DNA from: Psococerastis gibbosa | Lineage: Eukaryota > Arthropoda > Insecta > Psocodea > Psocidae | Assembly (NCBI GenBank): GCA_963971405.1 | Contig: OZ020487.1 | Span: forward strand, 30,489,371 to 30,553,370 | Reading direction: 5' to 3' | DNA length: 64,000 nt | Shown here: positions 1 to 64,000 of the stretch, piece by piece | Layout: every line of letters begins with the position of its first letter | Numbering within the stretch: position 1 is the stretch's first letter | Made by a program: the position numbers and the translations under genes | The notes under the pieces: model-generated | Told to the model about the DNA's origin: nothing | Database searches by the model: none | Seen by the model: the letters and a program-made list of their open reading frames with translations, nothing else

Positions 1-234
1 GCAATGCGTGGGGGCTCTTTCTCGGGCAGAAAATTCTTATCGTCACTGATACTGCAAAATGTCGCATGTGAAAAAAGCTTACTTTTCAGGAGCAAAAAAA
101 AAAAAAAAAAAAAACACTAACTTTTGTCTTACTTATTTATTATTTTTATATATTTATTGCTTCTTTCCTATTGGCTGTTGACAAGCGACCGTTTGCTACA
201 AGGTGCATTCATTTGTTTTTGGTCGCCATGGTGT

Positions 235-640
235 TAACCTCCCGTATAGCACACGCAGGGATAAGACGGGCGAATTTGAGGCGAAAGACAGGATCAAATA
301 TCCGTCGCCTGTGTTTAGCCTGTTTTTCGCCTGCTAGCAAATAACCAGTTCTGGTGAGCCGGTAATTTACCTCTAATTCGCCTCGAATTTCCTTCTAATC
401 CGATACCTAGTGAGACGACAATTTACCGATTATTCACCGGGGCATATGTCGGACAATTTACTTCTAAAATACGGGGAATTGTTGTCTTATTGCCGGATAG
501 TAATTGGCCCAATCTTCCCGCTTATTCCTTGATAATTTCCAGTGAATTGACTTCTTTTCCTCGGGTAAATATCAGCAAATGCTGCTCCTTTATTTCGCGA
601 CTACCTTACAGTCGCAAGGTAACGCAGTGGTCTTTTCAAA
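235..640 (-). repeat. Dispersed repeat rich in GGCGAA/GGCAAAT words, copy 1
   Basis: Read on the minus strand, this stretch shares words and order with 18890-19440, including GTGCTATACGGG and GATCCTGTCTT, and both are built from loose GAGGCAAATT-like repeats. The reading frame across it has no recognisable protein. It is followed by a run of about 19 G at 731-750. Confidence 0.35.
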
Positions 641-1377
641 CAGAAGATATAAGTTCGAATCATCCTTGGTACCTATTTTTTTACATTATGTGTGTTGTGC
701 AGCATAGCCGTCAGAAATCAGAAATTTATGTCGGGGGGGGGGGGGGGGGGTCCAGCAGACACCCTCCAAAATCAAGAAATTACGCTGGCCCGTGCTTGTA
801 TGGATTGCATAAGATATAGACCACAGTAGTATAAAAAAGTTCTTCCATGAAATTAAAAGTTTAACCAGGTGCGGCTCGAATTTTTAATTTTTTAAGATGA
901 GTCCTATCGAATCTATCATTAGTTTTTACGGTATAAATTTTTACATCGCCAAGTTTAATAGGTAAAATAGGTACATTTTTTATTAAATTAATAATTTATA
1001 CAGTACCGTATAAAATATAGTGTCATTCAAGGCCTTAGCCAAGGGGGGTTCAACCCCCCCCCCCCCCCCCGAAATGAAATGGCTTGATACTAGATAGAAT
1101 CGGATTTTGAGAGGAAAAATAAAAACCAATATGTAATACCCAATGAAATATCTAAACCCCCCCCCCCTCCCCGAAAAAAAAACTGGCTACTGCATTTGTG
1201 TCATTTAGTATTATATTGGCTTATTGAAGTTGGCTCATTGCATTGAACTATATAACCAGGTACGGTAAGTATAATTCCAGAAATAAATATATGTTTGAAC
1301 ACAACATCAAGTCACAATGTCTCCAGAGATTGTTTTGCAATCGCTTGGTCAAACGCAATGATCACATCAGATTAGTT

Positions 1378-1487
1378 GAAGAACCAGTAGAATCCGGGCT
1401 GATGGGCCGTGGTCGAATTGAAAGTGAACTTGGAAGTTCACTTTCAATTCGACCACGGCCCATCAGCCCGGATTCTACTGGTTCTTC
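1378..1487. repeat. Near-perfect hairpin: 54-bp arms, 2-base loop
   Basis: Positions 1378-1431 are the reverse complement of 1434-1487, with only GG (1432-1433) between. The 13-mer CACATCAGATTAG occurs as a direct repeat on both sides (about 1363-1375 and 1521-1534), as if the block between was inserted. The 96-codon reading frame through the hairpin is a product of the palindrome and not a credible protein. Confidence 0.85.
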
Positions 1488-1589
1488 ATTTGACTCCGGC
1501 CGTGAAAGCCTTTGCAGTTACACATCAGATTAGGTCAAATTTCGTGTAGGATTATCAAACTACTCTAAAAATATGGTCCTGATTGAACG

Positions 1590-1750
1590 CAGGGACGGAT
1601 CCAGCCCATTTGGCGGGGGTAGGGCGTATTTGTGGTTCAAAATAGAACAGAAAAAACTGTAGGCCTAGTATCGACTAAATTGACATGTAAATAAACTTAA
1701 AATAGATTTACTAACATTTTTGAGCAGCTGCCCCCCTGTATCCGTTTTTG
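1590..1750. mobile_element. hAT-type MITE, 161 bp
   Basis: It starts CAGGGACGGATCC and ends ATCCGTTTTTG. It is flanked by the 8-bp direct repeats ATTGAACG (1582-1589) and ATTGAACA (1751-1758), the length typical of hAT insertions. The same family occurs at 28561-28725. It has no coding capacity. Confidence 0.7.
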
Positions 1751-1759
1751 ATTGAACAT

Positions 1760-4270
1760 ATAATGTAAGTATTAGCTTAGTATCAATATATCACTAGCTA
1801 ATTTCATTGCAAAAGAATGCCTATTATGCCGGATGCATAACTTAACTTCCTGAGGAGTAATAAATTTATAATTCGAATACTGTGAAATTATGGTTATGCA
1901 AACAATGAAAATGTGAGAGTCGGCTCTAACGACGAGGAGTGTGCGCATTGCGATCTCGCAGCTTCGCGCCTTTTTTAAATTTTACTCAAGTAAATTTAAT
2001 TTTAACTCGATTTGATTTTATCCCTTCAACATTATAATTTAAATATTTGACATTGTGAAACAATAAAAGAATACTACGTAACTTTAGATAATGAAATAAA
2101 TTAGAAAAACTGCATAAGAAAAATTATTACGGTATTGGATTCCTAATAATATTCCATGTTTCGATTTGTAACTTGGACATACCACATGGTACATATCTAC
2201 CGATTCAGCTATGGCCTAAGCGTTGTTTGTCCAAATGAATAAATTCTGTGCCTTTTGGGTATAAAGCGCGTGCAACTTGTTTATTTAAAGCTTTTCGACG
2301 TTTACTTAGGCCTAGTACAGTAGGTTGTATGAACCGATATGTTATCATTTTGCATATACAAGTTTTTGTACGTGTCTGGGTTTGGTCGATAGCAGTCAAA
2401 GGCTGGTCTAAATTTGAATAGGATACCATAGTTAGTCAATTTGGCAGAAAACTAGACTATGACAAGAAACATTTTCCGCCTAGCCTCTTCCACCCATGAC
2501 CTAACCTGTTCCACCTAGCCTTAATGGGTTCCAGGTACCTTAACATCATTGTTAGGGAAAACGTGGCTGCCGGACATGTTGCTGACCACAACAACCCAAA
2601 TAGAGCAGTTGTCAAGTGAGAGTAGTGAGACGAACCTCCACCAGTCTTTAGCCTCAACCGCATTGGGTTGTTTTTGGTGAATTTACAGTGCTACACCAAA
2701 ATTCAATGAAGTATATGTATATGCAAGTTTTGGCTAGCGTAATTTAGTCATATATTATGAAGATCATAGTGTACTGTACTTTTAGAATAATAGTCCAATA
2801 TTCGATTCAATACGTATGGGTCTAATAAGAAGAATTATTTATTGGACCTATACCTATAATAACAATATTCCAAAAATTCAGATTCAAATCGTACAGTGTC
2901 TAAAAAAAAAATCCAAATATTTGTTCGATGGAATAAATATTAGTGTGTAGACTGTAGGTATACAGTACACTGTATACTCGCATGAGCCAGCCTTAATGTG
3001 ATACTCTGAGGTGGGTCCTCCCCAATTCCCGATCCCATGCCGCGAAACATGCCGGGGGGTTGCTTGGGTTGCCTTTGTCATGAATAGGTTTGGAATTTCT
3101 TTGTTGTAATACGAACGAACGTCCATAGTCCATCGGCTCCATCCCCCTAATAACTCGTAACAAGTAAGTCCAATTCCAATACTCAACTACTCAAGACTGA
3201 GTCAAGAGTCAAGTTTCTAAAATTTTAATTCTCAATTTCCCATGCGGCTTTCCTTCGCAAATCGCACTAATCGCAGTTTATTTTTTTAATTTTGAATAAG
3301 CCTGACGTCTGTGAGTGTGTGCACTTTGATCATTCATTCTTTCAGTCACTTAGCGCCGTAGGTAAAACTACTACGGTACGCTGTGAATAACATTGGATGG
3401 TTGCTTTTGAATGGCTGTGGTAAGTAATTGAACAATTATTTTCTATTAGGCTATAAATATCCTGTTCTAGACTAATTAATACGTCATATACTACATTAAT
3501 TCCGTAATGACACTCCCACAGACGTACAGGAATAACTGTTTTCTTTTAATTGTCTTCTTTAGGCCACCCACCGCAGGCTACATGATTATTAATTCAGTGA
3601 CGAAACTACAATAGCCAATGGGCGAATCTGGCCTGGCCAATTAGGCCAATATATCAATATAATACCTATGTACTAAAATAGGTGTGTAACAGTTTAACTT
3701 CTACTCTTTTGACAGTATGAGTTTTATGCCAAATGTCAGTATTAAAATACCTTTTTTTTAATAGACACTAAGAGTTTTTATGGAAGGTTCACTGGTGACT
3801 GGTTCCCATGGGGAAAATGTTTGAAACAATTATCTTTGGGTTAAATGATATTATTTTTATGAATAAGTATTATTCCTTTGTAAGCTTACAAAATTAATAC
3901 TTTATTGCTGTTAAAATCTTTAAAACCCCACTATTTTGCTCTTATATTTTCAAATTTCCCCCCTGGGGGAGATCCTCGGGCCCCCTCTTCGGATTAAATG
4001 CGATATTATTTATATACAATCTAAACCGTCGTGATGATGCCAATACGATTTAGTCCGCAAAATAATATAAGCCTGTGTTCGCACCGAAGCTAAATCGGCC
4101 AATAAATTGACGTTTGTTGTGCCCATGTTATCATAATGTACTCTTATGCGAGTAACACCATAACCTCTAAAGAATACACTAGGCCTAGACACAATTGAAT
4201 TCTGAAAAAAAATGTACACTAGTCAGGATTGCAATCGCCACAGCTACCCCCGAAAAAATCCTGTCAGAAG
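1760..4270. other. No gene seen; AT-rich unassigned sequence
   Basis: Short reading frames here show no family features. Around 3900-3990 and 4540-4740 lie fragments of the family with CCCCCGGGGGAGACCCCCGG words. I see no splice-framed exons, RNA genes or complete transposons. Confidence 0.4.
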
Positions 4271-4279
4271 GTGCTACAC

Positions 4280-4866
4280 CAGTCGCGGATTAAGGGAGGG
4301 GGTGGTGGGGGCGGTCTCCCCCCCCCCAAAGCACCCAAAGCTATCGCATAAACTCTATCGCATAGAGTGATTGCGTGAGAGAATGAGTAGAAATAGATGT
4401 GAGAATGAGAAGATTGCTAACTGTTTATTACCTTATTATTTTTAAGAAGTTAATTGTAAGAATATTCTCTGCAAAAACTGTAAGATTTATAATAAGCTTT
4501 CCTTTGGAAGATCTATAGCCTACTGTACTGCTCTTGAAATGCGTAAAACCCCACTATTTTGCCCTTACATTGTAAAATTTTCCTCCCCCCCCCCCCGTTT
4601 CTAGAAATATACGAATAAGCATTTTAAAAGCGTTGCTTTGTAAGATTTTGAACATCAAAAATTTTGCTGTAAAAGTGCTTTCATAAAAGCCCACTATTTT
4701 GCACTTATATTGTCAAATTTTCCCCCGGGGGAGACCCCCGGACTCCCCATTGGTGCCAATCTGCATCAGGCGCCTTGGCAGTTCATGCAATGTTAGCGGC
4801 AATGTGGGCACTTGCTTTTCAAATAAGATCCGCCCCTCCCAAAACTTTTTGTTTAATCCGCCACTG
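4280..4866. mobile_element. hAT-type MITE with perfect 8-bp target duplication
   Basis: It begins CAGTCGCGGATTAAG and ends TTAATCCGCCACTG, which form inverted ends. The flanking 8-mers are identical: TGCTACAC at 4272-4279 and at 4867-4874. The interior has two poly-C/G patches and CCCCCGGGGGAGACCC words. A second hAT-like end (CAGTGGCGGCG) begins at 4874, directly against the right target copy. Confidence 0.75.
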
Positions 4867-4873
4867 TGCTACA

Positions 4874-5335
4874 CAGTGGCGGCGCTAGAAATTTTACGGC
4901 GGAGGGCCATGGGGGGCATGACTTCTATCTGGGGGGCCAATGGAAAAACTAAACATTTTTCAATGGGAGTATAGCATTGGCGTAAATTCCCAAAATTTCT
5001 GAGGGGGGGGGGGTTTAAGACCCGAAGACTTAGATTTATTACTCATTCACTTCTGAAGTCTGCCTAGCAAATTATATGACCCTATAGTAATTGGAGAAGG
5101 GGCACGGGGGTGTACCCAGGAGAAAAAAAAATTGATAAATAGACCCAAATTAGTGAGGTTTTACGCATATTATTATACCCTGGAAAATGGGGGGCTCGGG
5201 GGTTTCCCCCGGAGAAAAAAACTGATAAATGGGGCCAAAGTAGTGAGGTTTTGCGCGTGTTATACTCTGGGAAAGGGGGGGGGGCTGGGTCCGGAGAAAA
5301 AATTGAGAAATAAATAAATTAGTGAGGTTTTCAAT
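4874..5335. repeat. G-tract repeat with about three tandem ~85-bp units
   Basis: After a hAT-like end, the sequence repeats a unit containing GAGAAAAAAATTGATAAAT, a stretch ending TTAGTGAGGTTTT, and a GGGGG-rich block. The unit starts near 5110, 5205 and 5290. The same unit is seen once at about 25440-25540 inside a hAT MITE, so this array is probably an expanded MITE interior. Confidence 0.5.
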
Positions 5336-5339
5336 AAAT

Positions 5340-5553
5340 AAATAAATATTGACTTTTTTAGTTCTATTACTAAGCCAACCTAGCGGAGTTAGGGCTATAA
5401 AGCCCTCACTTACACTCATGACTCAACTAGGAAGGCCCGGGGCCACCTGCTTTACATGCCCTTCGTAGCATGGCCAGAAAATGTAGCAAGTGTGAGACTC
5501 TAACCAACAACCTTTCAAGTGAAAGTTGGAGTCTGTACCACTGTACTCTTATG
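5340..5553 (-). repeat. tRNA-derived SINE, copy 1
   Basis: On the minus strand it starts with an A-box-like AGTACAGTGGTACAGACTCC. Then come CAACTTTCACTTGAAAGGTT and a B-box-like GGTTAGAGTCTC, followed by a body containing CACTTGCTACATTTTCTGGC and CTTCCTAGTTGAGT, and an AT-rich tail. The copy at 48565-48830 has the same order, with a better B box (GATTCGAGTCC). Boxes at tRNA-like spacing plus an unrelated body define a SINE. Confidence 0.65.
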
Positions 5554-5979
5554 TCCTGACAATACGGACTTTGCAAGCAGACAGCAGTACCTACAGTTGA
5601 GATTTTACCGACGAATAAACCTGCCACTCATGGGGGTCCGGGGGAGAAAAAGTTTGAAAAAATAGGTCTGAAGTATTGGGGTATTAAGCATTTTGAGAAA
5701 GTAATTAGTGAATATGTTGTTTTTTTTCATGATGTCTTTCATGTGAAATAAGCATACCAATAATTAATTTCCCTTAATTTCCCTTTCATTATTGTGGTTA
5801 CTATGCCTTTCGCTTCCATAACGTCTTTGCCTACAGAAATTCAGGGGGGTTCTACGGGTGACCCTTGGGGGGGGGGGGGGGGCTTGGCCCTACTTACGCA
5901 AATGGGGAGCTGGCATACAGTAACGTAAGTAAGTAACTTGTTACCAGTTGTGTCGGACGTTTTTTAATTACAATAATTT

Positions 5980-6752
5980 TTCAATTCAACAAAATGTCAA
6001 ATATCTCAATAGTGGGGGGGGGGGGGGGAAGGCAACAGCTGTTACTATTAAAAATTTATGTTGCGGAATTAAGTGCCATTTTTTATATATAATATACTTA
6101 TTAATCATGTTTCACTTCCACGAAGTCGCTGAAGAAACTCTCATGAATTGTCTATCGTTTTTTTTTTAAATAATAATGTTTTGCACAAAACCAAATACTT
6201 TTTTGGGAAGTCAACTAGGATGGTTTTGTTACTCAATTTGACAACTTAAACCATACCTAGAGGTTGATATCATCATCAGAAAGGTTTCACAGAAAAATTA
6301 TTTTGTAGTCATTTTTCATGAAAATTAAGTTAATTTTATTTTTTTAACCCCCAGAAGTAAACTATCAAGGGAAAAGCGACCCCCCGTATTTTGTTAACAT
6401 TAATAACGACTACAATATAATATGTGAATTTAAAAGAAATAGTTGGAGCCGTTTTTGAGATATTTTTTTTATACGTTTTTTTTGGAGTTTTTTGAGAATA
6501 ACCCCCCCCCCCCCCCAAATTGAGTTAGCTCAAAAAGAGTATCTCGAGGTATGATTTTTGTGAACCAACATGCCAAATATCAGCAAAATCCACTGCGTGG
6601 CTTGCCCGAAAATCGATGACAGACAGACATTTTGTAAAAACCACTTTTTTGGGTTCCTGGGCCCTCAAAACGTGTAAATCCGCTGAAATCTTGGAGGCAA
6701 AAATTTTATCACAAAGCTTTCCTTATGCTGTGTATAAATTGGAAAGCAATAA
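5980..6752 (-). repeat. Dispersed non-autonomous element, CAATTTATACG family
   Basis: The right edge carries TAAATTGGAAAGCAATA, and inside are ACAGACAGACATTTTG and CCTCAAAACGTGTAAATCC. These words recur at 8240-8496, 17580-17917 and, on the other strand, at 44214-45022, where both ends of the family can be seen. It contains poly-G at 6013-6027 and poly-C at 6500-6516. The left boundary is uncertain. Confidence 0.5.
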
Positions 6753-7119
6753 ATTATCACGCTCAAGCTTGCGCTTGTCGAGCGATCCCAGAGCAGTGTG
6801 CAAAATGAGACGACTAGGTCACTGCTGAGCGTGTCAGAACTTGAAAAAAAATTCAAGGTGATTAAAAAAAAACAATTTTTTACTTTTTAAAATTTAGAAA
6901 ACAGGCGTACAGTTGACTATTTAATTTTTTTGCCTTATTGAAGTTGAATAGCCTATAATGTTTCATCACATTAAAAAAGTGAAGGTGTGAAGGAGTAGTG
7001 AATAAGAAAATCAAAGGCATGGGGTCCTAAACCCCCCCCCCCCCAGATATTTTGAGAATTTACGCAAATGGTCACGACTCCAAATCTTTGGTAAGCCTGA
7101 TTTGGAGAAATATGTTTCT

Positions 7120-7230
7120 GCCTTTCAGAAGTAAACTATCAAGGGGCAAGCGACCCACCGTATTTTGTTAACTTTAATAATGAAAACAATATATGTGCAT
7201 TTAAAAGAAATCGTTGGAGCCGTTTTTCAG
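7120..7230 (-). repeat. Fragment of the CAATTTATACG family
   Basis: AGAAGTAAACTATCAAGGG followed by GCGACCCACCGTATTTTG matches the interior of the copy at about 6353-6400. No ends are present. Confidence 0.45.
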
Positions 7231-8239
7231 AAAAAAAATTAGCGTGCGTGTACACACGTACATAAGAAGTGAAACTTCCTTATGACACCATTTTTCGAAA
7301 AATGATCTACTACAATATATTTACAACTTTACAGAAATTGGTTAAGTAAAGTCAAATTAGATCTATTTTAAGCAAAAGGATTTTATTATTATAAACATGT
7401 ATACAAACAATTCAATTATTTTACCTTATTGTTGCTAAGATTATAATTTATTGGTTGTCTGAAAGTCAGTTGTAAAGTCAGTTTATAGGCGATAGTTTAA
7501 CGTGACAACGCCTAAATTACTAAATTTCACTTATACATAATATGGCTGGACAGAGAAAGAAATGTGGAAAAACCCTTAAGTAGTTTGAATTTTTTAAATA
7601 GATAATGACGCGGCCGAAAGTGGCCTATTTTTGTAGAAAATCGTGCGCACCCCCTGACGTTTCACACCCACAAAGCCAAACCCCTTGCTTGATCACCCGC
7701 AGACCCTGTTTTTTTCTCTACGCTACCTACGTTATGTAGACGTAATAAAAAATAAAAAATACTTCATAATTTTCCCCACCACAGCATCAACACACAAAAC
7801 ACTCTTGTGTTCCAAATTTTGAACCCCAATGCCAACTATGAACTTTTTCTTATTAAATTATTTTTACTTGACTGGACGTCACCTTGACATCGTTGATTTG
7901 TCGTAAGTGCTGATAACCATTATCGTAGATAATAAAACGGGCTTTCAGTCAAATTTTAATTCATTCCTCTGCGACCAATATTAACTGAGATATGAAGTAT
8001 ATAAGTTTTCAATCGGTCGCCATCTTGTAACTAAATAGTGGATCTAGCTGGTTAATAAACTCGATCAAGACATTTGTATGATCAATTTTTGTGACAAGTT
8101 TCATCAAAATCAGATAATATTTACGGAAGTTAGTGTTTCCTAAAATCGATATACATACATAATTATATACAGTATATATAATTAGGCTCAGGGGGTAATG
8201 AAATGAAAAGTTGTGAATAAATTTTCTGAAAGTCAAACA
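7231..8239. other. No gene seen
   Basis: AT-rich sequence with a few short open frames and no protein family signal, no clear terminal repeats and no RNA gene. Confidence 0.35.
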
Positions 8240-8496
8240 TTGGTCACCATCTCAATAGGCTAGTTTGATTTTTGTGAACCAACATGCCGAATTCATCAAA
8301 ATCGACCAAGTAGTTTGAGTGGAAAGCGATGTCCCATGAACAGACAGAGTGACAGGGTGACAGACAGACATTTTTTAAAATCCACTTTTTTGGGTTCCTG
8401 TGACCTCAAAACGTGTAAATCCGTTGAAACCTCGGAGTCGAAAATTTTGACCATCAGCACAAAGCTTTTCTTATACTGCGTATAAATTATAAAGCA
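8240..8496 (-). repeat. Fragment of the CAATTTATACG family
   Basis: It contains TTTGTGAACCAACATGCC, GACAGACAGACATTTTT and CCTCAAAACGTGTAAATCC in the same order as 6540-6700. It ends in TATAAATTATAAAGCAATA, a diverged form of the family end. Confidence 0.5.
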
Positions 8497-9334
8497 ATAA
8501 TAGGATAGCCATAGCGAATTCATTTGGAGGAGATATACATGTAGGTTGAAACTGTAGACCCGGCAACGCTGCGCCGGTCGCCTGTCCCAACTATGTAAGG
8601 CACACATTAACATTTGGACACACACATTGCCCAAGCCCAACTTGACTTGACAACACTGTTGTATAAGGAGGGTGTCTTTCGCACTGGCATTGCAAATTTG
8701 CAATGCAATAATTAGGGTGACCATCTATACTGTTTTTGGCAGGACCGTACTGTTTCTTGGTGTCTCTGTACTGATACTGTTTTGATTTGCCAAAAACACC
8801 AAAAATATTTTGTCTGGAAAAAAATATGCAGCTTAAAACTGTTCTTTAAATTGAACTAAGATATTACGTTTAGGGGAGACTGGGGCACTTTCGGCAGCGG
8901 GGCAGTTTCAGCAGATGCTGTATTTTAAAAACAATGGTGAATTTGGCGGCTAAAACAAGTTGAATAGTCTGCTGCCACGTTTTAAAATGGCCACATTGTG
9001 TTTTCTTTCCAAATAAACAAGGTAAGTAAGAATTACAAAATATTTTATATTTGAGACAGTGAAATCCTTATTTTTGTCTGGATGCGATTTGGTGACGTGG
9101 CCCTAGTTACTGGAATTAAAAAGTAGCAGTTATTTCCTGCTTTTAAGGAGTTATTTCCGCACCTTTTTAGCATTGTTCTAGTTAACCTATTCTTAATGCC
9201 ATACCGGCAATTCATATCCAAGAAGATGAGGCAATCGGGGCAGATTCGGCACGCAGTATGACGCCCGCCGAAACTGCCCCATGATTAAATTTTGTGATCG
9301 GTATTTTCTTACTACTAAATAATTCCTGTTTCAG

Positions 9335-11749
9335 ATGGTACGCTGTTACAAGAAAAAAACAGGAAGGGCGGAAAAGGATGAGGGGGCGATTTTGAGGGGG
9401 GTGAAGGATATTATACGTGGGGAAAAAAGATCTATTGCAGCCCGCAACTGTGGAATTCCGAGGCAAACTCTCAATTCAAGAATTGATACCTTACTTAAGA
9501 AGTATACAATGTTAGAACTAAAAAGGAAATTTGAGGATTCGGGAAATGAGAGTGATGACGATGAAATGGGTGTGAAACCCAAGAAGGCCAGAGAATTTTC
9601 GTCAAAATATTCAGTTGGTCAGATTTTTAACTCCGAGCATGAGAAAAAAATCGAAGAATATCTAATCGGTTGTGACAGGCTTAACTCTGGACTAACCTAT
9701 AAGCAAATAAGAGAATTGGCCTATGACTATGGCGTCGCATTGAAAATTTCATTGCCAGTGTCATGGCAATCAAACAAAATAGCTGGGATAGATTGGATGA
9801 TCGCTTTCATGAAAAGGCATCCGAAACTAAGTCTCCGGAAGCCTGAGCAATGCAGTGTAGCAAGAGCAGCAGCCTTTAATAAAACTGCAGTCAAGGGTTT
9901 CTTTGATAATTACCTTTTCCTAATGGAAAAATACAAGTTTACTGCAAAGGACATATATAATTTGGATGAAACCGGAATCCAGACTGTCTTGAAGACTGTC
10001 AAAGTTGTGTCAGCTTCAGGGAAAAAGCAGGTCGCTACAGCTTCATCTGCAGAGAAAGGACAGACTGTGACCGTGGTCGGAATAATAAGTGCTGCCGGTT
10101 CAGCAATGCCGCCGGTATTTTTGTACCCCAGGGTACGTGACTTGAATGACTACATTGTTGACGGCGTACCCGGGTCAGTTTCTTTAGGGAGCCCTAAAGG
10201 GTGGATCACGAAGGAAACCTTCATCAATGTTTTATGGCATTTCAAAGAACAATCCAGATGTTCAAAAGACCACCCAATTTTATTAATAGTGGACAACCAT
10301 GAGACCCACATTTCTTTGGCAAGCATTACTTATTGTCGCGATAATGGCATTCACATGCTGACCCTTCCGCCGCACACCTCCCATCGCCTTCAACCCTTGG
10401 ACGTCAGTGTTTATTTCCCTTTCAAAACCTACTGTGCCCAGGCCTTCCAACGCTGGATGTCAAATAACCCCGGCAAGACTATCCGTATGAAAGACATAGC
10501 AAAATTAACCAAAGACAGCTTCTATAAAGGCTTTTCGAGTTCAAACATTATGAGCGGCTTTAAGAAAACCGGACTATGGCCAATAAACGTTGAAGCATTT
10601 ACTGACGATGATTTCGCACCATCTACGATTTGGCATCAACCACCAAGAGAACCGAGTGGATCCGAGACACCATGTTGCAGTAAAACCTTGTCAGAACAAG
10701 AGGAACCACAAGTGGAAGGAGGTGCGTTATCTCCATAGAATAGTTGAGGATCTCATTTGTTAGCAGATGGTTTCGTCTATGTAGGTACCTAATTTGACCC
10801 ACATTTATATACAATTTCCTTTATTTCAGCTTCGACGGCGAAGGAAGTACCTCCAAGAGAACCGAGTGGATCCGAGACACCATGTTGCAGTAAAACCTTA
10901 ACAGAACAAGAGGAACCACAAGTGGAAGAAGGTGCGTTATCTCCATAGAATAGTTGAGGCTCTCATTTGTTAGCAGATGGTTTCGTCTATGTAGGTACCT
11001 AATTTGACCAACATTTATATACAATTTCCTTTATTTCAGCTTCGACACCGAAGGAAAGACCATCAAGGGTACCAATTCTTACGCCAGAGGACGTACGCCC
11101 CCGGCCGCAAGTACAACTGTCCCAACAAAATGGTCCTAAGAGAAGAAAGGTCGGAAAATCGACTATATACACCCTCACGCCAGAAAAAAGTCTTTTGGAA
11201 CTGAAGGAAAAACAAGCCGAAGAAAAAGCGAAGAAAGCATTGGAAAGAGCAAATAAAGCAGAAGAACGTAAGAAGGAAAGAGAACAGAAGAAGAAAGAAA
11301 AAGAACAAAAGAAGAAAGAAAAAGACGAAGGGAGACGAAACATGAAAAGCACTAGAGATGCAGCCAAAGTCAGGTGCAAGAAGCAACTTTTCACAAACTC
11401 AGACTCCAGCGACAGTGACGTGGAAATGGGCATTTTACCGAGTTCGTCTGGAGGAGAGTGGAATGAAGAAGATCCAGAACAAGAAAAAGCAGACCTACCA
11501 GCTATCGAAAATCGCGTAGAGGAGTACGTCGCGGTCAACTATGACGGGACCGTCTTCCCAGGGCAGGTCGTTGCCATTACGGAAAATGGGATTACCGTAA
11601 AGGCAATGAAAAGATGTGGTCGGCTATGGAAATGGCCTGAGAAGGATGACATCTTAAATTATGACTATGTAGATGTAGTAGGGCATCTAAAAACTCCTAC
11701 AAAATTTAGCAAAAGTAGGGAGATATATTTCATACCTGAAATTGATTAA
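9335..11749 (+). CDS. Tigger/pogo-family DDE transposase, spliced, 732 aa
   Basis: Enzyme of the surrounding transposon, expected to bind its ends and cut and rejoin DNA in the nucleus. My model has exons 9335-10721, 10830-10931 and 11040-11749; both 108-bp introns begin GTGCGT and end TTTCAG in phase 1, and all joins stay in frame. The ATG follows a CAG acceptor; a GTAAGT at 9022 suggests a noncoding first exon. Residues 10-55 resemble a psq helix-turn-helix and 94-171 a CENP-B-type one. The catalytic aspartates lie in NLDETG (~210), VDNHETH (~320) and LQPLDV (35 residues later). Exon 3 adds a Lys/Glu-rich coiled coil, then a small domain (VNYDGTVFPG.. to ..WKWPEKDD) resembling a tudor/SH3-like barrel. 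Unspliced message would stop at 467 residues. The family is certain; exons 2-3 are inferred. Confidence 0.88.
10643..11048 (+). repeat. 210-bp tandem duplication of exon plus intron in the Tigger transposase
   Basis: CCAAGAGAACCGAGTGGATC recurs exactly 210 bp apart (10643 and 10853), and the intron acceptors are also 210 bp apart (10829 and 11039). Each unit holds the same exon 3' part, the GTGCGT donor, the intron and the TTTCAG acceptor, with only a handful of mismatches. The result is a 34-codon exon that keeps the frame. Confidence 0.9.
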
Positions 11750-12281
11750 AATTTAATTATAAACTGGAGTGAGTCTTAATTAATTATTTATCATCACGTC
11801 AGATCATGTCTCATGTGAATTCCAATTGATTTGTATAGTGACGAAACTGCCCCAACCCTACGCTGAAAGTGCCCCGCCCCGGGGCACTTTCGGCAATTTG
11901 CCCATTTTTTGGATATTTGGCAATTGCCACGGGGCTTGAGAAATATAAGGTGAAATTTGAAGTGGAAGTAATAATTGAATAAGTAACGGATATAAAAAAT
12001 AAAAGTTTCATGTTAAAAGTGCCTTCATGTGGATTTTCGTCTATACTTACTTTGAAACTGCCGAAAGTGCCCCAGTCTCCCCTAATTACAATACATAATA
12101 AATTTGATTGATGTATGATTAAGTAGTATCTTTTATTTATGATTAGGGTAAAATTAATTCAAAAATAATTCTACACTGGACACAATGAGTATTTGAAAAG
12201 CAAGTTTACACTATATAGAATAGACATTCGTATGATTTACTGTTTTTCAATTTCAAAATTATGGTCACCCTAGCTATAATA

Positions 12282-12621
12282 CAGGGGTTCTCCAGTAGTG
12301 AACCATGGCCCCCTGCCGTGGGCTTCCTCCACGGTGCCATTGGGTGTGCCATGTGAAAAATTAAGTTATGACTTTTATGAAGAAGCAGGTTGAAAATAAT
12401 GCGAAGCTTCAAGTTTCTATGAAGTGAAATAAAATAAAAAATTTGATACTTGTCTTATAACTTGGCTCTTATCTTCATTGCAATAAAACTAATCACCTTA
12501 TATAAATGCATGTATTGATCACCCCCCCCCCCCCCCCTCCCCTATGCGAGTATATGGAGAGCCAATGCAACTTTGAACATTTTTTTCAGGAGCCTCCGAA
12601 AATATTTCTTGAGAACCCCTG
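12282..12621. mobile_element. hAT/Charlie-like MITE, 340 bp
   Basis: The ends CAGGGGTTCTC and GAGAACCCCTG are inverted repeats of the common hAT kind. No matching 8-bp flank is visible, so the edges or the target copy have decayed. It holds a poly-C run near 12521. Confidence 0.5.
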
Positions 12622-12865
12622 TTGTTGAGGACTACTTCGTGCATCATATAATCGGTTTTTTTAATTTTCAGTTTTGTAGTTTTTTTCCGAAAAATCCCTG
12701 GTTTTTATGAAAGAACTAAGGTACCAAAATTTTAATGTGTCCTACTATATATATGATGCATGAAGTACTCTTCTACAGTTCTGCAACTTACATGAGCCAA
12801 ATCTTTAATTAGGCTAGGCCTACTTGCTTTGTTAATTAATTAAAAAATAAAAAGTTGAAGCACAT
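12622..12865. repeat. Diverged relative of the GAGTGTACAGCCC foldback family
   Basis: GACTACTTCGTGCATCATAT and GATGCATGAAGTACTCTTCT face each other, with AGCCAAATCTTTAATTA following, as in the foldback at 20528-20911. The terminal GAGTGTACAGCCC motif is missing, so this is an old or edge-less copy. Confidence 0.5.
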
Positions 12866-12869
12866 TTTG

Positions 12870-14399
12870 GGGTGCTAATTGTCTACGTAGCATGTCCTCT
12901 CAACCAAAAACCATAGGAGGGCCCGACATGGGCCATCTTTATGTATTTGGAGGCACTCCAATCAAGGCCTGAGGCAGGAGTGAAGGGGTGGGACGACTGA
13001 TCCTATACAAGTATATAGCTTAAATTGTTTCTTGTCAACAAGATTGTACATCTAGTGACACGCTTGACGTTACGTTGTGTTTGAGAAATTAGGAAACCCG
13101 CTAATTAGGGTCTATTTGTTCAAAAATATTCCACAGGGGGAAATCCAGGGCCCCCATGTTTGTAGCTTTATTAATTAAAATAAGTCTTATTCTGTAAACC
13201 CAAAGGAAATTTCAGTCAAAATGAGTAAAACCTCACTATTTCACACCTATATTTTCAAAAATACTTCCCCTCCTGTTTTGAGCAATATCGGGGATAGGTG
13301 GCTCTAAGGCGCCTTAATTTAAAAGCTGCGTGCATGTACATCCACGTGGTTGCATGCACTAGTCTACTTTTCCACCATAAAATAGGCTGCACAAAAACTA
13401 AAAAACTATTACTATATACCCTATATATAAATATAAACTATACATAAACTATATATATAAACTATAAAAACTGCTAGGTATCCCTAATTTATTTACCTTT
13501 TATTTTAGAGAAATCAAGATTATGACCAAGTTTGGGACCAGATCAGAATTTTAACGACCAACTGCTGAGCCTCAACCACGCCAGGGAGAGGGCAAATGAG
13601 CTATATATTTATAAATTGGTTCAGGCTCGTTAACTGGTAAGTGACGAGGGTAACATAAAAAACAAGTCTTCAGGTGGGGCCTAATCTAAACTGTATTTCA
13701 TAATAAAAAGCTTTGGTGATAAGTCCGAAAATTTTACATTAAGGATTAACTTGGTAATTAAGTAATTAACGCGGTCACGTTTATATTCGTTAGTTGCCAG
13801 TAAAATGTGCCTTTTAAACAAGTAGTTTGATGACAAGTAGTTTCAAAATCTAAATAGGCCTACTTTTTCTAAGCCGCTATCTGATTGGATACCGATACCC
13901 ATCAATTGGGAGGTATCACCTTAAAACCATAATTTTATAATATATAATAATTTAATTAAAAGAACATTATTTGAAAGAAAGAAAGAAAATTGTCTTTACT
14001 TTCCATATGCCATTCGGCCCACTCTTACAATTAACTCATATATGGGGCATAATTTCTTGACTTAATGTTCCTTAAAGTAGGTTTACGTTCAGTATACGTC
14101 CTTATTATCATAGACATTGAGCAATTGAGTGACCCTATCACAAAATCATAACTCTGATTTTCTGTTTGCAGGCAACATTTTCAACAAGAAATGTATAATC
14201 ACACAAATTCGTCGGAGGTTTTACTTTCACTTCACTTTTACGCCGAAGAGAATATGGAAGCCAAAACTTTGATAAAACGTTAAGCATGGTGAGTAGATAG
14301 GCTCCGTAGGCTTGTTGAAACTTCATTTGGGAGAGATGAGACATTCGAGTGCCAAAAATATTTTGTGGATTTCGATAAAATTTGGCGTTTAGATTCATA
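12870..14399. other. No gene seen; includes fragments of G-tract repeats
   Basis: 13130-13275 has the AAACCTCACTATTT and GGGGAAATCCAGGGCCCCC words of the G-tract MITE interiors. 13976-13990 is a short GAAA microsatellite. No exon, RNA gene or transposon protein is apparent. Confidence 0.35.
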
Positions 14400-14974
14400 A
14401 AAATGGCCTTGGAACCTTTTATTTTTATTTTGGGCTAACTCAATTTTGGGGGGTTTTATTCTTAAAAAACTCCCAAAAGGCGCATAAAAAATTATTTCTC
14501 AAAACGGTATAGGTGTTAAATTGAGTAACAAAACCAACCAGGGTGCTTTGCCAAACCAATATTTAGTTTTGTGCAAAAAATTATTTTTTGAAGAAATTAG
14601 GGAAAATTTACAGTGAAATACATTGCTATTATTAATGTGTGGCAAGGTATTGGTCTGCCCGATCTAGAAATATGCAATGCCATTGATTAATTTAGTGATT
14701 TGGGATGAGGGATTTACAAGGCCATAGCCAGACCGGGGTCCAGGACACCCCCCCCCCCCTTCCCCAAATGTTTGCAGCATACACTAGATGGAATGGAGAT
14801 TTAAGGATTTTTAAATATATTGAAGTTACCTCACCTTCGGTGACGTCAAATTGACCCCCCCCCCCTCCCCCCCAAGCGATCCGAAATTTAACCATAGGAA
14901 AATTATTGAATTTACTCATTATTGAATTTACTCATTTTCTCAATCAACTAATTGATAAATTGGAAAGCATGTTC
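14400..14974 (+). repeat. CAATTTATACG-family copy, 3' part
   Basis: It follows the order of the copy at 44214-45022: TATTTTGGGCTAACTCAATT, CAAAAAATTATTTTTTGAAG, then the end TAAATTGGAAAGCATGTTCG and CTCGGACCGGTTC. Two poly-C blocks lie inside at about 14748 and 14856. The 5' third is not clear. Confidence 0.5.
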
Positions 14975-15832
14975 GAGTAAACTCGGACCGGTTCGTGCAT
15001 TTGGGTCAACAATAGACTCCCCCCATATTTACTGTATTATTATTATTATTATTATTTGTTTTTCAGAGAACGTCGTTGACAAAAGTAACCGCAGTGCCAA
15101 TGAACTTCTAAGACTATTGCTGGATTGGAAATTTGTTCCAAAATTTTGCTTATCCGGGCGGATCACAGGTTAAGCACCATTAAAAGCCTCATGGCTAAAT
15201 GATGCTTTACGGTAAGCTCATATTCTTAAATGCCGTAAATAATCATACATATTAATGAAACTATTACTACACGTAGACGGATTATTAGGTATCTACGTAG
15301 TTACTCTAGTGAATTTCATCTGCAATAATATGATTATGCAACCGCACACACGCTCCATTATTCTATCTAATTAATTAATGATCTTGAAGCATGTTTATTA
15401 TTCACAGCCAAGTATAATGCCTTTAATATTATAAATGTATGCTCACGGAAAAGCGATTAAGAAAAAAATAAGAGTATTTGTAGCCTTAGGCATACGAGTA
15501 ACTACCTACTGCAAAGTATGAACCTTATGATCCTGCCAGCATGTCCTCTTGTATCAATAATGCTTAAAAGAGATTTGTCCGTACGGTAAGGTAAATAATG
15601 ATTATGAGTTCAATACTCAACAATAATAATAACTTATTCACCATAAATTTCGTTTCAGATGTCATTGTATGGTCAAGCCATGAAGCCACGGACGAACCCA
15701 ATTAAACATCACTTCTTCAAATACTCCGCGGTGAAGGAAACCCTGAACCATTGAAGGCACAGGAAACACCTAAAATAGTCAGACCACCGATGACCCTTAA
15801 TTATTATTATATCAGTTGTCATATTTTCAATG
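14975..15832. other. No gene seen
   Basis: It has an ATT microsatellite near 15036-15055 and short unassigned frames only. Confidence 0.35.
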
Positions 15833-16659
15833 TCACATAAATGCTGGACTGCCTCCTAGTTACTGCGCAAGTCTCAGGACTTCGTCCAATTGGCTCTACC
15901 CCTCGAACGAGGAAGGTGTACAACTGACAAGTTCCAGAATTTAAAAATGTAGCCTAAAAGAAAAACCTCCAGCACTCATTTTTTATGAATAGCTTTTCAT
16001 GGTCCTTAAACGTTATTATAAGCCTAAATGCAACCAGTATGTACTGGATTTTGATCATAGCTTACCTACCTATAGGGTTTTTTTTTTAGGAAAAGGTCAT
16101 CGCAGCCCCTTCCGAAATAAAATTCTGGCTAAGGGCCTGCTGTATGGTACAGCAGACACTGTACCTTATAGCACTAGTTAGACAGTAGGTACCAAAGATG
16201 GAAAATGGTAGGTAGGTTAGGTACAAAATAGTGGGCTATTTATTCCATTTCCAACCATAAGGCACGACATATAATACAATTCAGTAGATTCTCGATTTCG
16301 TCATGGAAAATAGTCAAAACAGTAACTAGTTAAGTTAGCTGTTATAATTAATAATACCAAACACTTAATCGTTTGATAAAGTCAAAGTTCCAAAATTTAA
16401 AAATATAGCCTAAATGTAAAACCTATAGGTAGCCTAGGCATGCTATGATCAAAATCCAGCACATACTGATTGCATTTAGACTTATTATAACGTTTAAGGA
16501 CCATGAAAAGTTATTCATAAAAATGAGTGCAGGAAGTTTTACTTTTAGGCTATATTTTTAAATTCTGGAACTTCAGTTGTAGCCTACACCTTCCGCGTTG
16601 CCAATTGGACTGTCCTGACACATGCGCAATAACAAGGAGGCAGTCCAGCATTTATGTGA
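15833..16659. repeat. Foldback element, ~230-bp diverged arms
   Basis: TCACATAAATGCTGGACTGC at the left matches, inverted, the right end TTATGTGA (16652-16659) preceded by GGCAGTCCAGCATT. The arms stay alignable inward to ATTTTGATCATAGC / GCTATGATCAAAAT, leaving a spacer of about 16063-16440. No target duplication was recognised. Confidence 0.65.
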
Positions 16660-17579
16660 TAGTACCTATATTTTCTACTTTATATATACTTCGTCATTTG
16701 CGGCTGCCAAATGAGACATTTATTACCTACTTACCTAAAAAATAACTCTGTGCATTTGTTTAAATGTTTTGTTTGTTGTACCTAACGTTTAAACGTAATT
16801 CTAACTACGGTATTTATACAAACTAGTTATTCTCGTCTACACATAAGTAGCCTTATAAACTAATGGTGACATACAAACTTCAATTTCCTTCAAGTTATCA
16901 CTTATCCCATGTACCATGTACAGATTTTACCTGTCCCGTAGCCAACAAGGGAAAACTACTTGATCGTAATTTAGGAACTATTGAGATTAGGGGAGCTATT
17001 ATTGAAAAAAAACTTTAAATTATATGACAACATTTTTAAGTAGTTCAACTTTGTTGGAGCTACCAGTTTAAAATGTGATTATTGTTTGCTATATGCTATG
17101 CTATGCGTATCTTGGCAATGTGTTTATGTTTCATCTTGCATAGGGCCTACCTACCGTATTGTTTTTACTGTTTTGTTATGTTACACTTGGCGTGAGTCGA
17201 AACTGGTTGTGTGTTTTCTATAATTTAACGTAAAACTTAACAAAGTAATTTATTGTTCACAATGAGTACCGTACGTCACAGTTTTCGGGAAAAACTTATG
17301 TCACACCATTTTTTATGCACTCTGGATTATGCTGCAGTATGCTACTGTTGTATACTGCATTTACAAATGTAGCTTACACAAAATATTGGCCACAGGATTT
17401 TTTACTCGTATATTCGTACATTATCCTTAAAGGGCGAAAGTATCTAACCCATAGATTTTTGTTCGAATGTACCTACCCCATAAATTAAAGCATATGGACA
17501 CTGTAAGAGGGGTATTCAAGATTTGACTTATGACTCATACTGAGCAGGTACAGTAGGTATTAATTAAGGGGAATCCATT
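16660..17579. other. No gene seen
   Basis: AT-rich sequence with many TAGGCCTAC-like words but no frames, splice-joined exons or terminal repeats that I can support. Confidence 0.3.
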
Positions 17580-17917
17580 CAAATTTATGGAAAGCAATAT
17601 GAATAATTTTTTAGACGTTTTTTTGGAGTTTTTTGAGAATAAAGCCCCCCCCCCCCCCAGATTGAGTTACTCCAAAATAAAATAAAAATCTCGAGGCATG
17701 ATTTTTGTGAACCTACATGCCAAATTTCATCAACATCGGCCTAGTAGTTGGCCCGGAAATCGATGAACAGACAGACATACAGACAGAGATTTCGTAAAAA
17801 CCAATTTTTTAGGTTCGTGGGACCACAAAACGTGTAAATCCGTTGAAATCTCGGAATCGAAAATTTCGACCATCACAAAGCTTTCCTTATACTACGTATA
17901 AATTGGAAAGCAATAAT
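17580..17917 (-). repeat. CAATTTATACG-family copy
   Basis: AGACGTTTTTTTGGAGTTTT, a poly-C run (17646), ACAGACAGACATACAGACAG, CACAAAACGTGTAAATCCGT and the end TATAAATTGGAAAGCAATAA appear in family order on the minus strand. Confidence 0.55.
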
Positions 17918-17929
17918 GTAAGTGAACTT

Positions 17930-18889
17930 CTAAAAGTTTCATCATTCCCCCCCCCCCCCCCCCCCAATTTAGCAACCTAGCCCATTTTTCAAATATTTAT
18001 TTAAAAAAATTCCCCTGGGGTGACCCCGGGCCCCTGTTTCCAGTGTAGATTATAAAGTGAAAAATCAAAAGAATATTGTTTGCCAACAATATCCGTTAAA
18101 CTCCAACATTTAAAAACATGTTGCTTGTTAGCTGTAATATTCTTCATCTGTGAAATCTAAACGTAACTGCTTTCAGAATAAGTAAATTCCACTATTTCGG
18201 GCATAGGCTATTCTTTCAAAACAATTCCCCCTTCAGCCACACAAACCCTCGAGTGCCTGCGCAAGGGATATTAAGATCATGCCCCCTAATTAGAACGGCT
18301 TTCCTATTTTTCTACATTTTTATGAAAATAGGGGGGGGGGGCACCAAATAAAGCACCGCCCTCCTTCGGAAACCTATCGCCACGCCACTGGTCACTGTTG
18401 TAGGGCCTATATTGATGTTGCATGAAAACTGTATTACTATATTACGGAACAGTAGACCATGGGTGAATGTATGGGCCAGGAATCCGGTATTAACATGTAA
18501 GCGTACTTCTAAAACTAAAAGTTTCGTCATTAGCTATGTTCATCATCATCAGTGGGACTGTATAGGCATTATAAGATTGTATCTTAGAGGCTGTTCAGAA
18601 GCAGCTTCTATAAGTCCACGAAGTGCCATTGATGTTGTTGACCGCAGCTGTTGAAACTTTTGGAAGTCCGCATTCAAAACAACTTTGTCCCGGATTCTTC
18701 GGTATTGTGTACCTAATACGGTAATAACCTATAATTTTATAATTTAATTAATAATTAATAATTGTTATTATGTTGTAATTGTAATGACTGTTGGAAATAA
18801 AGTTATGTTCTAACGACAATAACCTCTTTTAATTAATTAATACGCCAAGATTCACCCCCGCTGAGTGGGTGGGCCGGCGGATTGTAGGA
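17930..18889. other. No gene seen; poly-C/G patches from MITE interiors
   Basis: A run of about 20 C at 17946, CCCCTGGGGTGACCCCGGG at 18003 and poly-G at 18332 match interiors of the G-tract hAT MITEs. CACGCCACTGG at about 18372 looks like a hAT end without its partner. Confidence 0.35.
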
Positions 18890-19440
18890 GGCAAACCTAG
18901 GTGATTCTAGGGGAAAAAGAAGGAAAAAAGTAGATGATTTGAGGCAAATAAGAGGATTTTTAGACGGAAATAAGGCGCTATAAAGAAGCAAATTACAGGG
19001 AAAAAGGAAGGTAAAATCTCGATGAGTTAGCAGGGAATTTTCGTCTCATAGGAAGATAATGACCGGACAATAAGCAGCAAATAAGAAGCTAAACTCAAGC
19101 AAAGGCAGGGAAATAAGAGGTAAATTCTAAGGAAAAACGAAGCAAATAGGGGTTGGGCAGGGTTGGGTAGAGCAGGTATATACCGCGTATCATTAACTAA
19201 GAGGCGAATAACAGGGCAATCGCAGGCGGAACATCGGGTTCACAGCGGACCATTTCCTTGTATTTATCCACTAATAGGAAGCTAATATTGAAAAGTTTCT
19301 GTCATGAAGCGGGCAATTTCCGCCGAAAAAGAATGGAATTCTCTTCTTCTGTGCCCTGCTTTTCGCCCGATCCTGTCTTCTTTTTATCGGCGAATATCAG
19401 AAAATGTGCTATACGGGCTGTGAATGGTATTTTTGGACAT
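18890..19440 (+). repeat. Dispersed repeat rich in GAGGCAAAT words, copy 2
   Basis: It has loose internal repeats of AGAGGCAAAT/AGAAGCAAAT. Its right part (TCGCCCGATCCTGTCTTC, GTGCTATACGGG) matches the minus strand of 235-300. No terminal repeats were recognised. Confidence 0.35.
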
Positions 19441-19962
19441 ACGAAATTTTGAAGTATCAGCAACGTTATACCCAGGGGCGTTTAACTTCAATGGAGGTTT
19501 TTGTTATACGCGGGAACTGTTCTGATTGGCCATTTGGCCCTGATCCCAACACACGATAGCCAACCACGAAATTGTAATTTTTTTTAATTTTATGTTGGTA
19601 ACACCTGTTTGTGATTTACTACAAACATCCCGTGGCTGCAGATCCTTGTCAACATGGCGGCTAGTGTAGCCTCTATAAGCTAAGTACAGGGTTGAGACCG
19701 AGTCAGATATCCGTTCTGCAATGTGTAAGACTTCGACATATTTAACGTTGATATTTATCTCTGATATTTGGCTTATGATAAAGGGGCGCCCCGTAAGGGT
19801 TACTATGCCTCCCGCCGTTCTAGTTAATATATTTCTATGAAAACAACGGACATCCGACATTGGACTGGACAACACACAGCGGCCTTTAATAATTTTATAA
19901 ATTTTAATAAGTGTGAGCCAATATCAAATTGAACTACGACGGGAAGTGAGGTGAGTAAACAT
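19441..19962. other. Possible promoter and noncoding first exon of the THAP gene
   Basis: A moderately GC-rich stretch ends in GGGAAGTGAG followed by a strong donor GTGAGT at 19951. With the small exon-like block at 22663-22693 and the coding exon at 22783, this could be the untranslated start of the THAP gene. Reading alone supports only the splice signals; transcription is inferred. Confidence 0.25.
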
Positions 19963-20918
19963 ATTTCATGTGCCTGTTTTTTTTAAACATTTTCAGTTGT
20001 ATACCATCCAACACCTTACATATATTACATGGTTTTAATTTTCAAAATGGAAAAACGTTAGCATGTGCAACTCATTTGTGTAGCAAAACAACTAAAATTT
20101 GTTTAATTCATCATTCATTCCTTGTTTGTGAAGTGTTCAAGTGAGAAGGAAAAATAGTAAAAGGTACATTTGGTAAATTACAATTTTTTAAATTCAAATT
20201 TTTAAAACCTACGCACTCACTTTGATAGATCTCTTGTCAGTGCTATGAGATATGCCCGTAAGATGTTAGCACAACCATATATGCCTAGTTAACAAAAAAA
20301 TGTGAAATGTGTGACCTACAATAATTTAATCACGTTTAGTTGGACACTTACGAGTCAGTTTTGACCATGTGTAAGATCTTATTAGTAACTGTTTGAAAAA
20401 GGCAAATTACGTTACAATTGCATTTTAATCTACACAATAACTTGATACACAAATTGCACCTTAATGTACCTGGCATATACAACCTAACTTGTGTGTTGAC
20501 AGTGACCTTATTCCACTAACATTTTAAGAGTGTACAGCCCGTAGGAAATTGGCAACCCGAAATTTATTCCTTTTTATTTTTTATGTAATTAACTAAGCAT
20601 GTTATTAAAGATTTGGCTCATCAAAGTTGTAGAAGACTACTTCATGCATCATATAATAACGTATTTTTAGTTTTTGAAATTGTAGTTTTTTTATAAAATC
20701 GCTTTTACGTGAAAAGTTATTGTTTATAAAATATCTGCATGTTTATGAAAAAACTACAATTTCGAAAATTAAAAATATCTTATAATATGATGCATGAAGT
20801 AGTCTTCTACAACTTTGATGAGCCAAATCTTTAATAACATGCTTAGTTAATTAAATATAAAATAAAAAGGAATAAATTTCGGGTTGCCAATTTCCTATGG
20901 GCTGTACACTCTTAACAT
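19963..20918. repeat. Left copy of a 568-bp direct duplication, with a foldback inside
   Basis: Leaving out the foldback and one TTAA (388 bp), this block is 568 bp and reads the same as 21779-22346 throughout, as far as I can see by eye. The two copies enclose the LINE fragment at 20919-21778 exactly. Confidence 0.85.
20528..20911. mobile_element. Foldback (palindromic) MITE, 384 bp, TTAA target
   Basis: Ends GAGTGTACAGCCC and GGGCTGTACACTC are flanked by TTAA on each side. The inverted arms extend nearly to the centre (GACTACTTCATGCATCATAT against its complement). The uninterrupted site survives at 22340-22343 in the other copy of the 568-bp duplication, where a single TTAA is present. TTAA duplication is typical of piggyBac-type mobilisers. 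A second copy is at 26414-26711. Confidence 0.85.
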
Positions 20919-21778
20919 TTTTTTTTTTTTTTTTTTTTTTGCGGTGCCTCCTTAAGGTAAGGTTCGTTGCGTCGACCTTTGAGATCTATTGCAGCCGCTT
21001 TGTCATGGAGATTCATGTCTGGAATATACCCACTTTCTTGATGAAAGAGCGGGTTTTTCCTACTGGATCTTCACGAATCGTCTTCGTTTCTGACCCTGGT
21101 ATTCCCAGTATCCTGAAACGGTTTTTAGCCAGAGCTTCACATTCTAAGAGAACGTGCTCTGCTGTTTCATCCTCCATTTCACACCATCTACATTCTCTAC
21201 TGCCCGTGTGGACTTTGAGTTTATACAGATGATGCCTTAGGTGGCAGTGCCCTGTGAGCAAACCAACAATATTCCTTATTTCTAATCTGCCAAGTAATAG
21301 CAAATTTTTGGTAAGTTTTTTTGATGGTTTTATTCCAAGTCTTTTTAGACTTCGTTTTTCTGTCATATTGTGCCAGGATTCAATTTTCTTGGTCTGGATC
21401 CATCTGTCAACTATAGTGCGTACACTTCCATAGGATATACCACAGGTTGGCTCTGGTCCAACAAATATTGAGTCCGAACCTATATTTGCTAATGCATCGG
21501 CTCGTTCATTTCCCTCTACTCCAGAGTGTCCCGGCACCCACTCCAACTTAAGTTTATTATTTTTACTTACTCTGAGTAGGAGCTGTTTACAATCCCGTAC
21601 TAACTTTGATTTAGTACAGTAAGAATCCAGAGCTTTAATAGCTGCCTGGCTATCAGAAAAAATGTGAATGGTCTTATTCTCATATTCCATTCTCAGAATT
21701 TCCCTTAAGCACTCAGCAATGGCACAGACCTCAGCCTGAAAAACCGTGCAAAATTTTCCCAGGCTTATGCTTGATGTG
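20919..21778 (-). mobile_element. 5'-truncated LINE, 860 bp
   Basis: Read on the minus strand, this is the last part of a non-LTR retrotransposon: an RNase H domain, a zinc-knuckle tail, a short 3' UTR ending GGAGGCACCGC, and a poly-A of about 20. It is cut at its 5' side at 21778. A 70-bp piece of the same 3' end sits at 48593-48662. The flanking direct repeats are 568 bp long, far beyond the usual 7-20 bp. Confidence 0.85.
21013..21778 (-). pseudogene. LINE ORF2 C-terminus: RNase H plus CCHC zinc knuckle
   Basis: The frame is open from the truncation point at 21778 to the stop at 21013. It begins ITSSISLGKFCTVFQAEVCA, the first strand and acidic residue of RNase H. It continues with IFSDSQAAIKAL and VPGHSGVEGNERADALA, which carry the other acidic and histidine positions. 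The tail CRWCEMEDETAEHVLLEC is a C-x2-C-x8-H-x4-C knuckle common in I/R1/Jockey-group LINEs. The endonuclease and reverse transcriptase are absent, so this is a dead 3' fragment, though the remaining frame is uninterrupted, which suggests a recent insertion. Confidence 0.88.
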
Positions 21779-22346
21779 ATTTCATGTGCCTGTTTTTTTT
21801 AAACATTTTCAGTTGTATACCATCCAACACCTTACATATATTACATGGTTTTAATTTTCAAAATGGAAAAACGTTAGCATGTGCAACTCATTTGTGTAGC
21901 AAAACAACTAAAATTTGTTTAATTCATCATTCATTCCTTGTTTGTGAAGTGTTCAAGTGAGAAGGAAAAATAGTAAAAGGTACATTTGGTAAATTACAAT
22001 TTTTTAAATTCAAATTTTTAAAACCTACGCACTCACTTTGATAGATCTCTTGTCAGTGCTATGAGATATGCCCGTAAGATGTTAGCACAACCATATATGC
22101 CTAGTTAACAAAAAAATGTGAAATGTGTGACCTACAATAATTTAATCACGTTTAGTTGGACACTTACGAGTCAGTTTTGACCATGTGTAAGATCTTATTA
22201 GTAACTGTTTGAAAAAGGCAAATTACGTTACAATTGCATTTTAATCTACACAATAACTTGATACACAAATTGCACCTTAATGTACCTGGCATATACAACC
22301 TAACTTGTGTGTTGACAGTGACCTTATTCCACTAACATTTTAACAT
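21779..22346. repeat. Right copy of the 568-bp direct duplication (empty site for the foldback)
   Basis: It runs from ATTTCATGTGCCTG to TTTTAACAT and has the same length as the left copy once the foldback is removed. It ends precisely where the left copy meets the LINE poly-A. Confidence 0.85.
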
Positions 22347-22486
22347 ATTCTGAATTGTAATGAAATATTGACTGTGGAGGCAAAAATAAGGTTTTGTAAG
22401 GTAAATAAAATGTTCAATTACAAGTAGAAATAGTAGCCTATGTGGCACTAATTGAACACACCTTTTAAAGTCATTCCACCTACAGA

Positions 22487-22632
22487 CTGATCATAGCGAT
22501 TGCCATGAACTCCTGTGATTAAAACTGTAAACATACAAATTTTGAATAGCACTATGATTTAAAAATTCTCTTGTTTACATTTTTAATATCTGGGAATTAT
22601 AATAACCCCTTTATTATAATCGCCATGATCAG
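22487..22632. repeat. Small MITE with CTGATCATRGCGATT ends
   Basis: CTGATCATAGCGATT at the left faces AATCGCCATGATCAG at the right. The same end motif bounds the larger foldback at 53787-54736 in PDSS2 intron 1. Confidence 0.6.
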
Positions 22633-22662
22633 GAGGCCTAACTAAACTATTTTTATGTGCAG

Positions 22663-22693
22663 GAGCCACCTGGACACTGGAGCACTTGAACTG
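22663..22693 (+). other. Possible 31-nt noncoding exon upstream of the THAP gene
   Basis: TATGTGCAG precedes the block and GTGAGA follows it, giving a good acceptor and donor around 31 bases. It lies 90 bp before the THAP start codon. It contains no ATG. Confidence 0.25.
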
Positions 22694-22782
22694 GTGAGAA
22701 AATATTGACAGTAATTGACAACAGATAAGTATTTTAATTTTTTAAACTATTTCAGTTATTTATTTTATTAAAACCGGTAGAG

Positions 22783-24162
22783 ATGAGTCTGAGGTGTTGC
22801 GTAGAATTCTGTTCACAGAAATCGAAATGCGGTGTATCCATGCATATGTTTCCTCCTAATAAAGATCTCAAAGAGGTTTGGTCGCTGCTGGCAGGGAAAC
22901 CGATTAACTACGGTGAAAAATTCAAACGAGCCTCCATTTGTGGTAGACACTTCGCTGACTCTCAGTATCGTGATCTCCACTTTACGAAAAGGCTGATTCG
23001 TGGCTCGATTCCCCGAATTAACTTGCCTGTGAGGATTCTCATAGTCGGGTCAGATGAGTCTTCCCGTACCTATCCAAGTCCACCTGCTAGTTGCAGCCGT
23101 GAAGCAAATAATTCACCTGTTTTTCTTTCCCATGAATTCTTATGTACAACCCCAGAGCCTACTCGCACATCATGCCCCAATACCCTTCCCAATAGTTCTG
23201 TTTCTCCTGCTGGCCCAGTACAACTCGAACCGGATGCAGAAGATGATGGGGTGATTGCCCAGTATCAGCGCACAGCTATGGATTGTGAAGTTTCTTCTTA
23301 CGAAATGGAAAGGACGCCGAAGATAGTCTCCAATGGCGAAGAACAGCATTCATTCGCCTCTGTTGGCGAGAACTTCTCTGATCCTGATTCCGTATGTTAT
23401 ACGGATGTCCAAGGTGACGGAGTTCTCGTTCAGCATGAGAGCACACCTATGGGTTGGGAAGTAACTTCACATGAAATGGAAAGGACGCCAATGACAGTCT
23501 CCAATGCCGAAGAACAGAATTCGTTTGCCTCTGCTGGCGAGAACTTTTCCGTACATTATACGGATGACCATGGAGACGGAGTTATCGCACAGCAAGCTAG
23601 ATTCATGGATACCAATCAATGCAAGACATCGAAACTGAAAGCCCAGCGTAAACTTTTCATCCCTAGTCCACCGAAGAGACGTCGCCTATTAGAAAACAAA
23701 AAGCTGAACCCATTACAGTTGGGATTGATGAAGAAAGACCTTACCCCACGACGGGCTAAGCTTGGAGAAATGGCTCGGGCTTTTCGAACTGGGTACATAC
23801 GTAAGTGCGCTGAGGCCGCTGGTTTGAAGGATAAATTGAAAGATCTGGAGGTACAAGTCAATGAAGCCCTTCAAGACAAGCTATCTCCTCTAGCATTCCA
23901 TATTGTCGAAGGAGAACTGCACAACAGAGGCAGACCAGGCAAGGGCAGAAGATGGAATAACAAGCAAAAAGCACTAGCTGTTGCTTTTTATAAATTAGCA
24001 CCGAGGGCCTACAATGCTATTGCGAAGATGATGTGCCTCCCTAGTAAATCCACGGTTTTGAGTTCCACCCACTCCCGAAATGTGGCCCCTTTCCCTGACA
24101 CCCTGCATATTTGTGGACCGTTACTGCTTTTTCCTTTGCTTGTGTGTTCAGGTCGAAACTAA
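22783..24162 (+). CDS. THAP-domain, P-element-like protein, 459 aa, probably incomplete at the C-terminus
   Basis: Residues 1-84 form a THAP DNA-binding zinc finger: the CCVEFC start, the ICGRHF pair about 45 residues on, an early tryptophan, and SIPRINLP as the closing proline motif. Residues 168-265 hold a 57-residue acidic unit repeated twice (MERTP then GENFS). A basic, helical stretch (PKRRRLLENKK onward) follows. Then KGRRWNNKQKALAVAFYKLAPRAYN appears, the start of the P-element/THAP9 transposase core. After the LPSKST motif (about 24054) the similarity stops, and the last ~35 residues look like read-through. The catalytic core is therefore missing or lies in unseen exons. The gene may be a decayed P-like transposon or a domesticated THAP gene; the upstream splice signals allow the latter. 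The start is the first ATG, just after a possible acceptor. Confidence 0.72.
   Translation: MSLRCCVEFCSQKSKCGVSMHMFPPNKDLKEVWSLLAGKPINYGEKFKRASICGRHFADSQYRDLHFTKRLIRGSIPRINLPVRILIVGSDESSRTYPSPPASCSREANNSPVFLSHEFLCTTPEPTRTSCPNTLPNSSVSPAGPVQLEPDAEDDGVIAQYQRTAMDCEVSSYEMERTPKIVSNGEEQHSFASVGENFSDPDSVCYTDVQGDGVLVQHESTPMGWEVTSHEMERTPMTVSNAEEQNSFASAGENFSVHYTDDHGDGVIAQQARFMDTNQCKTSKLKAQRKLFIPSPPKRRRLLENKKLNPLQLGLMKKDLTPRRAKLGEMARAFRTGYIRKCAEAAGLKDKLKDLEVQVNEALQDKLSPLAFHIVEGELHNRGRPGKGRRWNNKQKALAVAFYKLAPRAYNAIAKMMCLPSKSTVLSSTHSRNVAPFPDTLHICGPLLLFPLLVCSGRN
23242..23590 (+). repeat. Two-copy 171-bp tandem repeat inside the THAP gene
   Basis: ATGGAAAGGACGCC recurs 171 bp apart (23305 and 23476), together with GTCTCCAATG and GCGAGAACTT. 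The repeat keeps the frame and encodes the acidic 57-residue unit. Confidence 0.8.
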
Positions 24163-24665
24163 CAACATCCACGAAGATGCTGCAGCAGCAATCCTGTTCC
24201 GGGATGGGTGAGGAGTTTAGTGAGTATAACCTCACACTCCCCGTAGACCGTACATGGTCGTAGTCATCCGACGCCGTGCTCAAGCAGGGGGGCCAAGAAA
24301 CGGCTAGGTGTTTAAGAGGCGCGGGCGTCTGTTGGGACGTGGGGCCCTGTATTCTCCGGAAACAGTCCCCCCCCCCCCTATAATCAGATTCTCCTCATCC
24401 GCGGGAAAAAAAAAAAAAAAAAAACTACCAACTTTAGTGGTAGGCTATCATGTGTCAATGTGTTTATTTGGCGTTTGTGTTATTTTTAACAATGAATGAC
24501 GGCAAGTTTTACATAATAGTTAGTAAGGAAACTACTATGTTTATCAGCCATTTAAAGTAATAAGATAGGTCATTTAAGGTCTCTTTTGGCTTAACATGTT
24601 ATAAAATTAAAACACACTGACATGTTTAAAAAGATCATAATGAGCGCATTTCCATTCTGTTTCAG
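24163..24665. other. No gene assigned; poly-C and poly-A patches
   Basis: Just before it, TGTGTTCAG at 24144-24152 is a possible acceptor, and GGGTGAGG at about 24207 a possible donor; the short frame between them is not recognised. A poly-C (24367) and a run of about 20 A (24406) follow. The stretch ends in TTTCAG, three bases before the next start codon. Confidence 0.3.
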
Positions 24666-24668
24666 ACA

Positions 24669-25250
24669 ATGGCGAGGAAGTGTAAGCCTAGAATAATCGT
24701 TGTGGGGGACTCTATGGTCCGTGGGGTTAAATTGGACGGACGAGTCGCTGAAGTAGTGCCCTGGAGTGGCGCAAAGCTCAATCGATTGACAACCATGAAA
24801 ATTTGTCGGATGGTGGTAGAATCGAGTTTAAAGTATGTGATCGTTATTGTGCACTTTGGGACCAATAACATTGGAGCCCGGAACATCAATACCCGTCAAA
24901 CGCCCGAGGAGTTTGTGGCCGAAATGCGGAAATTGCTGGACCGGCTCCATGTTATTGAGCGCTGTTCCATTGTAGTGTCCTCGATTTTGCCAAGATTCGA
25001 CGAAGAATTGCGAGAGAAAATACGCACGAGTAATGTTTTACTTTGTCAACTCTGTAGGCGCTACGGAAACAATGTTCTATATTCTCGGACGTATATTCCC
25101 TTCATGATCTCGTCAAATGGAACCTATCAGATTAAGAAAGAGCTCTTTAATAATCGTGATAAGTTGCATTTGAATGATGATGGAAAGATTGTGTTTTCCG
25201 CTTTTCTTAGGAAAGCGGTAGGCTATGCGAAATTCATCCGTCCAACGTAA
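24669..25250 (+). CDS. SGNH/GDSL-like hydrolase, 193 aa
   Basis: A small single-domain protein of the SGNH hydrolase superfamily, whose members cleave esters of lipids or sugars. Block I is VVGDSMVRG (Ser15), block III is HFGTNN (about 64-67) and block V is DKLHLNDDG (Asp164, His167), so the catalytic residues are all visible. No signal peptide or membrane segment is seen. Length and motif spacing are normal for a minimal SGNH fold. TTTCAG lies just upstream of the ATG, so this may be the last exon of a longer gene. SGNH domains also occur in ORF1 of CR1-type LINEs and in other transposon proteins; its position between a P-like gene and a LINE remnant makes a mobile origin likely. Substrate unknown. 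Confidence 0.72.
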   Translation: MARKCKPRIIVVGDSMVRGVKLDGRVAEVVPWSGAKLNRLTTMKICRMVVESSLKYVIVIVHFGTNNIGARNINTRQTPEEFVAEMRKLLDRLHVIERCSIVVSSILPRFDEELREKIRTSNVLLCQLCRRYGNNVLYSRTYIPFMISSNGTYQIKKELFNNRDKLHLNDDGKIVFSAFLRKAVGYAKFIRPT

Positions 25251-25277
25251 TGCCCACGTTTCAGGCAGTCCCTCCAC

Positions 25278-25832
25278 CAGTGGCGTAGCCAGAATTTATT
25301 TCGGGTGGGGGTCTAGTTTTCGTGCAACATCAATGCATAAAGTTTGCCTGCTTCCGATAGGTTTTCGAATGGGGTGCATTGGCGTAAATAACCAAAATTT
25401 CTGGGGGGGGGGGGGCATTACGACCCCAAGACTCATCCCCCAGAGAAAAAAAAGATAAATGGGCCCAAATTAGTGAGGTTTTCACATATTATACCCTAGA
25501 GAACGGGGGGCCCGGGGGTCTCCCCCGGGAGAATTATTTTGAAAAAGAATAAGCTCGAAATAGTGGAATTTACACACTTTCAAAGCATTTATGTTTATAT
25601 TTTACATGTTGAGAATATTACAGGTAATAAGAGGGGCCCGGGGGCTATCTCAGTGAATGTTTTTTATAAGATAGGCCTGAAATAGTTTGTCAGCATAACA
25701 GTTTTGAACTTGCAGACCATAAATTTATCATTAAAACTGGAAAAAGGGGGACTCTCTCTGGAGAATTTTTTACCGAAATTTCTTAAAGAAGCGGTTTTGC
25801 TCATTTTTTGGGGGGGGGGGGCTACGCCACTG
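25278..25832. mobile_element. hAT-type MITE, 555 bp
   Basis: The ends CAGTGGCGTAGCC and GGCTACGCCACTG are perfect inverted repeats. The 8-bp flanks CCCTCCAC (25270-25277) and CCCTCCAT (25833-25840) differ at one base. The interior has two poly-G runs and the TTAGTGAGGTTTT unit that is tandem at 5110-5335. It lies 27 bp beyond the SGNH stop codon. Confidence 0.8.
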
Positions 25833-26003
25833 CCCTCCATCGTCATTGTCACTCCAGCTACCTCCTAGCGGCCAGGATTTGTACAGGAGCCTGTCGTTCC
25901 AGTTGTGACCGTAAAATCCGAAGTGCAGGAGTTGAAAATGGAATGAATCAACCGCTGTGCAGGAAGTAGGGTTGGAAGGTCGCTACACCTACTTCAGCCC
26001 TAG

Positions 26004-26318
26004 CCTGGTGACTCGGCGAACTTAAAGGGAATCCCTCGCGAGGTTGCCTCCTTCGCAGCTCGAGCCGCAAACCAATATCTCCACTGTTTCAACCTGGTGG
26101 ATTCAGCACTGTGTCGAGCCTGTGGAATGGATGAAGAAACTCTTGAGCATATTCTCCTGCAATGGTCCATTCCAAGCAGGGAGAAGGACTTACTCGTGAC
26201 GGCATTGGGAGGAGGAGGAATAGAAAAAATTCTGGGACGGAAGAATCTTTGGGCACTGGTGAATGAATCATCTGGCCATCGGCATCACCTGAAGCTGGAA
26301 CCCAGTAGTAAGAAGTAA
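26004..26318 (+). pseudogene. LINE ORF2 C-terminal remnant
   Basis: The frame contains PREVASFAARAANQYL and then CRACGMDEETLEHILLQW, a zinc-knuckle tail of LINE ORF2 whose last cysteine is replaced by tryptophan. Only about 105 codons remain and no RT is present. The sequence differs from the LINEs at 20919 and 30050. It may be related to the SGNH gene upstream only by proximity. Confidence 0.55.
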
Positions 26319-26413
26319 GAAAATGGCAGTCGTCGGTGCTGACAAGTTGAACTGCATAGTGCAAAGTAAGTATTTTCTAGCAATCTCAGATAGGGGTGAC
26401 GATAGTATATTAA

Positions 26414-26711
26414 GAGTGTACAGCCCGTAGGAAATTGGCAGCCCGAAATAATTAACGAATCATGTTATTTAACATTTGTCTCATTAAAGTTGTAAAAGAC
26501 TACTTCATGCATCCTATGATAAGATATAGTATTTCTAATATTTTAAATTGTAGCTTTTTCATCGACATGATAATATTTTGTAAAAAATAACCTTATTATA
26601 TGATGCATAAAGTAGACTTCTACAACTGAAATGAGCCAAATCTTTAATAACTTGCTTAGTTAATTAAATAAAAAGTTTTAAATTTCGGGCTGACAATTTC
26701 CTATGGGCTCT
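26414..26711. mobile_element. Foldback MITE of the GAGTGTACAGCCC family, copy 2
   Basis: The left end GAGTGTACAGCCC is preceded by TTAA (26410-26413), and the right side is followed by TTAA (26712-26715). The right terminus is shortened after GGGCTC. Arms include GACTACTTCATGCATCCTAT and its diverged complement. It is more degraded than the copy at 20528. Confidence 0.75.
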
Positions 26712-26715
26712 TTAA

Positions 26716-27789
26716 CTAATCTGCTATTTTTCCTTTCCTATGTGTAGACCTACGCTATTATAACGAAAGCATTGGCATTTCGAGTACCTATTCGACAGAT
26801 TTACATGCTGCTTTTACGGTTCCAGAAACAGGAAAAGTGACACTATCTATGTTGTTAGATTTGTGGAAATATCCTTGTGTAACGGACTGGTGCGAGTTTA
26901 CCCAAATATGCTTTCAATTTTATTAATTAGTGTAGGTAATGTCAAATTTCCATGGTCAGTAATTGTACCATGGCTGCCTACTCATGTTCCGATCAATTAG
27001 TAACCTATAATGGAAATTAATATATAAATGATCAATTACGGTACCTACAGTATATGAAGTGGCAAGGTATTAAGATGCACAGGTCTCTACACACCATGTG
27101 ATCGGAGAAAGGAGAAGCATCGTTACTTTTTCTTCTTCATATTTGTGCGGGTAGTTTGGCTTATCATATCATTTGAACTTTCAGGAGATGTCATGTCAGC
27201 GATTTATTAAGAGAATCTAGTTCGGGATGAACATGCATGCCGCCTTGATAAGGAGGAGAAAGATAGACGTGATGCTGGAAGAAGAAGACATTGTTCGCTA
27301 TGCAAAAGCCTGAAGGATTCGGTTTATTGGCGGTGAATGGCTCATCACCGAGCAAGGGAAGGCTCGCAACCGATGATGAGTATAGGTGGAACCTGCTCAA
27401 GATGTCAGTCTCGACTTTCCAGAAGAAGAGCAAGGACGAGAATGTATTCCTATTTCCACATAACAATCTATTTCGACGTGTTGATACATTACATTTCGGG
27501 CTATTCACGTTATCACAAATAATTTGTAGATAGATTTTGTATGGACTGAGTTCAATTTAGTAATAAAAAGAAATGTATATTTCTTAATAAGTATAATGTG
27601 TGTTGGTCATTGAGTATTTCTTAATTTTGTATTTAATATGTTAGGTACGGCTTAGTGTGGAACTATGAAAAAAAAAATAGTTTGTTTAAAATAAGGTGAA
27701 TACTAACAACGTTGTCAGAGTACATACCAGAGTAGTCATTAAAAATCAATTATATAATACAAAATAGGTCAATATAATATTAAATAGGA
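26716..27789. other. No gene assigned
   Basis: 27240-27535 is less AT-rich and open in more than one frame, after a CTTTCAG acceptor-like site at about 27183, but no family could be recognised. The rest is AT-rich. Confidence 0.3.
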
Positions 27790-28216
27790 AGGGAGCGCGA
27801 GCCGGGCCGGCCGGGGCCCCGGCCACACAAAATTTGAAAAAAGGAGCGAATGATTCTGACGCGGGAGGGCCAACATTACTATTATTTTTTTTTTGGCAGT
27901 TGGCAGTCTTTCCCTAACAAAATATTACCATTGAGTTAACGTTCTTATATATTATGTTGTTCTGTGGTTATACCCTTACACGAATATTCCACTATCATTT
28001 ATAAAATAGAGGCTCAGGATGCAAAATAGAATAGAGTAAGGCAATTCATCATTAATGCCACGGAACGTTCCAATATCCCGCCAAATTCGACAAGTTTATT
28101 AATTTGCTTTAGTTTGTTATTTTAATTTCTTTAATTTTTGCGATTTTGTATTTTGCGGCCTTTTGTGGGGGCCCTGGGGTTATGGCCCTACTGGCCCCAT
28201 AGCCAAACCCGGCACT
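27790..28216. repeat. Possible hAT-like MITE with GCCGGG-type ends
   Basis: GAGCCGGGCC at the left and AACCCGGCACTG at the right are roughly inverted, and the right end resembles hAT ends. No target duplication was found. A further lone hAT-like end (GGTTGCCGACCACTG) lies at about 28395. Confidence 0.3.
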
Positions 28217-28560
28217 GTCATGCTGCCACGATAAAAAAAAATACAAAGGAAAGCCCATTCGCAAGCTTAACATGATTATGTGGGTGTCCAGACCGTTGAT
28301 GATTTTTCTGGTACTATTCTAAATCTGTTGCCTTTTTAGTTTTAAAATGGCTTTGCCGAAGCACCCCAAGCACCAAATTTGGCTTGCGAACCACGGGTTG
28401 CCGACCACTGCAGTAGACTATACGAAGAGTTTATAATTTCTGGTGAAGTGATTTTTTTCATAGCCTAACTACAGTTCTTTTGGTCCAACTTCAGTTTAAC
28501 AAAAATTAAACAATAAACACACAGCTTTAAAGCTCTTCAAACCAATTTACTCAGTTAACC

Positions 28561-28725
28561 CAGGAACGGATCCGGCCCAGTTGGGGGGGGGGGGGGTCGT
28601 TGTGGGTCTAAATAGGAAAAACGTATGCATATGTAGGATCGATTAAATCAGAGCGTAATAAATAAACTTACAATAGATTCACTAAATTTGGGGGGGCAGC
28701 TACAACCCCCCTATATCCGTCCATG
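28561..28725. mobile_element. hAT-type MITE, 165 bp, perfect 8-bp target duplication
   Basis: It starts CAGGAACGGATCCGG and ends ATATCCGTCCATG. AGTTAACC is present on both sides (28553-28560 and 28726-28733). It shares the interior AATAGATT.ACTAA and GCAGCT..CCCCCC words with 1590-1750. Confidence 0.8.
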
Positions 28726-28869
28726 AGTTAACCAATAACTCTCTAGCAATTTGCTACCTACCGTACCGTAAATAGAAGGGAAGTCAACATTTTCTGTATA
28801 AAAACTAAAAATGCAAATACATTCAAGGAAAAAAAAACCCTGACTGGACATTTTTAACCCCATGAATAA

Positions 28870-29190
28870 GATAACACCAAAATATGACATAGTAAGCCTG
28901 CAGGTATGTTTTAGGTGCTAAATAGAGTAACAAAACTGAACATGTTCCTATCCCATGCAAGGTTTTGATTTTGAAAACATTTTTTTTGGAGTAAATTATG
29001 GATAAATGATCCATACTCCAATGCATTGCATACCATGCCCATTCTAGTCTGCAATTGTCTCATCAACTCCTTTAGAATATTGGAAAAACTACCGAAATTT
29101 AACCCTATTACCAATTACGTAGCCCGTGGACCTCATCTGTCTATTACGGCAACTATGCTAATAGATAAATAGGAAATCATTTACGGGTTC
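28870..29190 (+). repeat. Diverged fragment of the CAATTTATACG family
   Basis: GGTATGTTTTAGGTGCTAAA, GAGTAACAAAACTGAACATG and a TTTTTTTTGGAGTAAATTAT block follow the order of 44700-44800. Confidence 0.4.
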
Positions 29191-29199
29191 ACTCGTACC

Positions 29200-30048
29200 G
29201 ATTCTTCTAACCTTATAATAACAGTACAACTCGGTTATAGTATAAGACTCGGATAAGAAAGAAATTGGGGCTCCGGGTAACATAGAAGATTTCCTGGTCC
29301 TGCTGGAAGCTTCATAACTATCATATAATAGGGTGCCCCAGAAATCAAACTCGCTTATTTAGGAGCAGTACCTAGGTAATATCGATCCAAAACCCCTAAC
29401 CAACCCAACAAATATTATTGTAGATAGCAAACCCCTCACTTGCATATACGTACGAAGGAGATTCTTGAGATTTTAAAGGTAAAGTTGAACCAGAAATAAG
29501 TCAAGACGTGGAGAGAAAATCCCTTTCTCATTGTTGGATTCTCCAATAAATAATGGATATTTAAATTAAATAATAATAATAGAATGGGAAGGTGGCTTAT
29601 GTGGGTAGCCTACTTGCCAAGTGAGTGCTGGATGCAGGTCTTGTCTACTTCAGAAATGAATGGGAATCATGAGTTAACAATAGCAGCAATTCTCGGATGC
29701 GGATAGGTTCACATGCTGTGTGGTGGGGGCTGGGGTGCCAGGGATGAGTCTAACTTTGTTTGGAATATACATTATACGATAGTCTTTCACAAATCATAGG
29801 TCTTATCATTTCGCCCGCAACACCGCGCACACGCATTGATTTTAAGTATTATGCTATGGTAAAAACTTGTAGCGTGGTCCGACTATGTCTCTAACTACAA
29901 ACCGAGTTCTAATGTATGTTAATAATTACCACATTCACTTTTTAATACTCCGGCAGTAAAATTAAAAAGTAAAATAACTTTGTCAAGTAAAAAAATTATT
30001 ACTAATTTATAATAGCCCTACTTGAACTACTTCAACTTCTACATTAGC
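29200..30048. other. No gene seen
   Basis: AT-rich sequence without recognised frames, terminal repeats or RNA genes. Confidence 0.3.
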
Positions 30049-30049
30049 A

Positions 30050-30580
30050 ATATATTTTTTTTTTTTTATTTAAGGCGCGGGACTCTTTCGAGTATTTGCG
30101 CCGGTCGGTGTGTGTGTGTGCGTGTGCGGAAGTCATGGGTGTTTTAGAATGGTTTTGTCTACAGTCTACAGGTGGGGCATGACTCCGGTCTTGCTTAGAA
30201 AGCTTAATGTTGCCGTGACCGGCCCATGCTTGTCCCCTAATAAGTTTGGCAGGGTGTGTGGTTTCGGTAACGAAAATCTGCCCGCTACGTATATAGGGCA
30301 TTCGGTAATTATGTGTTCCACTGATTGTGGGACTCTGCACCTGCTGCATGTAGGGGGCTGGTCACCAGACATCAAATGTCGACGGGTAAGGCGGGTGTGC
30401 CCTATGCGCAATCTGGCAAGAGCAGTCTCTTCTGATCGATTTAGGCGATATGAGGTTTGCCAATCCCCAATAACTGGTTTGATGCTTCTTAACTTATTGT
30501 TAATGGTGTCTCGCCATGCAGCCTTTCTTATTAAACGTATACTTTTTACCCAAGTTAAAAAAAAATTATAGATTTTCATT
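30050..30580 (-). mobile_element. 5'-truncated Jockey/I-group LINE, about 530 bp
   Basis: On the minus strand the end of ORF2 is followed by a short 3' UTR with a CACACACA run and GAGTCCCGCGCCTTAAATA, then a poly-A of about 14. The 5' side stops in an A/T run near 30570. No target duplication was recognised. Confidence 0.75.
30166..30579 (-). pseudogene. LINE ORF2 C-terminus with zinc-knuckle tail
   Basis: The frame includes TALARLRIGHTRLTRRHLM and CSRCRVPQSVEHIITECPIY, a C-x2-C-x7-H-x4-C knuckle after the RLRIGHT motif. These are hallmarks of the end of ORF2 in Jockey/I-type elements. The last residues (ATLSFLSKTGVMPHL) are the usual terminal helix. The catalytic domains are missing because of 5' truncation. 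Confidence 0.85.
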
Positions 30581-30869
30581 TCTGGTCACCCACGAGCCAT
30601 CATTATGACATGAAGTTACCTAATTTTAGGGCATTAGGACCAACCCATTGAACCTTTTAAAAGTCGCAACGGAGCCTTACAGCATCCAGACCCGTAGCCT
30701 ACGCTCCAAGGGGTTAGTTTAAACACGCAATTATATATTTTCAGTAGCTGCAACAGTGGCGTAGCAAAGGGGGGGGGGGGGAGTCCGCTTTGTCTGGACA
30801 CCCCCCCCCATTTTAGTTACGAGCCCTCCTTAGCTGTCTTACGTGACAGCATTTTTCGCCCTGCTAACG

Positions 30870-31300
30870 CCTCGGTCATATCAATAACTTGACGATTTAT
30901 AAATTGCTCGCTTTCAGTTGTTATCAATTTTCAGAATATTTACATCCAATACATTAATTTAAGCACTTGGTATTATAGTTAACACTTGTCGTTTACGAGT
31001 CTGTCTGTAACTGTCTGCATTCATTTTTGCATCATGCATGAAGCATTACCTGGTTTAGTTTTGTTCTGTAGCTGGTGCATCAAAATTCACCCATATAGCC
31101 GATGTCAATAAAACTATATCTTATGGCGCCCGTATTTCTGCCTATTTTAAGGTGACGCCTTGGTCATCGCAATGACTTGACAATTTTGGCATTGCTCGTT
31201 TCCAATTGTATGCAACTTTAGCAAGTATCTTCATATTTTCAGAAGATTTACATACAAAACAATTAAACACAGTATTATCGTTAATAATGGTCTTCAAAAA
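30870..31300. repeat. Two diverged direct repeats of about 150 bp
   Basis: ACGCCTCGGTCATATCAATA..CTTGACGATTT (from 30872) and ACGCCTTGGTCATCGCAATG..CTTGACAATTT (from 31145) continue in parallel through TTTACATCCAATACATTAA / TTTACATACAAAACAATTAA. Confidence 0.5.
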
Positions 31301-31765
31301 GAGCTTCGCAGAGAAAATACTGGCACCGTACTGACTGCATTTTTTTTACACCGGGTTCGTCTATTTAAAACACAGCGGGGTCTGCATCTGTTGACTATAC
31401 CAGGCAATGATTTGCCATTAAATAAAAATTCTTGACTTCAATGCTTCTTAGACAATTCTATACCATCCCAGTGGTAGAAACAGTCTGGAAGTTCAGACAT
31501 TTTATAATTGTCTTGACCACAACTAAATGTAGCCTTCGTTGTAACGGTGCAGTTAAAATTAATGTGTCTTTTTCGTTTTTAGCCCTTGTATAACTTATTG
31601 GACTCCACCACCTTTTCTGTCTCCACTCATCACCGCAGCGCCTTCAGAGCATTCATTGGCTGGTTATTTTACCGCTATCCAAATTTCATTTGCCATTTGC
31701 TATATAGCTTATATGATTTGTTACATCATTAGGGATTTCTCAGTACACCAGAACACGGTTTAGCG

Positions 31766-31986
31766 CAGTGGTGTAACAAATTTTTGGGGGCCCTTACGCA
31801 AGACAGAGCAATGGGGCCCCCCTACAATATATTGAAATTACACAAGTCCTAAAATTTCATTTTCATTTCTCCATATTTTTTCTGAAAATCCCAAAACATT
31901 TTCGTTTTTTTCCTTTCTGCGGCGGCCCCCTTTGGCCGGGGACCCTTATGCCTTGCATAACTTGCTACCCTTCTGTTACGCCACTG
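31766..31986. mobile_element. hAT-type MITE, 221 bp
   Basis: The ends CAGTGGTGTAACA and GTTACGCCACTG are flanked by GTTTAGCG (31758-31765) and GTTTAGCC (31987-31994), an 8-bp target duplication with one difference. Confidence 0.75.
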
Positions 31987-31994
31987 GTTTAGCC

Positions 31995-34439
31995 ACCCCT
32001 TGGCTACGGGCCTGGATTTGTAGGGAAAGTTGACTAGATAGAATGTCAACACAGCTCCAACAACCCGCCTTGCACGACCCACATTGTGTGTGTCCATAGC
32101 ATGCATACTCTCCTCCTAAACAGCAGTGCACACTGCCTCAGAGTGCAGCCGCCTTAAAGGCCACACTCTCATTCTCAACGTGCTTAATCTTATGTCTCTT
32201 ACGAGCTACTGCACTATTAATGATAAGATTCTGCTCAGTAAAGACTTAATTTATCGGCGGCTTTCGTGCGACGCAGCCCCCGATATATACCAGCGACAGA
32301 CTTACTTCCTAAGACGCCGAGTAGTTTTCTTAAAACGTGTTTTCCAGAAGAGGACTCTTCGCAACCTAAACTAGAGCAACGTACAAGCTCTTCAAATGTT
32401 AAGCAGTTCCTTGGTATCTGAGATGAATCCATCAGGCAACTACATGCATGCATTCACATGGTTGTCAGGTAGTTCGTCTCAGATCTCAAGCACCAACTTA
32501 TTGGACTTAGTTTTAATTCAGTTTGAAATGGAGTGGGTGACTGAAGTTTAATATTGGAATTCGCCAAATCACCAGTGAACTGACCAGTGCCATGGTCATT
32601 GGTCAGTTCAGCGGTGAATAAGGACTGACAATTAGGTGTAAGAGTTGCATAGCGAGAGAACGATAGGTAGCGCTGAGTCCAAGAAAAGTTGACTTTCGTG
32701 TCCAGAACGCATCCAGAGTGCACACCAGACAGAAGAGGGACGAAGGAGCCCTGGATATAAGAAGTTTCTTAGGGCGCTGCTCTTTGGTAAGGCAGTATAA
32801 TCTAGAAAGACGCAAGGCAGCTGGGTGGCGGTACGAGTCTAAAACCTACAATTCACATTCACATCTCATCACTTCACTTCACCAAAGACCTAATTTAAGC
32901 TTAAGCACTTTACAATATCACTGGTTCCTCTTCTTTTCTTCTTTCTTCCCGTTTCACAGTCACTTCACCTGATCCTAGACTCTCCGACACGCAGCTGCCC
33001 AAAAATACTAAATAAACATGGTAAGTCATGAAGACCTTCGTCGTTTTTCTGTCGTGCGTGACCTAGGTGAACAGCTGTTCATCCGACATGTCTACATTTC
33101 TTGCGCTCAACTACGAACGTAAGATCACCACACAACTCTGAATGCCTTAATCCAATAATCCACTCCCTGCCAATCCCAGTCGCATTACAAACTGTAGTTA
33201 AACCAGCATTTAAAGAACTTATAGGTTAGTTCTCATTTATTTTGCGAAGCAATCTTTTGGAAAGCACGTTAATAGATTTTCCCCAGCCCCTAATAAGAAG
33301 ACCTTGCCTGGCCTACAACGCAGACAGCACGCAGCAGCAGCTGATAAACCAAATCGGTACTGACGCTTTCGAATCTTACCATCAATAGACAGTAACTCTG
33401 GGACATAAGATTCAGCAAATCGAGAATGACAGTGCTACCTTCAAAGCTGCTGAAACCTAAGGACGGTATGAAATGCTGATGAGAAACAGAATGTGCGCTG
33501 CTATTTCATACACAACATGCACTGAGCAAGATATGCTGTAGAACCGGCCGACATTTCCATGTCAAATTTCCTACTAATCTGCTGTAGATGTTTTGCGGTC
33601 CCTTTATCTATATGCGACTTTTAAAAAAAAACTCTGCGAGAAATGTTTAGGTTAAAAGTAGGCACGGTAGGTCGCTATAAAGCTGTAAATTTATATACTA
33701 CTGTAACTATTAACTATTATAAATCTGAACAGCAAATCTTCCCAACGATCGAGCATCTATAAGGCGTATTCACTGTGTTGGGTTTACCCTAAGGGAAAGT
33801 AGGAAACTGAGGTAAGATTGAACTTAATAGAAAAACGATGCCATAAGGGAAACTGTTCTCCTAGCATTTCCACTTTACCCAACCCACGCTCTTGGGGAAT
33901 CCAAAACGGCCATGTTTGCTGTCAATTTGTATTTGAGTTTTGCTACTTATTTTTATTTAAATTAAAAAATTGATTCGATGAGATATTAATAAAAAGCAAC
34001 AAAAGGAAACATGTGCAAGAGGTGGACTACAGCAGATGTTCATAAATTAATAGCCAAAGGCAAAGAAACTTTGGAGGTAAGTTAGGTTAGGTTTTTATAT
34101 TTCTATGGTTGGCGGAGGTATCCTCAAGCTGAGTTATTTCTCTATTTTTCCTTTTCTACAAACACAGTGAATACGCCTTCCATTTGTAAGACTCCCATAC
34201 TTTTCTGGGCCCTTTCCCCCCGATGTTATTAATCAGTAATTATCTAGCTCAGTGATTCCCATTTGGTAGGTATCGTAGGTACTGTTTCCATGCAAGAACC
34301 CCGCCCTATTACATTAAATGAATCAGGCTCAGCGAGCCTCCGGGAATCTAATTTAATTTAAAATTTAATCTTGTGAGGATATCGAGAAATTGGTAAAATA
34401 AATTAACCATCAGCTTGCAGGTTTAAAAGGAAAACGCGG
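31995..34439. other. No gene assigned
   Basis: 32120-33000 is less AT-rich and has overlapping open frames on both strands, but no domain, splice-consistent chain or family match could be recognised. The remainder shows nothing clear. Confidence 0.3.
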
Positions 34440-34830
34440 CAAGGGTCATGAAATGATACGTTTTGTAGAAATTTTCCGGAAGTCGAACATTGGTTGCCGT
34501 CTCAATAGGTAGATGAATCTCCCCAAAATCTGCCCAGCTTTAAAACTTGTGGGAGTGTTAACACACACTCAGTTTTAGTACCGAGTTATTTTTGGTTTCC
34601 TATTTGTACGCTAGTTTAAGGGAAGCTTTATTGTGATGGTCGAAATGTTGGATATCAACATTTCAACAGATTTACACGATTTGAGAACCCAGAACCCCAA
34701 AATCAATGTTTTTTTTAAAAACGGATACAAAAAAATTTTGTAGGCTACAAGCCTTTTACATGCTGCTATGTCTTCTTTGAGTGCAGAGATTGGACTTTCC
34801 CCAAACTTAACTAAGTCAATCAAGAAAAGT
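34440..34830 (+). repeat. Diverged fragment of the CAATTTATACG family
   Basis: TTTATTGTGATGGTCGAAAT, CAACAGATTTACACGATTTG and AGAACCCAGAACCCCAAAA match, with changes, the 44240-44320 part of the family. Confidence 0.4.
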
Positions 34831-34839
34831 ACTGAGATT

Positions 34840-36288
34840 CATAGGACTTGAGTAAGCGCGGTAGCAATGGTGGAAATAATTCTGCTCGGAAACATTAAAA
34901 TATTCAAAATTGGTAGGTACCTTTGAAGTGGCCGCCGCGGGCCAACGTGCTGGCAAAACAATTGACTGAAATGTCCTGCCACCAGGTCCAGTTCATAGTC
35001 TCTAATAAATACAATTCGCGGGCGCCGTGGTCAACGGGTGAGGTTGTCCCAGAGAAGAGGCTTCAAGGATGCGGCGAGGATGGACTTCTGACGACGGCGA
35101 TGATGACTCCGGATCTTAACTCGTCGCTAACGTTGGTCGTGGACTGCATGGAAGCGGGGTGTAGACTGCTTCTTTACCTCTTGCTCTAGTCAGACTGAAA
35201 AGAAAATCAGAAAGGTTTTAAATTACCTATCATCTCCTTTTTTACTTCAAAAGTTTCCCATTTATCCCACTTTCCTATAGAATTACCTCTTCTGATTGCG
35301 CAGCCAATTTCCAATTATAGCGCCAACATTTAATTTGTAAAGAATCCTCGCTCGGACTGTTGATTGGTTGGCTTCGGTAGAGCATTCATTCCTGCCATAA
35401 ATAATGTTTGAATTTCCAGATTTACACAATTCCATTTCTTATTTAACGAAGTCAAGTTTTACAGGAAAAATAGACCATAGAGCTATCAATTAATTACATT
35501 TTTTATCTAGATTTAAAAATGTCGCGGTACGCCAGCAAATTGGGCTTAAGGCCTGAGGACTTGTAGAATGCACATTATTTACTTTCTGATCACTTAGGAG
35601 GACTAGGCTAGGACGTGGTATAAAATTTTTACTTTTTATGTCGAGCTTGGAACCGTTCGGCTTTCGGCATAATGGACTAAGCTTGGGCGTTTTGGCCATT
35701 TATCCTCAAGCGAAAAAAATGTAATTAAGATAAGCTTGCTGTCAATTTTTTTGTTTTATTAATATTTAGCCGCGGAATGTTTGTGGTTTGCTAAAATATT
35801 CACCAGGGACATTTTAAATTAATCAATTTTAAACATATTTCTTAAAAATAGCTCCTAAAAATGTCTTTTAAAATAAAAGTTCGGTTAAGGGAAAAAAAAA
35901 TATCTCAATTTTAATAAAAATGACGAATTGATCGGATCTTCAACTACTGCTCCAATGGCAATACGTTAAATTTATAGAGGAATTTTCCTAAAACTACATA
36001 CAGTATATATAGCCTACCTTATTGTGCGGACCGTCGTACCAGGGGCCAAGTCCAAGAAAAAGAGACATGACGAACCGATGAGAAACTAGGCATGTAGGTT
36101 AGTAAAAGATCCGGTCTTGATCAGTACTCGACATATTTTGTGCTCAGAATCATGCCCATGAGTTGTCTCGTTATAATACATTATTTCAGACAGCTCCGCG
36201 CAGCCTCGTCTGTGTCTCGTCTCGCATCTTTCTGAAAATGGAAATAGAAATTAATTATTTAACAAAATGTAACTAAAAAACTACATTA
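34840..36288. other. No gene assigned; GC-richer block at 34920-35190
   Basis: 34923-35189 is GC-rich for this window and open on the + strand, but the predicted peptide is unlike any family I know. The rest is AT-rich with no support for genes. Confidence 0.3.
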
Positions 36289-36416
36289 CTGCGGGCCTAC
36301 TACGGTGATTATTTTTAATCTGGGATTATAAATGTAAACAAGGTAATTTTTGAATGGAATGTGATATTCAAAATGGTCCTGTTCACATTTTTAACCCCAT
36401 AAACGTAGGCCCGCAG
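36289..36416. repeat. 128-bp MITE with CTGCGGGCCTAC ends
   Basis: CTGCGGGCCTAC at the left is the inverse of GTAGGCCCGCAG at the right. Inner parts AATCTGGGATTATAAATGT and ACATTTTTAACCCCAT also face each other. Confidence 0.65.
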
Positions 36417-37238
36417 TTAATCAAATGGAAATGGAAGAGAGTCCAAAGGGCGGAGTCCCGTACTGGTCCCCTTTTAAAATAAAAAATATATAATATTATC
36501 ATATGTGCCGGATATAAATAATAGTTCCCGTTCGTGGTAACAGACCAATTTCTCTCCAGATTTTATGAGATTTTAACAGTATTCACGCGGATGTTTATTA
36601 TATCTGTAGCTTTTGATTGTGAATAACTATTGCTTGACAAACTATACTGCATTGGTGCAAACAGACTCCCGCATAATTTACTGCAATCTTATCTCACAGA
36701 TTGTACTCAATTTGTAGAAACCTACGGCAGCCTAACTAAAGATAATATTAACCATGCAGTTGGGGGACACATATTAACAAACAGCCGACGCCTATGGTCT
36801 AAAGGGGCCATTAACGCTATTTTTCACTCGGAATAAACTGCAACAAAAGCCGTTGTCCCCTAGGGCTCTGTTTTATGCCCAATTTTGTGCCTCATTTATG
36901 TCAATGATATGTTCAACTTAATTTCACAATTATCTTCCATTTCCCGATCACTGACAACTTCTTCATTGGCTACAGCTCCAGTTGCTGCATCTCCAGACAT
37001 TTTAAAAGTGGAACTGGCCCCGACTAATAAGAGTAAGTAAGTCCTTTTGGAATTTGTTACCTCACACCTTCAAAGAACAAGCAATTTAAATCCACACTCA
37101 AAGTGTTTCTTATCCAAAGTGTTTTTTATACAACGGACGAAATAACGGCAGCTATCTCAAATATCATTTAGAATAGAATTTGTAACTGAAAGAGTTTTGC
37201 CACTGGGCTGGTCCTTTGGCCTTGCCAGCAGTTCTTTT
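36417..37238. other. No gene seen
   Basis: Short unassigned frames only. Confidence 0.3.
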
Positions 37239-37457
37239 TTAGCGGTGGCCTGACGGCAGGAATGACGCAAGTTGATTTCGATTCGAACCGTTATTAGGCA
37301 GCTGCAGCTGAAGTAGGTCCACTCGCCGGCGCCTCTCGCCTTTTTCATTGATCGTGTACAGCGACTGTTCACTTAAGGCATATATTGATAAGACATTTCC
37401 AGAAGTACTACTTGATAGCCACTGCCCACCACTGCATCGGTTTATGGCGTTCCACCC
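37239..37457 (-). CDS. Candidate terminal exon of an unidentified host gene
   Basis: On the minus strand TATGTTTTCCAG ends at 37458. An open frame then runs from GGG TGG AAC GCC to a TAA at 37239-37241, 72 residues. The peptide contains GQWLSSSTSGNVLSIYALSE, which has the look of a WD40-type strand pattern, and ends NGSNRNQLASFLPSGHR. The block is GC-richer than its surroundings. I do not recognise the protein. It could be the last exon of a gene that continues at higher coordinates. Confidence 0.3.
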   Translation of the reverse strand, partial: GWNAINRCSGGQWLSSSTSGNVLSIYALSEQSLYTINEKGERRRRVDLLQLQLPNNGSNRNQLASFLPSGHR

Positions 37458-38685
37458 CTGGAAAACATAGTTTCACATTAAAAGACAAATAATTCAAATA
37501 ATAAAGTGCATTAACAAAATCAAATTTCACAGTAAGTATCCATGATAGACCAATAAAAATTCTCATCCTTTAGAAGAAATACTCAAAATTTTGTCACACC
37601 GACTAGCGGCCGTTTTTTATCTCCTTTCTCCCGATACGCTCGCTGCCCGTTAATTATTGCAATAAAGCAATTTGGATAGGCTAATTGTGTTAGAGAGAGG
37701 CTAATTTTTGGACCATCGATTTCTTTTTACATTAATTAATGTAGTAGTTTTCATTAATGTGAAGAAAAAACACTAGGTTGATTCCCTTTGATGGTTTGGT
37801 TTTAGGAACAAAAACTGATATTCGTAATTGCTGAAAAGCAAAATCAATTGCTCCAAAAGCTCAAATTGCTTGAAAATAACTAAAAAGATAAATTTTATGA
37901 GCCTTTTTATCGATGTATTCTATTGTAACTTCAGCGGGCCTACTTTACCATTTAGTATTAACTTATTCTACGGGGAAAAAGATGTTAACTATAATGGATA
38001 ATTTACACCTCGACGCATTTCATGCCATTATTATAGTGTGGCAATATATTTATGCATATCGTATATGCTTGTTCTAGGCTATGGAAATTTCCCATCGATC
38101 AATCCAGTGCTTTAGATTTGGGGAAATTCGAGGATTTATAGGACAATTAGTATTCTCCATGGAGCTGCTCATAATCATCATGTAGTACACACCTACAGTT
38201 ACACAACTATTAGTTAAATAGGAAAGCATACCTACTAATAAAAATAATAAAAACAACTTTGCATGAATTCCACTAATTATATTTATTATATTATATTGTG
38301 ACAGCATAAATGTAATTAGTGCAAAGTTGATTTTATTATTTTCATTAGTAATGTATCACTTCCACGAAGACACTGGAGAAGCTCTTACATGGAAAGCATA
38401 CGTTGATAAATGGACACAGATGCATTTTCCTCGATTTGGCGACTCCAATGCCGAGATCCTAAAATGGGATTCAGCTGCATAGTAGTTTATAATAAGTGCC
38501 AGCAGACATTATGAAGTCACAATTAGTTTCTTTAACTGCAGTCCATTAAGCCTAAAGGTTATGAAAATATTATTTAAAGTGGCTTACCTTCAACAGAAAG
38601 TGGCAGAAATTGAGGAAGTAGTACCCATATGCTTCTCCCAACGGCAATGTACAAAGTCACGAGACCCAAGCAGCACACGCAATTG
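37458..38685. other. Possible intron; no feature assigned
   Basis: If the two minus-strand exon candidates belong together, this is the intron between them. A piece similar to 6113-6150 (CACTTCCACGAAG) lies at about 38352. Confidence 0.3.
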
Positions 38686-38907
38686 TCAGATATAGTAGAA
38701 ACCCAGCGTCATAATTTTCGGTAGGCGTGATATAATGCAAGCATGACAGGAAACGCCGGTAGCGACGTCCAAGACACCACAGGAAGGACGAATTAGAAAC
38801 TGATCTCCAAAAAGTTGGGAGTCCGTGCATGGTGAGGCGATGTTAAAGAGTTGGCTCATCGAATGTTGTGCAGCCGGAGTAAGAAGAAGGTAGTTAAGCG
38901 CGTGTAC
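38686..38907 (-). CDS. Candidate internal exon of an unidentified host gene
   Basis: On the minus strand TTTATTTTTGCAG ends at 38908, giving a strong acceptor. The frame reads VHALNYLLLTPAAQ.. and ..LFGDQFLIRPSCGVLDVAT before a stop at 38686. The true 3' edge is probably earlier, since a donor such as GTGTCT within the frame could end the exon. The peptide is hydrophobic and strand-rich, compatible with a beta-propeller blade, but I do not recognise it. The Copia element at 39228 lies just upstream. Confidence 0.28.
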   Translation of the reverse strand, partial: VHALNYLLLTPAAQHSMSQLFNIASPCTDSQLFGDQFLIRPSCGVLDVATGVSCHACIISRLPKIMTLGFYYI

Positions 38908-39227
38908 CTGCAAAAATAAAATTAATTAAATAATAATAATCAATAGCTAAATTATTGCAGGAAAATTGTATTTGCCTCGTAACAAGGGTGGCTTCATTTC
39001 GAGCTTATAGTAACAAACCTTTCCAAAAATAAAATAAATTTTGATTCACCATGATCCTTACTAGACTACCTACCTACTAAAAGGGCAGGCATTATTATTA
39101 TGGCATCTAGATCACAAAATATTTTATACAAATAGCCCTGCATTTTTGACGAAATTGATTAATTATGTATGCAGACTACAGGGGCGTAAAGTTGGGGGGG
39201 GGGCACGGTCCTACTTGCCCCCCCCCC

Positions 39228-39485
39228 TGTTGAAATAAATTTTTTAAATTATAATTTTTGCTATTTCATAATAAAATAATAATAAAATTAAAAATAATAA
39301 TAATGAAAATAAATATTAATTTAATAATATTTTTGTTTGTCTATGACATTGTCTGTGACACTGTTTAGAGTTTACAATGTTTTTTTTACTTCCTTGCTAC
39401 AAAGATGGCGAATACACAATATTAATTCAAAGTGTGATATTTTTTTATCTATAAATTTAAAACCGATCCAAGGCATAACCCAACA
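39228..39485 (+). repeat. 5' LTR of the Copia element
   Basis: 258 bp, TGTTG..CAACA, AT-rich, and matching the 3' LTR by eye over the full length. Confidence 0.95.
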
Positions 39486-39614
39486 GGTTATGGGCCCAGA
39501 TAAATCGGGAAACCAAGATGTTCCGTAAAATCAATTAAAAAGAAAAATTAAAAATAATAATTAAAATTGTCGCGTGTGCAAAGTGCTTGTGTAACCTAAT
39601 CTTACCAGTACACC

Positions 39615-42600
39615 ATGCACGAAGACGTAAAAATTGAAAAATTAAATGGTCCAAACTACCTCACGTGGAAATTTCAAATAGATGTCATCTTAAAATCGAT
39701 ATATGCGTACGACATTGCAACCGGAACGGAACCTTTACCAAGTATCCTTACCAAGGATAAAAAAGATGATACATCGTGGATAAAAACTGACATAAAAGCT
39801 CAACGACTAATTGTAACCTCAGTGGATAGCAGCCAAATTGTGCATTTACTAACATGTACAACATCAGCCGAAATGTATAAAGCATTAAATGATCTCTACA
39901 ATAAGGACACTCATCAACAAAAATGTTCTCTTCTAACGGATTTTTACAACTTTAAATTGGAAGATGTCAACAAGGGAATTGCTGAAATAAAAATAATTAT
40001 CCATAGACTAGCTTCATTGGGAGAAAAGTTAACAGACGAGATGGTTGTAACAAAGATTGTATCTTCTCTTCCCGAAAAATTCAACGCCTTCAGAAGTGCT
40101 TGGGAGTCAGTCACTGCAAAAGATAAGACGCTTGCCAATCTTTTTTCTCGCCTTCAATTAGAGGACGAACGATGTGGAAACAACACAGTAGCATTCAAAA
40201 CACTAGCCCAAGGTAAAAGTACTCTATCTAATTCTAATTTTAAAAATAAAAATGAACTTTTCTGTACGTATTGCAAATTAAGAAATCATAGGATTGAAAA
40301 ATGTTTTAAAAAAGCTAGAGATGAAAGAAATACGCTTTATTGCGGAATTTGTAAAAAGAGGAATTCGCACCGATCCTCAGAGTGTTTTTTCCGTAACAGA
40401 AATAGAGAAAATGGTGACAGCAATAATAATAAAGTTTTTTTGGTATCTAAAAATTCCAATTACTTTAATAATAATAAAAGTATTAGCTTAGCTGTCGATA
40501 GTGCAGCAAGTAAACATTTAGTTAATAATTTAAATTGTCTTGAGAATAGTAATCCTGCAATATCAAAATTCAGTTTAGCAAAAAAGAATGAATCCTTATT
40601 TGGAACGGCCATAGGAACATTAAAGAGTGAGAGTGTGACATTAAACAATGTAGTTTACGTACCGGAGTTATCTCAAAATCTTCTTTCTGTTAAAAAAATC
40701 ACCGATAAAGGTGGGTTTGTATTATTTTCAAAAGGAAACGTAGAAATTATTAATTCAAAATTCGAAACTGTCATGGAAGGTAAAGAAAATAACGGTTTGT
40801 TCGTTGTTAATTTAAAATATGGTAAAAACCAAAATTTAAAAAATAGAGAAAATATTTTTTCTGTGAATGATTATGACGACATTTATGAATGGCATAGAAA
40901 ATTAGGTCATATTAGTTTTAAAAATTTGCAAAGACTTGCAACAATGTCAGATGGAATAAAAATAACTAAAAATTCTTTAGATATTAAAAATTGTGAAATT
41001 TGTATTAAAGCTCGACATGCTCGTGATCCCTTTAGTGGAAATTTAAAGCGTGCTACTCGAATGCTCGAAATAATTCATAGTGACGTCGAAGGTCCCTTTG
41101 AAATTGAATCTATTGATCAATGCAAATATTATGTATCAATAATTGATGATTTTACGTGTTATAGTGAAGTACATCCTATAAAAGCAAAATCAGATGCAGC
41201 AAATGTTATAAAAAATTTTATTTTGCGAGCCGAAAATGAAAAAGGTTTAAAAGTATGCAGATTTAAATGTGACGGTGGAGGTGAATACCTGCCATTAAAA
41301 CAATGGTTTTATAATAGAGGAATATTTTTTGATGTAACTGCTAGTTATAGTCCTCAAATGAACCCTCGTTCAGAAAGATTAAATCGGACAATTACTGAAA
41401 AAATAAGAAGTTTACTCTTTGATAGTAATGTTAATAAAAATTTATGGAGTGAAGCGGCTAAGACAAGTTGTTTTTTACTTAATCGCAGTCCAACAGTTAA
41501 TAGCAAGGCAACGCCTATAGAAAATTGGACTGGAAAAAGACCAGATTTAAAAAATTTAAAAATTTTTGGTTCTGAAGCTTATGCCAAAATTCTACCTCGT
41601 GTTAAGAAGCTTGATGAAAGATCAAGAAAATTGATATTCGTTGGTTATAATCATAATGGTTATCGTTTGTTTGACCCAAACATTAAAAAGATTGTTATTT
41701 CTAGGGATGTTATTTTTCCTGAAAATTCACTTAAAATTAAAAATAAGCTAAAACCTGAAGAAATGGTAAAACTTGATTTTAATGTTTCAGAATTTTTCAA
41801 GGATTCAGAGTCTGAATCAGACAAGCACCAAGTGAGCCCACGTAGAGTCAATGAATCTGTGGAGGAAATAATCAGTGAAAATGATGCTGACGGTGAGTCT
41901 GAATCAGAACCTGAAACTCCAAAGGAATACCCTTATAAATTAAGAAGTAGAATTAATCTACGGAAACCTGCTACACTTGATGATTGTGAAACTAATTTAA
42001 CTGATCTATTTGATGATAGCGTATATTTAACGTTTGAAGAAGCCGTAAAAGGCAATGAATGTAAAGAATGGGTAGATGCTGTAGAGAAGGAGAAAGAATC
42101 GTTGATTTCTAATAAAACTTGGATTTATATTCCAAAAGCAGAAGCTGAAAATAATAAGATTTTGACTTCTCGCTGGATTTTTCGCAAAAAAGATAATAAT
42201 ACTTTTAAAGCCAGACTCGTTGTAAGAGGTTTCGAACAAGAAAATGGCATAGATTTTACCGATATATTTAGTCCAGTGGTAGATTCAAATAGTTTACGAT
42301 TGTTATTTGCTTTAGCAGCAAAGAAAAAAATGCTAATTGCTTCATTTGATATAAAATCTGCATTTTTAAATAGCGATCTTAATGAGAAAATTTTTATGCA
42401 TATTCCGGAAGGATTTAAAAACGCTAAAAACAAAGACAAAGTATGTCTATTAAAAAAGTCATTGTACGGACTTAAACAATCTCCAGCATTGTGGAATTCT
42501 AAGTTGAATGATTATTTATTATCGATTGGTTTACAGAGATTAAAATCAGATCCTTGTATTTATTGTAATACTGATAAAAGCTTGATAATTTCAATTCATG

Positions 42601-43511
42601 TTGATGATGGATTAATAATAAGTAAAAATGAATTGATGTTGAATGATTTTGTAAAAAAGCTAAGCAAACTTTGCGAAGTTACCTATAACAAAGACATAAA
42701 GAAATATGTAGGTATTGAAATTTTGAGAATTAAAGCTGGTATAAAAATTAGCCAGGAGAAATATGTTGAAAACATGCTTAAAACTTATAATATGTCGGAA
42801 GCAAATTCTGTTAAAACTCCAATATGTAATCAAAAGTCAGATAACAGTAAAAATATATCCTTTCCATACCGCGAAGCAGTCGGTAGTCTCTTATATTGTT
42901 CTACTAAAACACGACCAGATATAACTTTCAGTGTGAATTATGAAAGTCGTTGTATTGAACCTAAAACTGATAATGTTTCCGATGTAAAAAGAACTTTAAG
43001 ATATTTAAAAGGTACAAAGAATTTAGGAATAACTTATAATGGTTCAAATTGTAATAAACTAATTGCATATTCAGATGCAAGTTACGCAGATGATGAAATA
43101 TCTCGGAAAAGTACCACAGGTTTCGTGATTTACTATTGTGGCGGACCTGTAGCTTGGTGTTCAAAGAAACAAAATATTGTAACACTTTCCACTACTGAAG
43201 CTGAATATATAGCAGCTGCAGAATGTCTAAAAATGTGTTTGTTTTTGAAATCTTTAATCCAGGAATTAACTGGTGAAAAATTGGAAATCTTACTATTTGT
43301 TGATAATACTAGTACAATTGAAGTAATGAAAACTGGTTGTGGAAAACGAACAAAGCACATAGATGTAAGATATAAATTTATTACTGATCTAGTAAAGAAC
43401 AAGGTAGTAGAAGTAAAACATGTTCCAAGTAGTGAACAAGCAGCAGATATTTTTACAAAAGCTCTACCTAATTCTTCATTTGAAAAGTTTAGAAAAATGC
43501 TTGTTGATTAA
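39615..43511 (+). CDS. Copia Gag-Pol polyprotein, 1298 aa
   Basis: A single frame carries the parts in Copia order. First is a Gag domain beginning MHEDVKIEKLNGPNYLTWKF (about residues 1-200). Then come one or two zinc knuckles (CTYCKLRNHRIEKC and a second CGIC.. motif, about 217-258). A protease region follows (about 290-390), then an integrase with the GAG-pre-integrase WHRKLGHIS and a core ending near residue 700. Reverse transcriptase is at about 830-1090 and RNase H at about 1155-1290. Integrase before reverse transcriptase separates it from Gypsy-type elements. The length is normal for arthropod Copia elements. It belongs to the element, not the host. Confidence 0.95.
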   Translation: MHEDVKIEKLNGPNYLTWKFQIDVILKSIYAYDIATGTEPLPSILTKDKKDDTSWIKTDIKAQRLIVTSVDSSQIVHLLTCTTSAEMYKALNDLYNKDTHQQKCSLLTDFYNFKLEDVNKGIAEIKIIIHRLASLGEKLTDEMVVTKIVSSLPEKFNAFRSAWESVTAKDKTLANLFSRLQLEDERCGNNTVAFKTLAQGKSTLSNSNFKNKNELFCTYCKLRNHRIEKCFKKARDERNTLYCGICKKRNSHRSSECFFRNRNRENGDSNNNKVFLVSKNSNYFNNNKSISLAVDSAASKHLVNNLNCLENSNPAISKFSLAKKNESLFGTAIGTLKSESVTLNNVVYVPELSQNLLSVKKITDKGGFVLFSKGNVEIINSKFETVMEGKENNGLFVVNLKYGKNQNLKNRENIFSVNDYDDIYEWHRKLGHISFKNLQRLATMSDGIKITKNSLDIKNCEICIKARHARDPFSGNLKRATRMLEIIHSDVEGPFEIESIDQCKYYVSIIDDFTCYSEVHPIKAKSDAANVIKNFILRAENEKGLKVCRFKCDGGGEYLPLKQWFYNRGIFFDVTASYSPQMNPRSERLNRTITEKIRSLLFDSNVNKNLWSEAAKTSCFLLNRSPTVNSKATPIENWTGKRPDLKNLKIFGSEAYAKILPRVKKLDERSRKLIFVGYNHNGYRLFDPNIKKIVISRDVIFPENSLKIKNKLKPEEMVKLDFNVSEFFKDSESESDKHQVSPRRVNESVEEIISENDADGESESEPETPKEYPYKLRSRINLRKPATLDDCETNLTDLFDDSVYLTFEEAVKGNECKEWVDAVEKEKESLISNKTWIYIPKAEAENNKILTSRWIFRKKDNNTFKARLVVRGFEQENGIDFTDIFSPVVDSNSLRLLFALAAKKKMLIASFDIKSAFLNSDLNEKIFMHIPEGFKNAKNKDKVCLLKKSLYGLKQSPALWNSKLNDYLLSIGLQRLKSDPCIYCNTDKSLIISIHVDDGLIISKNELMLNDFVKKLSKLCEVTYNKDIKKYVGIEILRIKAGIKISQEKYVENMLKTYNMSEANSVKTPICNQKSDNSKNISFPYREAVGSLLYCSTKTRPDITFSVNYESRCIEPKTDNVSDVKRTLRYLKGTKNLGITYNGSNCNKLIAYSDASYADDEISRKSTTGFVIYYCGGPVAWCSKKQNIVTLSTTEAEYIAAAECLKMCLFLKSLIQELTGEKLEILLFVDNTSTIEVMKTGCGKRTKHIDVRYKFITDLVKNKVVEVKHVPSSEQAADIFTKALPNSSFEKFRKMLVD

Positions 43512-43604
43512 ACTTTTTATTGTATTTCTATATAATGAAGGAATTTTATTTTATTTTACTAAAAGTTTGGAATTTAATTATTCATGCAAAAATTAAGGGG
43601 AGGA

Positions 43605-43862
43605 TGTTGAAATAAATTTTTTAAATTATAATTTTTGCTATTTCATAATAAAATAATAATAAAATTAAAAATAATAATAATGAAAATAAATATTAATTTA
43701 ATAATATTTTTGTTTGTCTATGACATTGTCTGTGACACTGTTTAGAGTTTACAATGTTTTTTTTACTTCCTTGCTACAAAGATGGCGAATACACAATATT
43801 AATTCAAAGTGTGATATTTTTTTATCTATAAATTTAAAACCGATCCAAGGCATAACCCAACA
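43605..43862 (+). repeat. 3' LTR of the Copia element
   Basis: Same 258-bp sequence as the 5' LTR, followed directly by the poly-C target run. Confidence 0.95.
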
Positions 43863-44213
43863 CCCCCCCCCCCACAGCCTCGAGCAATGTGAGACGTGGT
43901 TCATACTTCATGGTCCCCTTGGCAGCAATATGAATGTAAGCATTCCTTTTTTATCTTTGTAAAATCTACAGCTATACCTACTTTGCAACTATTAAAATGC
44001 GTAAAACCCTACAATTTTGCTCTTATACTACCAATTTTTTCTTATCTGTATGCTGTATACTGTATGCCCTGTAACAAGCCGTGTCTAATTGTCTTACTGA
44101 TCTTGGCAACTTATTGTACTAACCGACCACGATAGATAGGATGGCATTTGGAGCACTTTGTTTATTCTAAAACTTGTATAAGCGGAACACCGAGTTTCTT
44201 TGATTGCTTTCCA

Positions 44214-45022
44214 ATTTATACGTAGTATATATAAGGAAAACTTTGTGATGGTCGAAATTTTCGATTCCGAGGTTTCAACGCATTTACACGTTTTGAGGTC
44301 CCAGAAACCCAAAAAAGTGGTTTTTACGAAATGTCTGTCTGTCTGTGCATCGATTTCCGGGCAACTACTCGGTCGATTTGGATGAAATTTAGCATGTAGG
44401 TTTAAAAAAATCATACCTCGGGACCTTTTTTTATTTTGGGCCAATTTAATTTGGGGGGGTTTTATTCCCAAAAAACTCCAAAAAAACGTCTAAAAAAATT
44501 ATTTCTCAAAAACGGCTCGAACGATTTCTTTTAAATTTTCATATATTGTAGTCGTTATTAATGTTGACAAAATGCGGGAGGTCGCTTGCCCCCTTGATAA
44601 TTTGCTTCTGGGGGCAAAAAAATAAAAATAACTAAATTTTAATGAAAAATGACTAAAAAATCATTTTTCTGCGAAACCTTTCTATCGATTATTTCTACCT
44701 TCAGGCATGTTTTATGTGTTAAATTGAGTTACGAAACCGGATAAGTTGCTTTCCAAAAAAATATTTGGTTTTGCACAAAAAATTATTTTTTAGAAAAAAT
44801 GATAGAAAATTCGCGCTCAAATGCGTTGCGTGCCCTGCCATTATTGCTGTGTGGTAATTAATGACTTTGTCTGAACTATCTAGAATTTATCTCATTTCCA
44901 GTCACGTCAGGTGGACACTCCCCCCCCCCCCCCCGAGATATCGGAAATTTAGCCACTGAAAAATTATTTACCATGAAATTACTCATTTTCTCTATCTACT
45001 AATGTTGATAAATTGGAAAGCA
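44214..45022 (+). mobile_element. Reference copy of the CAATTTATACG family, about 810 bp, with inverted ends
   Basis: The left end TTGCTTTCCAATTTAT faces ATAAATTGGAAAGCA at the right, so this looks like a non-autonomous element with short terminal inverted repeats. The interior holds TTTCAACGCATTTACACG, a GTCTGTCTGTCTG run, poly-G and poly-C blocks and no coding frame. Pieces of it occur at least seven more times in the window. The superfamily is not identified. Confidence 0.6.
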
Positions 45023-45663
45023 TGTTCGAGTGAACTCGGACCGGTTCTTTTTATTCGTGTTTCATGCGCCATCTTATCGTGGTCGGGTAGTAAACTTGTG
45101 ATTAATAATTTGTATCTGACTTGCAGCGACTTGTCAACGAGAACAACCTGAACATTGTGCGTCATGCTACTGCTGCTATTTTTGGTGGTCTCAATGACCG
45201 TGTACCTAAAAGATTTAGTATATGAAGCATACCAAAACACCCATCAGAATATACACAACACCTTCAGGTCTGATCTGGTTATTAAGTTTGTGTTGCGGCT
45301 ATTGAGTGGCTACAACACTATGGCGACGAATGATAACCCCCGGACTGTAGTGAAGCAAGATAGAACTTAGACTAGCACTAGCTAGGGGTTGGTTCTTGGC
45401 ACCTAAGCTAAGGAAAGGTGTACACGGGGGCATCTGCACAATTTGAATCAAACCTCAAGGCTCAGGTTGTAAAGCGGATCCAGTTTTTAATCTAAGGGGG
45501 GGGGGGGCAACAACCATCGACTTGGACCAACTAGAGTAGAGGGAGTTTATTCTCATGATGCATGGTGCAGACTTATAGTCATATTTTAAATGTAATTTTA
45601 TGCTAATAGTCTAATAAGTTCAAGTACTAACAATTTCAAAACACAAACAGGTTAATCCCTAAG
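45023..45663. other. No gene assigned
   Basis: Some open frames near 45155-45370 show no family signal. Poly-G at 45497. Confidence 0.3.
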
Positions 45664-46078
45664 CCTGACATGTTAAGTGAGCTCAAACTGACGTCAGTAC
45701 AAGACCAGGTCATATTGGATACTTTGTCGTTCATACACAAAATTCTGATCGGTCATCTCCCAGAGTATCTACGAGACAAAGTTCAATTCTTCAGAGACGT
45801 GCATGCATACAACACCAGACAGTATAATAGCATCTACCTGGAGCGGGCTATGTCAGAATTCCTAAGGCGCGGAATCTTCTATTCGTGGTTATCCAGATAT
45901 CATAATCTACGCCGTGAAATTAAAGACAGTGCGACCGTCAAACAATTTCGCGAAAGACTAGAATGCTCCCTCCGGCAACATTAGAACTAAGTGCTAGTTT
46001 GAAGTGAATCTATCAAGAACAACCATTAGCATTCGTGCTACTACCCATACAACAACAACAACAACAACAACAACAATC
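45664..46078 (+). mobile_element. 5'-truncated LINE 3' end with an AAC-repeat tail
   Basis: The last ~104 codons of a LINE ORF2 (45670-45984) are followed by a 65-bp 3' UTR and a run of about nine ACA units (46049-46076). A microsatellite tail instead of poly-A is typical of CR1-group elements and their relatives. Confidence 0.6.
45670..45984 (+). pseudogene. LINE ORF2 C-terminal fragment
   Basis: IHKILIGHLPEYLRDKV, then VHAYNTRQYNSIYLERAM and SWLSRYHNLRREIKDSATV, have the usual layout of the end of ORF2 in CR1/Jockey-group LINEs: a helix with the PEYL motif, an N-T-R motif and a final F..RL helix. The reverse transcriptase core is absent. Confidence 0.65.
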
Positions 46079-46224
46079 CTGAGCACTGACGGAGCCACGT
46101 CTTTGTCTGAATTGAAAAAGAAAAAATAGCAAACACTTACCTGATTTTGAAAATAGAGATGCATTTACTCAGTATTATTCAGTGTTCAACAAAAAACTAA
46201 AACCAGCGTGGTAGAAATTTTAGT

Positions 46225-47309
46225 CCTAGTCTGGTCTATAGAAGTTGCCGCAGCCTTGTAGGCTACTTTTTCTGTGTTAATGTGTGTATCTTTTCCACCC
46301 CCTTTTAAAAAGAGCGGCAAATTTAAAATTTGGAATAATGATAGGCCCTACAAACAATAGCCCCTAGCCCTAATTTCCATCCTGCCCACATCACACCTCT
46401 TCTCTTTTTTAAACTCTATATTCCTAAAACTTAGTTTCTATAGTAGTAGGTACTACCCTACTACGGCCCGGCAAGATATTTACTTAAGGGAGAGGTCTCA
46501 AATATTGTAGGATGTAAACAATAAATGGCTGTCGAAGGACATTGTGAATCAGATATAAAAAGATAACGATAAAGATAAAAAACATGTAATATCACTATTG
46601 ACGTTGGTGGAATCTGCGCCTTAATTTATGATTACTTCTTCTTACTAGTTGTAAACCAGTCGAGAAATGTTTGAGTAAACTTGAATGCATATCATTAAAA
46701 TTTTTTTACTGACGACTGTCTTTGAGGCTGTGGAACGAGAAAATAATTGATTTCGTCAAATATACACGGCCATTTATTGTCAGCCTTTTTTGACATCTGC
46801 CCTAGCTTTAGACGTTGGTATTATAATATACATATATATATCATGCATATATGCATCCTGCAACAGTGCAACAATTAAAAGAATCTATGGCATTGTAAAT
46901 TTGTAAGTTCAAAATTGGAATTGCTTAGGATCCAAGAAGAATTGACTTATCTCAAGATGGACTAATCTCGACTGATTTACAACTATTGAATAAAAGTGTA
47001 TTATTGCACTTCACCAGTTCACCGGGGTTTTCAGAAGTAATCATAAATTTATATCTGATCCACAATTTCCTTCGACAGTCATTTATTGTTTACATACAAT
47101 ATTTTGAGACCTCTCCTTTAAGTAAATATCTTGCCGTATTACTATAGAAACTAAGTTTTAGGAAAATAGAGTTTAAAAAAGAGAAGAGGTGTGATGTGTG
47201 CAGGATGAAAATTATGGCTATTAGTTATAGGGCCTATCATTATACCAAATTTTAAATTTGCCGCTGAAAAAGTCATTATACAAGGCTGCGGCAACTTCTA
47301 TTGACTAGG
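46225..47309. repeat. Large diverged foldback, ~300-bp arms, ~480-bp spacer
   Basis: CCTAGTCTGGTCTATAGAAG at the left faces TTCTATTGACTAGG at the right. The pairing can be followed through GAAGTTGCCGCAGCCTTGTA, AAACTTAGTTTCTATAGTA and TCGAAGGACATTGTGAATCA to about 46560. The arms differ at many sites, so it is old. Confidence 0.65.
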
Positions 47310-48149
47310 TATTGACTATTGACAGGTAGTCCTGAAGTGCGCATGTCGCAGTTACATCACACATGCGCATTGGGGAATGCCCTCTATTTCTATTTGTTAT
47401 TTTGTTATTAAACAATATGGCGGCGCATGTATGCCTTTGATTATATTCAGAATTTTCATTTTCTTACTCATTTTTGCATTATACATTGTCCACTACTGAT
47501 ATGCATTAGATTCATCATAATTCCAGGTGAGCTAACCGTTCGGCAAGCAGTTTTATCTATAGTTTTAGCTTATATAGCCTGTTTGCGATAGTTTACCGCG
47601 GCGTATCTTGTACTATGGCAAGCGTGTTAGGTTACTTTCACTGTTCTTGACATACTTTGCCCCGCGCTGTTAAGTCATAGGTACTGGCTAACATTATGGA
47701 ACTTCATGATAATGTGATGGTTTCACTTTCGTTTGAGGCTATAGATCAATGCATCAAATTATCATTGAATGCTCTGTCCTATGGACCACACAGGCCTGGG
47801 AATGTGTCCAACCATACTACTACTACTACTATCATTGAATGCTATGCGGGTTCCAGACAATATTCTTGCATTTTGGCTATTTAAAAGCTTGAGGCAACAG
47901 TACAGTTTGCTGGGTTTCTAGTCATTTGTATTGTTACTGTCAGTTAAGTTGGTCATGGATTGTGTTGCAACAGCAAGAGGAGTTTGTTATGTTCATTAAT
48001 TAATTCATATTTAGTTTAGACGTGCCTTAGGCTGTCTTATTTCGCTGCCCCGTTAGCATTTTTAAATCGGATACCCCTTACATTGTAGTATTATATGGTA
48101 TATATAACACTGACATTAAATTAACTTGAAGAGGTAACCTCCTCGTTAT
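47310..48149. other. No gene seen
   Basis: AT-rich with a short TAC microsatellite (47815). No supported feature. Confidence 0.3.
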
Positions 48150-48282
48150 AACCAAAATTAGAGGATATGGAAAAAACTGGGCTTGGCGAGATTCGAACCC
48201 ACGATCTACGCCTAACCGGGGCGTCGATCGTGGGTTCGAATCCCGCCAAGCCCAGTTTTTTCCATATCTTCTAATTTTGGTT
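48150..48282. repeat. 133-bp hairpin carrying tRNA-like B boxes on both strands
   Basis: AACCAAAATTAGAGGATATG to the centre near 48215 is matched in reverse to 48282, with few changes. Each arm holds GTGGGTTCGAATC, a perfect Pol III B-box/T-loop motif, next to GCCAAGCCCAG, which looks like the 3' half of a tRNA. No A box or full cloverleaf is present. It may be a tRNA-derived repeat doubled back on itself. Confidence 0.7.
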
Positions 48283-48564
48283 CGGATACCCCCATCTCTA
48301 GGCCCCTATCAGTCATTTTGTATAAATCAAGTGACAAGTTCCATAATCGTGGTCAATCAGTGTTTGATACGCGAAGACATAAAAATCAAAGGGTATAGTA
48401 TTTCTTCTATAGGGTATGTTATTTTTTTACAGCTCTCAGATCGATGTCTCATGTGATATCTGATTTTGGACACCTGTAAGGCTTTTCCCCTCCGGTAGTC
48501 TCTTAAAATGTGTAACAAAGCAGTGCGATTTAGGCCACTGTCTGTACATTTGCATATTTTATTC

Positions 48565-48830
48565 ATAGAGTTATGGCAAAGGCTCCGACTTTAAGCGGCT
48601 GCAATAGATCTCAAAGGTCGACGCAACGAACCTTACCTTAAGGAGGCACCGCAAAAAAAAAAAAAGGCTCTGACTTTCAACTGAAAGATTGTTGATTCGA
48701 GTCCCACACTTGCTACATTTTCTGACCATGCTTTGGAGGGCGTGTAAAGCCGGTAGTCCCGGGTCTTCCTAGTTGAGTGTAACTCCGCTAGGTTGCCTTA
48801 GTAAAAAAACAAAAAGTCAATATTTATTAT
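48565..48830 (+). repeat. tRNA-derived SINE, copy 2, interrupted by a LINE tail
   Basis: The A-box region (AGAGTTATGGCAAAGGCTCC) and the B-box region (TTGATTCGAGTCCCACACTT) flank a 70-bp LINE piece at 48593-48662. After it the body CTTGCTACATTTTCTGACC and CTTCCTAGTTGAGTGTAACT matches the SINE at 5340-5553. Confidence 0.65.
48593..48662 (+). mobile_element. 70-bp LINE 3' tail with a 15-bp target duplication
   Basis: It matches the last ~55 bp of the LINE at 20919-21778 (GGCTGCAATAGATCTCAAAG to GGAGGCACCGC) plus poly-A. The flanks AAAGGCTCCGACTTT (48578-48592) and AAAGGCTCTGACTTT (48663-48677) are its target copies, one base apart. Confidence 0.8.
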
Positions 48831-49774
48831 CATTTACTATTATTACTGTTCTACTGTATTTGTGTACTGCTGTAAGAATGCAGTCAAATCACATGTAGAA
48901 ACTAAGTTTGATGTGGCCATGAAATGGGAGGGACTTCCTATGAGATTTCCAAATTGTTGATGTCAGATTGTTATTACTAGACCTAATGAACCTGAACGTC
49001 TTCATTCTATCAGAAAGAAAAGGTTTGTCTGACAATCTCCAGTATGCTATCGTTGCCTCGTCGTTGTGGCTGAGTCCATGCCTGAGCCAACTAGGAAGTT
49101 AGTTGTGGGGACTCGCGCGTAACGCCTGATTCTGGCTCTCTCCTAAACTGAGAGATAGTCGCGAGTGGTGATCGGTCTTGCTGGCTTCCGTTTACATCAT
49201 GTCTTTTACCTGATTTTAACAGTCTTTTTGTTTCTTTGTTTGTGCCTACTTGTTGGAAAGCTTTCGGATATTTAATTTGTTGGTAAGTTCTTATAACCTG
49301 TCTATTGTCCATTAACATTGCATGAGTAGTCTACCTTAGGTCCTCCACAACAATGTATCGCATAGGCTACCGACACAACTTTGGAGGCGCAAATTGCAAC
49401 CAATGATACATTTTTATTAACATTTCATGCTAGAGCCTATGATACTAGTCTTTATGCTTAGTTTCGTGTAAGAATTGCAATTTTCACCACATTTACGATA
49501 AAACCGTCTATCGGAGTAATGGTCAGTTCACCTGCACATCAATTAGATTTTGATTATCACCTTCTCTTTCCAATTTCTCGGCTTACTTCGACATCCCATG
49601 CCAAGAATCTTGGTTTGGATAATTCAAACTTTTGATTCATAAAAATAGAAAACGCTGTTTTTTTTTCGCATAAACCCAATTTTAATCTGTAGCCTACTGT
49701 ACCAATTTGTAAAAAACAGTCATAATTTCTACATAAATAATGAAATTACTCGTGACTTCGTGGTATTTCATTTT
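48831..49774. other. No gene seen
   Basis: Short unassigned frames only. Confidence 0.3.
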
Positions 49775-50208
49775 AATAAACAAAAAATAACAAAAACTTA
49801 GAGTTTTAGAAAAACTTGTTATAACAACCCGAATTAGTAAAACCCAAATAATCGTTAAGAAATTAACTTTGTCTAAGAAACCCACTTGTGTTAGTATAAA
49901 ACCCTGAGCGCTTTCGGCAAGAACTGCCATCTACAGAGGGAAACCCACTAGCACAGTTACACCTTATCTGCGATTTGAGACTTGCTCAACTCGAGGAGGA
50001 GATGCAAATTTGGTGGTAAGGTGTAACTGTGCTAGTGGGTTTCCCTCTGTAGTTGGCAGTTCTTGCCGAAAGCGCTCAGGGTTTTATACTAACACAAGTG
50101 GGTTTCTTAGACAAAGTTAATTTCTTAACGATTATTTGGGTTTTACTAATTCGGGTTGTTATAACAAGTTTTTCTAAAACTCTAAGTTTTTGTTATTTTT
50201 TGTTTATT
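49775..50208. repeat. Hairpin with 192-bp arms and a 50-bp spacer
   Basis: 49775-49966 is the reverse complement of 50017-50208 with perhaps one mismatch. The spacer is 49967-50016. CATAATTTCTA occurs at 49721 and 50209 as a possible direct repeat. The two identical peptides readable from opposite strands are a consequence of the symmetry, not genes. Confidence 0.88.
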
Positions 50209-50859
50209 CATAATTTCTATATGCAGTCAGCTTAGTATGTGTTACACTTTGCCGGGATTTTTTGTCTCTGAGTAGCCTAGATGAATTATTATTTTTTGAA
50301 AAGGTAATATTTTTTTTTTAAATGAAGCATACTTTAAGTGATTGTAAAGTCATCTAAAAATAGGCATAGGCTATATAGCTGATATGCAGGATTTCTATAC
50401 AGAAGATGTCCATTTTATGATTTTGGAAATTTTTGATGGATCTTATGGACACATTCTTTCATTGTTGTGTCGCAACTTGTCCAGGTGTTCATGGCCAGTG
50501 ATTTAGGCTTGAAGTGTTAATCAGGGAAGGCCAACGTTGCTGCGGGGCTGGATAACTACCTACATAGAGTTCTTCAAGGCGTAGTCTTATCAAGGTCTTT
50601 TCTTCGGAGAAAGTAGTCCGTGTAATCTTTAAATAGGTCTCAGTTTATGTCATGCTTCTTGTAGTTCTATTAACAATTAAATCCAAGAATGCAGCCCTGC
50701 CAACTACTTACTACTTATAGCTTTATGTGTGATTTAACTGTGGTGTACTAAATATTTTAGTCGCAGTGCAAGTAGCAAGTAGCAGTGCAGTACAACATAT
50801 TCACTAGTTTATTCAATAGTTGGTGGGTAGTGTTGCATTATCTTTTAAACCATGGCTAA
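50209..50859. other. No gene seen
   Basis: AT-rich, no supported feature. Confidence 0.3.
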
Positions 50860-51250
50860 GGCGCGGTTTCCACCAACCTGCAAGTGCAAAATACGCAATC
50901 GGTGACTTGGTAGCAGATATCATTAATAAGGGCGAGGTTTCCACCGACCTCTCATTGCAGAATGCAAATGACATTGACGGAAATTTTTGTTTTACACTAT
51001 GCCATAGTTAAAATTGATCAATGATCATAGAGTAAAATCACAAACAAACTAAATTTAAAAAATGGCTTCATGGGAAATGTTAAGTACTAACATATTAATA
51101 GACTTCTATAAAAAGAAAAATTCAAATTTCCGTCAATGTCATTTGCATTCTGCAATGAGAGGCCGTCGGAAACCCCGCCTAAGTCTTGAATGTCTGGTAC
51201 CACGTCACCGTATGTGTATTTTGCACATGCAGGTCGGTGGAAACCGCGCC
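50860..51250. mobile_element. Foldback MITE, GGCGCGGTTTCCAC family, 391 bp
   Basis: The ends GGCGCGGTTTCCACC and GGTGGAAACCGCGCC are inverted. A second inner pair (TTCCACCGACCTCTCATTGC and its complement) lies inside. It is close to the copy at 55120-55514. The flanks CTAA and TGAA are near the TTAA expected from better-preserved relatives. Confidence 0.75.
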
Positions 51251-51423
51251 TGAATAAAAATATAATAAAAACTAAGGACGATAATCGATACAAAGCCCTT
51301 GGCCATAGAGTCTCGACACATTGATTCTTCATTCTTGTGACCTTACGCTCGAAGTGATGGAATAGCTTTCTGTCTTGAAAATGTTCCCTTTGTTTTTAAG
51401 TTTTATCAAACGCTGACAATTAA

Positions 51424-51567
51424 GGTGGGGTTTCCACATGTACGTCAATGGTCAATGTTAAAGGTGGTATTAACGTTTTAGCAGACATTAAAGACATACT
51501 AAAAATGTCTGCTACCACGTCAAAACCATATTTACCATTGGCCATTGACGTATGTGGAAACCCCGCC
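51424..51567. mobile_element. Short foldback MITE of the same group, 144 bp
   Basis: The ends GGTGGGGTTTCCACATGTAC and TACGTATGTGGAAACCCCGCC face each other, with TTAA before the left end. An inner palindrome (AGACATTAAAGACATACTAA region) makes up the rest. Confidence 0.7.
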
Positions 51568-51879
51568 TAAATAAGTTAAAAGTATGCAAAATGCTACATG
51601 AAAATCTAAAATAAAGCTGATTTTGCATATCAAGCTATTCGAAACTAAAATTCGTTAAGTTAGGGGACCCCAGTTGCTGTCATATGAGGTTTTTTCTACA
51701 GTAAACCAGAACCAGTGGAACCCTGGGGAATTGGAGACACAAAATTTGGCAACGATTATTATTATTTTATTTACTATGCAATTTATTAAAGAAGTTGTTG
51801 AAGATCACCTATTTCGTAAATAATATCATAAGGTGCTATAATTATGTTATAAACTTTAGTGCGGATTAAATTTCACACA
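51568..51879. other. No gene seen
   Basis: Unassigned AT-rich sequence. Confidence 0.3.
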
Positions 51880-52035
51880 ATATAAATTTGATGAAAAAAT
51901 CGCAGCACCAAAAATTAAAAATAGGCTACCCTAAATGATATTAAGTATGAAATCGTCCATTTCAACTTAAATAGACTAAATCTTTAATAAGTTGCGTAGT
52001 AAATTCATTAAAATAATTAGAACTGACTCATCCTT
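51880..52035. repeat. Diverged relative of the GAGTGTACAGCCC foldback
   Basis: AAATCTTTAATAAGTTGCGTAG and the preceding TATTAAGTATGAAATCGTCC follow, loosely, the right arm of 20528-20911. Ends are missing. Confidence 0.35.
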
Positions 52036-52759
52036 AGGTGTTCCAGAGATGGCCAATATCTTCTTGAGAATACATAAAAAAAGGAAAGCAAAGCGAATTA
52101 TCGAAAATAAATCAACAACCATTAAACCAAGCTTGGCCTTCATTTCCGGAATTTTAGCGTTAACATACTAACACACTCTTATTAGCGACGTACCATACCT
52201 ACTATATGTTTGGCCTATAATAATACCGCCTTTCACTTGCCGGCAATTATGCAATAAAGAGCATAGTCTATCTCACGGTGTGGAACTTACAATTTCCTGT
52301 ATTATCATGTTTCATATCAATAAATTGGTTAGTTTTGAGTTAATTTCCGAATAAGCTATTATTCAATATTGAAACTTATCTTCCATTTTGCCTATAGGTC
52401 AAACACTTATAAGAAATGTGAAATGTTCTCAGTACATATGTACCTGCACAGTATATGTAGCCTATTTAGTAGGTTACTGCACTAGATCTAAATATGGAAT
52501 AATCACCTAATTTTTAGTTTTATCAAATCAGAAATTAAATTAAAGAACCGGTACGAGGAAACCCGCACATGCTTTCTTATTTATAAATTAGGATAGGTAC
52601 TGTTCATTGGTAAATAATTGTCCTAGGGTTAAATTTCAGTTGAGGTTTAAATTTCGAGTTCCCCTATCTCAAAGCGCTGATGATATAGGCGATTGAACAG
52701 TCAAGAATGGACCGACCAATATAATACGATACAAACCAGCAATAGTGGCCGGGTATGCT
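52036..52759. other. No gene seen
   Basis: No supported feature; a promoter for PDSS2 may lie between here and 53072, but no element was recognised. Confidence 0.3.
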
Positions 52760-52870
52760 ATTGGGGCATGAATTATCCATAATTTCTTCAAAAAATAATT
52801 TTTTGTTCAAAACCAAATCTTAATTTGGGAAACCAACCTGTTCAGTTTCGTTACTCTATTGTAATTACTT
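52760..52870 (-). repeat. Fragment of the CAATTTATACG family
   Basis: TTCTTCAAAAAATAATTTTT and TTGTTCAAAACCAAATC, then TTCGTTACTCTATT, match the inverse of 44700-44800. Confidence 0.4.
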
Positions 52871-53072
52871 CTTGATGGAATCTTCTGCTGCTGCAATATT
52901 CGGTGGGCTCACTGACCATGCCCATTATAGAGACTACTTAAAAACGCGTCATAACGTGCAAACAGTAGCTGGTCTGATATATGCTGAGCCTCTAGTCCAG
53001 CATACTAACGTTTGGTTTCAGTTTAGAGTTCAATAAGACGTGCCATAATCTGTAACTTTTTCGCTTACAGCA

Positions 53073-56000
53073 ATGGCCATAACGCACAAGGCTCTCCGCG
53101 GCTTCAGCCGCATTTACAAGGTCCGCGCCTTCCCCGCCGTATCTACATTTCTTCCATTACCGCCTCTTCAGCATCGGGATGTCCACACGGCCGTAACCAG
53201 ATGCGCCAGTGCTGTCAACATCGCCACCAATCAGAAGCCCGACTGGAACAAAGCTGTCTCGGAAGCGGAAAAGATAGTCGGCTACCCGACGTCGTTTCTC
53301 AGTCTGAGGTGGCTACTCTCTGACGAAATTGCCAACGTTGCGTTGCATTTGAGGAAACTTGTCGGTAGCAATCATCCTCTCCTAAAAACCGCAAAGTAAG
53401 TCTGCAGATACTTTATTCCAATGTAGCTTGTTCATCGGTGAAATATTAATCCGAACTAAAATAGCATATTTCACAACAGGTATTATTATTAATGTTGTTT
53501 TAGTTCGCTGACTTCCCATTAAACAGCTCAAACAAGTACCCTGGAGTACGTAGTGTGGTGGTGCTTCCGCCCATAACATTTATAAAAACATTCCTCCGAG
53601 ATCTAAGAAAGTGATCTCGCGAAGAAGATCCCGATGCAAGCAATAATAAGTACGGATTTTGTATTGAGGCGTTACTCCTGTTGAAGCTTAAAGGCTTGTA
53701 TGGTAGGGGCAGGGTGAGATAGTCAACTTTCTTTATATTGTATTAATGTAAACTATTGTATTATAGTGCAGTGTGCGTTCCATTTTCTGCAGCCTGATCA
53801 TGGCGATTATAATACCGGGGTTAATATAATACCATGTCAGGTGATGGTGTTAATTCAATTGTTTAAAATAAATTAACAGCAAATTTCAGAATTTTTAAAA
53901 TTGTGATGTTGGCAATACTGAAGAACTGAACTGACGTGACGCTGCCGTAGCAATTATAAATAGCAAATATAAACACATATCGCCCTAGCAATAAACAAGT
54001 TTTAATTTTGAATTAATATATTATGGATTATAAATAATTTGTCTAAATCGAAGGCAGAAAAAATGAAGAAAATGTAGCCGAAGATCATTCAATTGTTTAA
54101 ATAGACACAATTTGAATTTTCCACGCTTAGCACTTTTGTGACGATTACCAACATCAAAAATTAAAAAATTCTGAAATTTGCGGTTCATTTATTTAAGGCG
54201 GGTGTTCCACATACGTACATCGTCAATGAAAATTATGAAATTGAAGGACATTTCAATTTTACTCTATGACATTGTTAAAATTGATCAATGATCAATTGAT
54301 CATAGAGTAAAATATTAGAATATTAGAAGTTCTTTGGTAAAATCACAAACAAACAAACTAAAATTAAAAAATGGCGTCATGGGATATGACAAGTACAACT
54401 ATTTCAATTGATTTCTTTAAAAAGAACGCATTTCTGTATAAAAATTACAATAAGGATTAAATAATAAGGCGACGAAGAAAACAAATTCAATTTCAAGAAA
54501 CAAATGCAAACAAATTTCAAAAATTTGGCGCATACGTTTCAATAGAAAATTGTCAATTTTTGAAAGAACATGTGGAATGGCAGCCATCAATTAAAAATTG
54601 AAATGCCCTTCAATTTCATAATTTTCATTGACGATGTACGTATGTGGAATACCCGCCTTAAATAATTGAATTAATACCATCACGTGACATGGTATTATAT
54701 TAACCCCAGTATTAAAATCGCCATGATCAGGCTGCAGTTGCGTTAATCAAGTAATAATGGGATATAAAATAGGTTAACACATTAGGCTTGCTGTTAATTA
54801 AAGGAATGAAGACATGAAATAAAGGATTCGAGTCTGAAAGGTGTCAGCCATGAATTTGTTATTTCTGTCCTAATTCCTGTAATTTATCCGTCATCCTAGT
54901 AAAATTCTATTTTTCAGGAGTCTGATCTATAATGGCCGGAACAACATGCAGGCTTGGGGCTTAATAGTTCTCTTGATTTCAAAAGCTGCCGGACACATAA
55001 ATGTTGACGAGATGGAGGAAGATAAGGCGGCTGGTGTCCTTCATAGGTACGTTAATAGTAGTTGAAAGTCTTTAAATTCTCATGGAAGACAATTAAACCA
55101 CACTATGTCAACGAGCTTAGGCGCGGTTTCCACCGACCTCTAAGTGCAAAATACTCATACGATGACGTGGTATCAGATATCATTAATAAAGGCGGGGATT
55201 CCACCGACCTCTCATTGCAGAATGCAAATGACATTGACGGAAATTTTTGTTTTACTCTATGCCATAGTTAAAATTGATCAATGATCATAGAGTAAAATCA
55301 CAAACAAACAAACTAAAATTAAAACATGGCTTCATGGGATATGTTAAGTACTAACATATTAATAGATTTCTATAAAAAGAAAAATTCAAATTTCCGTCAA
55401 TGTCATTTGCATTCTGCAATGAGAGGTCGTCGGAAACCCCGCCTAAGTCTTGAATGTCTGCTACCACGTCACCGTATGTGTATTTTGCACTTAGAGGTCG
55501 GTGGAAACCGCGCCTTAAAGGTATCCGCCCTGTAAGAAAAATGGTGGTGGTGTAGGACTTGAAATGACGAGTGTGAACCAGACCTATTCTGTCTTTGATC
55601 ATATACTTACGTGTTCGAACGGACGACACTAAAAACGGCGAGAATGCCGTGCTTTAAAGATGCTCAGTTCATGAAATACCTGCACCCGTAGCACTAAAAG
55701 AAAATAATAACTTATCCAGGAATAAGTATTAGTCCTAAATAAACCCAACATGATTAACAATTCTATGTCTTCTGCTTTATTTATAAACATGAGGACTATT
55801 TTTATTTTAACACCGTGGTTTTCTTTTCTGCTGGTGCTATGGCTTCTGTATTAATATATAAAGTATTGAAGGGTATCTACTCCAAAATGCAGATACTGTG
55901 AACTAGTGGCAACTACACTATGTTGAACCATACGTCACAGCAAAAAAATTACGGTAAATTGGCCGAGGCATACATTCATCTTACAAATTATGTATAGGAG

Positions 56001-59000
56001 AGCTCTAACTCTAACAGTATGATGACTGTTGTTCGCGTGCCACTTGAACAGTATGCCTGAGTCAACTTATAGAATATTCATGGTTTACTAGTTACTACTT
56101 ACTAGAGCAATAAATTAGGCAGACTAATTATTATTATCAAGTACCGTCCTTCTGAATAGCCTGTTCAAGTGTTCAACTATAGGACAGGGACAGGACATCT
56201 CTTTAACTCATTTCCTCTTTGTCTACTTATTAATTCCTCTCTGCAAAATGCAAATTGCAAAACACATTATTCAGTATTCAGTAATCAGTATCTATCTACA
56301 TGTTTGTAAACCTGCCAAATGGCAATAGTGGTCAAAGAATTCAATCATACCTAACCAACTTGGAGTCTCCAGTTCTAAATGTCAGTGGAGCGGTTTCTTT
56401 ATAATGGTGACATGACTACGGTATATTTGTTTACCTAGTTGTCGTGTATTTCTTGCACTAGTTTGTAATACTTATTTGTAATTGTATTTCGTTTTTATAC
56501 TCTGCTTTTAAAGCAGTGGCTAGCGTCCTGTAATGGCATACAATATTCATTATTATATGTAATGTTGCAGTCAGCGAGCTCTAGCGGAAGTGACGGAAAT
56601 GATCCGGACATCGCACCTGGTGCACAAGGGGCTGGTCAACATCTACCCGGGCCTGTACTCGGAGACCTCCGTCCTCAACGACATGACCTTCGGCAACAAG
56701 ATTGCGCTGCTAAGTGGCGATTACTTGCTCGGCAACTCGTGCGCCGAACTCGCCGGATTACGTAACCAGGAGGTGATGTTCCAACTCTCTTGTCATCGTG
56801 CCATGCGTATTGTAGGTCGTTGAACGACCGGGTACAATAATCATTCCCTTCATCAATAATCGTAATATGTGAGCCTCCTTTACTCCCTACTGTATCCCCA
56901 CTTCTGATTTTTCAACACTTCCTCTACAGTTCCACTCTTCTGAGATCGTCCTCAATTAGGTTTCTGTATGTCTTCCTTCGTCTTTCTTCGTGTTCCGTCA
57001 ATTTCTTCCTCCAGCCATTTCCACGTGCATCTGCTGTAATCCATTCTCTCTACCTATGGTTTTTACATCCCGAACTCTCTTCTCATCACTTCGTTTCTCT
57101 TCCTCTTGACGGGCTCTTCTGATAAACTTCATTTCAGCTCAATAATCAAATCAAATAATCTTGAGTCTTTCACCCAACTTGGTTTGGGTAGATAAAAGGC
57201 GTTAGAAGTATATATTTTGTTTCAAACGAAATAAGTTAGAAGGTATTGGGAAAATATATATAACTATTGCAATTAGTGAAACTTGCGTTAAATAGTAATG
57301 TAATACATAAGTCACACAGCGTAGACAAAACCTAAAAGTGTTGTTAGTAAATATGGCCGTATTACTGTGAAAATGTAGGCCTACGTATTTTTAATATCTG
57401 TATTTCTAATTAGAACCCCACTTGGGGTCGCGACCCATAGGTAGGGAACCACTGCCCTAGCGTATGCCCTGGTATTATCCTTTTATTTTACGGATTACTA
57501 TCGTTGGCCATTTCTTTTACCTATTGATTCTGTTGCAGCTGGTTGAACTGATGAGCTCAGCAGTCCGTGACCTAGCTGAAGGAGAATTCGTTGGGCCCCG
57601 AGATAAGCAAAACAACCCTTTGCCTTCTAAACCAGGTGGGTTGCACAAGCAATTAATGAATAATAGCCTTGATGTTGCCTAGATACGAAATTCCAAGAGA
57701 GTTACAGTCTTAAGCCATAATGGCTTGTCTTACAGCTAATTGCTTCAGATATTGATTTGAATGAAGTTAACGACTTTGAAGAAGGAAATTTTTAGTTGCA
57801 CTGAAAATTAATAATTTTACATGAGTTTCGAATTTTGTTAGAAAAGTCCTATGTCTGTCAAGGGAATGGTTTGCTCCTGAGGGCCACTACAATTTCAGAC
57901 CAATTTTGTTGAATTTCTACGTAGGCTAATTGCTAAGTAGTATTTCTGGCACGACTCCTAATAAGCCATGTATGGTTGTTGTCTAGGGCCACCCGGCACA
58001 GCCCTCGAGGATTGGACTGTGCGGCACGTTCTATCAGCCGGCAGCCTTTTGGGGAAGTCATGCCACGGAACCATGTTGTTGGCTGGCCACGACAGTCAGT
58101 CACAGCGTCAGGGTTTTCTCTTTGGCAAACACCTTGCATTGGCTTGGCAGGTAAGTATTTTAGCCTAATAACTTAATGAGCATGAAATATAGAAAATAAA
58201 ACATGGAAAATGGACGTCTATGGAATTCGAACCAGAGTCTCCACCTGGCCGTTCCGTCTATTTTTCAATATCTTCCTATCTAATTCCCCTGCCTCTAGAG
58301 GCGTCCTACTAAGTTAAATAGTTACTCTGCAGCAGTAATTGTTCTTATATGATAACAAACGATATTATAGAGCGTCAAACATGTATAGTCCACGCAAAAT
58401 GAGAAAAGTATGGTCATGGAATGTTTTGATCCTGTGCAACACTGTAAAAATATTCTTTGCACAATTTTTGTTATGCCTTGCTGCCAATGCAACAAGGTAA
58501 CACAAAATGGTGCAAGGATTATTTTTACAGTGTTGCACAGGATCAAAACATTCCATGTTCATACTTTTCTCATTTTGCGTCGACTATACCTTGTTGCGTT
58601 TGATGCAAGGCATAACAAATATTGTGCAAAGAATATTTTTACAGTGTTGCCCAGGATCAAAACATTCCATGTCCAGACTTTTCTCATTTTGCGTGGACTA
58701 TAACTATTACTGTATCGTGCATCATAGAGCTGGGCTTTGACGTCACGCTACAACTAACTGCCACAAAAGCACAAACAGAGCCGTCAAGATTGAGAATTCT
58801 CTACCGAAGTTATGGGTTGTCGTTTCACGGCGTTTCTTTGTTACTACACCTCAGCATAAGGCAGTCGCGATTTGCCCACGACTTCTCCATTGTAGCCATA
58901 GAGCTAGCAGAAGATTTTTCGTGCTAGCCCTATGGCTACAACTATAATAGAAAAGTCGTCGGCAAATCGCGACTGCGAGAATCGTCCATGTGTACCGGGT

Positions 59001-60156
59001 CTAATCGTCAGTCTTGTCTCCAGGCCTGCCTCGACTTGGAGCCGTTCCTGCTTGGATCACAGTACGTTCCCGGCGCACCATTCAACCTCTGCTCTGCCCC
59101 TGTCCTCCTCCATCTTGAGCACGAACCTTCCGTATTTACGTTAATTGATGGCGGACGCAGCTCTGTTTTGGACGTAGACTACCGCCAGGTAAGTTGCTTT
59201 ACTTTAATTTTACACTTTGAGGGCAAATCGACCCCCCCCCCCTACTATGCTTTTTTTCGAAATCAAATCACAAAAAAAATACTAACCAAAGAACCATCAA
59301 ACGGTGTTAGAGACCACCACAGGCCAAGAGGCAAATGTTTTCTTCTTTTATCACGTTAATATATAGCGATCTTAATATTTTCTGTCCAATTTGATTTTGT
59401 AAAAAAAAAGGATAGCAGAGGCGTTCAATTTCCTCAAGGGGTAACACCATCCGCTTTTGGTACAAAGTCAAATTTCACAGGAAATACCGATCGTATAGTT
59501 ATCTTTGAAGAATTAGTAAAAAATTCTAAGTGCTCTCTACATTTGGTTTATATTATGTGTATGTGAATGTGGCCGACACGTGCTTGTTTGTAAATGCTTG
59601 GTATTTACACTGGTACACTTTCCGTTACAAATCATGTTCTATAACTATTGCCAATAGATGTAAGTGACGTACACATACTATGTCAAAATGTAGAGGAGCA
59701 CTAGTTCTTCCTGCTAATGTCTCAATAAAAGCTCTGTTATCGATATTTCTTGTGAAATTTAATGTTTTATTCCTATGAAGTTTTTCCCATAGTTGGATGT
59801 ATACCACGTGTAAACGGGCTTGTCGTTTAATAGGTGTTTAACTATTGGCTTGTCTAAACTAATACAAATTTGTCTCTGAAGTCAAATAGACATGATTTTT
59901 AAAGAAATCTACCTAAAATAATTCATATTATATACATATGTTATGGTAAAAGTTATTAGAAAACAAGAAAATTAATATTGTATATATTTAATTTTTTCAG
60001 TTGTATGAAGCAATTAAAGCCGGACCAGCAATTGAACAGACGAAGGAGCTTCAACGAGCTCATTCGCAGACGGCCATGGAAGTGTTGGGTGGCTTCGAGG
60101 ATACAGATGCAAGAACAGCGCTATCAAATATAATTGTTGCAATGGGGGTTCTGTGA
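53073..60156 (+). CDS. PDSS2: Decaprenyl/trans-polyprenyl diphosphate synthase subunit 2, seven exons, 411 aa
   Basis: Partner subunit of PDSS1 in the mitochondrial enzyme that builds the polyprenyl tail of coenzyme Q. Exons: 53073-53395, 54918-55046, 56571-56772, 57539-57635, 57987-58150, 59024-59188, 60001-60156. All introns are GT..AG and every phase joins, ending in TGA. The product (human form 399 aa) has a basic, Arg-rich N-terminus suitable as a mitochondrial signal. Exon 1 then reads [20 protein letters not shown], exon 2 [17 protein letters not shown], exon 3 [16 protein letters not shown], exon 5 [16 protein letters not shown], exon 6 [14 protein letters not shown] and exon 7 [13 protein letters not shown].., all close to the vertebrate protein. 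The DDxxD metal motif of catalytic subunits is absent, as is normal for PDSS2. CAG two bases before the ATG hints at an untranslated first exon. Confidence 0.95.
53787..54736. mobile_element. Foldback element in PDSS2 intron 1, split by a second foldback
   Basis: CTGCAGCCTGATCATGGCG at the left is matched in reverse by the right end at 54736. Arms continue through GGTTAATATAATACCATGTC and GCAAATTTCAGAATTTTTAA. The right arm is interrupted at 54197-54657 by another element. Its end motif is shared with 22487-22632. Confidence 0.8.
54197..54657. mobile_element. Foldback MITE, GGCGGGTGTTCCAC type, 461 bp, nested, TTAA target
   Basis: GGCGGGTGTTCCACATACGT faces ACGTATGTGGAATACCCGCC, with TTAA at 54193-54196 and 54658-54661. 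Its interior (ATTGATCAATGATCA, CACAAACAAACAAACTAAAA) resembles those of 50860-51250 and 55120-55514. Confidence 0.85.
55120..55514. mobile_element. Foldback MITE, GGCGCGGTTTCCAC family, in PDSS2 intron 2
   Basis: The ends GGCGCGGTTTCCACCGACC and GGTCGGTGGAAACCGCGCC are flanked by TTAG and TTAA. The interior is nearly the same as 50860-51250 (ATGGCTTCATGGGATATG). It begins 73 bp after the exon 2 donor. Confidence 0.85.
56870..57130. repeat. CT-rich stretch in PDSS2 intron 3, similar to 60855-60935
   Basis: GTGAGCCTCCTTTACTCCC to TTTTTCAACACTTCCTCTAC resembles TTGAGCCTCCACTTCCTCC to ACTATACAACACTCCCTCTC at 60855-60910. A dispersed repeat is likely but its edges are unseen. Confidence 0.3.
57411..57454. 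repeat. Lone right end of a hAT element
   Basis: GGGGTCGCGACCCATAGG followed by GAACCACTG is the common end of hAT/Charlie MITEs. No left partner was found nearby. Confidence 0.45.
58384..58702. repeat. Three-unit inverted repeat in PDSS2 intron 5
   Basis: A ~100-bp unit containing GTTTTGATCCTGTGCAACAC appears once inverted (58384-58497) and twice forward (from about 58505 and 58605). All are bounded by TATAGTCCACGCAAAATGAG or its complement. One forward copy carries GTCGACTATA, a small change of the end. Confidence 0.8.
58861..58976. repeat. 116-bp hairpin in PDSS2 intron 5
   Basis: GCAGTCGCGATTTGCC at 58861 faces GGCAAATCGCGACTGC ending at 58976. The inner part GTAGCCATAGAGCTAGCA pairs with TGCTAGCCCTATGGCTAC. 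It stops 47 bp before exon 6. Confidence 0.8.
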
Positions 60157-62035
60157 TCTCCAATAGGAGCTAACGAGGCTGAACACATTGACTGATTGAG
60201 TCTTGCATGACAAGGAAATTATTAATGTAGGAATCACTAGTTAAAAACATGCCCCAGGTTGTGAACACTCCGCAGTTGGGGACGACAAAGTCATCATAAT
60301 CAAAAATCAGTTCCCACTTGCCGAGTGTGATACGTGAGTCTCCTCCATTATCCATTCGCTTTAGGTGTGCGAACTATGAGGTTCATTTGTGAGGTCATTT
60401 TGTAGATGGCAGCACCAGTTGCTAAGATATCAAAGCGTTGATTTTTCCATAAGCCTCAATAATATTTTAAAATTATTTTATTTATGTATTATTTTAAAGT
60501 GATTTTTTTCTATAAATCATGGGGAATATATATATATTAAATTATATGCAGCGCAATAAGGTCCAGACATAGAAAAAATATTATAAAAAATATTAAAAGA
60601 ATTAATTAGATGCTAAGAACTTAGTTTTCACATGCAAACGACGGCCATTTTGAATAATATGGATATCTTCTTGTCGTCAGCGAACCTAGTGACCAAAACT
60701 GTCCCTACAGAACCTCATTGCAGTCTCCTTCTCGCTATCTTCGCCGCCAATGGTTCTTCCTCCACAAACTTCATCACTTCATTTCTTCATTCAGGCCACT
60801 AACAGTCAAGGTGACGACAGCGTCATCATCTCGAGCTTCCCGGGTGTGATACTTGAGCCTCCACTTCCTCCTGTCCCTCGATTTCTGACTATACAACACT
60901 CCCTCTCGTACCAATCCCAGTCCTTATCACAATGGAAGGAGAAAGAATAGAATGACGCTTGTGTCGTCTTCAACAAATGGCATGCCAAAAGGTCGATGCA
61001 GGTACTGTACCCAGTTCTCCCAGATGTTTATAATTAATAATGAGGTTCCATTTATTCCTTTTGGAGGCCCTTATTCTAGAGGGCTTACATTCCGGGGCAT
61101 GTTTTTAACTAGTGAATTCTACCACTATTCTACTAATACGGAAAAATCAGAGGAATTAAAAAATCGACACAAAAAATTTAAAACGAAGAACTTTATTCTT
61201 CGATTTCCAAATTACCTTTTCCTTTTTCCGCTTTACCAGAGATACAGTATGTGAGAGTCCGTATTGTTGTCAGACGATTGTCATCGCTATTTGGCACGCA
61301 AACTAGAAGTGAGTAAACATAGTACAACATAGTAGGTAGCTTGAGTGATCAATTTGTCTTGCCACAATAACGTAGGGTTCAGCTTCTTTATGAATTATTA
61401 GGAACTGATTGTTTTGGGACACTGTAGCAAACTGTAAGGCCTACAGTTTCGCCTGTTCTAAGGTACCTACTTTAGCTTACCTACCCATTGTATCTACTAG
61501 TAGTTGTAGTTTTGATATATTGTGCCAAGTCCGTCCAATTAGGCTACTTTCAATTGTTATGCTGGCTGAATTAGAGTTATGAATGATTGTTATCAACTTA
61601 ATGATAGAACGCGATAGTAAAATTAGTGACGTCGAATACTGGAACGTTGGCCGAATAGTGCGTATACTTTGGTAATTTAAATTTTCGTTCTTTCTAAGAT
61701 CATGTCTTAACTGTCAATTTTCATTTGTTATTTCGGTAATGTCCTTTCTCTTGGCGTTAGTTATTTTTTCACATTTTAATTATGTTCTGATTTTATAAAA
61801 TCCGACAATAGGCCAATACATGTATGGCTACTGTTACAGTAGAATCGACCTGGTTAAGTTATAGCAGTATTGTTGGGATACGAATGCATGTACCTATAAT
61901 GTTATATTGATAAATTTATTTGTTACCATTTATCGTACAAATTATATGCTAGCACTTTACGTAAAATGGCCGTTGTTCCTGTTGATTTTACACTGTCGTC
62001 GATCATCATCATAATATAAACCTAGAATTAGCTCT
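60157..62035. other. PDSS2 3' side; unassigned sequence with an inverted repeat pair
   Basis: No AATAAA signal was found close after the stop codon, so the 3' end of PDSS2 is not defined. CACTAGTTAAAAACATGCCCC (60235-60255) is the inverse of GGGGCATGTTTTTAACTAGTG (61096-61116). Surrounding words also match, so a diverged repeat is present in both orientations. No gene was recognised. Confidence 0.35.
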
Positions 62036-63856
62036 AGTCGCCTGGGTAAGATGTCAGAGCCGCCTCCACTCCTTCCTGTCTGCCGTCATTCTCCTGAGGC
62101 CCAATGCAGCAGCAAGGAAAAAGCATGCACCAGCAGAAACTCTGGAGCAAAAAATCTGCTAAGTACTCAACCTTTGTACACCCCCCCATTTGTTCAAATG
62201 AAAGATTTCCCAGCAGATCTCCTGCGTAGAATCTGCATTTGTGCATCAGGCCTGAGAACGTTATTAATGTGGTTTCCTCTACTTCAGACATATCCGCGCT
62301 GTTTTCCGTTCTTTTTCTGTTCTCGAGCCATTGCAATCTCCTACCTAGTTTACTCGTACTTACTAGGGCTCTCTAAATATACGGGTATTCTTACTCCACC
62401 ATAGTGACTTGGTATAGGACCTGAGCTGTAAGGTTAAGGTTTGAAAACATACTATGATCCCAAATTATATAGGTAGGCTACCTAGATTAGACTAAAATAT
62501 ATGATCGGGCATAAGTCAACATTGAAGGTTACATTTTAATTTTTGCAATGAGAAATGATACAAAAGTAAACAGATAGGTGGATATGCTGCTTTAAGCTGT
62601 TAAATCCATAAAATAAATACCGGTCACCGATTGGCCACAAGATTCAGAATTTTAATGATTTGTACAAAAAAACGAGAGGCGTTGGATTCCCAGCTGAAGG
62701 GGGGGGGTCCTGTTAGGCCGTAATAGTACCTATACAACGCAGTCATTAAATGGACTTAGGTTGAGAAATTCAGCCTCATCTGGACTTTATCCAGAAAGGG
62801 AATTGAAAAATCTGCATATAAGTGGTTATGCAATATGTGATAGATCCAGGGTGGGGTAGGCATACTTCAGTAACACAAAGCTGTTGTCTGAAAATTGTAC
62901 AATATTAGTTTCCCTTTCCTAGTGATTTAGTGGAAGGAGTATGGTACGTAACAATAACACCCCCCCCCCCCCCGTTATTTTAAGTGCTACAAATTTGCTA
63001 CGGTAGATATTTCTTCGTTTTCAGAATTGCAGAACCATATTTTATCATAGACATACCTACTTCACCCAAAATTCAGCTAAATCTATTTGTGCTGACGAGT
63101 GATGTCAGCAGCACCATTAATTTTCTTGTCACCGATTAATTCTTTCATATAGGAATTAGGCTAGGCCTTTCATCCGGTTTCCAAGTACATAGCTCATTGC
63201 CAAAAACAGTTTAAAAGGAAGCTATATGTTTGGCAACCATCTTTGACACTAATCTTGCTTTGGAAAGAGTAAAACCGCACTGGAAACGTAGGGCCTAATG
63301 GTTGGAACTTGATACATCAAAATAGACTGTGGCTTACAGAAGTTGGTCACGCATCAGGTATACACATAGGCTATACCCTCTTAAATCACATACTACAGAC
63401 CTATCGATGACATCATCAGACTCATCAAGTCGTAAGAAATTACATTGTGTTTTAATGACAGCAGAACAAAAGAAAGTGGATGATGAAATTGCAGCTTTTA
63501 CCCTCTATCTCCCCTCCGTGGCACAGTAGTGTTGGCCCCAGCAAAGTTTACTTAGGCAAAGGGTTGCTTGTGTAAATTGGCAGCCACTATCTCGACATAT
63601 GGGTCGGCTATCGCCCAGATAAGCCGGCTCATAGATAGGAAGATATGGTTACAGGGAGCCAGTGTGAAGTGCGCTCTGTGTAATGTCTAGTGGGTGTCTT
63701 CTGCGGTGCCCCTCCAGCCATCACACGCAGTCTCGAGGCAAGTGTCCACACTACCGGCTTTGGACATGCCTATTGTCTACACTCTACAGTAAAGTATGGG
63801 CTACCGTGACGTCCGTGACATACCATAGCCCATAATTGCTGGGTATACTCAAGACC
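62036..63856. other. No gene seen
   Basis: A 117-codon frame at 62051-62404 and others nearby have no family features. Poly-G at 62699 and poly-C at 62960. Confidence 0.3.
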
Positions 63857-64000
63857 GTGCCCAGGTTTTGGGGGGGGGTCCAAATTTTTTTTTAAACGTA
63901 ATTTATTAATGGATAAATTCTTCAAACCATACAGGTTTACATACAAAAATTTATTTCGGGGGGGGGGGGGTCCGGACCCCACGGACCACCCCCTGGGCAC
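63857..64000. repeat. MITE with GTGCCCAGG ends, reaching the window edge
   Basis: GTGCCCAGG at 63857 faces CCTGGGCAC at 63992-64000, with poly-G runs just inside both ends. The target duplication cannot be checked because the window ends here. Confidence 0.5.

Follow-up and report, generated by a model that had tools for sequence, protein, structure and literature searches.

Element, predicted gene and superfamily

The window is a 64,000-nt stretch of the Psococerastis gibbosa genome (assembly GCA_963971405.1, contig OZ020487.1, positions 30,489,371 to 30,553,370, forward strand). Positions 8873-12082 of the window are a complete 3,210-bp DNA transposon, located on contig C12 of the 409-Mb host genome. 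Feature coordinates are collected in Table 1. The empty sites L066 and L067 both carry the two element flanks joined with one TA and without a single letter changed (379 nt), by which the insertion site and the TA duplication are shown. The element is nested in a multi-copy repeat of approximately 350 bp (window about 8712-12277) with AGGGTGACCAT ends. For this host repeat 49 matching stretches were listed, among which are both flanks of the window element and some places that appear as two pieces. The 22 bp deleted from the leader of the window copy were present in 7/7 other copies, in two of them with one substitution. Subterminal end-like motifs (GGGGCA..TTC) were seen by eye at 8890-9280 and 11840-12082, two of which flank this private deletion; they are possible transposase binding sites. 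Further open frames of the window lie at 39600-43511 (1,303 aa), which we take to be a Copia-type polyprotein, and at 22738-24162 (474 aa), which presumably begins like a THAP domain.

Table 1. Features of the element in window coordinates.
Feature	Position	Strand	Basis or remark
Left TA target-site duplication	8871..8872	.	joined flanks at two empty sites
Left terminal inverted repeat, 25 bp	8873..8897	+	perfect inverse of 12058-12082
22-bp deletion site in 5' leader	9236..9237	.	between GGGGCAG repeats; private to window copy
Exon 1: N-terminal region and DDE catalytic core	9335..10721	+	Pfam DDE_1 match
Unit 1 of 210-bp tandem duplication	10639..10848	+	sequence comparison with unit 2
Intron 1, 108 nt, GT..AG, phase 1 (predicted)	10722..10829	+	donor GAG/GTGCGT (AAG in 7 other copies)
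Extra linker exon, 102 nt	10830..10931	+	between the two introns
Unit 2 of 210-bp tandem duplication	10849..11058	+	sequence comparison with unit 1
Intron 2, 108 nt, GT..AG, phase 1 (predicted)	10932..11039	+	donor AAG/GTGCGT
Exon 3: linker end, K/E-rich stretch, type A C-terminal module	11040..11749	+	homology to relatives
Right breakpoint repeat, 15 nt	11059..11073	+	12/15 identical to 10639-10653
Right terminal inverted repeat	12058..12082	-	perfect inverse of 8873-8897
Right TA target-site duplication	12083..12084	.	joined flanks at two empty sites

The 210-bp tandem duplication over exon end, donor, intron and acceptor, described in an earlier note on this DNA, was confirmed to the base (units 200/210 identical in the window copy). 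The same holds for the new 34-codon exon (102 nt) between two 108-nt phase-1 introns, and the junctions given for it (10721-10830, 10931-11040 and 10721-11040) are exact. The extra exon is a hybrid of 19 nt like the exon 3 start and 83 nt like the exon 1 end. The duplication is positioned in the linker between the catalytic core and a K/E-rich putative coiled coil, labelled as such from its letters. A match as good as that of the breakpoint repeats (12/15) was reached by 14 of 192,669 random pairs within the element.

Conceptual translation gave products of 732 aa (inclusion of the extra exon), 698 aa (skipping), 501 aa (intron 2 retained) and 467 aa (intron 1 retained), the last agreeing with the length proposed before; it keeps the core and is without the K/E-rich stretch and the tail. 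Frame neutrality also stood, insofar as all splice combinations keep the frame or stop early, but as evidence it is weaker than claimed. Equal intron lengths and phases follow from duplication of a unit with one phase-1 intron, which leaves only the divisibility of the exon length by three to chance, a single one-in-three event. Exon 3 looks coding, because it matches C-terminal parts of relatives in long open frames (at most 43% identity among the matches listed). No confirmation was obtained for the description of its end as tudor-like: the 76-residue tail had no Pfam match at E 1 and no significant profile match. Weak Pfam matches of a longer C-terminal piece were to other families, all below cut-off. 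In a PDB profile search the best matches of the tail were acetolactate synthase (E 0.15), ORC1 (0.31) and PHF20L1 (0.44 and 0.55), none of them significant, and a single-sequence model (pLDDT 39) was too poor for fold search.

Exon 1 matched DDE_1 (PF03184) with an E of 2.3e-17 and 63.6 bits (cut-off 22). The catalytic triad, which we take to be D211, D320 and D356 as picked by known motifs, has DD35D spacing. Of the marks of the pogo superfamily, DDE_1, a TA target duplication, 25-bp ends (limit 40 bp) and DD35D were found, and by domain, spacing, ends and TA duplication the element is assigned to this superfamily. It shares the DDE_1 core, DD35D, TA duplication and short ends with the known pogo groups (Tigger, Passer, Fot-like), for which the available text of PMC7386202 gives spacings of DD29-59D and proteins of 300-977 aa, a range that includes 732 aa. 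It differs in having two predicted introns and no DNA-binding domain recognised above cut-off: the N-terminal HTH_Tnp_Tc5 match reached 15.2 bits (cut-off 22.2), and CENP-B_N, HTH_ABP1_N, BrkDBD and HTH_psq were not found at E 1 in the Pfam search of the predicted protein. Tigger elements, according to the available text of PMC9219625, have a Tc5 domain with or without CENP-B_N, DD29-36D and 300-685 aa; the DD35D spacing fits, whereas 732 or 698 aa lie above this range. For Passer elements the available text of PMC9976928 gives DD35D, ends of <30 bp and one frame of 400-500 aa. Spacing and ends agree, whereas the predicted gene is interrupted by introns and its product would have 732 or 698 aa; the retained-intron 467-aa frame alone would fit. 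Judged by these features, Tigger, Passer and Fot-like are not separable with certainty for the window element. The earlier name 'Tigger transposase' therefore stands as to pogo superfamily and is not established as to Tigger, with Tc5 below cut-off, CENP-B_N not seen and the length above range.

The word 'intron' is absent from the main text of PMC7386202, and both 'intron' and 'splic' are absent from the main texts of PMC9976928, PMC9219625 and PMC8472432. Literature listings, a narrow basis, contained no account of exon duplication within a pogo element or of tails being swapped among pogo transposases.

Genomic copies and history of the duplication

The earlier note had proposed that other genomic copies be searched for one or two units. 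At least eight copies were found by DNA search, and 8/8 carry both units; the duplication therefore predates the spread of the copies. A search with the intron sequence gave 16 places, two per copy in eight copies, and a terminal-pattern search (≤3 mismatches) gave 16 ends, 16/16 perfect and none left over. These counts are lower bounds at the search sensitivity used. Single-unit copies, fragments, short derivatives and solo ends were not found in the genome by DNA, intron and end searches, nor was a diverged copy of the element family by DNA searches. A tandem duplication creating an in-frame extra exon in a transposase gene is thus well supported. Neither a fresh duplication at this copy nor the birth of an exon at this locus was borne out, as all eight copies have the pair and the ancestral form was not found among them. 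The 108-nt intron matches solely the element's own 16 intron copies, and a host introner as its source was rejected.

Pairwise substitutions among the eight copies were 0.036-0.36% (gaps uncounted) over the aligned part 9280-12082, with an alignment length of 2,803 nt, or 2,773 nt in pairs with copy C19. The pattern is consistent with the element having arrived or burst recently; horizontal transfer is conceivable. The 732- and 698-aa frames are both open in 7/8 copies, and splice sites are intact on both units in 7/8, the exception being C19 (acceptor 2 changed, frameshift near the start, 21-nt deletion in exon 3). At position -3 of donor 1 the window copy has a private G, and 7/7 others have A. 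Coding changes among the copies were 10 amino-acid-changing and 4 silent, so that no selection on linker or tail is shown among them. The copy at C3:16667341-16672531 contains about 1.95 kb extra between its ends relative to the other copies (length by subtraction), with foldback sequence in its 5' part.

Ten differences separate the two units of the window copy. Position 10719 is private to this copy and 10750 is variable (A in 3/8, C in 5/8); eight differences remain in all copies, and at one of these, 10690, a single copy shows a third base. The exon part (102 nt) holds seven of the eight and the intron part (108 nt) one (Fisher p 0.03). Six of those in the exon pair up as three adjacent doublets, and 5/8 of all differences lie ≤16 nt from the junction (binomial p 1e-4; as events 3/5, p 0.004; both post hoc). 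A history of duplication between short imperfect repeats, with errors at the junction and before the copies spread, appears plausible from this distribution. The units might instead derive from unequal exchange between already diverged copies, in which case their 3.8% difference would be older than the duplication. The uneven exon and intron counts and the doublets point in this direction, but the clustering fits junction errors equally well and the searches yielded no diverged family member, so we hold this origin to be unlikely. Near-identical tandem repeats are prone to mis-assembly; the same unit-specific differences are nevertheless present in eight insertions at different places, which makes an assembly artefact of the tandem pair hardly conceivable.

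In tandem exon duplication of host genes, an exon is copied with its splice sites and is symmetric. The element shows the same adjacent near-identical unit, symmetric exon and copied splice sites, and differs in that the event occurred within a mobile element, by which one duplication is now at eight loci. It offers a clean example of exon and intron duplication within a transposon that has recently multiplied and has since taken both to eight sites, where one splice problem can be followed in eight settings. In C19, acceptor 2 is altered naturally, but the frame of that copy is disrupted as well.

Linker variation and predicted splicing

Protein searches of the same genome with exon 1 and with exon 3 gave at least 91 matches each, the eight copies included. 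The linker was in a single open frame without an intron at 16/16 readable related loci from 11 families (L018, L019, L037, L038, L051-L058, L059, L060, L063 and L064). Outside this count are L017, which another element interrupts, L061, L062 and L065, where the linker is missing or the frame disrupted, loci matching the element flanks, and L028, which is without a relative frame; of the 13 loci L038-L050, L038 alone was read for the linker. On a scan of the viral collection, no relatives were confirmed. The nearest catalytic relative among the matches listed, L060, is a broken copy (48% identity, 160/331) with a linker of 33 residues. Since the relatives' linkers, including that of L060, are in one open frame, the intron was probably gained in the lineage of the window element. 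Parsimony alone speaks for gain, and intron loss in the other lineages is possible; in plant CACTA transposases intron loss prevailed, according to the available text of PMC4158355.

Using Tandem Repeats Finder, linker repeats were detected in 4/10 related families, L059, L051/L052, L018/L019 and L037, and the periods found in them were 63/21, 18, 132/54/30 and 60 nt. Multiples of three are demanded by the open frames. L018 and L019, which belong to one family, differ in repeat number. The K/E-rich stretch also contains tandem repeats (L037, L038, L051/L052, L057 and the window element; Tandem Repeats Finder), and the linker is therefore not the sole repeat-prone part. The linker is thus one recurrent place of in-frame tandem duplication, and the window event is one such duplication with an intron inside. 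In-frame tandem repeats were also seen by eye in the L076 linker.

We consider it fairly probable that the linker was lengthened, carrying the intron along, before the element spread, and that the 732-aa protein is the default product of a recently multiplied autonomous pogo transposon; confidence in this explanation is lowered by the repeats in the K/E-rich stretch. The starting point would be a cut-and-paste autonomous pogo transposon with one intron in the flexible linker that leads from the core to the K/E-rich coiled coil. Tandem duplication between imperfect 15-bp repeats would have copied the linker with its intron ahead of the spread, resulting in a second intron and the 34-codon hybrid exon. 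Each intron would be removed on its own, which is the most likely course because both are short and have near-identical splice sites. The main product would be the 732-aa enzyme, with a linker of 76 residues instead of 42 and the middle exon as an extra spacer, and the two-unit element would then have multiplied very recently. The sequences directly show the anatomy, the frames, the number of copies found, the presence of both units in these and the homology of exon 3. Splicing, default inclusion, the spacer role, the order of events and present activity are all inferred, splicing from the splice-site letters with site strength judged by eye. A spliced genomic copy as witness of splicing was not found in the genome within 3 mismatches.

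The P-element transposase is unrelated to that of the window. Both genes have a late intron whose retention would truncate the C-terminus (PMC7776569, available text), and the window element differs in its duplicated intron and exon. By analogy, inclusion, skipping and retention might yield a full enzyme together with a shortened regulator. All splice combinations would be compatible with this, retention would give a protein with the core and minus the K/E-rich stretch and tail, and intron-3 retention in the Drosophila P element is a precedent in the available text of the same source (PMC7776569). Any single intron, however, would truncate on retention, so that the duplication adds nothing in this respect. 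Moreover, donor and acceptor letters are the same for both introns in 6/8 copies, which favours plain removal (unequal letters were found in the window copy, donor 1, and in C19, acceptor 2). Regulated isoforms therefore seem improbable. A gene consisting of the 467-residue frame alone, with the 3' part unspliced or a relic, is very unlikely. Exon 1 by itself does contain the DDE core, and Passer transposases measuring 400-500 aa are known (PMC9976928, available text), but the 3' frame is open in 7/8 copies and in related families a tail of this kind shares one frame with the core.

C-terminal modules and catalytic cores

The last ~76 residues of the window protein are a type A module, and type A tails form one clade in the tail tree (support 99/99; 7/17 rows). 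In this tree 1/14 inner branches is starred (the A/B split) and long branches are present. All rows come from one genome, the tail groups were named after seeing the data, and the rows labelled with profiles A and B include those used to build them (four and three, respectively). Type B is loosely defined and possibly comprises more than one group; L054 is partial. The tail tree was calculated without L054 (broken), L055 (PHD-like), L061 and L071, and the L018 tail was taken from L068, which is the same element. The catalytic tree is without L073 and L078, which were missed by the motif filter and both have type B tails. Near copies (L019, L052, L053, L056, L058, L070, L074 and L075) and the broken L062 and L065 are not in the trees.

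Type A families are scattered on the catalytic tree (18 rows), and holding them together was rejected (p 5.8e-8). The window core groups with L060, L037, L038 and L054 (97/98), kin labelled type B, the L060 tail fitting profile B weakly (12.6 bits, vs 9.0 for A). By these labels the window element has a type A tail, which the kin closest to it on the catalytic tree lack. That tail shares 54% identity with the one of L059 (41/76), with 24% identity between the cores (80/330), and the pair has 86/82 support in the tail tree. Holding together the tails of the window element, L060, L037 and L038 was rejected (p 0.012), as was holding together those of L018, L079 and L057 (p 0.007). A minimum of 7 changes of tail label is needed on the catalytic tree, and shuffled labels gave a mean of 7.0 (206/300 shuffles ≤7). 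Without L055, 6 changes compare with 6.0 for shuffled labels, and without L055 and L071 with 5.5. Over 105 pairs, core identity did not correlate with tail identity (rho -0.10, p 0.30); among the 14 pairs that include the window element, rho was -0.52 (p 0.059). The C-terminus of L055 is a PHD-like finger (21.3 bits, cut-off 24).

These observations may be explained by pogo cores trading tails (type A, type B, PHD-like) by recombination through the K/E-rich stretch and varying their linkers by repeats, a reading that we put forward tentatively and with slightly more doubt than confidence. It would take in the duplicated intron-bearing linker of the window element as one instance of linker variation. 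Alternatively, an ancestral A tail might have turned rapidly into B-like tails in several lineages. That the tail swap came about by exon shuffling at the intron was rejected: immediately past intron 2 the sequence can still be matched to the fossil relative L060 (19/34), and the tail switch therefore lies downstream of that stretch. Should tail trading be true in other genomes, the C-terminal end of pogo transposases would evolve separately from the catalytic end.

Loci in the tail pattern are window 11400-11749, L018, L051, L055, L057, L059, L060, L063, L064, L069, L072, L076 and L079. In the related family L061, a candidate intron (GTGAGT ... TTTTTCCAG) was noted in another position than in the window element, from about 1721 on, just before the type B tail.
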